Shown here: positions 1 to 64,000 of the stretch, piece after piece
Layout: every line of letters begins with the position of its first letter
Numbering within the stretch: the stretch's first letter is position 1
Origin: Mucidula mucida
Taxonomy: Eukaryota; Basidiomycota; Agaricomycetes; Agaricales; Physalacriaceae
Direction: 5' to 3'
Assembly: GCA_015501055.1 (NCBI GenBank)
Contig: JADNYV010000090.1
Coordinates: forward strand, 1-64,000
Length of the DNA stretch: 64,000 nucleotides
Notes under the pieces: model-generated
Databases searched by the model: none
Seen by the model: only the letters and a program-made list of their open reading frames with translations
What the model was told of the DNA's origin: nothing
Program-made: the position numbers and the translations under genes

Positions 1-85
1 CTGACGGAAAGGATAATGGGCGAGAGAGTACAGCAATGACGAAGAAGTCCAGTATCGACAACGTCCAAGGGTGAACGAAGACGGG

Positions 86-720
86 GTCCAAGTGTGGCGT
101 CCTGTCGACGCCATCAAGCGATTACACCAGTATTGAAGGGTATACCGGAGAGCGCAGCCGCGATAACAGTGCGCCTCCCCTCGAGTGCAGCCGAAATTCA
201 GGCACTGGATTTCGTCGTTAGCGCAGGAAGCGATACCCACCAATCACGAACAAAGTTGAAGTCGCCACTAACATGGCCCAAATTGGCCATCAGACCGAAC
301 GCCGTCAGATCTAGGTCGACATCGGCGTATACGATGAACCGAAGGAGGTGACACCGAGCGTAGGTCCGCGTCCGATGCTGGAACCTGCGGTCTGGTGAGA
401 GCACAGCATTGTCTGGGCGATGATATGGTCAGACCTGAATATGTAGATGCCGCATTATCCTCCAGGTTGGGACAAACCAAAGTTGAAGTGTGGCGTTAAT
501 TCAAGTTAAGAGGTCAAGTTAGGGAAAGCCTGCAGGGCGAGCGCCACCGAGTACTGTCTCGAAGACGATGCCCTGATGCTGGAATATTAGATGAGCGCGG
601 CAATTCAGAAAGAACATGGTAACGTACGCGGAGAACTTTACCGCCCAAACGTCCCAATGCGTTCAGAAACCCGAACCAAGCAAGATCCAGATCAGAATTA
701 AGGGCGAGAAGTGGTGCGAC
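86..720 (-). repeat. Degenerate ~400 bp exon-like modules (copy A)
   Basis: Two recurring motifs alternate here. Motif X (GGTCCAAGTGTGGCGT-like) lies at about 86 and 478, and in changed form at 10600. Motif Y lies at about 260-330 and 640-705, and also at 10780-10870. Read on the minus strand, Y gives related peptides such as DLDLTAFGLMANLGHVSG, DLDLAWFGFLNALGRLGG and DLDLTELGFMDTFGHLGD. X and Y recur with a spacing of roughly 370-430 bp. Minus-strand splice-like sites flank some of them, but no continuous gene can be assembled. They look like decayed exons of an internally repeated gene. I do not recognise the family. Confidence 0.45.
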
Positions 721-3147
721 GGTAGGACTTTGCTCTCATTTTGATCGTAACATGGCCTGTTAAAGCCGAACCTAGGTCAGATTGAACGCGAAATTCAAAG
801 CGAAAATTTGCACCTTTTTTTAGAAAAAAAAGGCGGGCCGGCGAGGCCAGTCAACGCCTGAGATGCACAGAACATCGTAGTTCCAAGACATTGCTCATTC
901 GTGACTTGGGGAGTCCTATGGCGGAGGTGGCGAAGCCGCCTCGCTTGGTGGCGCCTAACACAAAGCTACGATTTCAGGGATGGCAGGAAATGAAGGGGAT
1001 AAACATACCGCATTTCTATGCGAAACAAAGATGAATGTGTTAGATGTCAAACATTTTGAATCAGCAAGATACACATGTCTTGCACCGAACGCGGTCTGGC
1101 AAAGACGCGGTAGCTGTCGTAGATCCACAGCACGATTTCCATGGCAACGAAATGAATCTCCTTGAATTGAACATGCCTGTGGAGGCGGTGGGAATCAGCC
1201 TGGATTCTCCAATCAGCGCAAACATCAACACCGCCGCATGAGAAACACTTGCGATGTGAAGGAAAATTGGCGGAGAGACTACCACAGAATCAGCATGAAA
1301 GAGCGAGAAATCATGGTCGAGAAACTCACTTTCTCCCAACATTGAAGCCCGGCCGGCGAGGCCAACAACGCAGCTTGATATTCCACGAGCTTGATCTTTG
1401 CGTCGAAGACAGATTTACTGTTACACACGGCGCTGAAGGAGAAGACCCGTCGTGTCTGCAGAAAGTAAATTTCATGCTGGAAGGAGGTGATGGTAAACGA
1501 CTAACCATCAAGTTGCCGTGTTTGGTCCAATGCAATTAACATCTTCTGTCTCCGCCCGTCATGTGGATTGTTCGTGTACCGTCCCCTCATAAATTCGGCT
1601 TCTTTCAACGCTATGGGTGTCTGTCGGTCGGTCCTTCTTTAGTCCTTCTCAAATTGCATCACGCAGCCACGCACCTTGGACGGAATCTCGTCTTGATATG
1701 CTTTCCGATAATGCCCTCTCTGAATTCAACCTTGGTTCTTGACGAATTGAACACGACTCCTTCTGTGAAACCTTTCAGATGTATGTATCTGGTATGACTC
1801 GGATAACGGAACATACCTTGTCGACACTCTCAGATCATCAGCAAATTCTAACCGCAGATCTGGACAAATTGAGCGAGTACTTCGCCCCGGAGGCGCAATA
1901 GAACGTTTCCTGCCCAGCATTCTTGTCGACGTCTATATGGAACGCAAAATTGTCATGCGCATGGAACACTGGAGTTTGCTGTGCTCACCGACTACCAGAG
2001 ACCGTACAACAGCGTTCTCATGTCGGACTTGGGGCGAATATCGACAGTAGTGATTCAGCGCATGAGCGTGGTGAAGGAAACGACGAGCATGCCATAGAAA
2101 TTCCGGCTTTCTGGCTGAAACGATGTTGAGGCAAGTTCGTGCAGAGATCGAATCCAGGTCCCCGCCGGATGAAATTTTCCGTGTGTAAGATTGTCTGGGG
2201 CCTGATCGTTGCCTTGACTAACAATTTTTTCAGGCAGCCGTCTAAATCTTTCGTGGCGCACTCAATGGGATGGCTCACTTGAAAGACTCAAACTTGGTGT
2301 CAGTACAAGTGTAGGAGAAACCACGCATGGATATAGAGACAAGTCAGAATAGGCTGAGCTACTAAGGTACGTGCCGTCAGACTGCAATACTCGTTGCATC
2401 AGTTACCAAGCCTCCCTGCAGTTTACGGGATGGACGGCAATATGCTTGTTCTTATTCTTGCGCTACTGTACTCTGGGAACATGCTAGATTTATGCTATGT
2501 GTATCTACCGAATCCCAATGTCAATCCCCGTACAACTATACCACGGGAGTGAGGATTCGTTGCAAAGACGTGTTCGCCACATTATGCAGTTCTGATGCGT
2601 CGGAGCGCGCATGAGTCACTGTATCAGTAAATTCGGGCCCAGATGCCCGCCCACTAAATCAAACCTTGACTGGTAATGCCTATAAAGGTCGACAAATTCT
2701 GGCTGAACTCCATCACCCACGTCCTTCTCGCCGTTATGCTGCCGTTATGCTCGACCTGTATTCTCGACCGTGTTCCCCTCGATGAAGTTGATTCATTCAA
2801 CTCTGTCTTCCAGCACCAGTAGACGCGACTCTCTAGTGGTTCTGCCTCGGTTCGCAAGCTTAAGTGCTACGAATGCGTAGGCAGCACGGTACGTGGCAGT
2901 GACTCGCACGAAAATCATTCGCTAAACCTTCCACTCGTCCGTGTGTGCTGGGGCAAACACCACAGCTGTGGCTGCCCAATACGGGGACTGCGCGAGCCAG
3001 GTATGGGAAACTTGGGGCCCGTGTGGCTTAAAGGGGTTGACCCTACCCAAAACCGACCTTGCGCGCAGTTGGTGTTTGTCTGGTTTCCTGCCCGCCCTCC
3101 TTGGAGTAGCGCAATCAGCACCCGAGACTCTGTTTTTTTTGTGTGTT
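721..3147. other. No gene seen (duplicated spacer)
   Basis: Only short overlapping open frames in all phases, with no signal peptide, domain or convincing exon chain. A direct repeat (GGCCGGCGAGGCCA) occurs near 837 and 1352. A tRNA B-box-like string (GGTTTGAATC) lies near 3207 but has no partner A box or cloverleaf. The same sequence is repeated at 11664-14090. Confidence 0.5.
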
Positions 3148-6100
3148 CTAGCGGCGAGACTCGACGCTGTACTCGCCAGCCCCAGCCCTGGGTAACGGAG
3201 CGCTCGCGGTTTGAATCTGGGCCGAGAAGCCCAAAGACCTTAGCAGGGCACCTTGACAGTACCACCTGCCAGCTAAAAAGTGCCCTTTGGCGAGACGTGC
3301 CTGTGCAATCAGTCGACTTGTCTCTCGCTTACACTCTTGTACAAAATCGTAGCCGTTCCCGCCGTGTAGTAGCAAAAGAATACATTTATTTGGACAGAGA
3401 ACACTAGAGGCCAACACCGAACACTCCAGCCCAGCAACCATCAGGCTGTCGAATGCAAGCGGGTCGATTTGCTTCTGCAGCTTGATGCTTCCCGCGTCAC
3501 CGCCGTCCGCCGCCAACGCCGCATGTGCATCGCCCCGTGCCTCTTCGTCGTCGCCCTTGGCCGAGGTCTTGGGAAGATGGCCGCGCCGGAAGACTAACAC
3601 CTCGCCCTTGGACTTGGCCGAAGTAATCAGCTCCGTGGCGGTCATATAACAACCGCAGAAGAATATGATGAATGCAATGATAATGCCCAAATTCCTAGTA
3701 ACCAGAGTCAGCAAATTAGGAACAGTCAAAAGACGGCTGCATACCGCCACAAGTGCGACCGATAGTACTTGTAGGTCAGATTCAAGTAACGAGTTCCAGA
3801 TACGACCGATGACCCAACTTCCGCACCGGCCGTCGAGCACACCCGATTCGCCAATGGCCTGCCGTCGTATGTCGGCCCAGAGGGTATAAACACCGAACAC
3901 GCGAATTCCAGCCCATCGAATTCATTAACCATCAAGCTTTCGAAGGCATATCCAATCGGATCGAGATAGTTAATCCAGCGGAACCAAGGATGCATGCCAT
4001 CGACGGGAATGGTGAAGCCCGTGTAGATGACGAGCGCGAGGATGATAAGTGCTGCTGGCGCCATCGCCTGTGAGATCGTGCGAGAGAGCGCCCCGATAGT
4101 ACGGAAGATCATAGACATGGCGAGGGTAGTGAGGAACGAGAAGAGGAGGAAGATGAAGAAGTGATCCACTTCGCGTCGGAGGTTGGCCATGAAGTAGAGG
4201 ATGAGATTGAACATGATGGCGTTGAGTATCTTGTATGGCATGTCGGTGATCATGGACGCTATGGCTTCCGAGAAGGGGTGGTAGAACGCCATGCGTGTGT
4301 GCTTCTCGACGATGGGCCGCTGCTCGTACAACGAAAGAATCTGCATAAGGGTTAGATGGAATATATCCGAAGTAGAACATTTCACTGACCTCGAGGATAC
4401 TGCTAAAGCCGTTCATGAGGATGGCGAAGAACAGGAGTGCACTGCGGCTGTAGAAACTGCTGGTATCTGCCGGGAGGTTGTAGAAGACGCTGGAAATGAT
4501 AAGCGCCATAACGAAATTGCCGAAGAGAGCGGTGAAGAAGAGGGTCATGTCGCCTCTTAATCGCTGGAAACCGCGCGTCAAACAAAGGCGAACTTGCATC
4601 GGCGTCGAGATGGTGTAAGGAGACTTGGAACGCCTAAACGGAATTAAGGACCAAGCGAATGGTAAGCAAAAAAGTGACACTTACATGCCCTTTGCCTGAT
4701 CTTCCTTCCTCGATGCACGGAACTTGGCTAGCTCATCACCCCCGACAGGGAACTCGCGGTCAAACTCGTCAATCTGCTGCAACAAGCGCTTGCGATCCTC
4801 GCTCTCCTTCCAAGCCTTGGCAAATTCGTCCGGCGTACGAGGAACCTTGGCTTCAAAGCCCGGACGAATCTGACGCTCGGCGGGACTGGTGAGCGACGTG
4901 AGGAAGTCGGCCGTAGTCTGGCGCGGCGGACAGTCGAACCCATATCCACGAAGAACTTTTTAGCCTCGTTGACAGGTCCAAAGTAGATCTGGCGCCCTTC
5001 GTAGAGCAGGACAGCCTTGTCGAAAATCTAGAGAAGCATTAGAAAACATGAACGAGAGATTGCAATGAACTCACATCGTAAATGTCTTGGGACGCCTGGT
5101 AGATGGCTACCACAGCAGCGGAGCTCATGTAGTTTGTGGACATACGGATTGTCTTGACGAACTCGAGGGCAGTCGCGCTGTCCAGACCACGCGTCGAGTT
5201 GTCCCAGCACTGCAGGGGGCTCCCGCTCAGCGCTGCCTCGGCGATACTTACACGCTTCCTCTCGCCGCCAGATACACCACGCACAAAGTCGTTGCCGACC
5301 TTGGTGTTGACCGTGTGGCTCAATCCAAAGACGGCCATGACGACATCGCGCATATGGTCGGCGAACATGTCGCGGGTAACGCCAGGAAGACGGGTACGAG
5401 GAGTACGGGCACGGGCGGCAAACGTAAGAGTCTGGCCAACAGTGAGGTTGGGAAAGTGAACATCGGTTCGGCGTTGTAGATAACTTCGCCGCGGAAATCC
5501 TTGTGCATGTCTCGAGAGGAATGCCTAGATGATTGATCAAGACGCTGTATTGTCGATGATACAGAAACATACCTTGATAGTTGATATGTGCGTCTTGCTC
5601 GACGTAAAACCCGTGTGTCTCACCGGCGATGGACTTGAGCAGAGTAGTACAACCACTGGAAAAGGTTGAGTTGTAAATTCATGTCGAGCGAAGTTAACAC
5701 GCACCTTCCAGGACGCCCAAGGACAACCAACATCTCACCCGCCTTGACGAGGCCTTCAAAATCACGCAAGATGTCGATGCGACGACCATGATTCCCGACC
5801 AAGCTGCCAAATGCCAGGAATATCGAGCAGGACGCCGCCAACCGTCTTTTGATGGTCGGTCGCTTTCCCATAACCAAAGACGTTCAAGCCGCGGTAGGCG
5901 ATACCGGCGGTGCGCCGGGGTCGGTCGAGATCGCGTTTTCCGAGACTAAGGAGATGGCGGATCCACAAGTGGTAGTCAAACTTGCCCGAGTTGGGATCAA
6001 GGCGAGGATCTGTGCTGCCCTCAAAGGGTTGTCGCCCTCGGAGAGGCCCTGATGTGCGAGGGACGCGTTGGTGACTGTGCGTGCAAGTTGTACGACTTCC

Positions 6101-6200
6101 TCCTGGGCCTCCGCATCGATAGAGTCAAAGGCAGTGCGGTGGAGGAGCGGTCGTGCTCGTAGACGGGAGCAACGTCTTCTCTGCAGAGGACGGATCCATG
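3148..6200 (-). pseudogene. PDR/ABCG-type ABC transporter, decayed copy A
   Basis: Minus-strand relative of the transporter at 14091-17140, same exon order. It retains the ABC signature region ([10 protein letters not shown]), the PDR-type Walker B ([16 protein letters not shown]) and a membrane domain with six predicted segments. Compared with copy B it has lost single bases near 6200, 6141, 6023, 5507, 5466 and 4941 and two bases near 5813. The N-terminal and nucleotide-binding exons therefore no longer stay in frame. The C-terminal exons are open (3726-4385, 3148-3700). Like copy B it lacks the second nucleotide-binding and membrane half. Products of this family export hydrophobic compounds at the plasma membrane; this copy should be non-functional unless the indels are sequencing errors. 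Confidence 0.85.
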
Positions 6201-6545
6201 ATGAATTAAGGGAGGGGGGGGGAATGTATACAGTACAGACGGTCGAGCCATAATATATCAAGGACGACTTGTCCGGTTGACTGTCCCATGGCTGGGTCCT
6301 TTTTCCGTCGACGTCACCGGAGCTTTTTTTCCGCTGATAAATCCCGGGTCAGATCCTCCGTACGGCACCGTCCAAGTCTCGCAAAAGCGTAGTTTCGGGC
6401 GCCGTCCGCGACGGTTGTACGTCGTGTCCAGGAGCGTAGATGAGGATGGCAAGACTGATAGCAGTCATCATGAGCAAATCAATAGAGTGGGAACCTCCTT
6501 CTACTTTCAGATAGACGAGTCTCGACTCCTTCATGACCAACAGCT

Positions 6546-8049
6546 GCGACCTATACCACGGCTGTTACTATCGTCGTCGCGACTACTATCGATCGATATG
6601 CTCCTGGCTCTATCGTTACGCTGGAAGAGAACGAAAGCGAGTGCGTTGAGGCAATACTTCATGACGGTGGCTCAGTCGCTCGGCTCACACTCAACCTTTT
6701 GGACAATCAAACTCTGTAACTACGGAAGACTGGTCAGTACAAATGACATGCGAGAAACGGCTGGACCACCTACTGAGAGATACCCGACCGAAACAGTACA
6801 ACTACCTGGTAATGCAACTAATATACTACGTAGGCTACAAACTACACAGTGGGGGCAGGAGCTACAGGGTTAAGACACCAGTAGTTATACGTCGGGCGTA
6901 GCCTAAACAAATAGCTAAGCATATCCCATGTTCGACTCTAGCGTCATGATACAGTTAGTACAACCAGGTTAACAGCGATTGTAGAGGATTTACCGAGGAG
7001 TTAGCAACACCATCATAAAGAACCGTCGAGACGGCGTCCAGTCAACGTCAACTGTCACCAAAATTCAAGTCTAAATTATAAAGCGGGCTGGAGATATAAA
7101 TACTCACCGTGGTGCGAGCAGAGCGCAACAGTGCTCGGCTCCCAGAGAGAATGTCCATGACGATAATCTCCTGCTCTTGCTCTCAGCGCTTGTCTCCACG
7201 TCGAGGATCATCCCGACCTCGTACCCACGAACCGCAAACGTCTGGCAGAGAGATAATAGAGACGTGTACACCGCAGATTCCATACCTCATAGCGGTCTTC
7301 GTCCGTCCATACACTTACACCTCCGATGTCAGCCTATTGACGAGAGGGTCCAAATTTAAAATCTCACCTTGGCGCGACGAACGTGACAGCGAGCCGCTTG
7401 TGAGGTCGTCATCCGTCAAACCAAAGGGCCGTCCTCTTCGTCGGGGTCCAATATCGCGCTCTACTAGGATGGCGAAATGGCGTCGGGTCATCCACAACCA
7501 TACAAGGCGCGTGCGGTGAGGGATTGGTGTCACTTGAGGTTCCAACTGTCAGTAACTACAAGAGAATTCACGTCGCAGACATACCAAAGAAAGAGGTGCC
7601 ATCATCGAGTCGGGGTGCAGTCGCCTGACCTATCTCGTTGGTTTAGTTTAGAACGCTCAAAGAATAAAGTCAACTTACCGCGTCAGTCCAAAGGGTCGTT
7701 ACTACCAGTCGTCTGCCACGTTGGTCTGACACAGAGGCGGTCTTCTGGTATTGGCGAAATCGAGTGCGGTGTTTGTGCCGATTCAAGTTGTCCAGAACAG
7801 CACCAGCGCAAGCCAAATGGGACAAGGACGCGTTTCAAAGACAACAAGTCGGCAGGGCGTGTATCATCCCGGGTCTATCTGAAGCGTCAGTGAGAGGCTT
7901 AAGGAACGATTGCGCTGGGAATATTTACCACTGAGTGAGGTAAACGCTGGTCCCTGGAAACCGTGGCAACTGGCGGACAAGCTCGTCAGACGACGTCGTC
8001 CCAAGTGGGAGTCCATGGCGGGGGGCCTATACTGAAGAAGGGTGCAGTG
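6546..8049. other. Gene-poor stretch with minus-strand splice-like fragments
   Basis: Several intron-like segments of about 50 bp read on the minus strand (donors near 7109, 7370, 7581 and 7680). They separate short open pieces with recurring peptides such as FGLTDDDLTSGSL. No start codon, stop and phase combination gives a believable gene. I treat it as decayed coding sequence or an unresolved many-exon gene. Confidence 0.35.
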
Positions 8050-8448
8050 TCAAAGGGGGGCAGCGTCCTCGTCTGAAAAGGATGGATCGACGTCTGGCAA
8101 AAGGCGGTCATCAGAGTATGGCTGGGCGAGCAAGAACGAAAACGTACCAGGAGTATGGGAAGCCTCGGCGCGAAAAAAAACCATGCTCGTCGTGGTAGAC
8201 AGTGGACAAGAAATTCTGCAAGAGTCGTCAGCAAGCTGGTCAAGACTGATGCTAATGAACAAGGCATACCGTAGTAGTGGAGGACGACGAAGGAGGCGCT
8301 GAGGAAAGGCGGTAGTCAATGGTCAAAGCGACGATGATGGTAAGAGTAAAAAAAACATACCAGTCACATCAACGTCCTCGTCACGTTTTAAGCGCGTCGG
8401 TAAGGCGTTGGCGACAACAACGGCGGCGAGGACGATGGCAAGACACAT
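8050..8448 (-). CDS. Possible small secreted protein
   Basis: The minus strand has a compact promoter (GAATAAAAGG near 8566), a pyrimidine-rich leader of about 110 nt and a start codon at 8448. It begins with a good signal peptide, MCLAIVLAAVVVANA, followed by LPTRLKRDEDVDVT, which contains a Lys-Arg site of the Kex2 type. A GT-AG intron follows (8300-8360 region), then a Pro/Ser/Thr-rich exon and at least two more intron-like gaps. The 3' end is uncertain: one splice choice ends in DVDPSFSDEDAAPL, another in a Pro-rich tail near 7986. The product would be about 60-90 residues. No family is recognised. The start and secretion signal are the firm part. Confidence 0.4.
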
Positions 8449-8556
8449 TCGACAAGGGGAGGAGAAGACTGGGTATAACAGTGGACAATGAGCTGAGATG
8501 CGACGAGAGAGGGAAGAAGGGAAAAGTGATGATGAATATTGGGACATTCGCGTCGC

Positions 8557-8567
8557 CTTTTATTCCA
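8557..8567 (-). promoter_or_regulatory. TATA-like element of the small secreted gene
   Basis: On the minus strand this reads GGAATAAAAGG, about 110 nt upstream of the ATG at 8448 and followed by a C/T-rich leader, the usual arrangement of a fungal core promoter. Confidence 0.4.
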
Positions 8568-10490
8568 TCTGCCAGCATTCTGAACTCCGAAGGATACGTA
8601 CATCAATCAATTCGGTTTCGGGCATGCCCGACCGTCGGGTGGGACGAGAATAGTAAAGGCATATTGCGCCGCCACGCAATCTCGTTTATTGGCTATTCTC
8701 TGCCCTGATAACGATAGTGCTGGAGAAGCGTAAAGAAACTCGTTATTGAAGCTCATATCATCTATGAGTCAGACGGTAAGCAAAGTAGTAAACCTAAACC
8801 GAATGAAACTTACCTCCACTTGCAGAACGCACTGTGGCGAGTTTCCCGTCCTCGACCAAAGCTTCCACCGGTCAAACCGCTGGAGTTACGTGCAGGGTCC
8901 CCTACACAGTTGATGTGTGTCACCAGGGGCATCTAGGCCCGGAGATAAAAGAAAACCTACTGAATGGTATTTTCACTGCAACGCTACGCGTTGCCGAATT
9001 ACACTCCTTTGGGAATGGATACAGTCTCCGTGTACGTTAGACTAATATTCAACATCAGTCAGCAAGAAAAGAAGCCCGTTGGAACACGGAAAAGGTACGA
9101 ACTCTTTCTGTAAACTGTTGACACTGCGTGAATCGGCCGCTCAGGTAGCGATTGAATCATTCGGAGTAACCGTCGAACACAGTGAATACAGCTTATATTA
9201 AGCTCTAATGACAGTCAGTTTGAGTGAAATGAGCGGGACGCGCCCTTTGGCGACAAGTCTAAGAGGGATGGAGGACGAGCACGACCTCTGCGTCATTGCC
9301 CCGGATCCGTAGCAGACCAGATAAGATTGTCGATGCCCCGGACACGTCATAAGTCCTCGTGCTATCGATGTGCAGGGTCCTAACCAGCGCGTTGAGGCTC
9401 TGACGCGAAACCCCAGCTTCAGAACGCGTTTTCAGGTCCGCAGAGCATCGGATATTGCTGTACGTAACGCTTAGAGTCGTCTCCAGATAAATTAAGGCTG
9501 CCCAGAGCGACAGGAGAGTGGGAAGGCAAGAGGGTGCGCCAGTGTAACCGTTTCGAAATCGGCAAAGTTGTGGTTCGAGTTCAAGCTGCACCGATCACTC
9601 GGACCTACCCTACCCGCATGTTGACACTTCATCACGATAAATTGCTGCTACCTCCGAGAAGATTAGACGTCTAGACGGATGTCACGATTCGACGTACCCG
9701 CTGAGCGTGCGGAATGAACCCTCTGCGTGGAATACGTCTAATGGACTTGGCGACCTGACGGACATCATCACCAGGGTGTAGTCCATCACTTCCGCTAATT
9801 TTTAGGGCCATCTTGCGGTGTCGTAGCGAGAAGTTTCATTGGATGTTTCGGACATTCCTACTTCTGCGTAAGTGTCTGCATGTAGTATACCTTTTCTTCT
9901 CGTTTTTGTCCAACTTTGGGTGTTTCCCAGGTTATAGTTGCATCTCATACAGTACTCTAGATAGCGTCTAGGACGTCTTATGACGCTTCTACGACATCGT
10001 ATTTGTCAGATACAGATTTGTTTAGTGCTTCAACAACACTTCAAGGCGACGGTAAATGACGTCAGTCACATATTGCAGCAAAAATGTAGAGTCAAATATC
10101 ATTTCAAGGTAAGTTACAACACAAACGGTCTTGTCTATGTATTCTACGATTCCTAGAATGTATACTACCTGCTTCAACCATGCCCGCGATGGCCTCAGAT
10201 TCACCCCACGGAATGCCGGAAGCCCCTTCGAAACCAGGAACTACAATCAAGTTAATTCCATTGAAACATTGACAAGAAGCGGAAAGTACGTACCTGCGCG
10301 CTGTAATGAACCATGTCCATGAGCAGCGAGATACTGCCAAGGCGTCAAGAACGAGGCCTCAGTTCCGTGGTCAGTAAATCAGAACAGACAACCAAAGACA
10401 GAATAAGACAGGGAAGCTTTCACCATTGATACGACCTACAAACAGTTAGCTCCGTAAATTAGGGAAAGACAAACACAGGCACTAACCGTC
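8568..10490. other. No complete gene seen
   Basis: Short open frames only. Minus-strand exon-like pieces with clean donors occur near 8816 and 10290. The latter bounds an open piece encoding VPGFEGASGIPWGESEAIAG. A shared string (GTGCAGGGTCC) at about 8891 and 9370 suggests more copies of degenerate modules. Nothing can be joined into a gene. Confidence 0.4.
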
Positions 10491-10589
10491 AGATGGCGGA
10501 ATTAAACAGAGACCGTGGTCGAGAACTTGAAGGCCAGTACGCTTATTTTCATGCCGTACAGTCAGTGAGCCCACCAGCGCCCGTGTCCA

Positions 10590-11665
10590 AGTCACCCAAA
10601 GACAAGGTCCAAATGTGGCGTTACGCTCCGGAGTACGTTGTTGTCATCGCAGTGAGAAGCTCGCAGCGCGAGCGCAGCGGCGGTAACGCCAGCTGCTCAT
10701 TGCGAATGACCGACTATCAGAAGCTGTCGCATGGAATTAGTGAGGAAACACCACCAAAGGCAAGCCAACATACCTCCGTGTACTCGTCACCAAGATGTCC
10801 GAAAGTGTCCATAAACCCGAGCTCCGTGAGATCCAGATCGCCATCAGCGGCAAGTTATCCGCAGGCCGGGGCTGATAGTCGTAGGGTGCGCGTTGGATTC
10901 TGAGCGTGGTGAGAAAGTGGAACGATAGAGACGTCACTGGCAACTGACGGAAAGGATAATGGGCGAGAGAGTACAGCAATGACGAAGAAGTCCAGTATCG
11001 ACAACGTCCAAGGGTGAACGAAGACGGGGTCCAAGTGTGGCGTCCTGTCGACGCCATCAAGCGATTACACCAGTATTGAAGGGTATACCGGAGAGCGCAG
11101 CCGCGATAACAGTGCGCCTCCCCTCGAGTGCAGCCGAAATTCAGGCACTGGATTTCGTCGTTAGCGCAGGAAGCGATACCCACCAATCACGAACAAAGTT
11201 GAAGTCGCCACTAACATGGCCCAAATTGGCCATCAGACCGAACGCCGTCAGATCTAGGTCGACATCGGCGTATACGATGAACCGAAGGAGGTGACACCGA
11301 GCGTAGGTCCGCGTCCGATGCTGGAACCTGCGGTCTGGTGAGAGCACAGCATTGTCTGGGCGATGATATGGTCAGACCTGAATATGTAGATGCCGCATTA
11401 TCCTCCAGGTTGGGACAAACCAAAGTTGAAGTGTGGCGTTAATTCAAGTTAAGAGGTCAAGTTAGGGAAAGCCTGCAGGGCGAGCGCCACCGAGTACTGT
11501 CTCGAAGACGATGCCCTGATGCTGGAATATTAGATGAGCGCGGCAATTCAGAAAGAACATGGTAACGTACGCGGAGAACTTTACCGCCCAAACGTCCCAA
11601 TGCGTTCAGAAACCCGAACCAAGCAAGATCCAGATCAGAATTAAGGGCGAGAAGTGGTGCGACGG
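10590..11665 (-). repeat. Degenerate ~400 bp exon-like modules (copy B side)
   Basis: Motif X at about 10600, 11029 and 11421 and motif Y at about 10780-10870, 11203-11273 and 11583-11648 give three successive divergent units. The last two are the duplicated counterpart of 86-720. The first lies just left of the duplication junction visible here and so is outside copy A as seen in this window. Confidence 0.45.
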
Positions 11666-14090
11666 TAGGACTTTGCTCTCATTTTGATCGTAACATGGCC
11701 TGTTAAAGCCGAACCTAGGTCAGATTGAACGCGAAATTCAAAGCGAAAATTTGCACCTTTTTTTAGAAAAAAAAGGCGGGCCGGCGAGGCCAGTCAACGC
11801 CTGAGATGCACAGAACATCGTAGTTCCAAGACATTGCTCATTCGTGACTTGGGGAGTCCTATGGCGGAGGTGGCGAAGCCGCCTCGCTTGGTGGCGCCTA
11901 ACACAAAGCTACGATTTCAGGGATGGCAGGAAATGAAGGGGATAAACATACCGCATTTCTATGCGAAACAAAGATGAATGTGTTAGATGTCAAACATTTT
12001 GAATCAGCAAGATACACATGTCTTGCACCGAACGCGGTCTGGCAAAGACGCGGTAGCTGTCGTAGATCCACAGCACGATTTCCATGGCAACGAAATGAAT
12101 CTCCTTGAATTGAACATGCCTGTGGAGGCGGTGGGAATCAGCCTGGATTCTCCAATCAGCGCAAACATCAACACCGCCGCATGAGAAACACTTGCGATGT
12201 GAAGGAAAATTGGCGGAGAGACTACCACAGAATCAGCATGAAAGAGCGAGAAATCATGGTCGAGAAACTCACTTTCTCCCAACATTGAAGCCCGGCCGGC
12301 GAGGCCAACAACGCAGCTTGATATTCCACGAGCTTGATCTTTGCGTCGAAGACAGATTTACTGTTACACACGGCGCTGAAGGAGAAGACCCGTCGTGTCT
12401 GCAGAAAGTAAATTTCATGCTGGAAGGAGGTGATGGTAAACGACTAACCATCAAGTTGCCGTGTTTGGTCCAATGCAATTAACATCTTCTGTCTCCGCCC
12501 GTCATGTGGATTGTTCGTGTACCGTCCCCTCATAAATTCGGCTTCTTTCAACGCTATGGGTGTCTGTCGGTCGGTCCTTCTTTAGTCCTTCTCAAATTGC
12601 ATCACGCAGCCACGCACCTTGGACGGAATCTCGTCTTGATATGCTTTCCGATAATGCCCTCTCTGAATTCAACCTTGGTTCTTGACGAATTGAACACGAC
12701 TCCTTCTGTGAAACCTTTCAGATGTATGTATCTGGTATGACTCGGATAACGGAACATACCTTGTCGACACTCTCAGATCATCAGCAAATTCTAACCGCAG
12801 ATCTGGACAAATTGAGCGAGTACTTCGCCCCGGAGGCGCAATAGAACGTTTCCTGCCCAGCATTCTTGTCGACGTCTATATGGAACGCAAAATTGTCATG
12901 CGCATGGAACACTGGAGTTTGCTGTGCTCACCGACTACCAGAGACCGTACAACAGCGTTCTCATGTCGGACTTGGGGCGAATATCGACAGTAGTGATTCA
13001 GCGCATGAGCGTGGTGAAGGAAACGACGAGCATGCCATAGAAATTCCGGCTTTCTGGCTGAAACGATGTTGAGGCAAGTTCGTGCAGAGATCGAATCCAG
13101 GTCCCCGCCGGATGAAATTTTCCGTGTGTAAGATTGTCTGGGGCCTGATCGTTGCCTTGACTAACAATTTTTTCAGGCAGCCGTCTAAATCTTTCGTGGC
13201 GCACTCAATGGGATGGCTCACTTGAAAGACTCAAACTTGGTGTCAGTACAAGTGTAGGAGAAACCACGCATGGATATAGAGACAAGTCAGAATAGGCTGA
13301 GCTACTAAGGTACGTGCCGTCAGACTGCAATACTCGTTGCATCAGTTACCAAGCCTCCCTGCAGTTTACGGGATGGACGGCAATATGCTTGTTCTTATTC
13401 TTGCGCTACTGTACTCTGGGAACATGCTAGATTTATGCTATGTGTATCTACCGAATCCCAATGTCAATCCCCGTACAACTATACCACGGGAGTGAGGATT
13501 CGTTGCAAAGACGTGTTCGCCACATTATGCAGTTCTGATGCGTCGGAGCGCGCATGAGTCACTGTATCAGTAAATTCGGGCCCAGATGCCCGCCCACTAA
13601 ATCAAACCTTGACTGGTAATGCCTATAAAGGTCGACAAATTCTGGCTGAACTCCATCACCCACGTCCTTCTCGCCGTTATGCTGCCGTTATGCTCGACCT
13701 GTATTCTCGACCGTGTTCCCCTCGATGAAGTTGATTCATTCAACTCTGTCTTCCAGCACCAGTAGACGCGACTCTCTAGTGGTTCTGCCTCGGTTCGCAA
13801 GCTTAAGTGCTACGAATGCGTAGGCAGCACGGTACGTGGCAGTGACTCGCACGAAAATCATTCGCTAAACCTTCCACTCGTCCGTGTGTGCTGGGGCAAA
13901 CACCACAGCTGTGGCTGCCCAATACGGGGACTGCGCGAGCCAGGTATGGGAAACTTGGGGCCCGTGTGGCTTAAAGGGGTTGACCCTACCCAAAACCGAC
14001 CTTGCGCGCAGTTGGTGTTTGTCTGGTTTCCTGCCCGCCCTCCTTGGAGTAGCGCAATCAGCACCCGAGACTCTGTTTTTTTTGTGTGTT
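11666..14090. other. No gene seen (duplicated spacer)
   Basis: Counterpart of 721-3147, with the same lack of coding signal. Confidence 0.5.
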
Positions 14091-17000
14091 CTAGCGGCGA
14101 GACTCGACGCTGTACTCGCCAGCCCCAGCCCTGGGTAACGGAGCGCTCGCGGTTTGAATCTGGGCCGAGAAGCCCAAAGACCTTAGCAGGGCACCTTGAC
14201 AGTACCACCTACCAGCTAAAAAGTGCCCTTTAGCGAGACGTGCCTGTGCAATCAGTCGACTTGTCTCTCGCTTACACTCTTGTACAAAATCGTAGCCGTT
14301 CCCGCCGTGTAGTAGCAAAAAAATACATTTATTTGGACAGAGAACACTAGAGGCCAACACCGAACACTCCAGCCCAGCAACCATCAGGCTGTCGAATGCA
14401 AGCGGGTCGATTTGCTTCTGCAGCTTGATGCTTCCCGCGTCACCGCCGTCCGCCGCCAACGCCGCATGTGCATCGCCCTTGGCCGAGGTCTTGGGAAGAT
14501 GGCCGCGCCGGAAGACTAACACCTCGCCCTTGGACTTGGCCGAAGTAATCAGCTCCGTGGCGGTCATATAACAACCGCAGAAGAATATGATGAATGCAAT
14601 GATAATGCCCAAATTCCTAGTAACGCAGAGTCAGCAAATTAGGAACAGTCAAAAGACGACTGCATACCGCCACAAGTGCGACCGATAGTACTTGTAGGTC
14701 AGATTCAAGTAACGAGTCCCAGATACGACCGACGATCCGACTTCCGCACCGGCCGTTGAGCACACGCGATTCGCCAACGGCCTGCCATCGTATGTCGGGC
14801 CAGACGGTATAAACACTGAACACGGGAATTCCAGCCCATCGAATTCATTAACCATCAGACTTTCGAATGCATATCCAATCGGATCGAGATAGTTGATCCA
14901 CCGGAACCAAGGATGCATCCGTCGACGGGGATGGTGAAACCCGTATAGATAACCAACGCCAGGATGATAAGTGCTGCTGGCGCCATCGCCTGTGAGATCG
15001 TGCGAGAGAGCGCCCCAATGGTACGGAAGATCATCGACATCGCGAGGGTCGTGAGGAACGAGAAGAGGAGGAAGATGAAGAAGTGATCCACTTCGCGGCG
15101 GAGGTTGGCCATGAAGTAGAGGATGAGATTAAACATGATGGCGTTGAGTATCTTGTATGGCATGTCGGTGATCATGGACGCTATGGCTTCCGAGAAAGGG
15201 TGGTAGAATGCCATGCGCGTATGCTTCTCGACGATAGGCCGCTGCTCGTACAATGAAAGAATCTGTACAAGCGTCAAAGATCATATCACCCAAACTGTGG
15301 ACTTGGACTAACCTCGAGGATACTGCTAAATCCGTTCATGAGGATGGCGAAGAACAGGAGTGCACTGCGGCTGTAGAAACTGCTGGTATCTGCCGGTAGG
15401 TTGTAGAAGACGCTGGAAATGATAAGCGCCATAACGAGATTGCCGAAGAGAGCGGTGAAGAAGAGGGTCATGTCGCCTCTTAATCGCTGGAAACCGCGCG
15501 TCAAACAAAGGCGAACTTGCATCGGCGTCGAGATGGTGTAAGGAGACTTGGAACGCCTAAACGGGATTAAGGACCAAGCGAATGATAAGCAAAAAAAGTG
15601 ACACTTACATGCCCTTTGCCTGATCTTCCTTCCTCGATGCACGGAACTTGGCTAGCTCATCACCCCCGACAGGGAACTCGCGGTCAAAGTCGTCAATCTG
15701 CTGCAACAAGCGCTTGCGATCCTCGCTCTCCTTCCAAGCCTTGGCAAATTCGTCCGGCGTACGAGGAACCTTGGCTTCAAAGCCCGGACGAATCTGACGC
15801 TCGGCGGGACTGGTGAGCGAAGTGAGAAAGTCGGCCGTAGTCTGGCGCGGCGGACAGTCGAAACCCATATCCACAAAGAACTTTTTAGCCTCGTTGACAG
15901 GTCCAAAGTAGATCTGGCGCCCTTCGTAGAGCAGGACAGCCTTGTCGAAAATCTAGAGACGCATTAGAAAACATGAACGAGAGATTGCAATGAACTCACA
16001 TCGTAAATGTCTTGGGACGCCTGGTAGATGGCTACCACAGCAGCGGAGCTCATGTAGTTTGTGGACATACGGATTGTCTTGACGAACTCGAGGGCAGTCG
16101 CGCTGTCCAAACCACGCGTTGAGTTGTCCCAGCACTGCAGGGGGCTCCCGCTCAGCGCTGCCTCGGCGATACTGACCCGCTTCCTCTCGCCGCCAGATAC
16201 ACCACGCACAAAGTCGTTGCCAACCTTGGTGTTGACGGTGTGGCTCAACCCGAAGACGGCCATAACGACATCGCGCATGTGGTCGGCGAACATGTCGCGG
16301 GTAACGCCAGGAAGACGGGTACGAGGAGTACGGGCACGAGCGGCAAACGTAAGAGTCTGGCCAACAGTGAGGTTGGGAAAGTGAACATCGGTCTCGGCGT
16401 TGTAGATAACTTCGCCGCGGAAATCCTTGTGCATGGTCTCGAGAGGGATGCCTAGATGATTGATCAGAGACTGTATCGTCGATGATACAGAAGACATACC
16501 TTGATAGTTGATGTGCGCGTCTTGCTCGACGTAAAACCCGTGTGTCTCACCGGCTATTGACTTGAGCAGAGTCGTGCACCCACTGCAAAAGGATCAGATA
16601 TAATTCTAGTAAACCCAAGTTTTACACGCACCTTCCAGGACGCCCAAGGACAACCAACATCTCGCCTGCCTTGACAAGGCCTTCAAAGTCACGCAAGATA
16701 TCGATGCGACGACCATGATTCCCGACTAAGCTGCCAAACATCCCAGGAATATCGAGTAGGACGCCGCCAACCGTCTTTTGATGGTCGGTCGCTTTCCCAT
16801 AACCAAAGACGTTCAAGCCGCGGTAGGCGATACCGGCGGTGCGCCGGGGTCGGTCGAGATCGCGTTTTCCGAGACTAAGGAGATGGCGGATCCACAAGTG
16901 GTAGTCAAACTTGCCCGAGTTGGGATCAAGGCGAGGATCTGTGCTGCCCTCGAAAGGGTTGTCGCCCTCGGAGAGGCCCTGACGTGCGAGGGACGCGTTG

Positions 17001-17140
17001 GTGACTGTGCGTGCAAGTTGTACGACTTCCTCCTGGGCCTCCGCATCGATAGAGTCAAAGGCAGTGCGAGTGGAGGAGCGGTCGTGCTCGTAGACGGGAG
17101 CAACGTCTTTCTCTGCAGAGGACGGATCGTGGATGCTCAT
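14091..17140 (-). CDS. Half-size PDR/ABCG-type ABC transporter, copy B (one frameshift)
   Basis: Seven minus-strand exons fit: 17140-16632, 16582-16500, 16451-16000, 15952-15609, 15556-15313, 15262-14668, 14616-14091. They give 2753 nt, one base short of 918 codons. The missing base lies near 14918, where copy A reads through, so this is a single frameshift or sequence error. N-terminal PDR region, then Walker A GRPGSGCT (about 166-173), signature [10 protein letters not shown] (about 282), Walker [17 protein letters not shown] (about 302) and one six-segment membrane domain. Full fungal PDR pumps have two such halves in about 1400-1500 residues. Here the protein passes from the first membrane domain's tail (...LQKQ) into [18 protein letters not shown], a shortened copy of the loop after that same kind of segment. 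The second half seems to have been removed by internal recombination. Expected role: export of hydrophobic compounds at the plasma membrane, if active as a dimer. Confidence 0.75.
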
Positions 17141-17530
17141 GATGGATTAAGGGAGGGGGGAGAATGTAATACAGAGTTGAGCGGTCGAGGGCCATAATAT
17201 ATCAAGGACGACTTGTCCGGTTGACTGTCCCAGAAAACATAATGGCTGGGTCCTTTTTCCGTCGACGTCACCGGAGCTTTTCTTCCGCTGATAAATCCCG
17301 GAGAGTTCCTCCGTACACGAATGTACGGCACCTTCCAAGTCTCGCAAAGGCGTAGTTTCAGGCGCCGTCCGCGACGGATGTAGGTGAAGAAAGACAACGT
17401 ACAGGAGGGAACATGAAGGTAGGTGGCAAGCCAGGGAATCAAGCCTATCACGTCATGAGAAAATCAGGAGCCTTCTACTTTTGGATAGTCGATCTTCGAA
17501 GCCTCGACTCATGCGTCATGACCAACGAAT

Positions 17531-18320
17531 TAACATTCATGAAGACTACCCGCCACCGCGGAAAGCCCAGAGACTTGACAAATCTCCGAAAAGTAGCACA
17601 GATGTTACTATCATTGACACATATCCACTATCACCGAATCTGGGCATCCCCGCCCATGTTTCTGTCAGGCGAAGTCTAAACAAACAGACCCGACTCATCA
17701 GTACAGCCCGTCCGTTCTGGCATCGCCCACCGATCCAATCAGATATTACACGTGTCCAAGGCAACCATGTTGATGAGCATATACAGCCTTTGAAGTAGAT
17801 GCACTTGCCTCCTCGTCGCAGCGTGAAAAGAACTTGCGCGCCTACGCCTGATTTCCGGATGATCTTTGGAATCTATCAGGGCGGAGCCATTTCATGTATC
17901 GGTCCATGCCTGATCCCACAGATGCCTCTACTTTATCGTCCACGCAAGGTCTTCAATCGAAAATACTTAGATTTTGTTTCTCGTGGCGTAGCTTTTCTCA
18001 TAATCTTTTCTTATTCAACGACTACCTGTTGTGCCTCGTACAGATGTCTACTACGGCAGGATACTACGAAGGAGATTAGCCTCGAAAGCTCCCTCGGCTT
18101 CGCGACTGCTCCTGGTTCTTTTGGTACGATTGAGGACTTCACAATGTAAGTAATCAAGGAACGACTACAAGACACGTCGCAATTTCTTGAGATTGATACA
18201 GTACCCCTTCGGCTCATCTTCTGTACCACCAAGTCACGCTACTGGTAATGTGTATCGTGAGAACAGTGGCGGCATCAACCATCATCACGGCATCATCAAC
18301 ACTCTTTCGTTTCCTCTCCC
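17531..18320. other. Intergenic, no gene seen
   Basis: Short frames only. The last 60 bases before 18321 are C/T-rich, as expected of a fungal leader for the next gene. Confidence 0.5.
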
Positions 18321-19569
18321 ATGCCAAAATACGGTTACTTCCAACCCAGCGACGACTTTACCCGCATATTCTATCCAACGTCAAAAGGAAACGCTCTTTG
18401 GGAGCCATCCCCACGGATGGCACTCAGGCGGGACGGCACGATTGGGGACGGCTACTGGCCCAAAGGGATGCTCATAGGCGACCTAATCTTACGCTCCCCG
18501 CAAGGGTACGTTAGCTATCTCTGGAATGTCACTCTTCCGTCAGACGATCCACGCAACATTCGTGGACCGCGTGGTTTCCAGCATTTGGTTCTGGACGCGG
18601 CTACGGATATTAGCGTTAATCCTGAACGCTTTCCTCCATGCAGCATTTTTGGGGCGACCAACGACTGCAGTGAGCCTTTCATCACCGAACAGCTGTGCGT
18701 GTTATACCACCGTAGACGCGCGTCTCTTGTACTTATATGCCGATTATTCAGAGACGCGCCCCACAAGCTGAGAGTCACAAGCACGGCAAGTGAGGGCGCT
18801 ATATTCGCTCTCCCTTTAGGAGGCGCCTCCTACGAATGTACTCCTTCGGGATTACTCAAGTTACGCGACTTTGCGCTTCAGCACGGCGTCCACTGGCATG
18901 AGTACGTATCTGGCGGACTTGGGTACGATTGGACAAACGGGCTCATGTGCCTCGTCACTGGGTGCGAAAAGACGCGTTACTGGGCCTCTGCGTTCTATAT
19001 GAAAAACAGCGCCGGCATGGAAGACTTCTCCATAGACATTGATATGACGGTTTCTGGAGATTCACAAGTATTCCGCCGGAATGATGCTTTTCAGGGGAAT
19101 GTGCGGTCGCATCAGGAAGGCGAAGACGATAGTAGAGAGACTACCGTTGACCGGCACTGTCTAGCGTTTCGCGCATTTCATATATCCTTGAAGCCGTCGC
19201 TGTTCTTGGACCTTCCGTATGTGAAGAAGATGTATGAAAAGCCTTCGAATAGGTTTTCATTTCTTCCACCGGCGTTTCAGCCTCCAGTTAAGTCTTATGA
19301 GCAACGATTTCCGGTATGTAATCGACGGCGTTTATTTCAAAGCGCTTATCCGTGTTGTTTAGACTTTTCATCCTTCATTGGCGATAAATCAGCTTATCCA
19401 CCAATCAGTTTGTGCTTTGCCAATCCCGCTTCGTTGGTTGTTGAACGTTTAACAGGCTCCGAAACTCGTGATTGTTCTCGTACACGACAATGATATAACG
19501 ACGACCTTGGAACTGGTGAGTCAATTGCACGCCACAGCTGCCGCACTGCCAAACACGCTGTCAGAATAA
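18321..19569 (+). CDS. Conserved agaricomycete protein of unknown function
   Basis: Three exons (18321-19313, 19363-19407, 19456-19569), all in phase 0, give 383 residues. Introns are 49 and 48 bp with GT-AG ends. The protein contains stretches I associate with a large agaricomycete family of unknown function: GDLILRSPQGYV near the N-terminus, FALPLGGASYEC, LRDFALQHGVHWHEYVSGGL and LVTGCEKTRYWASAFY in the middle, and HPSLAINQLI with LVIVLVHDNDITT at the C-terminus. There is no signal peptide or membrane segment. Members of this family are often numerous per genome; no reaction is known to me. The start is the first ATG after a pyrimidine-rich leader. Confidence 0.7.
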
Positions 19570-21441
19570 CAACCAACTACCTACCGTGCGGGAACTTTCA
19601 TATCGAATGACTTTGAGCACAGTCGTCGCATGTACTTCAGGTGAATTCGGCATCTTCTTCGATGTATTATCTTCTTCGATTTATTTACGGGAAACTGACG
19701 CGCTTTCTAGCTAATAGCGCGTACCTCATTAATCGTTCAGAGTACGATCCTGGATTCATGGGGCGGTTGTTCGGTTTACTTCGGAAACCACTTGCTTCCC
19801 TCGGCATTTTATGCTTTGCTGTGGTTAACGTGTAATTCAGGACAAATAGAGCGGCTGCATAGGACTGAACTCGCTGAGGACGGATGGCAGATAAAGCTTG
19901 AACCGTTCAGTTCACGCGTACTACTCTCTGGAAGGGGGCTGCCTATCTAGTGAATGGGATGTGGCTGAATTCGACATGCAAACGAGGTTCTGGCTAACGC
20001 ATGCGCAGATGCCGACGGCCATCTTCGGCCGAATTGGAAGCTGCAGACAATTATACACAAATAACTCTGCCGAATACAAATACCGATTTTTTTTTCGTTG
20101 TCTTCTTGCTTTCGCTCCACGACATCAATACATCCACTTTACTTTTCTTCCTCAACTGTGCTATATCGTTTTCTTTTTTCTGATGGCCACTTTCTGCCCG
20201 GACAGTTCTGAGCCCCGCGCTCCTACACTGATCTGGTTCTGGTGATGCGCCTATATTTACGATTTATTCTGGCGTCTAATCAACGCGCGGATGGAGTCGG
20301 ATTGAGAAGATGCCCCTCCGCTTGGTTGGGCTGTCTGTTATCGCCTCCTACATATGTAGCGTTTCGTGTACTTGGTAGCAATGCATTGTAGCACCTGTTT
20401 TTGTCTATTTTTTTTTTGTCTATTACTCGGCCATGAGACAGAACGCGAAGTGTCGCGTCCCAACTATAAGTTGTGGCGTCGGGTGCGGACAACGGTAGAG
20501 ATTGCCACTAGTCGATCAGAATAGACGAGCCTTTCGCTAAGGCTTAACTGCGCTCTAAACCGACTCGTAAATGTTTCTCATCTGCATGGTCGCTGCGGCT
20601 GCATGATGTCCGTCAGTGTTGGTGTCGGAAACCGAGGTACTCAGACTGAAAACTTTAGAGATCGAGGAAATAAGTCATTGGTTATACTTTGAGGACGTAT
20701 CAGCGCCTCTAAGCTGGGATTATGTGCGCTACAATCAGTAAGTGTCGATGCTAATCCCGGCATGGAGAAATGGACTGAGTCAAAGTACTGCGGGCGTGAT
20801 GGAGGGACGTTGACAGCGGGAGAAGCGTACGACAACTGGTAGGATAGACGCGGTGATGTTGTTGGTATCAACGCGACATGCTTCTCATGCAGACGTCCAA
20901 TTCACTCGTTGTTAGATAGTGTAAGGTGTGAAGTAACGACAGCGCTTCAGCAAAAGGCACGGCGATGGGATAGGTAGTTCAGGCAGGGAAGGCGCCAAAG
21001 GAGCCGAAGGCCAAGGAAAGAAGGCGGGAAGACACCTGGAGGCGAAGCACATCAAGCGAATTCATTATACTCCCATCGCCACCCTTCGCGTGAGATCCAG
21101 TCCAGCGAAAGTCGAATCTTGATCATATAATACACAGAGCCAAACAAGGCTTGACAATAACCAACACGAACGAGGTGCTCCTTTACATCTTGCTCTGATC
21201 TTTCTCTTGTAACGATCCTCTATCTGCATTAAACCCGGAGCCGTCATCGCGCGTTTCCTTTCGCGCCAATCAACTTATGGCATTCCACTGAAGGCGGTGC
21301 ACTGATCAGCATCAATGGCATGTGGCACGGATGCTTGTTCTCACCGGTGCATCTAGCCACGTCCTCCACAACCCCCTCTCACACTGTAAATAAGAGCTCC
21401 CTCATTTTGATATCGAATCTATACGCCCGCCCGCAGGATGC
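19570..21441. other. Intergenic, no gene seen
   Basis: Short unsupported frames; T-rich tracts near 20085 and 20410. An acceptor-like CGCCCGCAG lies just before 21436, so a further 5' exon of the next gene is possible within the last few hundred bases. Confidence 0.45.
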
Positions 21442-24400
21442 ATGGACTGGTCTCGCCTCTCTGCCGATGATCCCCGCGAATTCGTGGCACAGCAAATACT
21501 ACAGCTGTTATGGACCACCGATAGCCCGTGGAAGACCATTGATTCCGTCAAGCCTGATGTCGCTTTGATAGTGATAGATGTTTTACAAACTGTTCGTGTT
21601 TCTTCCTTCCCAGTTTGGTTTGCTTCTCATACCGGGATAGGAATTGGATGCTGGACCGTCCAATGAGCGATATCGGACGACATGCATGAAATGTCTGCGC
21701 GTTTTGGGAAAGCATCACGATATCGTACCGACTTCGTTCTTTTGCCGGAATGTGAGGCGTGACGGAGCCTTTCCTGTCTCGGGTGGAGGATTTGCGGTTA
21801 GTGCTGTTTGCTGTATTCAGATTCCGGCTGATAAATAGCGCTTTAGGATATTTGGAAAGGGACCATGGAGGAAAAACCCGTTTGTCTCAAGGTTTTGAGG
21901 CTCTTCTTAACGGGCAGCGCGAGAGAAGAACTGTTAAAGGTGCGCCTGTAGTGCGATTATCTGGGACAGACTGATCTTATCTACCCCAAGGATTTCTGTC
22001 ACGAAGCATTGGTCTGGAGGCAGCTTCGCCATCCGAATGTTCTCCCTTTTCTAGGAGTTACCCTCACTTTGTGCGCGCCTAGTTTCTGCTTGATATCGCC
22101 ATGGATGGAAAACGGGAACATAATATCATTTCTCCAGCGATATCCGTCGCACGACCGCCTAAAAGCAGTGCGTACTCCCCACAGTTTTGTCATAGATTAC
22201 CTGACACTGCTAGATCTGTGAAATCGCTCAAGGCATTCGGTACTTGCACGAGCTAGATCCCCAGATTGTCCATGGAGACATCAGAGGCGTACGCGGCTAC
22301 CATGACTATACACGGGTTGTGAAGCTTATATTATTCTAGGCGAACATTCTCGTCAACAACGAACTGCGCTGCTGTCTAGCGGACTTTGGTCTTAGCCTCG
22401 TCGCTGAATCCCAGACACCAGCTAGTTCCGCGATGGTACTGCGTGGCTCTATCCGGTGGCTTCCACCTGAGATGATGGATTATTCGCTCTTTGATCACTC
22501 ACGTGTCGCGGCGAAGGACATATACTCCTTCGGGTGCACCATTATCGAGGCACGTCGTCTATATCTTTCATCATGGGGCATACGTTTAATTCGTCGTAGA
22601 TATACACGGGAAAGGCTCCGTTTTGGCATATCAGAAGTGACGCGGCGCTCATTAATGAAGTATTAACTCTCAAGAACAAGCCGCCTCGACCATCGGCAGA
22701 CGAGCTTCCTTCGGATGAGCTGTGGGCATTGATTGAATCGTGCCTTTCTTCATCTCCAAAGGATCGCCCAACTGCGACCACCGTACTTGGACAGCTTCGG
22801 ATAATGAATGGATTCTGTTCGACATGTCCAGATGATTCACCTGGCCCTTACGTCTACCAGCGAGTGCTCGCTACCCCATCAGCGGATGCAGCTACACCAT
22901 CTGGACAAGTGCCAATGTCTTCGGCGGACCTCGTCATCATCCGGGTTGATAAACCCCTCGTCGGGAACAGCACGTCACGACGACCATCGCTGACGTTGAA
23001 CACAAGAAACCTTGTTCCCTCCAATAACTCCTCTCCGGACTCTTCCACGGCTTCGAGTACCTCTCATGGGCGTCTTTCGGATTCCACCAGCCGACTTCGA
23101 CCCAAGGGACCGCGTAGTCCTTCTACTGCCGGTGGAAATATATCACCCGACTCGGCTCAAAGTGAACATGGACCGACCCATACCAAGTTTGCGGTCACGC
23201 CACCTACTCCGATGGATAACATCGCGCCTCTCTTATCACCCGTCACACCTCTTTGCATCAAAAAGCGTGTCGACACTACACGTCTTTTGCCTCCCAAGAC
23301 ATCATCAAAGAACAGACAAGCCATCAACGGCCTGTTCAAAGCCTGGGCGAGCAAGCCGGGCGACGTCGTAGTCAAGAGTCTCCCAAAACCAGTGTTTCGT
23401 ACGCTCCTTTCTATTACTTTGTTATGCACTTGTGTTTATGTTTGTCAAAAGCTCCTTTCAAATGGGTACGAGGTGTTCCCATCGCGGTCGGCGCCTATAG
23501 CCAGATATCCTTTGCTTTGAACGCGGCCGTGGGCGAGGTCATGGTCGTCAAGCAGGTGGAAATACCCGCGAACAGGGAGCAGTCGCTGCATCATCGTGCG
23601 TCGCGCATGATCAAGCACATGTACGAGATGCTCAAAGACTTGAAATATCCAAATGTCGTGCGGTGCTTGGGTCTTGAGTTGAATACTTCCGGAGCGAGCT
23701 TGTCAGTCTTTCCATGTGCCATTCCTCATACTTTCTCTAACGCCTCTTAGATTTCTCGAATACGTTCCTGGAGCGACTATCCACGACCTCGTGAAGAAGC
23801 ACGGAACATTCGGCGATACCGAACTGACCAAGTTCTTCCTGGGACACGTCGTCGATGGCATTGCGTTTCTGCATTCCCAGGGTGTTATTCATAGGGTACA
23901 TGTCACCATGCTCCTCCGTCCCATTCCTTCTCTGATCCCATGCATAGGATCTTAAAGCCGAGAACGTGCTTGTCGAGGAGAATGGTCGATGCAAGATCAC
24001 ATGTTTTGGCGTCTCGAAGCGCATCGATGATTTGGGGGCGCGCACGAAGACACCGGTCCATGGGAGTGTGTTCTGGATGGCGCCCGAGGCGATGAGCCTG
24101 GAACGGCAGCATGGGGCGGGTGTCAAGGTCGATGTATGGAGTATTGGATGCATTGCGTGTGAGATGTGGGCGGGAATAGACTCGGAGCATGATCTGCCAG
24201 ACGTCGAGGTACTTTGGGACGTTTCAATTGCATTGCACCTTTCACTGATCTGACATCTGTAGCCTGAGGATTGGTATCAAGTCCTTCCTGCGGAGGGGAT
24301 TTCTGAATTGGCAGAGGATTTTGGCAAAAGATGCTTCGTCGTGTGAGTTGCTGGTCTGTCGGAGCTTGGTTTTCAGTGTTTTCATATCTCTTTTAGTGAT

Positions 24401-24490
24401 CCGCAGCGGCGAGCGTCTGCTGCTGAGCTGCAACGTCATGAGTATTTGGATGTAGATCCTTCCTGGACATACCCCGGATTCAGTTCATAA
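21442..24490 (+). CDS. Two-kinase fusion: TKL kinase plus MAPKKK-like pseudokinase
   Basis: Twelve exons sum to 2490 nt (829 residues): 21442-21591, 21641-21796, 21847-21939, 21991-22167, 22214-22288, 22340-22549, 22600-23398, 23452-23701, 23751-23895, 23948-24208, 24263-24342, 24397-24490. First kinase (about 98-375): catalytic Lys in VCLK (117), HGD (212-214) in place of HRD, DFG (232-234), PPE. It is of the TKL group common in agaricomycetes. A Ser/Pro-rich linker follows (about 390-550). Second domain (about 557-825) resembles BCK1/Ste11-type MAPKKKs (LEYVPGATIHDLVKKHG, SVFWMAPEAM). It keeps VVKQ Lys (587) and HRD (684-686), but its glycine loop is altered (AVGAYSQ) and DFG is CFG (704-706), so it probably cannot bind metal normally. 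The joining intron at 23399 (GTACGC...AAAAG) links the frames and no promoter space separates them. Intron 22550-22599 starts with GC. An upstream first exon is possible. Confidence 0.8.
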
Positions 24491-26002
24491 CCGTTATCGC
24501 CGTGACTTGCTCTCGATACTTATATTTCATGGACGACACATACGTACCGTTATTCATCTTAATAGTTCGAACCGAAATCGGGCTTGCTTATCACCTGACT
24601 CCTTGACAGTGAATGCTGTTCATACCTATTTCTGCTAATCAGCAAGTTGTATCGCACATCATGACGTATCCTCCGACTTCGGTGGCGTCAAGCAGATAGT
24701 ACCAGTGCCACTGGTGCACCTAGCGGCTCGGAGTCCATCTCGTAATGATGGATTCTAGGTTTGATAGTACTTGTGCTATCATTGTTATAACAGGCAGGTT
24801 AATCTGTGAAGATGGTACCTTCTAGCTTTCTAGTAAGGCGATGAGGTGCAGAAATGATCTGGATCTTCATTGAAAACTCGTGGTCGGATCTTGGCACTTG
24901 GTTGATGCGGACGACACGATCTTTGTAGGTCCCCCTTCACACACCAGCACTGTTTCACGACTCGTTTTTCGTATTCCCTTTGTGCTATTCTCCTTCCATT
25001 CACACTATTCACGACCACGTACCAAACTCGTGTCTGGAAACCCATCAAGCATGTACTTCTCTTTGTGTGGACAAGGCAACGCAGCGGAGGTGTCCCTTAC
25101 CCCGCGGCGCTAAACTTCTCGTATCAAAGAGGAAGTTTTCATTGAATGGTGTATTTTGACTTGAGGTCTACGGCTTCCCTTACCGCCGCGTGCTGTCCTT
25201 TAAGCGCCACATCAGCCATCTCAAACGCTACGCTCTAATAATGCAATCGCGTCTTGTCCTCGGTCCTCTGGTGTCCGTCTAGCTATCACCTTAGCTGTCA
25301 GTCTTGGGGGCGTAACTGGTGCGACGATCAGAGCTAACATCTGCAGCGGTTGTCTAACTGTCCTTGTCTCGACCCATGGCGTTTGGAAGGTGATGCCCGA
25401 AAAGGAGGCGTAATTGAAACCACGTGAACACGAGGCGGATCCACGAAGCGTCGGCCCTGCGCCTCTCCTGCGCGGAAGTAATAACGTCTTCGGAATCCTT
25501 TGTGTCATACAATACAATTAGACACACCTCTCCTTCATTTTCAGGCCTCTCCCAATTCGGGATTCTCAAGGGAATCGACGAATTAGGATCCGCACATGTT
25601 TTTACGAGCCAGCTGTTCGTTCGTTTATTGTCTAGGCGCGCAACGGAGATACGCAGGGTAAAGGTGCGTTATTGTCAACCGCCCGGAAAAGGAAACTAGT
25701 GATGGCGATCTCTCTTTTGTCTTCCCATCACCCTTTTTGTCTTTTTTCACCACCTGCCTTTCCAGAAATCCCCACACAACAGGAGAAGATGTCTCGAATA
25801 ACAAAAAGACGTCGCTTTGAGGCGTTTTTCTTTTTGTTTTGCCATCCGTCATCCATAACGGGCTATGCCCATTCCGTCCTGTGCATGGACTATATAACCT
25901 GCAAACGTGAGTCAACTTCGTTTCGTGCTCTTTCGCATTAACGGTTCCGTTCCGTCTACATTTCGAATTCCCTTAACGGCCCCAGACCCGACCTAATACA
26001 CG
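24491..26002. other. Intergenic, no gene seen
   Basis: Short unsupported open frames on both strands; no domain or exon chain. The final 100 bases upstream of 26003 are promoter and leader of the MYND gene (TATATAA near 25889). Confidence 0.5.
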
Positions 26003-26904
26003 ATGCCCCACTATAGCCAAAAGCCCCGAGGCCACCGTCTCTGCGACCAGTGCGGCGCTGTTGAGAACCCAGCTATCGCCAAGTTCCGCTTATGCGGAGG
26101 ATGTGTACGTCTTTGTCCACCCCCTTCTTTCATCCCGATACTAAGAGCTCTTTCAGCTTGTCACCCAATACTGTGTGCGCGCCGATCCCTTACCTCGCCC
26201 CCCGAGTGATAACACTGACCCTATGACTCATTAGTCCCCGGCCTGCCAAAAGATTCACTGGCCCGTACACAAGACTGTTTGCCACCACACATCGAGTCAG
26301 CTATCGTCGGCGAAGCAGGTGTATGGGGAGAGCGACGTTGCCCGCAATCTCCGTAAATTCACATCGGCGTACAACACGCTGTTGGGCTGGGTCGGCTTCC
26401 AAGCATTGCAACTCAAACGCATTCCTTCCAATATCCGCTCGAATGCGCTCCTCATAGAGCTCACCCCTCGTAGCAGTAGTGACGCGAGTCGTCGGTAAGT
26501 CCCAGTACTCCCTTTCATCTATTTAAGTTTTCTTATCCCCTTCTCACAGGTTTTCCATCGCCGCCACGCACATCATCCCACGAACGTATATCAACGATCC
26601 CGTTGTCATAGCCGATATCCAGCGTCGCGAGGAGCGGTGTCGACATGGTGGGGGGATTGGGACGCTCGTGATTGTGATCCAGTGCGGGTCCGTGAGCCAG
26701 GTGATGCCGGTCGAGGTCGACGCGCCCTCAAGAATAACATGGGATATGCGCGACGATTGGCTGAGCACGCTCCACCACTGCGTGGAAAGCGGCCAGACCG
26801 AGTTTTTGCCAAAGTCGACTACGTCGAGAGGGTGCGTGTTTTTTTTTGGGGGGGATGATGGCGTTTGACTGATGGCATCTATGTACAGCGTCATCTACGG
26901 ATGA
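26003..26904 (+). CDS. MYND-type zinc-finger protein
   Basis: Five exons (26003-26104, 26157-26174, 26235-26494, 26550-26831, 26889-26904) stay in phase and give 225 residues. The N-terminal half is a MYND finger: CDQC, then CGGC, then YCSPACQ, then IHWPVHKTVC, with the expected Cys/His ladder spread over exons 1-3. MYND fingers bind proline-containing peptides, and fungal copies are common in proteins of unknown role. The rest (VYGESDVARNLRKFTSAYNT onward) has no family I recognise. The last exon is only 16 nt. The 18 nt second exon is the weakest point of the model but is needed to complete the finger. Confidence 0.8.
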
Positions 26905-28196
26905 AGTCCTCTTTTCCTTTTACGCCCGCGCGCGCGCGGAATGTTGATCCATTCGACGCGCCCTTCTCTTGCATATCCACCCACATTGTTTCAATTACTA
27001 TCGTTTCTCATCGTCGCATGGGACCCTGCACTGTGTATACTACTGTATCTTCGTATTTCTTATACCCTGTCATTTATATTGCTTTCGTTCGCTGTACCAC
27101 CGCTGTCTTTGTAGAACACCCCGCAGACTTAATGGCATTTGATCATGACCGTCTTATCTCCCAGCTGTTCTACGGCATTCAGGGGAAGTTATATCTTGAC
27201 CCGAGACGAATTATTCGGTCCTGTGTACGTGTTCTTCTCCGAACGCTCATCGTTTCGTTTTCCTGAAATGACGCGTCCTTTTCTATCTACAGTCACAGTA
27301 CCAAGAAGGATGCAGTCCACCAGAATCGAATGAGAATCGAATGTCTCTGGTGTACATGAAACTCTGGCAGGAGTTAACATTTGTGGCGACCGCGGAAACT
27401 GCTCTGTTGAAGACTTGAGTCGTACCATCCGAGTCACATCCTAGGCTATCCTCCAACACATTTACACTGTCTTTTATCCGCTGTTCGCTGGCTTGTCTCA
27501 ACCCCCAGCACTACTTCTGAGTTCTTCCCAAGGCCATTTTTCTCTCTGATCTCATAGCTGCATCACACCTCGTCTTCTTCTCGCTCGCCGTCAGATCTTT
27601 CCCCAACTCCTTAATCCCAGCGCTATCCTTGCTATCCTCGAATCCATGATGTAAGGTATCGTAGAGACGGCGTCAATCAAGTCAACGAGGTCTGTTTTTT
27701 TCCTCTTTCCAGTCACCGACGTGCTATGTAGTACCTGTCAGTAGCCTCTATGCGCAAGATTCCTCTTTCTACCTACATCATCGTGTTGAGTGGAATCAAG
27801 AACTGAATTTCAAGGTCAGAGGCACGGTCGGGTGCGTGGTTCACTTTTGCCCGCTCTCATAGGTGTGTTGATGTTCAAGGTATGAGCGTTGAGAGCGAGG
27901 GGAGTGTACCTTAACGGGCGATGGTAGCTTCCTGAATGACGGGGTGCTATCTGGGAAGGAAAATGTCCGACACGAAAGGAAACCGCGGAGGGTAGTGTTC
28001 GCGTCGCCGGTCCAATAACCTCAGTGCGGGCTTCTTCACATGCACTGAGATTCTGATTATCCATCTACTGTGGTCGACAGACTGACTTTTCGACTTGTTT
28101 GGTATTACTCCTAGACCATACGAATCCTCAAGAGGGCAGTTTCTTATCAGAATAATGTACATAGCTCGGATCAGGCCGCCACAATAGCAGCAAACA
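26905..28196. other. Intergenic, no gene seen
   Basis: 3' flank of the MYND gene followed by unstructured sequence; no supported gene. Confidence 0.5.
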
Positions 28197-28252
28197 TCCC
28201 TCTTAGCTCAGCGGTAGAGCGCGTCACTAGAGATGGACAGTGTTCAAGGGAA
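28197..28252 (+). pseudogene. tRNA-Thr(AGT) remnant
   Basis: The first 34 bases (TCCCTCTTAGCTCAGCGG onward, through the anticodon CTAGT region) match the intact tRNA-Thr at 33193 almost exactly. The 3' half of the anticodon stem is gone and only a short T-arm-like remnant (TGTTCAAGGGA) follows. It cannot fold into a tRNA. It lies 194 bp before the start of an LTR element. Confidence 0.75.
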
Positions 28253-28445
28253 TCAAGGATTCGTCTTGTCCTTTGTATCCATGGCGCAATTTACATCTTC
28301 AGACCTGCTTGTAACATTACAAATAGCCTTGCACTCTTTTGAACACTCCAGGTGACAGAAGCACTATCAAAGAAAGGACTTATTGTTGGGGATCTTGCGC
28401 TGACGGTACATTTTGTGCATGCTTATGATGATCAAAGCACTGACT

Positions 28446-29644
28446 TGTTATGAACCGCCATATTTTCACTAGGGATGTGCGCCGTACCGTATGTACGGTG
28501 CATACAGTACGGCATACGGGTTACGGTACCCGTACCGTGAGCAATCTTGGAGTACAGTCAACGGATCGGTTATACGGCCGTGATACGGTCACTCACTTGG
28601 TGGGGTCAGATCGTCTTCAAATCGCTATCCATCCAGTAGCAGACCCCTCATGTAGAAAACCAAGGACAAACACAATCTGATGCTGGCTGAAATGTGTCGT
28701 GGATATTGCTTGAAGACCTTGCCAGTGATGGCTTGTCCCAATTGGGACATCTACCACGTGGACTATCTTGTTGATGAACAACAACGTTCTTGGTGCATTT
28801 GGCCTCCCGGACCACCCATTTACTGTCCGGAAAACATCAAAGGACATGAATCAACTTTTCTAGTGCAGTGTTTGAGCATTGAAGCTGCCTGAATGACTGT
28901 CCTTCAGTGGTAATGGCTGAAGTAGGCTCCTTTCGGGCCCAAAGGTGACTTGTCAACTTATCCACACATTGAGAAAAACTAACTACATACTGACAGGTCA
29001 ATAACTCTCAATATTTCTAACTGAACACCACACTACGGCCGTGTTCCGGCCGTTACGGACCGTATCTTATGGCCATAAACTGAATATGGGTGGGCAACTT
29101 ACGGCCGTACCCGTAACGGTACAGCGCACATCCCTAATTTTCACATTTTCACATCCTATCATATCTTATCCGGGCTTGTCTTATCAACGGACTGTTTCAT
29201 CATCTGTTTCATCACCAATCACACTCCTTTTCATTACTGAAGCCGTACTCATGTTGGACACACGCCCAACACATGGATGACATCATACATGCCAATACCT
29301 CATGGACTTCCTATTGTATACACACCACCGACACTCGTAGCACACATGGTCGTTGCAGTATTATTATTTACATGCAGTTACCACTCGTATTTAATGGTTT
29401 CACGGACTAGTAGCATACAACACTGGGCCAAGGGCATGGAGCATCTCTAGCGGAAACACGTATGGACAAGGAGTCCCAAACACAGACTTACTAGTATATA
29501 AGCAGTAGTGTAGTATCATTGTACTTTAGTTCCAATCTTGTTTATACACCTGGCCTAGCCTAGTCTTACGAACACGAACACTTTCTCTTTCAGTTCTTGC
29601 TGTGGTACCTGGTTTAGTCACGTGGCTATAGTCAGTCGCTAACA
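28446..29644 (+). repeat. 5' LTR of element 1 (with MITE insertion)
   Basis: Begins TGTTATGAACC and ends CAGTCGCTAACA. Without the inserted 667 bp element and its 8 bp target duplication it is 524 bp, close to the 529 bp LTR at 54940. It contains the TATA box TAGTATATAAG near 29492. Confidence 0.9.
28470..29136. mobile_element. Non-autonomous hAT-type MITE (667 bp)
   Basis: Terminal inverted repeats TAGGGATGTGCGC at the left and GCGCACATCCCTA at the right; similarity extends for about 24 bp. The element is flanked by the 8 bp direct repeat ATTTTCAC (28462-28469 and 29137-29144). The other LTR copies at 48745 and 54960 show the unoccupied site. An 8 bp duplication and this type of terminus are typical of the hAT superfamily. 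Subterminal regions are crowded with CCGTA/TACGG repeats, a usual arrangement of hAT transposase binding sites. The interior encodes nothing recognisable, so mobilisation would need a transposase from elsewhere. Confidence 0.9.
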
Positions 29645-30241
29645 GAAGATCAGAACTACTTTCTACCACCTACCACACATCCCTGATCGTCGATCAGCAC
29701 TTTGCTGTTTGATCATCACACATTCCCCCATCCCCTTTCCTGTTTACAGATCAACGGATTCCTAATCCCAGTGCACGTCCGCATATGTGTGTATTGGTCC
29801 CAGTAGCGCCGGCTAACAGTTAGAGATAACTGCCTTGGGTGCTGGAAGTAGCCGCTCTCACGAGAATGAACTTTTGGCAGTTGCACTTCAGTGGGCGCTG
29901 TTTACGGGTCAACCCCCGTTCCCAGGAAAACTTTGGCTTACCTCACACCAGAGGGACGTTGGCTGGGCAATTGCAACCTTGTAACGAGCTCTTGGGCTCC
30001 ATAGATACATAGTCAGTAGTTGGTAAAATAGTGTAGACAGTTACAATATCTACCTACTTTACTTACCTTATGATACACATCATCATTCCCCACCCTATTA
30101 AGTCCTGGATTCTCTTACAGATCTAGGCAAATCCTCCTTATTCATCCAAACCTCCATCCCCTCACCCGTTTCATCCAAATCTGCATCACCCATATCCCAC
30201 TTTCACCCTTTCACTCTCCGATCTCATCACCCCAATTCACC

Positions 30242-31151
30242 ATGTCCAACAAGCACCTGAGTGCGGTCATCACATTAATGCCGAACCCAAAGGCCGGTCC
30301 CTTGACAATAAGCCTTACAACTATGATGGGGACAAGACCAAGTACAAGAGCTGGTGGCGATTGATGTTCCCATACATCCGTGATAAGAAGAACAATATCA
30401 CATCTGACTCCGAAAGGATTGATGTTGTTCTCTCCTATATCCGAGGAGATCATGTCGATGCATGGGTCTAGAACTACTCGGACCAGAACTTCGACGAGGA
30501 GGAAGAGGAATGGACAGTCTCCTGGGCGCAGTTCAAGGAGCACTTGAAGGAGCAATTTATAGATTCCAACCTTGCGGGAGACACGCAAGACCAGATCAAG
30601 CGGTTGCACCAGGGGCAAGACACCGCCAAGATTTCTTCCAAAGTTGAGGTCCTGCTCACTCAGGCAGGATATTCAAAGGATAACACATTTGTCGTGCGGC
30701 TTCTCGAGACCAACGTCAACGAGAAGATCATTGATCAGATCTATGGCAGCCGAGACGGGTTGCCAGAGAAGTACAAGGATTGGAAGGCACAGATCATTCA
30801 GATCGATCAGCTGTGGAGAAGGCGGACGGCAAGCAAGAGGTCCGGCATGCAGTCCCGGCCCGTAGCCCCACAGGCGGCTACATTGAGAGCCAATCCTACG
30901 AACCCACCCCCGACGCCGATCACACGACGAGATGCCACCGGCGTTACCTATGGAGGAGCCGGCAGGCCAATGGACATCAACAACTCACGTCGAAGGGACT
31001 TTGCTTCAGCTGTGGCGAACACGGTCATGTCAGCAGGTTCTGTCCTAAGAAGGGTTGACCCCAGACGATTCGGGGTCTATGGACCGAAATGAATGACGAG
31101 GAGAAGAAGAAGTTGGCCGAAGAGTTGGGTTTTGCGAAGCTCCCGCAGTAG
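30242..31151 (+). pseudogene. gag: gag of element 1 (broken)
   Basis: Same gag as 50091-51019 of element 2: capsid-like region (EQFIDSNLAGDTQDQIKRLH, then LLTQAGYSKDN), then a CCHC zinc knuckle (CFSCGEHGHVSRFC, C-X2-C-X4-H-X4-C). A stop near 30467 (TAG in place of CAG) and frame changes near the start and near 30860-31060 break it. Gag would form the particle shell and bind the RNA. Confidence 0.85.
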
Positions 31152-31169
31152 ACGCAGTCCTGCCGGAGC
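31127..31169 (+). promoter_or_regulatory. -1 ribosomal frameshift signal, gag-pol, element 1
   Basis: Slippery heptamer G_GGT_TTT (31127-31133), five-base spacer, then a stem of nine pairs with one mismatch: GCTCCCGCAG (31139-31148) pairs with CTGCCGGAGC (31160-31169). The gag stop codon TAG (31149-31151) lies at the start of the loop. Pol is open in the -1 frame from the heptamer onward. Confidence 0.75.
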
Positions 31170-32513
31170 AGCCATCAAGGGAAGGGTCGTCAGATGCAGA
31201 ATTTATTTACAGTACGGGTACTGAAACATCTAAAATATCATCGACAACTTCACCAACAAAACCTGTGAAAGAAAGATTTGAGCCAAATACACCCGAGTGG
31301 ATCGCACAACGGCTAAGAGAGGATGAAGTGTCGAGAGCAGTGGGAATTTTGAGAGCATGGATGCCGGAGCGGAGAGAGAGAGAAGCGACGGAGGAGAAAG
31401 TGATGGCAATCAGAGCGTTGACAAAGGAAGCTGCGGTGGAAGTCGTAACGGAGTTAAAAAAGTCGAGGAAGTACATCCAGGGAACAAAGGGGCAGGACAT
31501 GAAACTCCGAGTAACCATAGAGAGCATACACACAGGCTCTGAATGGGAAACGAGTGCCCTTCTTAACAGCGGAGCAACGGGTTCTTGTGTTAATAAAGAA
31601 TTTGTTAAGAAGAACGGACTCCCAATCAAGGAGTTACCGGTCAAGCTCCCTGTCTACAATGCGGATGGAACCCTAAACGAGGGAGGGGTGATCGAGGGTT
31701 TTGTGGAGATCCAGATGAAGATTGGTGATCATGCCAAGAGGATCAAGTTGGCCGTCACCAATTTTAGTAAAACAAGCATCTTTCTGGGGCTAGATTGGTT
31801 ACAATATCACAATCCCACGATCAACTGGACCAAATCCACACTGACTTTTGATTGATGCCCAGACCGCTGCGGCTATCTACCCAAGTATGACTCGCCAGAA
31901 GATGAAGGAGAAGATGTAGAAGAGAAACTGGAGGAGGGAGAGCGGTTGTTTTGGATGGACTGGGACAACTATCACAAAAGTGGTGAAAAGCTGAGATCAC
32001 AACAGCCTTCATCCGCCGCTGCACCTTACATCGAGGAATTTTCCGATGTATTTAGCAAGGTGGACTTTGATAAGCTACCAAAGCGAAGACCCTGGGATCA
32101 TGCGATAGAACTCATGCCTGGTTCCAAACTGGTCAACTGCAAGGTCTATCCCCTTAGTCCATCCGAGCAGAAGGCATTGGACGAGTTCTTGGAGGAAAAC
32201 ATACGCACGGGACGCATACGACCATCAATCTCACTCATGGCGTCACCATTCTTCTTTGTCAAGAAGAAGGACAGAAGTCTTCGACCTGTGCAGGATTATC
32301 GGAAATTGAATGACATGACGATCAAAAACCGATACCCCTTACCGTTGATCCAAGAGCTTATTGACAAGCTGAAGGGAGCGAAGTGGTTCACAAAGATGGA
32401 TGTCCAATGGGGTTACAATAACATCCGGATCAAAGAAGGTGATGAGTGGAAAGCGGTGTTTAGAACAAACCGAGGCCTGTTTGAGCCCTCAGTCATGTTC
32501 TTTGGATACACAA
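31134..32513 (+). pseudogene. pol: pol fragment of element 1 (protease and partial RT)
   Basis: The -1 frame encodes a linker, then a retropepsin-like domain in which the catalytic DSGATG is NSGATG (31561-31581). An open frame runs on to the internal stop at 31854-31856 (TGA for CGA). The next part (31946-32513) is the start of the reverse transcriptase ([31 protein letters not shown]). It ends abruptly at FFGYTS, before the catalytic YLDD. Non-functional. Confidence 0.85.
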
Positions 32514-32628
32514 GTTGACCTAGCGTAGCTAAGTGTCATCGTCTTTTCTACTTATAACACTTATCAACACTTATTGACTTGGCCAAGTAGTGTAAGTAGC
32601 TCCGCCAAGTACGTGTTAGTTTGCTGAT
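32514..32628. other. Filler DNA at the element 1 deletion junction
   Basis: About 115 bp unrelated to the retroelement sits between truncated RT and truncated LTR. It contains the self-related strings ACTTGGCCAAGTAGTGTAAG and CTCCGCCAAGTAC, possibly a scrap of another repeat. Confidence 0.55.
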
Positions 32629-32813
32629 GTATGGACAAGGAGTCCCAAACACAGACTTACTAGTATATAAGCAGTAGCATAGTATCATTGTACTTTAGTT
32701 CCAATCTCGTTTATACACCTGGCCTAGCCTAGTCTTACGAACATGAACACTTTCTTCCTTAGTTCTTGCTGTGGTACCTGGTTTAGTCTTGTGGCTATAG
32801 TCAGTTGCTAACA
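32629..32813 (+). repeat. Truncated 3' LTR of element 1
   Basis: Matches the last 185 bp of the intact LTRs, beginning GTATGGACAAGGAGTC, including the TATA box TAGTATATAAG and the terminal GCTAACA. Confidence 0.85.
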
Positions 32814-33192
32814 GGATACTACCTTGCCTTCAGGTGATGCAGGTTGCAGAAGAGAAACTGAGGGCAGACCAGCTCAATGTATTCCTGTGTTTCTACGCCA
32901 ATAGATTGTTCCCTGAGTCCTTCTCACACCAAGCGGAGGTAAGTAATACTAGCCAAGACAAGAAGGAGCCTCCAGTCTCTCACTGCAGCAGCGCGTTGCG
33001 GCAGGTGACTATTAGCCTTGTTCAGCAGCACCATCTGTTGATTCTCTCGTGGCGTATTCCATTTTTGAGTATAAAGCACCCCACTGATGCCCAATGAAGT
33101 TGTGGATTGGGATATCACTATGAATCAAAGCATTGCTTGTGGCGCACTCACCGTAGACTTTGATAGTTAGATGGGAAAATACTGTTGTGTCA
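32814..33192. other. Spacer between LTR remnant and tRNA
   Basis: Contains one open frame (32834-33097) without recognisable features; likely non-coding. Confidence 0.4.
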
Positions 33193-33283
33193 TCCCTCTT
33201 AGCTCAGTGGTAGAGCGCGTCACTAGTATAATGAGCAAAGATGAGTGATGACGAGGTCAGTTGTTCAAGTCGGCTAGAGGGAA
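33193..33283 (+). tRNA. tRNA-Thr (anticodon AGT) with 19 nt intron
   Basis: Folds fully: acceptor TCCCTCT/AGAGGGA (7 of 7 pairs), D arm GCTC-AGTGGTA-GAGC, anticodon stem CGTCA/TGACG, anticodon AGT at 33225-33227, T arm AGTTG-TTCAAGT-CGGCT (with G-T pairs), discriminator A. A 19 nt intron (33229-33247) follows position 37, the standard place. A box TAGCTCAGTGG and B box GTTCAAGTC both fit the consensus. A T6 run follows at 33313. Confidence 0.9.
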
Positions 33284-33312
33284 TGCAGATATTGCAGTGC
33301 CATGGCACACTG

Positions 33313-33318
33313 TTTTTT
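33313..33318 (+). terminator. Pol III terminator of tRNA-Thr
   Basis: Run of six T residues 30 bp after the tRNA 3' end. Confidence 0.6.
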
Positions 33319-33502
33319 GATCTGTGGCGTTTGGTTGACAGTGTAAGGGATTCTTATTGCTCTCTCTATAGAGCGGTACCTTTTGCAATAGAACCGATGT
33401 ATGAGGGCTAAAGGAGACAACAGACAATGTACATGCAGACGGACGAATCGCATTCTTAGGCATACAGCATACAATAGCATAAGCATCGTTATCGACTACG
33501 GT

Positions 33503-34073
33503 CTACCGGCCTGCGCCAGGAACGTTCCGCCTCTCACGGCGGGGTGCGCGATCGGGGATGATGGGCTGCGCAACCGTAACAGGGATCGAATCAAAGTTGA
33601 GCGCATGGAGGAGGTCCTACACCAGCATAAGCGGAGTCAAAGCAAGCAGATGTAACGTACCTTTGTCTCCTGGTCAACCTCAAGCTCGCCCTCGAGAGCA
33701 GACACCTCCGGGACATAGTTATCCTTACGCTCGCGCTCCTCCTCCTGGAGCTTGAACGAGATGCCGCGGACGGGGCCCTTTTGGATGCGCTTCATCAGAT
33801 GCGTCGTGAACCCCGAGATTTTGTTGCGCAGGCGTTTAGAGGGCACCACGGCCTGCAAGAGGTTTAGTCAGAGCGGACGAGCAGGAAAGGAACGCAAGGC
33901 TACGCACGACTTCATCGACGATACGCTTGTTGGTGTGGAAATCGAGGGTGAGGCGGGGGTAGTACTTTTCGATGAGCACTCGGCTCGCGCGCTTGGTCGT
34001 CTTGGTGCGGACTCGGCCCTGTGCGAAGAATACGTCGGCATTAGCGAGCACAGCGACGAAGAGGGCGCACCAT
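33503..34073 (-). CDS. RPS17: 40S ribosomal protein eS17 (RPS17)
   Basis: Four exons on the minus strand: 34071-34073 (the ATG alone), 34018-33908, 33852-33661, 33616-33503; 420 nt, 139 residues. The sequence [20 protein letters not shown], followed by [17 protein letters not shown] and [14 protein letters not shown], is classic eS17, and length fits the family. The C-terminus is a basic extension ([15 protein letters not shown]). It is a structural component of the small ribosomal subunit. The first intron directly follows the start codon, a placement often seen in fungal ribosomal protein genes. It is divergent from the uS8 gene, 296 bp away, so both could share one promoter region. Confidence 0.95.
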
Positions 34074-34369
34074 GTTGCTTGAATGTCTTGTTGCTAGCGG
34101 TGGTCTGCTTGTAGAGAGATCGAAAATCAATCGGGGGTGCGGAATCCTCCGGGTGGCTTACTAGTTGCTGATGTCATGCTCTCACGGTTTTTCGAGTGTG
34201 ATTGCTGATGATCGCGTTCCCTTTAATCTTTTGTTCTTCTGTTGTCTTCAAGTCTCCCTCCAGTGCGTGCGCTATGCCCGGTCGAATCCTATGGGACACT
34301 CCCCGGGCAGCTAACATACTTTATTATAGAAAAAGCTAGCCATACTTGCTTTGCACATCCCACTGCAAA
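34074..34369. promoter_or_regulatory. Shared divergent promoter of eS17 and uS8
   Basis: Only 296 bp separate the two start codons. The segment includes T-rich stretches (TTTTTCGAG, CTTTAATCTTTTG) and a TATTATAG string near 34322 close to the uS8 side. No known factor site can be named with confidence. Confidence 0.55.
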
Positions 34370-34915
34370 ATGGTCCGCGTCTCTGTCCTCAATGATTGCT
34401 TGGTGCGTTATTCCCATCCTGCGCACGAATCTTCATTAACCCACATCTCCAGAACAACATCGTCAACGCCGAGCGCCGCGGCAAGCGCCAGGTGCTCATC
34501 CGCCCCTCCTCCAAGGTCGTCGTCAAATTCTTGTCCGTCATGCAGCGCCACGGATACGTGCGTCTACGCTTTCCTCCATCCACCGCACATCCTAACCCCC
34601 ATTGCTAGATCGGCGAATTCACGATCATCGACGACCACCGTTCCGGCAAGATCGTCATCGAGCTCAACGGCCGCCTCAACAAAACCGGCGTCATCTCCCC
34701 CCGCTTCAACGTCCAGGTCACCCAGATCGAGAGCTGGGTCAACTTGCTCCTCCCCAGTAGAGGGTTTGGGATTATCATTCTCGTATGTTTCCTTCTCCGT
34801 TCCCTATCCATAATCTAACATCTTCTTTTTGTAGACCACGTCCTCCGGTATCCTCGACCACGAAGAGGCGCGTCGCAAGAACGTTGGTGGTAAGCTTTTG
34901 GGATACGTCTATTAG
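34370..34915 (+). CDS. RPS22: 40S ribosomal protein uS8 (RPS22/RPS15A)
   Basis: Four exons (34370-34402, 34453-34557, 34609-34782, 34835-34915), all phase 0, give 130 residues, the exact family length. [59 protein letters not shown] and [18 protein letters not shown] are diagnostic of eukaryotic uS8. The protein is part of the small ribosomal subunit and contacts 18S rRNA. Minor substitutions are conservative. Confidence 0.97.
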
Positions 34916-35251
34916 GGCAATCTTAGGGTACAAAATATGTCGCATGTATGATCCATGCTGTATGCAATGCAATGCTTGTAGCATCCACATCTAGGACGCG
35001 TATCATATACAGTCAATCAGAGTGTAGGCGTTGCAGTTTCATTCAAGCCAATTCTTGGCATGTGCTGTGTGTATATTAGTGCTCAAAAGTCGTGGAGGAA
35101 TCGAGCTTATGCCGCAAGCGCTTAGAATCCGACGCTGCACTCAATCCGGGTCTACACAACTCAATACAACTAAAAGCGACGCAAGTCTTTATGCTACAAG
35201 AAATGCGCCACATGGACAAGCAAAAAGTCGTCTCATAAGACCAGCTCCTTT
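34916..35251. other. 3' flank, no gene seen
   Basis: Downstream sequence of the uS8 gene; short frames only. Confidence 0.5.
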
Positions 35252-35343
35252 TCCCTCTAGCCGACTTGAACGACTGACCTCGTCATAACAAGTGGTAAGA
35301 TGGATGGTCAATACTAGTGACGCGCTCTACCACTGATGGGCCC
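35252..35343 (-). pseudogene. tRNA-Thr(AGT) with replaced 5' end
   Basis: On the minus strand the part from the D loop (AGTGGTAGAGC) to the 3' end (GGCTAGAGGGA) is a perfect tRNA-Thr(AGT). It carries a different, 25 nt intron after CTAGTA. The first bases are GGGCCCATC instead of TCCCTCTTAGC, so acceptor and D stems cannot form. A defective copy. Confidence 0.75.
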
Positions 35344-36221
35344 AGGATTCCTACTGCTGTTATGAGAAAGGGTGAATCAAATGTCGCCGCGCGTCAAAGA
35401 ACCACTTCTGTCATCTCCGTTAGCAGCAACGCTAATGTCCCCCCTATCATTCAAGTTTAGGTGCCCATGTCCGAAGAAGGTTGCTGCATCCAATGATACC
35501 TGGAATACGCGCAAATGATCTAATGACTGAGACGTGTTCTGGTCGCAAACATTCCGAGCCAATACTATGCGCTCGAGAAATACGTGGTCCAAGGTGAAGA
35601 GCAAAGACAGGGTGAGATGGCGAAGACAACAACAAGTTTCTGGTAGTTTCTCAGACAACTATTCTGTGATTATGTGGTGATCTGACCTACTAGGAGTGCG
35701 GCAAAACGGGTGTACGGAGAATAGAGCTCTGCTACGAGGTGGGCGGGTTTCGACTGACTGCTTCTCCCTTTGGTTCAATTTGCCTTTTGTGGCAAACAAG
35801 GGGATCTGAGAGCAGCCACCCAGCTTGATGTGACTGTACGTTCATTTTGGAAACTTCCAGCGCGTTTTTTGCCCTAGGGAATAACAGATAGATCGAGGAC
35901 ATCGTATTGCGGTTCTCAAAGCGAGATTCCGATTCAAATCTTTGGGCTAATAGACGTACGTCTCAAACTTGCCATACACCTGACGACAGGATCGTTCATT
36001 AACAAGGACATTATTGTTGGGCCAGAGTACGTCTCGGACAGCAGGCGGTTCACCCAGAGCGTCACAGATTTCTACACTGCCGAAGACCTAGAGGTTACGC
36101 CGTTTGGCTTACACTGGATAGTTTTTCGATTCGTAGCGTACTTCTGCATGGTACGAAGCCTCCATCGTTGAGGGTACTGTATCCTCAGGACGTTCATGGG
36201 GACATCAAAAATATGCATTCA
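35344..36221. other. Gene-poor stretch with possible exon scraps
   Basis: A plus-strand open piece near 35989-36160 (containing FINKDIIVGPEY and RRFTQSVTDFY) has splice-like borders, but it cannot be joined to anything. Confidence 0.35.
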
Positions 36222-36883
36222 TTATAAATTAAAAAAGTCCAATCGAAAAGAACCACCCCAACCGAGTCTCTTATCCGCGCACACCGGCAGCCTACACCGG
36301 AGAGGCAAACTGTATAGTACGGGGTCTTCCCATCGTGTCTGAGGTAACAACACCAATGAAAGCGAACTATGTCGGGGGGGGGTAAACGTTAGTGTGGTAT
36401 ACAGGTCCGAAGTGTCGACATACGTTCGTGAATCCGCCATCACCCATAAGAGTGAATGTCCCGCTCCTAAACGTGTATATCTCAAACCTACATCCATTGT
36501 CAGCGGACCCGTTGTAAGGCTTACCCAATAGTCCCCCCCAATCTGGATATCCAACTCCTGGACCCCAGTCGACCGCCCTCAACACCATCAAAAGCGACCA
36601 TATGTGCGGTATGGACAATCACGTAGTTGAAGTCCGCCAACAACGTCTTGCGTGAACCGGGCTCGTTTCTGTGATTAATCATCCATTAGTATCATAGGAA
36701 AGGATGGAGGGTTGAACTTGACTTGCATCCCCATCGGAGGCTACCCCGTCCATAATGCCTTTGATGACAGAGCTGCCGAGCTCTTGAGCAACATCGGCCG
36801 TGGCCCCCGCTGCTCTGCGATTAGGAACGGGGGACGCGAGGGAGGGCCAGCAGCCACAGCGTAATGGAATGAAACATCATCAT
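36222..36883 (-). pseudogene. Decayed small secreted-type protein gene
   Basis: Minus-strand pieces follow one another in changing frames: signal-peptide-like MFHSITLWLLA then SLASPVPN; ADVAQELGSSVIKGIMDGVA; FTQDVV; ADFNYVIVHTAH; MVAFDGVEGG; VDWGP; VQELDIQIGG; TIGFEIYTFRSGTFTLMGDG; GFTN; FAFIGVV. Together they have the order of a small fungal protein family of unknown role. The pieces I recall as typical of it are VIVH, DWG, GGTI-GFEIY and GDGG-N-AF. At least four frameshifts and several short introns separate them. One frameshift sits in a run of seven G (36532-36538 region). Either a pseudogene or sequence-quality errors. Confidence 0.45.
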
Positions 36884-37782
36884 CGTGAACAAAAAAGAAG
36901 AAAAGTGCAACGATCAAGTCGAGGGAGAAAGAAGGAAAGCTTGGTCAAGAGAATGGCTAGAAACGAGCCTTCGACGCGTCCTTATGTAGCTTACAACCCT
37001 CAGCCTGAACTTGGGCGGTGCCGCACTGCCCGAAGCGTAGGTATTCAAAATGAAATTCGCGCTTCATGAGACGTACGCAGTGGACGGGGATCGATTGGGA
37101 CAGTAGTGTCCTCTTCGAAGTAGCACACAGCACGGTACTTCATATTGTGCTGCGCTCCACCAGTCAGATCCTCATTGTCCGACATCGGTAGTAGACGATA
37201 CTTGTAAAGAGTTTGTTGAAAATCTCACTCCCTGCAGGAATCAGGGCTCTCAAACGCGTACTCATGACCTCCAACAATGTAGAACGGCCCGGGCGGAACA
37301 GTCAGTTTCACGCAAAAAGGTTCCCGCCTGAGCCCCCAACTCGGTCTGAGGGTGTAAGGAACTTTTGTCGAAGTGGACATTGGAAAGATCAAAATTCAAG
37401 ATCAAGGCGGAGGCGGTGTTGAACTCTTATCACGATTTAATGCTGGCTGTGTGAGGTAGTCAAGAAAACGTCGGCAAATGCGTATTTCAGGGTGGGGGGT
37501 GGTACATACTACACATGTTATCAATCATAGCATCGTTTCCCACTACACCAATGACCTCACGTACCTACTCCCTGCGATACTCCAGGGAAGAGATCCCCTG
37601 CTCGAGGGCGCCTGGAGATTGTGGATGTAGGCTCAGCTAACGTAGCGTGTGGGCACTAATTTTTACTAGGCGACACATGGAAACGAGGTCATGTTGTTCC
37701 GCTTCCGGTCCGCCAGTCAGGCGTCAGCGAATGGAGCTTCCATGGGGGTACAGCGCCCCCTAGAGCTAGCAAACTGTGACCC
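36884..37782. other. Unresolved minus-strand exon-like pieces
   Basis: Minus-strand open pieces occur near 37081-37185 (MSDNEDLTGGAQHN then KYRAVCYFEEDTTVPIDPRP) and near 37236-37425 (LILNFDLSNVHFD then, in another frame, VPPGPFYIVGGHEYAFES). They look like coding remnants but no consistent model exists. I recognise no family. Confidence 0.35.
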
Positions 37783-38118
37783 TCACCAAGTTTCACCTCT
37801 CTCTGGGGAGCCAGAAATATTAAGCTCTGCGGCCGGGTGGTTCATCCCTGCAACTTTGCTCAGGTATTCGTCTGGGAAGAGAGCGTCGTCTTCAACGCCG
37901 AGGTCTCTCCAAGTCTGGATTGATGCATTCGGTTTCGGCATTGTGGACCGCCTTCTCTCCGCGTCATCAGCAATGGTAGATGCCAGTGACCAGGCGAATA
38001 CGTTGTAATCGACGTCTCGTGATTCCATTGTCGACGAGGCCTGTAGAGCGAACTCGGATTCGCCGCTGGAGGACGCAGTGGATATGCCTTGGACATGCGG
38101 GACAAATACTACAGAAGT
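37783..38118 (-). CDS. Terminal exon of an unrecognised gene
   Basis: A 111-codon minus-strand open exon after an acceptor-like CATCAG, ending with a stop at 37783. It includes VVFVPHVQGISTASSS, NVFAWSLASTIADDAERRR and DLGVEDDALFPDEYLSK. No upstream exon is obvious, and the kinase gene ends 344 bp upstream on the same strand. Composition is protein-like; the family is not recognised. It could be a remnant. Confidence 0.35.
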   Translation of the reverse strand, partial: TSVVFVPHVQGISTASSSGESEFALQASSTMESRDVDYNVFAWSLASTIADDAERRRSTMPKPNASIQTWRDLGVEDDALFPDEYLSKVAGMNHPAAELNISGSPERGETW

Positions 38119-38461
38119 CTGATGAGCAGCTCAATAAACGTTTTATATGCTACCTACAATGATCAGACTGATACGCAAGCTGCGTGTCCGTGGAGCCACG
38201 CAATGAAGTGGTTGGTTATCGATTGTGTTGGGCGGAGTTAAGAGATGCCGACCCGGAGCTGTTGGAGGAGAACGTACGTGGGAAGAGGGTAAAGATTCTC
38301 CACCTCTACGCCGACCAACGTTGAAGACGGTTTATGGACGCGTCACTAACATGGTTTTGGCGGCTTGACCAAACTACGTGTACCTCTTCTCAGAAAGCCT
38401 ATTCCTGGACGACTCGTCGAAACGTCGACCATCAAATTCATAAAATACAAACACCCATCTA

Positions 38462-40556
38462 CTACGCAGTATTCACAGCACGCTAGGATGGTAAATCGTC
38501 CAAGAAGAAGTTCAATTCACGAAGGCGATACCTTGAAAGTACCATGATAGCGACTACGGGGGTGAAACACGCAGGCATCCGCATTGAGATTCTTCTTGAC
38601 TTCCAAACGAGGAGCGAAGGCTTCTGCCTTCGGGCTAAGACTGCTCTGTCTCTCGTCGAAATGGATTGAAGTAAATGGCGGAGCATCGGGAGAGAGTTTC
38701 TGCCCAATGACTGCGCTCGGTCGGCGGAAGACCGCAGCGTTCGGATTAAGACCTCCTGCGCGGGTAACATCTCCACGGGGTGCAAAGCCTCCGGCGCTAG
38801 GATTCAGAGGAACCTCTGGTATGGTGCTTATGGGCGGCACAAATACCTGAGCATCGGGATTCAGGCGCTTTGACTGGTTTCTACTCCCAGAAAAGGCGAA
38901 GACTCTAGCATTGGGATGAAGAGTGGTCTGATCTGTCTTCTCTTTGGAGGGTGGGGAATGCGGAGGCGTGGACACTGACTGCTCGGGGGATGAATCGACC
39001 ATGAGGGTCAGACTAAGATCGGAGTCCTCGGCGGAAGGAGGGGAATAAACGCTATCAGACTCTGAATCGTAGCCCAAATAGGTCGGTGTATACACGCAGG
39101 TAGCTGGATCTGGGTGCGCACATAAAGATGAAGAAGATTGCTCTTCCATGCGAAGAAGACGGTGTAGGATCCTGGTCGCAGTAGGACGATCCTTTGCATG
39201 CCATAACATACAATCTGTAACCAAACTCCACAGTGCGTCCAACGGAAAATTCTCAAGAGGCGGTCGTGGTGCTGGCTTCCCTTTATCTAAGAACAGGTTC
39301 GCGATGATGCAGCCATCGGATTTCAAATGTGAGAATGGCGGTCGTCCGGTATAAATCTAACAATTCTTGATTGAGAAACGTTTCACAACCGCTCAGCAAC
39401 CGTACCTCTAAGATGGTGCATCCAAATGAGTAGATGTCCCTTGCTAACAAATACTGCGGTTCGAATAACGAATCCTTCAACATCTCCGGAGGCATCCAGC
39501 GTACAGTGCCTTGGCGTCGCGTCGAACTGCCTGGTGACTGCGTTTCCGATGCGATCATGCTGATTCCAAAGTCAGCCAGGACGCAGCGCAGATCATCCGC
39601 TACGAGGATATTGGCCTAAGTAACGTGTAAGTGCGAATTATAACAGGAAGAGAGTAATTACTCCACGGATGTCGGCGTGTAACACTGGCGGGTCAAGTCC
39701 GTGTAGGTATTGGATTCCTTTCCCGATATCAAGAACCTACAGATGATGGGTCAACCAGCCGAAAGGGATCATAAAGAGACTGCACCGATTGAAAGCGATC
39801 ATGCTTAGGCTGTATTGAAAGGAAGTCCATGATATTACCATTTGACATCCATGGTGATACGAGATAGAAGCTTGGCTCTGGTGCAGTAATACAGACGCCG
39901 ATTAAAGGTAGGACATGCCGATGTCGTAGCTGCCTCCATAGAAGCGCTTCGTTATAGAACGACTTGATAATAAGTAAGTTACTTCACAGTTGATCTGAAC
40001 GCGTTGCCGACGCACCTTCAGAGTATCGTGCTTGTCCTGTACCCACATGAAGACGCGTAATATTTTCAGACAGACGTCCTTTCCAGTGCTGTCCCGCCTC
40101 CCTTTCCATATATCCTATAGACTCTAGTAAGCAGCCTGGTCCATTGTCTGTATGAAAGCTTACAGCGAATCCGCCCCCATTCACAGGCCTACTTGACGTT
40201 TGTCGAACGTCGCTACATAGAAACGATACCGGAAGAACGTTATGCGACTTTCCGAGGGCGCTCAGACATTTTATGCATGTAGATCGGTACGTTCCATCCG
40301 TCAAAGGTAAATCCAGTTCCTGGGTAGGATGATATTTATCAAGCACCCATAATCGGGGAAGGACTACCTCTTGTAAGATGTCCATAACCAGCTGGGCATT
40401 TTTAGTGCAGACAGATGCGATACTTCGCCATGGCGATTCAGCGAGCAACGCCAGCCGCACAAGAGATACCAAGGCATTTCCGTCGACGTCTTCGTGATCT
40501 ATGGAAAGACTAGACCAAGCGGTAGTCTCTTCTGTACTGCTCAGGAGTCTGCGCAT
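38462..40556 (-). CDS. TKL-type kinase with seven PAM2-like motifs
   Basis: Eight minus-strand exons, all phase 0: 40556-40368, 40319-40164, 40114-40016, 39962-39786, 39736-39662, 39615-39406, 39356-38532, 38482-38462; 583 residues. N-terminal region (1-110) like that of the 21.4 kb kinase. Kinase domain: GGGFADIWKG (about 111-120), VCLK Lys (132), HAD (227-229) instead of HRD, DFG (247-249), then MPPEM and ARDIYSFGCT. The tail after about 375 is low-complexity and ends in a regular array: LHPNARVFAF (448), LNPDAQVFVP (467), LNPSAGGFAP (486), LNPNAAVFRR (505), LSPDAPPFTS (523), LSPKAEAFAP (542), LNADACVFHP (559). These fit the PAM2 consensus LNxxAxxFxP that binds the MLLE domain of poly(A)-binding protein. 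Five exon lengths equal or nearly equal those of the 21.4 kb kinase. Inferred role: a kinase recruited to mRNPs. Confidence 0.85.
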
Positions 40557-41505
40557 GTAGGAGGGTCGGAAGAGAGCTATGGACCGCGAGGCAACCTTGT
40601 TAAAGTTGGAATCGCCATGGTCTTACGTGAGGAGCTTGATATAGCCATAAAGCATCCGTGGAAGCCACGGATACCTCGTCAAATCGATGCGACAACGCAT
40701 CTGCAACGCATTCACCTCTTTTTTAGTGATCGTTCAAGACAGGTACAGATCGGCAGTTGCCGTAGACTTTGTTTCTGTTTGTACTCGACCGTGACCGCGT
40801 CTTGACGCTTCATCTAACCTGCTGTCATGGGCTTCGTTCCGTCATATCTCCAATGCGGCATTACTACACAATCTCGTCTGTCCTCCCTCTACTGATTTCT
40901 ACTTTGTCCTGGGCGCTTGGACTGTATTGCATTTGTTCCCGTCGTTTTATTCACACCCTCCACTCGATGCTGACTGGCTAGAATCGCCATCATTAACGTG
41001 AACGATTCCGTACTCGGACTGAACCTTGCTTGTTACATGTGCTTCTTCGCGCCCATCATACTCCACTCAGGGTCCGTATCCGCGCTCGCCGCTACGTTCT
41101 TTACAAACCCTTGGCGACCTCTACATGGTTCACTGGCCGTGTGGGGCATTTCTCGCCTAACTGGACAGGCGAGTAGACAGATAAGGTTATTATATCCGTT
41201 CCGGCCAACAGAACTCCTACGCGTCGGGTACCGTCCGGCGTTTGTGGGTTCTTGCTTACTCGCTAGCCCTGATGGACAGGATGATCCCCACTGTGGCTTA
41301 CGGATATACGTTCTCTGAATTCAGGCTCAGTCTAGGTGCTATTCTCAGCAGAGACTAACGGACACAATAGAAGCACACGCTGCCCGACTACTTCGCAAAG
41401 GGGCAGACTGGTCATGCCTTAAAAGCCAGGTCGCATTTGGTATGTTCAGCAGCATCTCTCACTGCTTCTCTAGTTTTTTTCCTCGTTGAACCACCACTCA
41501 CCGAA
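40557..41505. other. Intergenic, no gene seen
   Basis: Spacer between two divergent genes, including both promoters; short frames only. Confidence 0.5.
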
Positions 41506-42426
41506 ATGCAGTTGTTCAGGACTCTCTGTATCGTTGCTCTTACGGTCGTTGGTACGCGTTGTTTGAGTTAACTGCAACTGAGCTGCCTCATTGACGACTT
41601 TCTACATAGGTGCCTCCGCTTTTGAATACGAGCGCCTCAACAAGAACGACTCGGTTCTCCTCGTCGTCGACCATCAGATGGGGTTGTTCCAGCTGGTTCG
41701 CGACTACCCCCCAGAGGAATACAAGAACAACATCATGGCGCATGCAAGCCTCGGCAAGGTTTTCAATCTCCCCACTATTCTTACTACTAGTGCGGAGACT
41801 GGTCAGTTTCTTGCTTCCCACCGAAAGACCTTGTGTGATTGATATATTGGCAGGTCCAAACGGTCTTCTTCCCCGAGAAATCATTGAGATGCACCCAGAC
41901 GCGCCGTTCATCAAGCGTCAGGGAGAGGTGAACGCCTGGGACAATGCCGATTTCCGTGCTGCTGTTCGCGTAACCGGAAAGAAGCAAGTCATCCTTGCTG
42001 GTATCGTCACCGATGTACGTCTGTCATAATCTCCTTATCACTGTGTTTGCCCTTACCCCACTAGGTATGCACGGCCTTCCTCGCCCTCTCCTTAGTAGAA
42101 GAAGGCTACTCCGTCTTTGCTAATGCAGAGGCCTCCGGTACTCTGAACGCCAAGATTGCCGCCGACGCTAATGAACGCATGCGCGGCGCTGGTGTCCAGG
42201 TCATGTCCATGTTCGCCATAGCGTGCGACTTGATGAGGGACTGGAGGAGCACCCCTGGAGCACTGGAGTTACTCCCTTTCTATGACCAGTACGTCCTCGT
42301 TCCTGTTCAGTACGATGGGCACACCTCACCGTATGTCCTAGGTACATGACCCCGTATGGTTACCTGACGCGTTCGCATGCCGCTGCCATTGGCAACGGTA
42401 CGATCCAGCCGGGTGAAAGTGTGTAG
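41506..42426 (+). CDS. Secreted isochorismatase-like hydrolase
   Basis: Five exons (41506-41551, 41610-41801, 41854-42014, 42065-42288, 42342-42426) sum to 708 nt, 235 residues. Residues 1-19 (MQLFRTLCIVALTVVGASA) form a clear signal peptide with cleavage after ASA. The mature part is an isochorismatase-like hydrolase of the YcaC-like type. Expected catalytic triad: Asp36 (LLVVDHQ), Lys100 (FIKRQ), Cys135 (GIVTDVCTAFLAL). Later family signatures are GYSVFANAEASG and RMRGAGVQVMS. Members hydrolyse C-N or vinyl-ether bonds; the substrate cannot be read from sequence. Most family members are cytosolic, so the secretion signal is notable. An intron splits signal peptide from enzyme. Confidence 0.9.
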
Positions 42427-43426
42427 TAGAGCGGCTTGTCGCATTTGTATCCTGAAAATGTTCGAGTACTCTAGCCTATATGACCATTCTTAATCTGAGA
42501 TTCTATGACTGCGTTAATACACTATGTACCGCTGGGCTGCACACGTGGCAGATTTCTAGACCGCTCATTCATCTTTGACGCGCACCATCAACAACTCGCA
42601 GGAAGTCGGCCCTCAGATCTCGAACATCTCACGGAAGCTCGATAATCTTTCCTGTTTTCTGTCAGCCATCTGCCCATTTTAAAGTTCTTTGCCACTATTC
42701 AGACCTGTGACTTCCGAATTCGACTAGCGCGATATGCAAACCACACGTGTACACCACCCACTGATTGAACCTTCATCGAAATGGGGTGACGCGACCTCTA
42801 ATGTGCTAATCCATCTCCATAATGTCTCAAGGAACTTGGAGAACGCGTGAATCCCCCCAAGGGAAGCCTACATTGGAAGGACAATGGAAGCCTCAGGAAG
42901 GATAACGACATCGACCCTCAATGGGCGGAGTTTGTGGAAGTTTTTTGGTGCGCTGGCGGCTGCTGGGCGTAATTTCATCATCGATCCGATTCTTCGAATT
43001 CATAGAGGCCAGGGCGTACGAAGGTATGCGAAGACGGGTGGGTCCTGCGCGACCAGATAGATGGTACGTCCTCTTTGAAGTCGATTCCAGGAGTGTACTG
43101 CTTTGCTCGTCGTGGTGCTCAAGATTGAAATCGAGAGGATCGGCCACGCGTTTGTATTTCAAGTCGATTACCAGCTGCGATTAAAACTCCGTTCACGATC
43201 TCCATCATGCGCGTTGCATTCAATCTTGATTTCTTTTCCTGATCGTGTACTGTCTTTACAAGGCGCTATACGACTCTCTTGATGGGCCAACTTGAGGGGG
43301 GAAAACATCTCAATCGCGACGTCAGGCAAGTCGGGGTTGCGTTAAGCTTTTAAAGTTAGCGGGCCTTTTTTATGCCCTGATTTCCAATATCATGTCTCAC
43401 TTGACAAAGCGGACCTTCCTGTCCCC
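42427..43426. other. Intergenic, no gene seen
   Basis: Short frames on both strands at 42893-43184 without a domain or splice support. Confidence 0.45.
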
Positions 43427-43727
43427 ATGCAGTATTCCTCTGGCTCCGAATTTCGTATTGACAGAGGGGAGTTTATCTATGGCGGCACGAAGGTGAGACA
43501 ATTGGGCTCTTACTTCGCAGCCATGCCAATGGGCTTTTTGTTACTCTCATGTACGTGCTCACCCTCGTTCATTTCCTCGCGCCTCATCCCCTCTCTTTCC
43601 AAGAATACAATCGTATTTCAACAATACCGCCACGCACGTCAGCCTTGTATCCACGTTATAGGTGTGTGCCAAGATCTGCGACGAGCGGACTGTTTTTCTG
43701 ACGGGCGTCGTCCAGGCAGAGGAGCTA

Positions 43728-44951
43728 ATGTCGCTCCCGACGTGCATCGAAGATCTACCCCCAGAAGTCATTTCGCAGGTGTTCGTGCACCTGCTGAATG
43801 GCTCTGAACATCTCCCCTTCATCCAGACATTCGTGCATGCCCCATGGCTCCTCATGCACGTCTGCAGCCGGTGGCGCTACATCGCCGGCTCGCTCCCTTT
43901 CCTGTGGAATTCCTTCACCGTCAACCTGGGCACCACTGCCCTCTCCCGCGGGGAGGTCTTGGATGCCTACATCGGGTACTCCGGGACCACCAAACCGCTC
44001 ACAATTCAGTTCGTGATGAACCGCGTCTCGCCCGTGGGCGACTGCCTCCTGCGCCGCCTCATGCGAGAGAGTCGCCGCTGGAAAAACATCACCGTCGTCG
44101 GCAAGTCCCGCTTTTTGCCTCACTTCCAGCTTGTCCGCGGCAATCTGCCAAACTTGGAGCTCCTCCGCCTGAACGTTGGCGGGAAGCCGCCCAGCATGCG
44201 GTGCGATGCTTTTGAGATTGCCCCCGTGTTATCGGAGGTCTATCTGCAGGATCTCGCGCACCATATTGTCCTACCGTGGGCGCAGCTGAAGAGGTTTTTC
44301 GCAGAGGAAGACGAGGTGGAGCAGCACGTTTCGGCGCTGAACCGCCTTGAGGACGTGCAGACGTGCACCCTCCGTGTGCGCCCCTGTGCAGTCCCCTCCC
44401 CTCCCCCCGACGATTCGTTCCCGCGAATCATCCTCCCCCATCTCACCTCAATGACCGTTAATGATCCCAATGTTCTCCATTTTCTTAATCTTCCTTCACT
44501 CGTGGACATTACTATCTCTCAATCGTCTTTCGACTCTGAGAGTCGTATCCTTTCTCCACTCAAGCAACTTCTTCGTCGCTCAGAGTGTCATCTTGAGCGG
44601 CTCTCCGTCCGGTCGTCGTCCCAGGAGGAGTGGGAATCTTTGGCGACCATATCGCAGCTCTCTGGGCTGCGCGAGCTTGATATAACGTCTCGCGCCTTTC
44701 CGTCGATGTTCCTCGAGGTGCTCTCCTCGGACAAGGGTGTCCTGTCCCCGCTGGAGTCCATCAAAATCCGCGCTGTCTATCTGCATGAGCTCAATCCGCG
44801 TCATGCGCGAGAGTTTGTCGACAAGCGGATGGAGGGCGCGTTGCGCATGATGGAAATCGTGCTTGGATATGACGCTGTCTTGGAAGGTGAGTGGCCATGG
44901 TGGAGGCAAGAGAACACCTTGCGGTGGCGACGCGATGCGACTTCGTACTAG
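43728..44951 (+). CDS. F-box-like protein
   Basis: A single long open exon, 407 residues from the ATG at 43728. It begins MSLPTCIEDLPPEVISQVF then VHLL, an F-box-like motif, followed by LLMHVCSRWRYIAGSLPFLW. This continuation is typical of the very large F-box families of agaricomycetes. The rest is a leucine-rich repeat-like region without clear periodicity. F-box proteins select substrates for SCF ubiquitin ligases. The open frame extends upstream to an acceptor-like TTATAG before 43662. A possible first exon (43427-43492, starting MQYSSGSEF) would be joined by a 169 bp intron, so the true start may be earlier. Confidence 0.75.
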   Translation: MSLPTCIEDLPPEVISQVFVHLLNGSEHLPFIQTFVHAPWLLMHVCSRWRYIAGSLPFLWNSFTVNLGTTALSRGEVLDAYIGYSGTTKPLTIQFVMNRVSPVGDCLLRRLMRESRRWKNITVVGKSRFLPHFQLVRGNLPNLELLRLNVGGKPPSMRCDAFEIAPVLSEVYLQDLAHHIVLPWAQLKRFFAEEDEVEQHVSALNRLEDVQTCTLRVRPCAVPSPPPDDSFPRIILPHLTSMTVNDPNVLHFLNLPSLVDITISQSSFDSESRILSPLKQLLRRSECHLERLSVRSSSQEEWESLATISQLSGLRELDITSRAFPSMFLEVLSSDKGVLSPLESIKIRAVYLHELNPRHAREFVDKRMEGALRMMEIVLGYDAVLEGEWPWWRQENTLRWRRDATSY

Positions 44952-45320
44952 GTCTTTTGTCTTCTTGAATGAATTGCGTCTTCACGTACCATTTGTATGC
45001 ATACCTTTTGGTATCGATATTCTGTTCGACGTTTAAATTATGTGCATCTTCGTCGCTCTAGACGTAGACTGTCGCTCATCGATGAATTGAGCCCGGCTTT
45101 AGTCTAGCAACATCTACAGGAGGAACGTCATGGCTCGACCAAGCTGGCTCATCTTTAGAATCATTCCGGACGTGGTGTTTTGAGGGATTGTCTATCAGCT
45201 TTTCACCCAACACTCACCTTGAAGAGTTACTGTGTGCGTTGTGAATGGCACGCTGTCGGGAGGTTTAATCTCCGCTCGAAATTTACGCTCCTGCCCTCTA
45301 CTTACAAAAAATGCTTTTGC
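44952..45320. other. 3' flank of the F-box gene, no gene seen
   Basis: No coding signal. Confidence 0.5.
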
Positions 45321-48300
45321 GAGGTACTTGTCGGATCAGGCCGTCTAGCCCCAACACCCTCGTTGGGTCGCCGCGTATTGGGCATTTGCTTCGTCCGCGA
45401 TTAGTTGGCGAAAGCTATGACGGGCTACATTGCAACGGCGCCCGATTTAAATATGCACCTGTCAAGAGCCATCAGGTGTGCGAGACGCGACGTACATGTC
45501 CAGTCCGCTGTGACGCTGTGAGGTTGGCATTCGTCCTTCTATCGCTGATAATCGTTTGACATGTGGCGAAGTGGCTATTCTTCATATCGTAACCTTCTGT
45601 CGTGCGGAACATTCCATCCCAGAGGTATGCGGTCTCGGAAAGCAAGACATAGAGGAGACTTTTGCTGCACGGATACGACGACCCTTGACTTATGGCGACT
45701 TGCGTTAGCGAAACAGCGCCCGTATGGACTGCAGGGGGTTTGTTTCGGTGTTCGATGTGAGAAGAACTTCATACCTGACATTCGCCTAGGAGTAGTACAA
45801 TCAGAAAAGGTATGTTCATACTAATCACGCCTTGGTTCAGCACCGTTATTGCATTCCTGGCAGGAGTTGTCGGTGCATCAATTGAGAGCAGAAGATCGAG
45901 GAGCCGTGTCCTACCGGATATGCGCGTCGGTTCGAAGATCGGACGACATACTGTTTTGCGGCGGCGGCGACAAAAATGAGCAGTGACCTGGACATTATTT
46001 GACAGGCTACAATAAAGGCAACATCAATGTCGCGAGGTTCATTCTCCACTTAACACTTTTCTGCCTGTCTTCCATACCAGCTATCTTCGCTAGTATGCCC
46101 ATTTTCGGATAATATCCTTGTACAGAGGCCACGGTTCGAGGCCACCTGTCCTACCGGGATGGCCCCTTGCCTAATGAGACCAAGAGTGTTTTTAGGTCCG
46201 TGTTGTGGCGAATCGTTTTCTCTGGTTCATGTGTGCTCATCCTTGTTGGCGGATCACTTCAAATCAGCGATGGATGGAAGCGGCAAAAGAGATCTTCGTG
46301 AGACTCCGAGAACTTCTTTTTGATGTTTCATGCGAGACGACGGTACGAGACTGATTGTGTAGTTCACATATGACGGCTTGTTTACTCTCCACTGTTCAGC
46401 GAAACGGTACAGTTTAATATCTGATTTGCACGATCAGCAGCTACGCTGAATGAACACAGGAGAAGTACCTTCAAGGCGCCTTGTCTTAGCGGAACGGCGC
46501 CGTCTATTTACTCAAGACCGGATCTCTTGAAGTGCTCATGGTTCAAATCCGAGATTCTGACATCCTTGAACGCGGGGAGGGAGAACTTCGAGGTGCGTTG
46601 GCTTATCGGAACAGCTCCCCATGTCCTCAGATGAGACGTTTTTTCGGTTTTCTTTGTATACACGACTTTGCCATGTATGAGTGACACCAGCTTCTCCTTG
46701 AAGTATCAATTGGAGAAGAGAGAGAGAGACCAAGGCGAGGCGACGTCTCATATATCAAATTGGGTCAACCTTTGTCCTTGGGTGTCAATACGTTGTCCGC
46801 ATTCCCCCGTACTTCTTGCAGATCACAAGTAGTGAACAGACCACGTCGTGGCCACTTGTCCTATTGGACTAGCGCCCCATGATTGCATCATGGCGAAGAT
46901 TTTTTGGTTTACTTGAAAACAGCAGATCAGGGATCTCAGCCCAGATCCGTGTCTTCATTTTGAGGCTACTTATCCTACCAGAATGGCGCCTCATAACATC
47001 TTGTCCTATTTCATTTTTTAAGGAATCAGATGCGCATGACATTTGACGGGTTGTAGGATGAAAGAGTCCCATCAGCGGGAGGCGAGCCGCGACCTGGCCG
47101 CGTCTCGTTGGGACTGGAATCAGCAACATTGAATTCTGACAACGAGTTGATGGTAGAAGGCGGCAAGGTCAAATCTCCGCTTGAATTTCCTGCCTCAAAC
47201 CAGCTACTACTAGGTCCATTTCTGTGTGTCGGCACCACCTAGCCTTATGACACGCATCTATGTTTTAGCTCGGTTGTTGTGGCACTCCCTCGTCTGCTCA
47301 TCTTACCAGTGACCACTGACTGTGTAATTACACAATTGGGATGAGGCGCCGTGTCTTATCGGAATGGCGGCTGATCTATCATGGACAATACAACTTTTGT
47401 TGTTGAGGATGATTACTACAAGGCGGTTCAACAATGGAGAACAAGCGGGACACGTGAAGGAGAGAGAAAGGTAACATAGTTGAAATCTGGCGAGGCAAGT
47501 TGTCCCAGTAGATATGTGGTCTCAATAAACAAGCACTGAGTTGGTCATTTTCTCTGGCACATTGGATTTAGGTCTGGCTGCCTCCCAGTCATATGTATAC
47601 TTTGTGGCAGACTTCCGAGGCAACTTGTCTTATCAGAACAAGCGGCTTGCATGCAACGGGTTCCTAAATGCATCACCTTTTTTAGGTGTCAATGCCTAAC
47701 TGCCTTAGCGGCAAAATCTGAATGACATGCAAGGGCACTTATCCTACCAGAAAGTTATCTAAGTGGAATGGGTGTGAGTCATGTTTTGAGTGTTATACCA
47801 ACATTTGAAGTTACAGGTTGGACACATGCCTTTCTTTCTATACCCTAAAAGCAACAGGTAGCTGGCACACTTGATTGATAAGAGATCCCAGTCATTGTAA
47901 GGCAACATAGCCTACTGGACATGGTGCCTTAATGTGATGGGTAGTGGGAATTTTTTGGCAATGACGTGAATGATGTGCATTCAATCTCTGCTTGAATACC
48001 TCATGTCTGTGCACTTTTCTTCATATTCAAGGCCACATATCCTATTGAAATGGTGCCTTGTGTGTTAATGAGAGTAACTTTTGTTTTAGGTCAGCTGTGG
48101 CTGTTGTCAATGGATTCACCGCTCTGCAATTAAAATCACTTGCACCTTGTTCACTGTGTTAGCTGATTCTTTAGGTTGTCATGAAGGTTCAGCAGTGCTA
48201 TTGCTCAAGGTTACATATTCTATTGGACTGGCACCTTGTACCAAAAGAAAATCTTCCATTTTTTAGGTCTGAGGGAGTCGTACTTGCGCTAGTCCCCACT

Positions 48301-48640
48301 TGGGTGTGCTTATTGTCAAAATAAAGGTGTCTTATCTTATTGGAACGGCATGTTGGGGCACAGCTCAATGTTGGCATGCCATGAGCATATGCCTAATAAG
48401 TACACATTCTTGAGTACTTAATGTACAGATGGGATGTGTGGCAACACGTCCTAGTGAATATGGTGCAGCTTCAAGAATTTGGGGTCTACATCTTTTTTGT
48501 TTTTGTTAAGGGGTTAAATATAGGCAAACACCTCATATTGATCCTATTTGGGAGTCAAGTACTTGGATGTGTAGTAAAGTTAAGCAACATGAGGAACTTG
48601 AGGCAACATGTTCTATTGGAAAGAACATCACCTCGTGCAA
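45321..48640 (+). repeat. Array of ~18 degenerate tRNA-like repeats
   Basis: A 30 bp core with approximate form GAGGCNACNTGTCCTAYCGG then AAYGGCGCCT recurs at about 45321, 45419, 45693, 45899, 46138, 46473, 46590, 46847, 46962, 47343, 47617, 47731, 47899, 48029, 48207, 48324, 48438 and 48600. Its ends (GGCGCC/GGCGCC) form a hairpin. Copy 46473 contains TAGCGGAACGG, a perfect tRNA A box, and 55 bp later GGTTCAAATCC, a perfect B box. Many copies are followed 20-40 bp later by TTTTTTAGGT or TTTTTTGG. Spacing is irregular (about 100-350 bp). Copies at the left keep CG dinucleotides; those at the right have TG/CA instead. No protein-coding gene lies in this stretch. Confidence 0.7.
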
Positions 48641-48724
48641 AGGCCGCAAATTGCAAGATTTTTTGTGTAAGACACATCTTAGCAATTCTTGGCCTCAGCT
48701 CTTGGGTTGAAGAGATGTGAATGA

Positions 48725-49491
48725 TGTTATAAATCGCCATATTTTCACATTTTCACATCTTATCATATCTTATTGGGGGCCTTGTCTTATCAACCAACAG
48801 ACTGTTTCATCATCTGTTTTGTCACCAATCATACTCCTTTTCATTACCAAAGCCATACTCATGTCGGACACACGCCCAACACATGGATAACATCATACAT
48901 GCCGATACTGTACTAACGCGACCGTTAATTCACATAACGCGTCACAGGGCCCCGTGAAGTGAACTAATTCGGCTTCCATAATACGTAACAACGGTAAATT
49001 TTGTCGGGATCAGCCCAAATGCGGAAATTTTTGCCGCGGCGGCTCCCAATATGGTCTATGGACCCTGGATGAACTACTGGTAATTTAGTTCACAATCATA
49101 ACGCGTAACATGCCGTGAAGATCCGGTTGCGTTAGTACAGTATCTCATGGTCTTCCTATTGGATACACACCACCGACACTCGTAGCACACATGGTCGTTT
49201 CAGTATTATTACTTACATGCAGTTACCACTCGTATTTAATGGTTTCATGGACTAGTAGCATACAACACTGGGTCAAGGGCATGGAGCATCCCTAGTGGAA
49301 ACATGTATGGACAAGGAGTCCCAAACACAGACTTACTAGTATATAAGCAGTAGTGTAGTATCATTGTACTTTAGTTCCGATCTCGTTTATACACCTGGCC
49401 TAGCCTAGTCCTACGGACACAAACACTTTCTTTTCCCTAAGTCTCTCTGTGGTACCTGGTTTAGTCTCGTGGCTATAGTCAGTCGCTAACA
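48725..49491 (+). repeat. 5' LTR of element 2 (with MITE insertion)
   Basis: TGTTATAAATC...GTCAGTCGCTAACA. It carries a 233 bp insertion; without it the LTR is 532 bp. Its left part differs from the 3' LTR mainly by CG-to-TG/CA changes. TATA box TAGTATATAAG near 49338. Confidence 0.9.
48908..49140. mobile_element. TA-flanked MITE (233 bp)
   Basis: Inverted termini CTGTACTAACGCGACCG and CGGTTGCGTTAGTACAG, flanked by a TA on each side (48906-48907 and 49141-49142). The LTRs at 28446 and 54940 show the empty site (GCCGATACCTCATGG-like). A TA duplication points to the Tc1/mariner superfamily. No coding capacity. Confidence 0.85.
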
Positions 49492-50090
49492 GAAGATCAG
49501 AACTACCTTCTACCACCTACCACACATCCCTGATCGTCGATCAGCACTTCGCTGTTTGATCATTGCACATTCCCCTATTCCCTTTCCCTGTTTACAGATC
49601 AACGGAATCCTAATTCCAGCGCACGTCCGCATACATGTGTATTGGTCCCAGTAGCGCCGGCTAACAGTTAGAGATAACTGCCTCGGGTGCTGGAAGTAGC
49701 CGCTCTTACGAGAACGAACTTTTGGCAGTTGCACTTCAGTGGGCGCTGTTTACGGGTCAACCCCCGTTCCCAGGAAAACTTCGGCTTACCTCACACCAGA
49801 GGGACGTCGGCTGGGCAATTGCGAACTTGTGACGAGCTCTTGGGCTCCGTAGATACGTAGTCAGTAGTCGGTAAAATAGTGTAGACAGTTACGATACCTA
49901 CCTACTTTACTTACCTTACGATACACATCATCATTCCCCACCCTACCAAGTCCTGGATTCTATTTCAGATCTAGGCGATCCCTCCCTATTCATCCAAACC
50001 TCTATTCCCTCACCCGTTTCATCCAAATCCGCATCACCCATATCCCCACTTTCACCCTTTCACTCTCCGATCCTATCACCCCGATTCATC
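49492..50090 (+). other. Untranslated leader of element 2
   Basis: Between LTR and gag start; matches the leader at 29645-30241 of element 1. No open frame of interest. Confidence 0.7.
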
Positions 50091-51019
50091 ATGTCCAACG
50101 AAGCACCCAAAACCGCTCCTCACACACCCGCTCATCACGCCGATGTCAAAACCAAAGGCCGATCCCTTGTCAACAAGCCTTACGGCTATAACGGAGACAA
50201 GTCCAAGTACAAGAGCTGGTGGCGATCGATGTTCACATACATCCGTGACAAGAAGAACAACCTCACATCGGACTCCGAAAGGATCAATGTTGTTCTCTCC
50301 TATATCCGAGGAGATCACGTAGATGCATGGGTCCAGAACTACTCAGACCAGAACTTCAACGAGGAAGAAGAGGAATGGACAGTCTCTTGGACGGAGTTCA
50401 AGGAGCACTTGAAGGAGCGATTTATAGATTCCAACCTTGCGGGAGACGCGCAAGACCAGATCAAGCAATTGCGCCAGGGGCAAGACACCACTTAAGATTT
50501 CTTCCAGAAGTTCGAGGTTCTGCTCACTCAGGCAGGATACTCAAAGGATGACACATTTGTTGTGCGACTTCTCAAGACCAATGTCAACGAGAAGATCATC
50601 GACCAGATCTATGGCAGCCGAGACGGGTTGCCAGAGAAGTACAAGGATTGGAAGGCACAGATCATTCAGATCGATCAGCTGTGGAGAAGGCGGGCGGCGA
50701 GCAAGAGGTCCGGCATGCAGTCCCGGCCCCAAGCTCCGCAGATGGCTACATCAAGAGCCAATCCTACAAACCACCCCCGACGCCGATCACACGACGAGAT
50801 GCCACCGGTGTTACCTATGGAGGAGCCGGCAGGCCGATGGACATCGACAATGCACATCGAAGGGGACTCTGCTTCAGCTGTGGCAAACATGGCCACGTTA
50901 GCAGGTTCTGTCCGAAGAAGGGTCGACCCCAGACGATTCGGGGTCTATGGACCGAAATGAATGACGAGGAGAAGAAGAAGCTGGCCGAAGAGTTGGGTTT
51001 TGCAAAGCTCCCGCAGTAG
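50091..51019 (+). pseudogene. gag: gag of element 2 (two frame changes)
   Basis: Start MSNEAPKTAPHTPAHHAD, capsid-like region through HLKERFIDSNLAGDAQDQI. An inserted T near 50494 (CACTTAAG where element 1 has GCCAAG) then creates a stop. The reading continues in a second frame (LLKTNVNEKIIDQIYGSRDG) and, after a further change near 50770, in a third with the CCHC knuckle CFSCGKHGHVSRFC (about 50870-50912) to the stop at 51017. Particle shell and RNA-binding protein of the element. Confidence 0.85.
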
Positions 51020-51037
51020 ACGCAGTCCTGCCGGAGC
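50995..51037 (+). promoter_or_regulatory. -1 ribosomal frameshift signal, gag-pol, element 2
   Basis: Slippery G_GGT_TTT (50995-51001) in the gag frame, spacer GCAAA, then GCTCCCGCAG (51007-51016) pairing with CTGCCGGAGC (51028-51037). The gag stop TAG (51017-51019) is in the 11-base loop. The -1 frame is open into protease. Only the spacer differs from element 1. Confidence 0.8.
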
Positions 51038-53144
51038 AGTCATCAAGGAAAGGGTCGTCAGATGCAGAATCTATTTACAGTACGGGTACTGAAACATCTA
51101 AAATATCATCGACGACTTTACCACCAAAACCTGCGAAAGAAAGATTTGAGCCAAATACGCCCGAGTGGATTGCACAACGGCTAAGAGAGGATGACGTGTT
51201 GAGAGCAGTGGGAATTTTGAGAGCATGGATGCCGGAGCGGAGAGAGAGAGAAGCGACGGAGGAGAAGGTGATGGCGATCAGAGCGTTGACAAAGGAAGCT
51301 GCGGTGGAAGTTGTGACAGAGTTGAAAAAGTCGAGGAAGTACATCCGGGGAACAAAGGGGCAGGACATGAAACTCCGAGTAACCATAGAGAGCGTACACA
51401 CAGGCTCTGAATGGGAAACGAGTGCCCTTCTTGACAGCGGAGCAACGGGTTCTTGCGTCAATAAAGAATTCGTCGAGAAGAACGGGCTCCCGATCAAGGA
51501 GTTACCGGTCAAGCTCCCTGTCTACAATGCGGATGGAACCCTAAACAAGGGAGGAGCAATCGAAGGTTTTGTGGAGGTCCGGATGAAGATCGGTGATCAT
51601 GCAGAAAAGATCGAGTTGGCCGTCACCAATCTTGGCAAAACAAGCATCTTTTGGGGCTAGATTGGTTACGATATCACAACCCCACGATCAACTGGACGGA
51701 ATCCACGTTGACTTTTGATCGATGCCCAGACCGTTGCGGTTACCTACCCGAGTATAACTCGCCGGAAGACGAAGGAGAAGATGTAGAAGAAAAGCTGGAA
51801 GAGGGAGAGCGTTGTTCTGGATGGACTGGGACAACTATCGCAAAAGCGGTGAAAAGCTGAGATCACAACAGCCTTCATCTGCTGCTGCACCTTACATTGA
51901 GGAATTTTCCGATGTATTCAGCAAGGCGGACTTTGATAAGTTACCGGAGCGAAGACCCTGGGATCACGCGATAGAACTCACGCCTGGTTCCAAACCGGTT
52001 GACTGCAAGGTCTATCCCCTTAGTCCATCCGAGCAGAAGGCATTAGACGAGTTCTTGGAGGAAAAATACGCACGGGACGCATACGGCCATCAATCTCACC
52101 CATGGCGTCACCATTCTTCTTTGTCAAGAAGAAGGACGGAGCCTTCGGCCAGTACAGGATTATCGGAAGTTGAACGACATGACAATCAAGAACCGATACC
52201 CCTTGCCGTTGATCAGAGCTTATCGACAAGCTGAAGGGAGCAAAGGTTTCACAAAGATGGATGTCCGATGGGGTTACAATAACATCCGGATCAAAGATGG
52301 TGATGAGTGGAAAGCGGCGTTTAGAACAAATGAGGCTGTTCGAGCCATTAGTAATGTTCTTCGGACTCACAAACTCGCCGGCAACGTTCCAATCGTTCAT
52401 GAATCACATCTTGAAGGAGTTGATTGACGCGGACATGTTATAGTTTACCTAGATGATATACTATCTTTACGAACACTCTCGGGAGCATAGACAGATTGTA
52501 CGAAAGGTATTGAGATATTACGAGTAAATAAGCTGTATTTAAAACCCGAGAAATGTAGTTTTGAGGCACAGACTGTAGATTACTTAGGAGTTATTGTTGG
52601 AGGAGGAGAAGTGAAGATGGATCCGGCAAAAGTGGCCGTAGTGAAGGAATGGAAGGAGCCGACGAAGAAGAAGGAAGTGCAGTCATTCCTGGGATTCTGC
52701 AACTTCTACCGACGTTTCATTCGGGGATTTGCGGGAGTAGCGAAGCCGTTGACATCGCTAACCGGGAAGGGCGAGTGGGTTTGGGGCATGGAGCAGCATG
52801 AGGCGTTTGAGGAGTTGAAACGGAGGATGACGGAAGAACCCGTTCTGATCGTACCACGCGACGACGGCAAGTTTCGAGTTGAGGCGGACTCCTCGAACTA
52901 TGCAACGGGGCGTTCTTTCCCAGTTTGTTGATGGAAAATGGAGACCAGTAGCTTTCCGATCTCGCGCGCTGAACAAGTGGAGCGCAATTATGAGATCTAC
53001 GACAAAGAGATGATGGCTATTATGGACTCGATTGACGACTGGGGCAATATCTCCTAGGCGCTAAGGAGACAGTGGAGGTTTTTACCGATCATCAAAACCT
53101 TCAGTACTTAGGAAACCGCAGAAGTTGAACCGGAGGCAGGCGCG
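51004..53144 (+). pseudogene. pol: pol part 1 of element 2: protease, RT, RNase H (indels)
   Basis: The protease has an intact LLDSGATGS (about 51429-51455). A deletion at 51652 breaks the frame just before GLDWLRYHNPTINW. RT is recognisable by [51 protein letters not shown] and the catalytic VYLDDIL (about 52443-52465). At least six small indels between 51820 and 52500 scatter it over three frames. RNase H is recognisable by DPAKVAVVKEWKEPTKKKEV (RT/RH linker, 52611-), FRVEADSSNYATG and DHQNLQYL, and also has frame breaks near 52910-53130. Inactive as it stands. Confidence 0.85.
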
Positions 53145-54947
53145 ATGGGTTACGGAGTTGGCGAGTATGATATACAGATGATTCACAAGCCGGGCAAGAC
53201 AATGGGGAAAGCTGATGCCTTGTCAAGGATGACAGGCCTTGAGAAGGGGGAAAAAGATAACGAAAACGTTGTTTTACTAAAACCGGAGTTTTTTATATCA
53301 CAAATTCAATTTTCTTTACATACAGTAGCTACACCGGAGGACGAATTACTTAACAAAATCAAACAAAGAAAAGGAAACAAGGACAGATACGTACAAAAAG
53401 CATTAGAAAACAAAGAAAAAGGATGGGAAGAGAAGGAAAACGGACTTATTATATGGAAAGATCGTATTTACATACCGAAGGACAAGGAATTGCGGGGAAA
53501 AGTTATTGGAATGCATCATGATGCACAGCTTGCAGGGCATCCGGGACGGTACAAGACTCTCGAGTTGATCACACGCACCTATTGGTGGCCAGGAATTAGC
53601 CGAGACGTCCGCGAATACGTGGAAGGGTGTCAAAAATGCCAAGTTACAAAGTCACATCGCACAAAACCGGCTGCACCCCTCCATCCTATAGACGTACCAA
53701 GCGAACCATGGGAGAAAGTTGGGACGGACATGATCGGCGAGTTGCCGGAGTCGGGAGGATACAATGCGATCAGCACGTTTGTGGACCATTTCACAAAGCG
53801 GTTACGCATTATACCAACACACACCACCCTGACGTCAGAAGGCATGGCTCGTATTTACCGCGATCGAATCTTCCCCATACATGGATTGCCGCGACAGATG
53901 ATACACGATCGAGGTCCGCAATACCACTCGCGTTTCATGAAGGAGTTATACCGGCTGTTGGGCATTGAAGGGAACTTCACGACGGCGTACCATCCACAGG
54001 CAAATGGGCAGACGGAACGGCTGAACCAAGAGATAGAACATTTCTTACGGTTATTCGTCAACTACCATCAGAACGACTGGCACGAATGGTTACCCTCTGC
54101 TGAATTCGTTTACAACGATCGAGTTCACTCGGCGACCAAAGTCACTCCGTTCTTCGCAGACATGGGCAGACATCCCTACAAAGGCACCGCTCCGAAAACG
54201 GCATCGAGAAATGAGACTGCGCAGGAGTTTGCCGACGGCATGAGGAAGACATGGGACGAAGTGGGGTCAGCATTGAAGATGGCAAAAGAAGACATGAAAC
54301 GGTTTTATGACAGGAAGCGGACAGAGGCAGTAGAGTACAAGGAAGGCGACAAAGTATGGCTGGAGGGGACGAATCTCAGCACGGACCGACCAATGAAGAA
54401 GCTCGATGACAAACGCTTCGGGCCGTTCAAAGTGATCAAGAAAGTCGGGACGAGCTCTTACAAGCTCCAGATTCCTCACACGTGGAAAAGCATTCATCCC
54501 GTGTTCAATGAGGCTCTGTTGACGCCTTACCACGAGCCGCAATTTCCGACGCAACCCCGAGACACGCGTCCACCACCTGTGCTGGAAGGAGCCGAACCGG
54601 AATGGGAGGTTGAGAAAGTGGTGAATTCCCGGAAGTACCGCGGGGGTTTTCAATACAAGGTTCACTGGAAGGGTTATGGCACACACGAACAGACATGGGA
54701 ACCGGCATGCAATCTCAAGAATGCCGACGAAGCCATTCGCGATTTCCACCAGCAGTACCCGAAAAGCCGAAGCCACCTGCGCTTGCTCGCATCGAAGTCC
54801 CCATGTCGCAATTTCCATCACACCTATTCCGACCCATGCCACCGCCTGACACCGAACCTATTGATGTCACGCTACCCTCTGCGGCCCTCATGGAGCAAAT
54901 CTGGCGCAGAATGGAACTTGCGCCTTAAGGAGGGGGTGATGTTATGA
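53145..54947 (+). CDS. pol: pol part 2 of element 2: integrase with chromodomain
   Basis: Open frame of 600 codons from the end of RNase H (EYDIQMIHKPGKTMGKADAL) through integrase. Zinc-binding HHCC region: MHHDAQLAGHPGRYK, then GCQKCQ. Catalytic triad: Asp195 (GTDMIG), Asp255 (HDRGPQ), Glu291 (QTERLNQE), spaced D-X59-D-X35-E. Chromodomain at about 486-537 (EWEVEKVVNSRKYRGG, YKVHWKGYGTHEQTWEP), the module by which chromoviruses target modified histones. After QQYP the frame probably slips: the alternative frame (PALARIEVPMSQFPSH...) ends at 54928 and looks more natural than the residues here. The first codon is not a true start; the product would be cut from a polyprotein. Confidence 0.9.
   Translation: MGYGVGEYDIQMIHKPGKTMGKADALSRMTGLEKGEKDNENVVLLKPEFFISQIQFSLHTVATPEDELLNKIKQRKGNKDRYVQKALENKEKGWEEKENGLIIWKDRIYIPKDKELRGKVIGMHHDAQLAGHPGRYKTLELITRTYWWPGISRDVREYVEGCQKCQVTKSHRTKPAAPLHPIDVPSEPWEKVGTDMIGELPESGGYNAISTFVDHFTKRLRIIPTHTTLTSEGMARIYRDRIFPIHGLPRQMIHDRGPQYHSRFMKELYRLLGIEGNFTTAYHPQANGQTERLNQEIEHFLRLFVNYHQNDWHEWLPSAEFVYNDRVHSATKVTPFFADMGRHPYKGTAPKTASRNETAQEFADGMRKTWDEVGSALKMAKEDMKRFYDRKRTEAVEYKEGDKVWLEGTNLSTDRPMKKLDDKRFGPFKVIKKVGTSSYKLQIPHTWKSIHPVFNEALLTPYHEPQFPTQPRDTRPPPVLEGAEPEWEVEKVVNSRKYRGGFQYKVHWKGYGTHEQTWEPACNLKNADEAIRDFHQQYPKSRSHLRLLASKSPCRNFHHTYSDPCHRLTPNLLMSRYPLRPSWSKSGAEWNLRLKEGVML
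54927..54939 (+). other. Polypurine tract of element 2
   Basis: AAGGAGGGGGTGA directly before the 3' LTR: the usual primer for plus-strand DNA synthesis. Confidence 0.8.
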
Positions 54948-55468
54948 ATGACCATATTTTCACACTTTCACATCTTATCATATCTTATCGGGGGCCTTGT
55001 CTTATCAACCAACGGACTGTTTCATCATCTGTTTCGTCACCGATCATACTCCTTTTCATTACCGAAGCCGTACTCATGTCGGACACACACCCAACACATG
55101 GATGACATCATACATGCCGATACCTCATGGACTCCCTATTGTATACACACCACCGACACTCGTAGCACACATGGTCGTTTCAGTATTATTACTTACATGC
55201 AGATACCACTCGTATTTAATGGTTTCACGGACTAGTAGCATACAACACTGGGTCAAGGGCGTGGAGCATCCCTAGTAGAAACGCGTATGGACAAGGAGTC
55301 TCAAACACAGACTTACTAGTATATAAGCAGTAGTGTAGTATCATTGTACTTTAGTTCCGATCTCGTTTATACACCTGGCCTAGCCTAGTCTTACGAACGC
55401 GGACGCTTTCTTCCTTAGTTCTTGCTGTGGTACCTGGTTGAGTCTTGTGGCTTAGTCAGTCGCTAACA
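54940..55468 (+). repeat. 3' LTR of element 2
   Basis: 529 bp, TGTTATGAATGACC...GTCAGTCGCTAACA, uninterrupted; TATA box TAGTATATAAG near 55315. Serves as the empty-site reference for both MITE insertions. Confidence 0.92.
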
Positions 55469-55480
55469 ATTCCTCGCCAG

Positions 55481-56558
55481 GGTTATGTATATTTAGGAAG
55501 GCCGGGCAGCCTGTGTTCGCCAAATCGACCTTGACTGCCCAACATGTCCCAGATGCGCTTGGACTGAATGTCCCGTCGGTACAGAGACCGTTTTCCTCCT
55601 GTCGTTTCAAGCAGGCCACCTTAGTACGGTTGCTAAATGGCGACGACTGCCGCTGTGACGACTTTGTCATTGTCCGTCGCATACCAGGATTTAGCACTTT
55701 TGTTGGTCGCATCCGAGAGGTCCTGACGTCCGTAGGAGCACTACGCGACACACCGGACTTCATTCTCATTGAGGAATGCGAGGTTTCTGAACAGGTTGAG
55801 CTGGCCAAGACATATGGAATGCCGGCGGTAAGACCATCCGGGGTGTGTAACTTGGTTCAGTTAGAGGTATATGCATCGGCCTTGATTTATGTTCATGTTT
55901 ACTGATTTCACTCTTTTGACAGTCTATTCTCTGTACTGTCAATGTTCAGCATAACTGTGCTTCGGAGAAGTGCACCGCAACAGGCGAGGTCGAAGTTCTC
56001 GAGGAACGCGAGAAAACAACAAAGACTCGCACGCGTGTACTGCACAACAACCTCGAGGCCAATCTGATGCTCAATACTGCTCAGATGCGCGATGGATTGC
56101 ATGTTCAGCCTTTTCGACTCCCGGCGCCGCAGTACAGTCCTGTCCAGATCGAAAATATCATCATGAAGAGTGCTTTGAAAGAATTACCACCGAAACACAC
56201 TATTGGTATCGGCGCACATGCTTCACGCACTACACCGTCAACTACCGGCCCCCAGACCAGGCCGTTTAGCGGTAACTTAGAGCCACCCATCTCTTCTGGC
56301 CCTTCAAACGTGCCTCCTTCATCGTCACGGAACTCGTTGCACTATCATATTCCAGCTCAGGCATCTCCTTCACCTGGGACACTGCCATATGGCTATTTGC
56401 ATCACTCAGCACGGGGAACCTCTTTCCACGCATACCCTCAGCCGCTGCGATATCATCCATATGCGAGTCTGCCAGCACAACTAAATCCCGGAGGGGTACA
56501 TCCGCTTGCCCACGTTTATGAGGCTCCTCCCAACATCAACTGGGCACCACTTCCATAA
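55481..56558 (+). CDS. Unrecognised protein, 5' end cut by the retroelement
   Basis: Two exons are clear: up to 55866 and 55923-56558, split by a 56 bp GT-AG intron in phase 0. The frame is open from the acceptor-like CCTCGCCAG at 55473-55481, only a dozen bases after the LTR, with no start codon of its own. At least 330 residues remain. The first part includes VPDALGLNVPSVQRPFSSCR, LLNGDDCRCDDFVIVRR and ILIEECEVSEQVEL. The second includes CTVNVQHNCASEKCTA and LEANLMLNTAQMRDGL. A Pro/Ser/His-rich tail (YHIPAQASPSPGTLPYG) follows. I recall similar proteins near transposons in agaricomycetes but cannot name the family. It is probably a 5'-truncated gene. Confidence 0.55.
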
Positions 56559-56579
56559 TTGATATTTGCTGTTTAAATA

Positions 56580-57352
56580 TTAATCTTTGTATGTCTCATA
56601 CATACGAAGACGCTCTTGCAGATCACTAATCTCTACTTGCAGTGCTCGTTCAACTTCCATACGCCATTCACATTCAGCCGTCAAACTCTCGCACTGCGCC
56701 TGCAGGTTCTGAATCTCCTTCCGCTGAGTCTCGGTACGCCGTTCACCCTCAACCTTTAAATCTTCGATAGCCTTCGAGACAAACTGCCGATGAACTTCAA
56801 GGAGTTCAGTTTCCATTGCGGTTACAGGTACGCGATCCGGTACTGTAAGGAGCTGATATCCTGTGCTGATATTGACTGCAGTGTTACGACGAGACAGTGG
56901 CGAAGGAGATTCCGACGGAAACCTTACAGCATACTTTGCCTGCATATGCTCCTCTGGCAAGAAATTGAGTACGGCCTATATAACTTTCAAAATGATAGTT
57001 TTACCATATTCTGCTTGGCCGCCAATGTCTGCAGTGTGTCGCGAGCTCGGCGTGAAGGCAATAACACTGTTTTCCGGACCCAAGGAGATAATGCACTTTT
57101 TGGGAGGTGTTTCGTTGGTGTTCTGTCGTTGGCAGCAATTATCCTGGTGATGTACTGGCTATCGGACAGTTGGCTCTCCAGTGCGCCTTCAATGATCAGC
57201 CTGGATAGTTCCGTCAGAACGTTGGCAGGATAGAAGCGTGGCGCGTACTTATTCCGTTCTTGTGCTTTTAAAGCTGCTGTGCATTGAACCAAGGACAGTT
57301 CGCGCTCCACAGTGCCTACAGGCTGCGACTCGAGATAATCTGAGTCAGACAT
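56580..57352 (-). CDS. Coiled-coil protein of unknown function
   Basis: Two minus-strand exons (57352-57005 and 56951-56580), phase 0, give 239 residues. The 53 bp intron ends in a tandem AGAG acceptor; the second AG keeps the frame. N-terminus MSDSDYLESQPVGTVERELS. The last 75 residues (VHRQFVSKAIEDLKVEGERR, then NLQAQCESLTAECEWRMEVE and LQVEISDLQERLRMYET) form a strong coiled coil. No family recognised. It is divergent from the next gene with only tens of bases between, and tail to tail with the previous one. Confidence 0.55.
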
Positions 57353-57435
57353 TGTTTGCGAGAATAGGAGAGCCGCTGAAACCAAACACCGATCTCTTTT
57401 GTCTTCCGCCCTCATGGACTCCGAAGGCGGACAAG

Positions 57436-59005
57436 ATTTTGGACCTGACAACGACCTCTCGCGCAACGATCCCACTCCAGAGATCATCTGGATGCATTTC
57501 TTGCCCAGCAGACAGTTAGTATCTCACCGGATGATATTGAGCGCATCAGCGTTGAGTATAACCTCGAAGAATACCAACAACAGCGTCTTATCCTGTTACT
57601 GAGCGTAGGTGATTGTAGTATTTTATTTATGTCTTAGATTGATTTCCTTGCAGGTGGGGTCCATGCACCCAGCCCTGGCTGCTTCTGACCTCCTCGTGCG
57701 CATTTTAATGATGGCAAACCAGTTTGACTTGTTCAACCGGCGAAACGAGCATAACAACCGGATGGAGACTTATAAGTCACTTCTGGACGACGTAAGGACT
57801 TGTCTCGAAGATAACTTTCATCTCTCGAAGCAGCAGGCAGTCAATGTTTGTGCGGTCATCATGGACATTATTTTTGCGCCACAATGTCCATCAGCACTCA
57901 CAGTACATATCACTGCCGAGGTATGTACACAGTAATAGCTAGGTTACCTACTAATGAGTCGCTTCCAGGCCATTCTTCTGGACCAAAAGGCTGCCTTGCT
58001 GATGACCAACATCTGGGGAACTCCCGCTCGCGAAATTAAACTGCGAAGCACAATCAAGTCGACTGCGTCCAGCGTGCGAGGTGCCTTCAAAACAGATGTG
58101 AGTGAATTTAGATCAGCCTTTTGTTAAGCCTGACACATTTTCTTAGATTATCAAGTCTGTTAGAACACTGTCTCTAATGGTGACAGTTCAAACAATGACA
58201 ATAAAATACAAACGCCAGACCTCCAGTTATGCGGAGAAAGGTCAATCAACTGCTGAGGCCATGGGCTGCGAGCTTCGTATCGCACTCTTGGTGAGTCAAG
58301 AACGAGTGACTTAAGATCTTACTAATTCCTGGCCTCAGAGACACTTTTGCTATTTGTATCCTCATTTCAAAGCGGATGGCAAGGATGACACGGAAGAAGC
58401 TGAGGTAGCTGCTGAACAGGAAGATCCTCAAGGCGAAAATCCCACTCCCGAGGGCGAGGCACTGCCCGGAGCAAGCAATGCTACGTCACAATCCACATCC
58501 TTGTCGGACCAGACCACCCTGCCACCCCCCCAAAAAAGGCGCAAATTCACCGGAAAAGTTAAGAAATCTGCATCGTTTTGGGGAACCTTCGAGGCATTTA
58601 TGCAAGACGGGCGCAAGCTCAGAGGCAACAACTATGCTAGCCCTGCGTGGAAAGAGTTAGTAAAATTCTTGTAACCGTTGGGTCTCTGCTAACAGGAATT
58701 ACAGGTTCATTGATAAAGTGATGCGTCTTGACCGTAACAACTTCGTCGAAGTTGCAGAGCCGATTGTAGCACCAAGAACTCCTGGTCCTCAGATGACCTC
58801 CTCTGGAGAGAGTAGTCGCAGTGGAACACCTTCATCATTCTCACTCGGCAGCACACCTTCAGCATTCTCACTTGGCGGCACATCTCCCGTTCTGTTTGGT
58901 ATGCCGCCAACTCAGAACCATCCCTCATTGGCTTCAGCAGGAGGTGTCATGGGGCATTTGTTCAGCCAACATGGTCGTACGAACTTTCCAGGACCATCTC
59001 ATTGA
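57436..59005 (+). CDS. Multi-exon protein of unknown function
   Basis: Exons after the first are secure: ...-57604, 57654-57920, 57969-58097, 58147-58290, 58339-58655, 58705-59005, all joining in frame. The 5' exon is open in frame from about 57436 (HSRDHLDAFLAQQTVSISPD); the true start is not found. An ATG at 57414 is in another frame. The helical middle part (VGSMHPALAASDLLVRILMM, IKLRSTIKSTASSVRGAFKT) is followed by an acidic stretch, then PPPQKRRKFTGKVKKS, a possible nuclear signal. A Ser/Thr/Gly/Phe-rich tail (SSFSLGSTPSAFSLGGTSP) comes last. No known domain. Divergent from the coiled-coil gene, so the two may share a promoter. Confidence 0.6.
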
Positions 59006-60789
59006 TGAGTCCAAATTTTAGTAGATGTCATTAATATATCAAATAAGACAAGTTTGACGTTGAAGTTGCGACGCTGGAGTGGCAGTGACTGCAAATGCGC
59101 TCAAAGTTTATTTGTGCATGTTGTTCAATTGGCGTCAGGAGATTTCCATCTCAAACTCCAACCACCATGGTCGTTGAACGCACTGCGTCGCTTGCTGTAG
59201 AGTGGTGCGCCGAAAGGCCAGTCCGTCATGCTAAATGACTTTGTCTGACTCTTTCGTCTAGGGCACCCTTCTTCAAAACTGCCGGGAAGGTGAAACTGCG
59301 CATTGCTTTCGTCAAGCTCTGTTTCCTCTGCGAGTTCTTCCGTTGAGATGGTCTCTTATCGTGATTCTCTCTCACCATTCTTAGCTTCATTTGTGTTGAG
59401 TCTGAAACCCGACCGGCGCTGCAACGCTTCGCTGCCAGATCCCATCATCTCATCGTTGGCTGTCGCCAATGTAGCAGCCGTGGGTTACATTTTAGTCGTG
59501 AGCCCGTTTACTGCTTCTAGCATCCTCATCCTCATGTTTCATGCCTACTGACATAGAAGTGGCAAGCTTCTTCGGCGAGGTCACACTCGTTGGCCGTTGC
59601 ACACGCCCAGCATTTGGTTGTCTCTTAGATTCTTGCGGGGTGCTGTAGTGCACGGCTCGCTTTCAAGGTGGTCTTTATTTAGTAGCAATCTGCTTTGGTG
59701 AGTCTGTCAAGTTGTTCCACCTTGCATTGTATTCTGATTTGTACTCAGCTGTTTCAAACAACATTTTTACCACTGGTGCGTCAATCTGTTCTGTATCTTG
59801 TCCCGCGGGTCTGATACATTTCCAGGTCGGCACTCCGAGGTCAGATGCCCCTTGGCGAGGCGACATTTCGTTGTCGCATCCCATCACGTACAGAAGGGAG
59901 CAGCGGCCCGTCGCCGTTGTGCTCGTGTTCCTCGCGACTCCCTTCTGCTGATAGAGTGTAGTAAGTCTTTTTGCTTTCTCATAATGTTCTACTGACTCGT
60001 TGTGCATACAGGTGTCAGTTGGCGGGACGGCGACTTGTCACTCACGAACGACATTCTCCAATTGATGGGGACGTTGTCATTGTCCTGCTCAACATCGGAA
60101 TCCGGGCGAACATGATGGTAAGTTGTCCTTGGGTTTATATTCAGGACCATGCTCATTCTAATCAAAATCATATAGTGAGACGACTTCGCGCCGCTTGAAT
60201 GGGCAGTACCTTGATGTTTGTAAGTCCTTGTCCGTGCTTCCAGGCTTCTATGTTGATTCATCTTCAGCGCGCTTGACAGATGGCCCATGGATCGGACAAC
60301 TGTACCTCTTGTTGACACAACAATGCTGCCCGGTATGTTCATTTGTTCTGTGGTGTACAGATCTCCGCTGATGTACCCATGTACAGCTTCTGTGACTGGA
60401 AGAGGCATGGTAGGGCACAGTCCGTCGTAGCGTAGTCACTGTGTGTATTTGTAGTAATTTAATATCATTTATTCGTACATTCTACAACGGGCGGTGAATC
60501 GGGCACTAAATCGGGAAGTGGCGGGAGGCGGGATACGGGAGCGGAGGGCAAAAGCGTGCTTGCTGTTGATGATTTTAGTGCATGCACAGGATAGATGTCG
60601 TGTATAACAGAATACACAAGGGCTATGATTTTGAATTGCAAATTACGGATAGCTGGAGGGCATAAATGGCGTGCCTCCTCAATCATGTGCTCAGTTCATC
60701 GTCAGATGAATTCTGAAGGACCGGCCCGAAACATAAACTCTGTTCATCATACGCTCTGGCCGTGTACATAAAACGTTCACCACCAAAGC
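59006..60789. other. No complete gene seen
   Basis: Plus-strand pieces with splice-like borders occur at 59712-59951 (RGDISLSHPITYRR), 60010-60120 (PIDGDVVIVLLNIGIRANMM) and 60270-60330. They resemble scattered exons, but frames do not join. The last 60 bases are leader of the next gene. Confidence 0.4.
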
Positions 60790-62031
60790 ATGCCTACTTC
60801 TACTATCCGTGCAGTACCACGACGAAACCCTCCTAGGACAGTGCGTGTTAGCCGCCAGAACAATCTGGTCAAGACTGCTCCAATGGGAGCAAATATCGCC
60901 ACTGGTCTAACGACTCTACCTCTGGAGCTGCATCTCGATATTCTGTCCCACCTTTCCTGCACCCCAGTCCCATGTGTGAGCAGGGATACCCTGGACATGC
61001 GGGAACGGTTCGACTCGATATTTGCGCTTTCGAAGACGTGCACCGCCCTACGGCGGGTCTATCACCCTCTTCTGTGGAGCAATTTGGACGCCCGCGGATG
61101 GCGCCGTGTACCCCGGAAGCGCGAGTCGGTAGCACAGGTCGTGGATGAAGACGTGCGATTATGCGCCAAAGTCCTCCGTGCACCTGATCTTGCTGAGCTA
61201 GTCCAGTAAGCCATTGCATATCGTCAAGGAAAGCTGACAAGAACGATCTTGTGTAGAGTCTTCAACGTAGGATTGTCCGAACACTCACCTGAAATCGTCT
61301 ACAAGGAGCTGGCGCGCTGCCTGCAGTGCCTCCCGAATCTTCACACCCTGCAGATCACCGCGTTCCCGGACACCAGTAGCCATTTGACATCGATAAGAGA
61401 CGTCTGCCTGGGACACTTTAGAGAGGCGTTTTTGGAGATGGAGCCACTTCCTCAAGTACACACTCTCACGCTTCCCGCGGCTGTTCTCTTCTTCATCCAG
61501 ATGAAGAAGGTCTTCCCGTCCTTGCGCCACATGGGCATTCACGAAATCGGATCACGTTCGTCTGGCCTACCTCTCTTTATGCACTGCATACCCTCGGATA
61601 TCCATTCGCTGACCTTGCCAGAGGGCTCTGCGTCCCTCGTAGTCCATGATGTTAACAGTAAGCCAATCTTCTCGTATTGTACAGGAGCTCAAGTATCTAT
61701 AGAACTAATGAACTTCTTCCCTGAATTATGCGTGACGCCGCGGCTTCGCATTGTCTGGCCTACGTCTGATGGTAGCTTGCAAGAAGCAGAAAACGCGCTG
61801 AAGAGGATACAGAACGGGTGGAAGCGAGTGCACACGTTGCAGCTCGACGAGCAGCTCCTGGTGCACGCCGAGGTCGAGCCTGAGTTAATTCAGCGCGTTT
61901 TGACGATTGCGAAGGAGGTGCTTCGCCGAAACCTTGCTCTGGATATCAACAAGGACGTTGGGGTTGGGAGGATCAAGATTTGGACGTCGAATAATCAACC
62001 TGGACAACTTGTGTCGGTAGCACGTCTGTAG
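60790..62031 (+). CDS. F-box-like protein, tandem paralogue 1
   Basis: Three exons (60790-61205, 61257-61657, 61703-62031), 1146 nt, 381 residues. After a basic N-terminus (MPTSTIRAVPRRNPPRTVR) comes LTTLPLELHLDILSHLSC, an F-box-like motif, then FALSKTCTALRRVYHPLLW. The C-terminal part has leucine-rich repeat-like segments (LARCLQCLPNLHTLQITAF, VHTLTLPAAVLFF). Likely a substrate-recognition subunit of an SCF ubiquitin ligase; the target is unknown. It is paralogous along its whole length to the next gene, with the same intron positions and an identical 401 nt second exon. Confidence 0.8.
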
Positions 62032-62285
62032 AAGAGCGTTGAATGCTCGACTGTACTTTACCAATGTTTATAAAACTGTTAGCGAAGTTTGTTCGGGTGA
62101 TATTGGCGAGTGGCCTTCTATCATTGTCGCCTTGTGCTGAAACCTAAGGACAATAAACAAGGGCTCTCGCTCTTCAATGACACTTCAGTCCACAATTTGA
62201 AAACCGGCATCGCGCGGCATTGTACAATGGTAAAATAGGAAGACATGCACACGTGATGCGTAACTGCTTTGTTGCTCACCACAAC
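62032..62285. other. Spacer between F-box paralogues
   Basis: 254 bp with no gene; it must contain the 3' end of one gene and the promoter of the next. Confidence 0.6.
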
Positions 62286-63573
62286 ATGCCCAAGGCTAAG
62301 ACGACCAATGTGGAGTCCCGGACTCGTAGGAATCCTTACAGGACCGCGCGTCCCATTAGAGGGCAGAACACATTGCCCGAAGTTGAGAACCGCAACGCCT
62401 TTATGGACACTGTCGCCGTTGGACAAAACAACAAGGGCTTGCCGTCTTTGCCACTGGAACTCCATCTCGAGATCCTGTCCTACCTTTATTGCCAACAGAT
62501 CCCCTGCATATCCATTCGGGACAACAGAGCTGCCGAAAGGTTCAAAGTGATCTACGCGTTATTACGCACCTGCAAAGCGCTATATCGCGTGTATAACCCT
62601 CAATTTTGGAAGATTGTAGAAGCGCGCGGATGGCGGTGTAACAAAGTCTATCACTGCGACCAAGCTCAGGATCTTTTTGCATATGTTAGGGCTCTCACCG
62701 GGCAGGGCCCACATTTCGCAGCACTCGTGCAGTACGTCTATGCTAAAAGGTGATCTACGAACAGAACTAACGAGCCTTTGTTTAGAGTATTCAATGTAGA
62801 GCTGATAACGCACTCCTCCAGGACTGTCTATCGAGCACTCGCGCGCTGCCTGCCCCATCTTCCCAACCTTCATACTTTCCAGGTTATGAGCTTCCCGCCA
62901 GGAGGTACCGACCAGAAATTGGACATTAGTTGTCTGCAGGATTTTGAAGAAGCGTTCGCTAGGATTGCGCCGCTTTCTGGAGTCCACACTCTGACCTTGC
63001 CGCCAGCGCTCATTGCTCGTCTTGACATGAAACGGATCTTTCCCTCTCTGCACCACATGTGTCTTCATCAACTGGGGATGCCCACCAGGCATAAGATTCC
63101 TCGTGAATTGAAGCTAATCCCTAGAGATCTCGAGGCTTTGACTCTGCCTCGTCACTCTGCCAGGTTTGTGGAATCTGATATTAAGTGTAAGCGACATTTG
63201 GCTTTTTTCGTTCTCAATGACTTACTGAAAAGTTGTAGACGTGGCTGCGCTGTTCCGGGATCTCCGTGTCACGCCTCGACTGTCTTTCGACCGTGATCGT
63301 AAGACCCAGGGCGAATTGAAGAAGGCATTTCAAAGTGTGTTTGACGGGTGGAGGAGGGTGCATACCATCGAAATTGTTAACAACGGTGCGGTGGGGGATT
63401 TGTCTTGTCTCTGGGAGGATGAGAAGTTTATTGAGATGATGACGAAGGGCATACAGCGGAATCTTGCTATGGAGGAAAACAAGGATGTCCGTGCGGGAGG
63501 GATTAAGATTTGGCATTGGGATCAAGCCGAACCGCAGCGAGTTATATCGGTTCGGCGTCGGGAGGATGAATAA
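62286..63573 (+). CDS. F-box-like protein, tandem paralogue 2
   Basis: Three exons (62286-62731, 62786-63186, 63239-63573), 1182 nt, 393 residues. Basic N-terminus (MPKAKTTNVESRTRRNPYRT), F-box-like LPSLPLELHLEILSYLYC, then YALLRTCKALYRVYNPQFW. The repeat region (LARCLPHLPNLHTFQVMSF, VHTLTLPPALIARLD) and the end (NLAMEENKDVRAGGIKIWHW) mirror paralogue 1. Splice phases are identical. The protein sequences are clearly diverged, so the duplication is old. Confidence 0.8.
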
Positions 63574-64000
63574 CTGACAATTTTAATGGGTACTCTGTGT
63601 ATTCTATATACCTGATTGTCTCAACGAAGATTTGTTACACACTTGTTGCGTGAGAAAAGCTTCCCTTTACGGGCGACGAGTTATCTTTACGACGCGTCGC
63701 TTCTCTTCTACTTTCCACAATCAACGACGACGACGGTTGTCGCCGTTCCAAGCTACTGCAAGCGCCCGCCCAGTATAGGAGTTTTCGCTGGTCCACTAGG
63801 CGACGATGGCGATGAACACGCGCCTCCCAGTGCCGATAACATGGACATTACGGGATCTTGGACATGGACGAATGCGCCATAGCATGAAGTGCGCCTTCGG
63901 TGCGTCGTCTAGCCTATTCCTTGTTGTGGAGACCGAACAAAGTCGTTTCTGCAGATATTTTCGTATAGCAGTGAGCCGTATGCCACTGGCGTTATCCACC
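63574..64000. other. Window end, no supported gene
   Basis: An open frame at 63616-63882 lacks any recognisable feature; insufficient to call. Confidence 0.4.

Follow-up and report, generated by a model that had tools for sequence, protein, structure and literature searches.

In the 59.9 Mb genome of the agaric Mucidula mucida (Physalacriaceae), contig C938 carries on its minus strand a kinase gene that ends in a tail repeating one short motif. The locus raises the question whether these repeats are PAM2 motifs and what a kinase might do with several of them. It was examined within a window, the whole stretch of DNA that was analysed, of 64,000 nucleotides. The gene was spliced from six exons and has the following features.

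40556-38517, minus strand: kinase gene, 597 amino acids, six exons, stop included
40556-40164, 40114-40016, 39962-39786, 39736-39662, 39615-39406, 39356-38517, minus strand: the exons of the kinase gene
40164..40556, minus strand: exon 1, N-terminal helical region, with helices within residues 7-105 of the predicted structure
39156..40184, minus strand: TKL-type protein kinase domain, residues 125-385, across introns (PF07714, E 1.3e-36)
38922..39155, minus strand: Ser/Pro-rich linker that joins the kinase domain to the array, with pLDDT mostly <50 from residue 408
38559..38921, minus strand: array of seven PAM2-like motifs, from the first L of motif 1 to the tenth residue of motif 7

The five introns are all of the GT..AG type and 46-53 nt long. 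The last exon, 39356-38517 (-), encodes the final part of the kinase domain together with the entire tail. The gene model is equal in length and start to the public M. mucida protein P0001, which is the allelic copy, and the database entry closest to the kinase is a 'kinase-like domain-containing protein' of Mucidula mucida. An artefact of the assembly or of the gene model is unlikely, as the array stands in a single open frame of 279 codons and is found again on contig C71, whose allelic copy agrees with that of C938 at 97.5% over 3.9 kb. Near the array copy on C71, at C71:57070, lies a piece resembling the second kinase of the window. This other TKL kinase, a member of the same family, is encoded at 21442-23747 (+) and corresponds to the public protein P0005 of 652 residues, which has no PAM2 motifs; its final ~100 residues resemble, by eye, the start of another kinase-type domain, and Pfam gives one kinase stretch. 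Open frames similar to retrotransposon gag/polymerase were recognised by eye at 30472-32515 and 50965-54944 (+), so that the kinase gene seems to be placed in a repeat-rich stretch.

In agreement with an earlier note on this DNA, the protein is, judged by its sequence, a TKL-type kinase with the catalytic residues in place. It matches the Pfam family PK_Tyr_Ser-Thr, and in an alignment of 74 homologues, picked from the 120 listed by the whole-protein search described below, K148 and D263-F264-G265 never vary, and conservation is at least 90% for D245 and N250; the Mucidula kinase has all of these residues. HAD replaces HRD, as in the consensus of the same alignment. The predicted structure (pTM 0.67, mean pLDDT 69.9, 74 sequences in the alignment) consists of the N-terminal helical region, for which exon 1 matched no Pfam family at the curated cut-off, and a kinase fold that is confident except for the loop 274-279. 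The best solved matches in Foldseek were TNNI3K, followed by RIPK2 and tyrosine kinases, which places the nearest folds among TKL/TK kinases.

Among the 74 homologues, single members carry a bromodomain, a homeodomain, PBD, PH_10, RRM, DUF6699 or other domains. In ten chosen relatives the extra domain follows the kinase domain in eight, an RRM precedes it in one, and P0005 has none; nine of the ten had been selected for listed extra domains, that of P0052 is under the curated cut-off, and some accessory domains of annotated relatives may be gene-fusion errors. The domain pattern suggests that this kinase family swaps its targeting module, with PAM2 as one case. P0057 of Rhodocollybia butyracea, with an RRM at residues 140-204 ahead of the kinase domain at 447-706, is possibly another RNA-linked kinase. 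Related kinase pieces in the M. mucida genome gave 88 matches, a count that includes the exons of this gene and of its allele.

The motifs of the tail lie in a region of predicted disorder (pLDDT <50, residues 459-595) and were scored against the Pfam PAM2 profile (PF07145, cut-off 20 bits) as 24-residue pieces, each cut out around one motif.

38892..38921, minus strand: motif 1, LHPNARVFAF, alone without a Pfam hit
38835..38864, minus strand: motif 2, LNPDAQVFVP, alone 23.1 bits, over the cut-off
38778..38807, minus strand: motif 3, LNPSAGGFAP, alone without a Pfam hit
38721..38750, minus strand: motif 4, LNPNAAVFRR, alone 12.7 bits, under the cut-off
38667..38696, minus strand: motif 5, LSPDAPPFTS, alone 13.7 bits, under the cut-off
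38610..38639, minus strand: motif 6, LSPKAEAFAP, alone 12.6 bits, under the cut-off
38559..38588, minus strand: motif 7, LNADACVFHP, alone without a PAM2 hit

The earlier note had placed the array within 38532..38945, where the motifs indeed lie (38921-38559). Its residue range of 448-568 has to be replaced, the motif starts being residues 464, 483, 502, 521, 539, 558 and 575 of the 597-residue model. The period of 18-19 residues that it gave holds for five intervals, with 17 residues for the last (19, 19, 19, 18, 19, 17). It had also read LNPxAxxFxP seven times; there are seven motifs in one open frame, with the complete string in two of them. Leu, Ala and Phe are present in all seven, Pro at position 3 in six, Asn at position 2 in four, and FxP likewise in four, the proline being absent from motifs 1, 4 and 5. 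LNPxAxxFxP is right as the consensus and not for each copy.

The identification as PAM2 is borne out by the profile for the tail as a whole, with 45.1 bits (E 4.8e-12) for the last exon and 37.3 bits for the whole protein. Motif by motif the result is mixed, with one of seven over the cut-off, three under it and three without a PAM2 hit. Hence a poor profile score, which the earlier note had named as grounds for giving up the PAM2 reading, was not what the tail returned. Against PAM2 motifs speaks that the Glu before Phe of the published consensus, xxLNxxAxEFxP with Leu and Phe as key residues (PMC9249222), is found in none of the seven.

The composition of the tail was ruled out as the source of the array by shuffling. 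In 200,000 shuffles of the 206-residue tail, the strict pattern L[NSH][PA]xAxxF occurred 0.0027 times on average and at most once, and the loose pattern LxxxAxxF never more than three times, compared with seven observed for each; the strict pattern was picked after the motifs had been seen, and the Pfam score is independent of that pick. As a background, the 65,698 residues of the 118 other listed homologues match the strict pattern once and the loose one 35 times. A sequence search of the PDB with the last exon gave chance matches only (E 0.89 and worse).

To judge the origin of the motifs, the seven units were compared with each other without gaps. Nucleotide identity was 0.59 in the eight motif codons and 0.27, close to chance, in the seven linker codons; the amino-acid identities were 0.57 and 0.10. 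The third codon positions of the conserved Leu, Ala and Phe differ in 0.76, 0.67 and 0.57 of the unit pairs, which is near random codon use; the seven units therefore did not arise by recent copying of a single DNA segment. TRF reported no tandem repeat. Recent tandem duplication as the full explanation is excluded by the silent TRF, the chance-level linkers and the differing codons, and the units appear to be either old duplicates that retained Leu, Ala and Phe, or motifs that converged. That these three residues never vary is in part a consequence of picking the motifs by them; their retention despite varied codons nevertheless agrees with the earlier claim that they are kept, as do two such motifs in the probable orthologue described below. 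Protein-level selection on the motifs is the simplest reading.

The alleles C938 and C71 differ in 14 codons in total, small numbers for all of the following counts. In the 56 motif codons there is no amino-acid change and one silent change, while the 81 linker and end codons (stop included) have four amino-acid and no silent changes and the segment before the array has one and none. In the N-terminal and kinase part, amino-acid changes exceed silent ones (six versus two), and thus there is no sign of strong constraint on the enzyme, a point against the anchored kinase preferred below.

A whole-protein search, which scored the 7964 candidates sharing most words, gave 165 matches at E<=1e-10, and the best 120 of the 165 were examined. 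In this set, at least two motifs were found in P0001, the allele, and in P0002 of Hymenopellis radicata only; a single strict match stands isolated in P0119, and the remaining 117 lack any. On the basis of these best 120 of 165 matches, an array common to the whole kinase family is ruled out. At least 100 residues follow the kinase domain in 54 of the 120, and the other 66, with a short tail, could hardly show an array, so the absence is informative for about half. The search of homologues for the same tail, which the earlier note had proposed, thus yielded a second carrier with two motifs and, among the best 120 of 165 and apart from the allele, no further one.

The motifs of P0002, LNPYAKTFSP and LNPDAKVFSP, are 18 residues apart near its C-terminus. 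When its tail was shuffled, two strict matches occurred in none of 200,000 shuffles and two loose matches in 57. Its PAM2 score of 17.7 bits is under the cut-off, and this, like the number of two motifs instead of seven, counts against the PAM2 reading. P0002 was the top-scoring non-self match among the matches listed by the whole-protein search. A quick tree of 39 rows left the placement of P0001 unresolved; in a careful tree of 17 rows P0002 is sister to P0001, though support is weak (67/78), within a well supported group of seven (98/98). BLAST with the kinase part gave P0002 as the best match of P0001, and P0007, then P0004, then P0001 as the best matches of P0002. P0002 is thus a probable, though weakly supported, orthologue of the Mucidula kinase. 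It keeps Leu and Phe in both motifs, so that the loss of these residues in orthologues, another finding that the earlier note would have held against PAM2 identity, was not observed. The array holds up as an observation, is retained in the protein sequence and has a partial counterpart in a related genus.

When the tail of P0002 was aligned locally, with gaps, to that of the allelic copy, the best alignment set its two motifs against motifs 1-2 of Mucidula. We do not adopt this correspondence, as in scores of single units motif 6 is the best fit for the first Hymenopellis motif, and motifs 2, 3 and 7 fit the second about equally well. A search of the protein database with tail residues 430-575, a query that omits motif 7 but for its first residue, returned from 411 candidates the allelic copy only and not P0002, and a second tail search (79 candidates) returned the query itself only. 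Both need shared five-residue words, and distant arrays could escape them.

A partner for the motifs was looked for in the same genome, and the MLLE domain of Pab1 expected by the earlier note is present. One gene with an MLLE domain was detected, on contig C160, as two exon pieces (E 8.2e-18 and 0.0025). Because RRM-type sequence lies upstream of it, as judged by eye, and its translation contains KITGMLLE, we take it to be Pab1. Among PDB entries, the MLLE domains of PABP1 come closest to its own, which was joined from two frames. MLLE domains of the Rrm4 type score weakly by profile even in Ustilago (PMC4466420), and the genome search could therefore miss one.

The PAM2 profile matched the genome 12 times. 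Four matches are over the cut-off, namely this locus, its allele, C827 and C1, the last helicase-like by eye. Matches under the cut-off include C79, with an RRM-like frame (by eye), and C304, where the unspliced stretch C304:13500-21500 has three PAM2-like motifs, followed on the same strand by a downstream frame with a C-terminal DGWWQ, similar to Upa2. Contigs C804 and C827 encode two closely alike proteins of unassigned kind, each ending in one PAM2-like motif (LNPDAEPFIPGG / LNPNAEPFIPGG). The strict DNA pattern LNPxAxxF, which would miss arrays of variant motifs, occurs at 66 places in the genome and at 42 in a reversed control, hence most single matches are chance. Close clusters of it are found at this locus and its allele only (three each), with two wider-spaced on C304. 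Judged from these sequences, a PAM2-Pab1 system appears to exist in M. mucida.

We consider it likely that the gene encodes a TKL-type kinase with a disordered C-terminal tail of PAM2-type short linear motifs, anchored to poly(A) mRNPs by several predicted PAM2-MLLE contacts. Binding of PAM2 to the MLLE domain of Pab1 is weak, with a KD of 14.6 uM for Upa1 and a stated range of 0.2-40 uM (PMC9249222). Several motifs on a single disordered tail could bind several Pab1 molecules of the same poly(A) tail, and because a poly(A) tail has several copies of Pab1, avidity would keep the kinase bound to poly(A) mRNPs through the array. The anchored kinase might then bring phosphorylation to Pab1-associated proteins. 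We infer the PAM2-MLLE binding, the simultaneous occupancy of the sites, the substrates and the biological role of the kinase. Caution is advised by the finding that loss of PAM2 was tolerated in vivo in Upa1 (PMC4466420) and Upa2 (PMC9249222).

A further-reaching proposal, which we put forward tentatively and with more doubt than belief, is that the array lets the kinase read the occupancy of poly(A) tails and that the kinase is one case of a mushroom kinase family repeatedly gaining different targeting modules. Each PAM2 site would be too weak singly, the kinase would be held only on mRNAs with several Pab1 per tail, and phosphorylation would thereby be coupled to tail length.

Binding of the tail to Pab1 may also serve titration and not tethering. 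The tail would then occupy several MLLE domains and displace eRF3, PAN3, Upa2-type and other PAM2 proteins, with the kinase domain regulating the tail, for example by phosphorylating Ser-rich linkers. Paip2 displaces PAM2 proteins by occupying MLLE domains. Titration rests on the same motif evidence as anchoring, and Ser beside several motifs, the Ser/Pro-rich segment ahead of the array (both by eye) and the other PAM2 matches in the genome are in line with it; it depends, however, on the abundance of the kinase protein, and most motifs are weaker than canonical by profile, which makes it improbable in our view. The weakness of single motifs could instead mark a relic, in which an ancestral pair of PAM2 motifs gave rise to further copies that are now mostly in decay, with motif 2 and perhaps a few more still binding. 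That motif 2 alone passes Pfam singly, that Hymenopellis has only two motifs and that the FxP proline is gone from motifs 1, 4 and 5 would fit such decay. Yet Leu, Ala and Phe, the residues by which the motifs were picked, stand in seven of seven despite near-random third positions and linkers, and the motif codons, in small numbers, are without amino-acid change between the alleles, so that we regard a relic as unlikely; with one working motif it would amount to a weak, reduced form of the anchored kinase.

The variety of accessory domains in the family allows another proposal, namely that the array is an integrated bait, copying a common interaction module to sense interference with Pab1 in the manner of integrated-decoy immune receptors, and set in a fast-evolving kinase family with many different accessory domains. 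It draws on the relatives with bromodomain, homeodomain, SH3, PBD or PH-like domains after the kinase domain or an RRM before it, on the long branch of P0001 and on the 88 related kinase matches in the genome, own and allelic exons counted. This analysis gave no support for an immune role of the family, however, the accessory domains of annotated proteins can be gene-fusion errors, and nine of the ten checked proteins had been chosen for such domains; we hold a bait to be quite improbable. Finally, the motifs could bind a partner other than Pab1, such as an MLLE domain of the Rrm4 type or a non-MLLE protein. Rrm4-type MLLE domains exist in fungi and are weak in profiles (PMC4466420, PMC9249222), so Pfam could miss one, but the published PAM2L motifs for Rrm4 are acidic with FxxP spacing (PMC9249222), compared with FxP in four of the seven motifs here, and the sole MLLE gene found is that of Pab1. 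Such a partner is very unlikely. The probabilities behind these gradings overlap and are not intended to sum to one.

If the anchored kinase is the correct reading, signalling would have a direct route to poly(A) mRNPs through a multi-site link to Pab1 that belongs to the kinase itself. The two versus seven PAM2 sites of related genera would offer a natural comparison for avidity, and the gene would point to changes of the tail as a way in which mushroom TKL kinases, an expanded and little-studied group, acquire new targets.

The earlier note knew of no described kinase like this. Judged by titles and abstract openings, with subscription papers mostly outside the scope, the literature searched describes no kinase that both is catalytically intact and bears a PAM2 array, and two known cases qualify the claim: the PAN3 pseudokinase, which has a PAM2 motif (PMC6547884), and chains annotated with both Ataxin-2 and RIO2, CAMKK-like or MAPKAPK5 kinase domains (PMC12898128). 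These chimaeras come from single animal species and were considered by their authors to be probably read-through and possibly artefact, and a PAM2 array was not seen in the accessible part of that report (PMC12898128). Closer in kinase group are the expanded TKL kinases of Laccaria bicolor in a survey of fungal kinomes (PMC2838846), the main text of which has no occurrence of PAM2.

Among PAM2 proteins, Upa1 of Ustilago maydis is similar in combining PAM2 with related PAM2L motifs (PMC9249222), but it is an endosomal adaptor with FYVE, ankyrin and RING domains (PMC4466420) and not a kinase. Upa2 of the same fungus shares the presence of several PAM2 motifs, four in number, which bind the MLLE domain of Pab1 (PMC9249222, PMC12852828). 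It is, in contrast, a dimerising scaffold with a C-terminal GWW and not a kinase (PMC9249222), whereas the Mucidula protein has a kinase domain and ends in KVSPS without GWW; the Upa2-like gene of M. mucida is the separate one on C304. Upa2 and PAN3 are the nearest known systems, and it is PAN3 that combines a kinase fold and PAM2 in one protein: a deadenylase subunit that its PAM2 motif brings to poly(A) RNPs by way of Pab1's C-terminal domain (PMC6547884). PAN3 has PAM2 and a zinc finger at its N-terminus, a pseudokinase domain and a partner nuclease. The Mucidula kinase has no Pfam zinc finger, and its seven motifs are C-terminal, after a kinase domain that, by sequence, keeps the catalytic residues in place.
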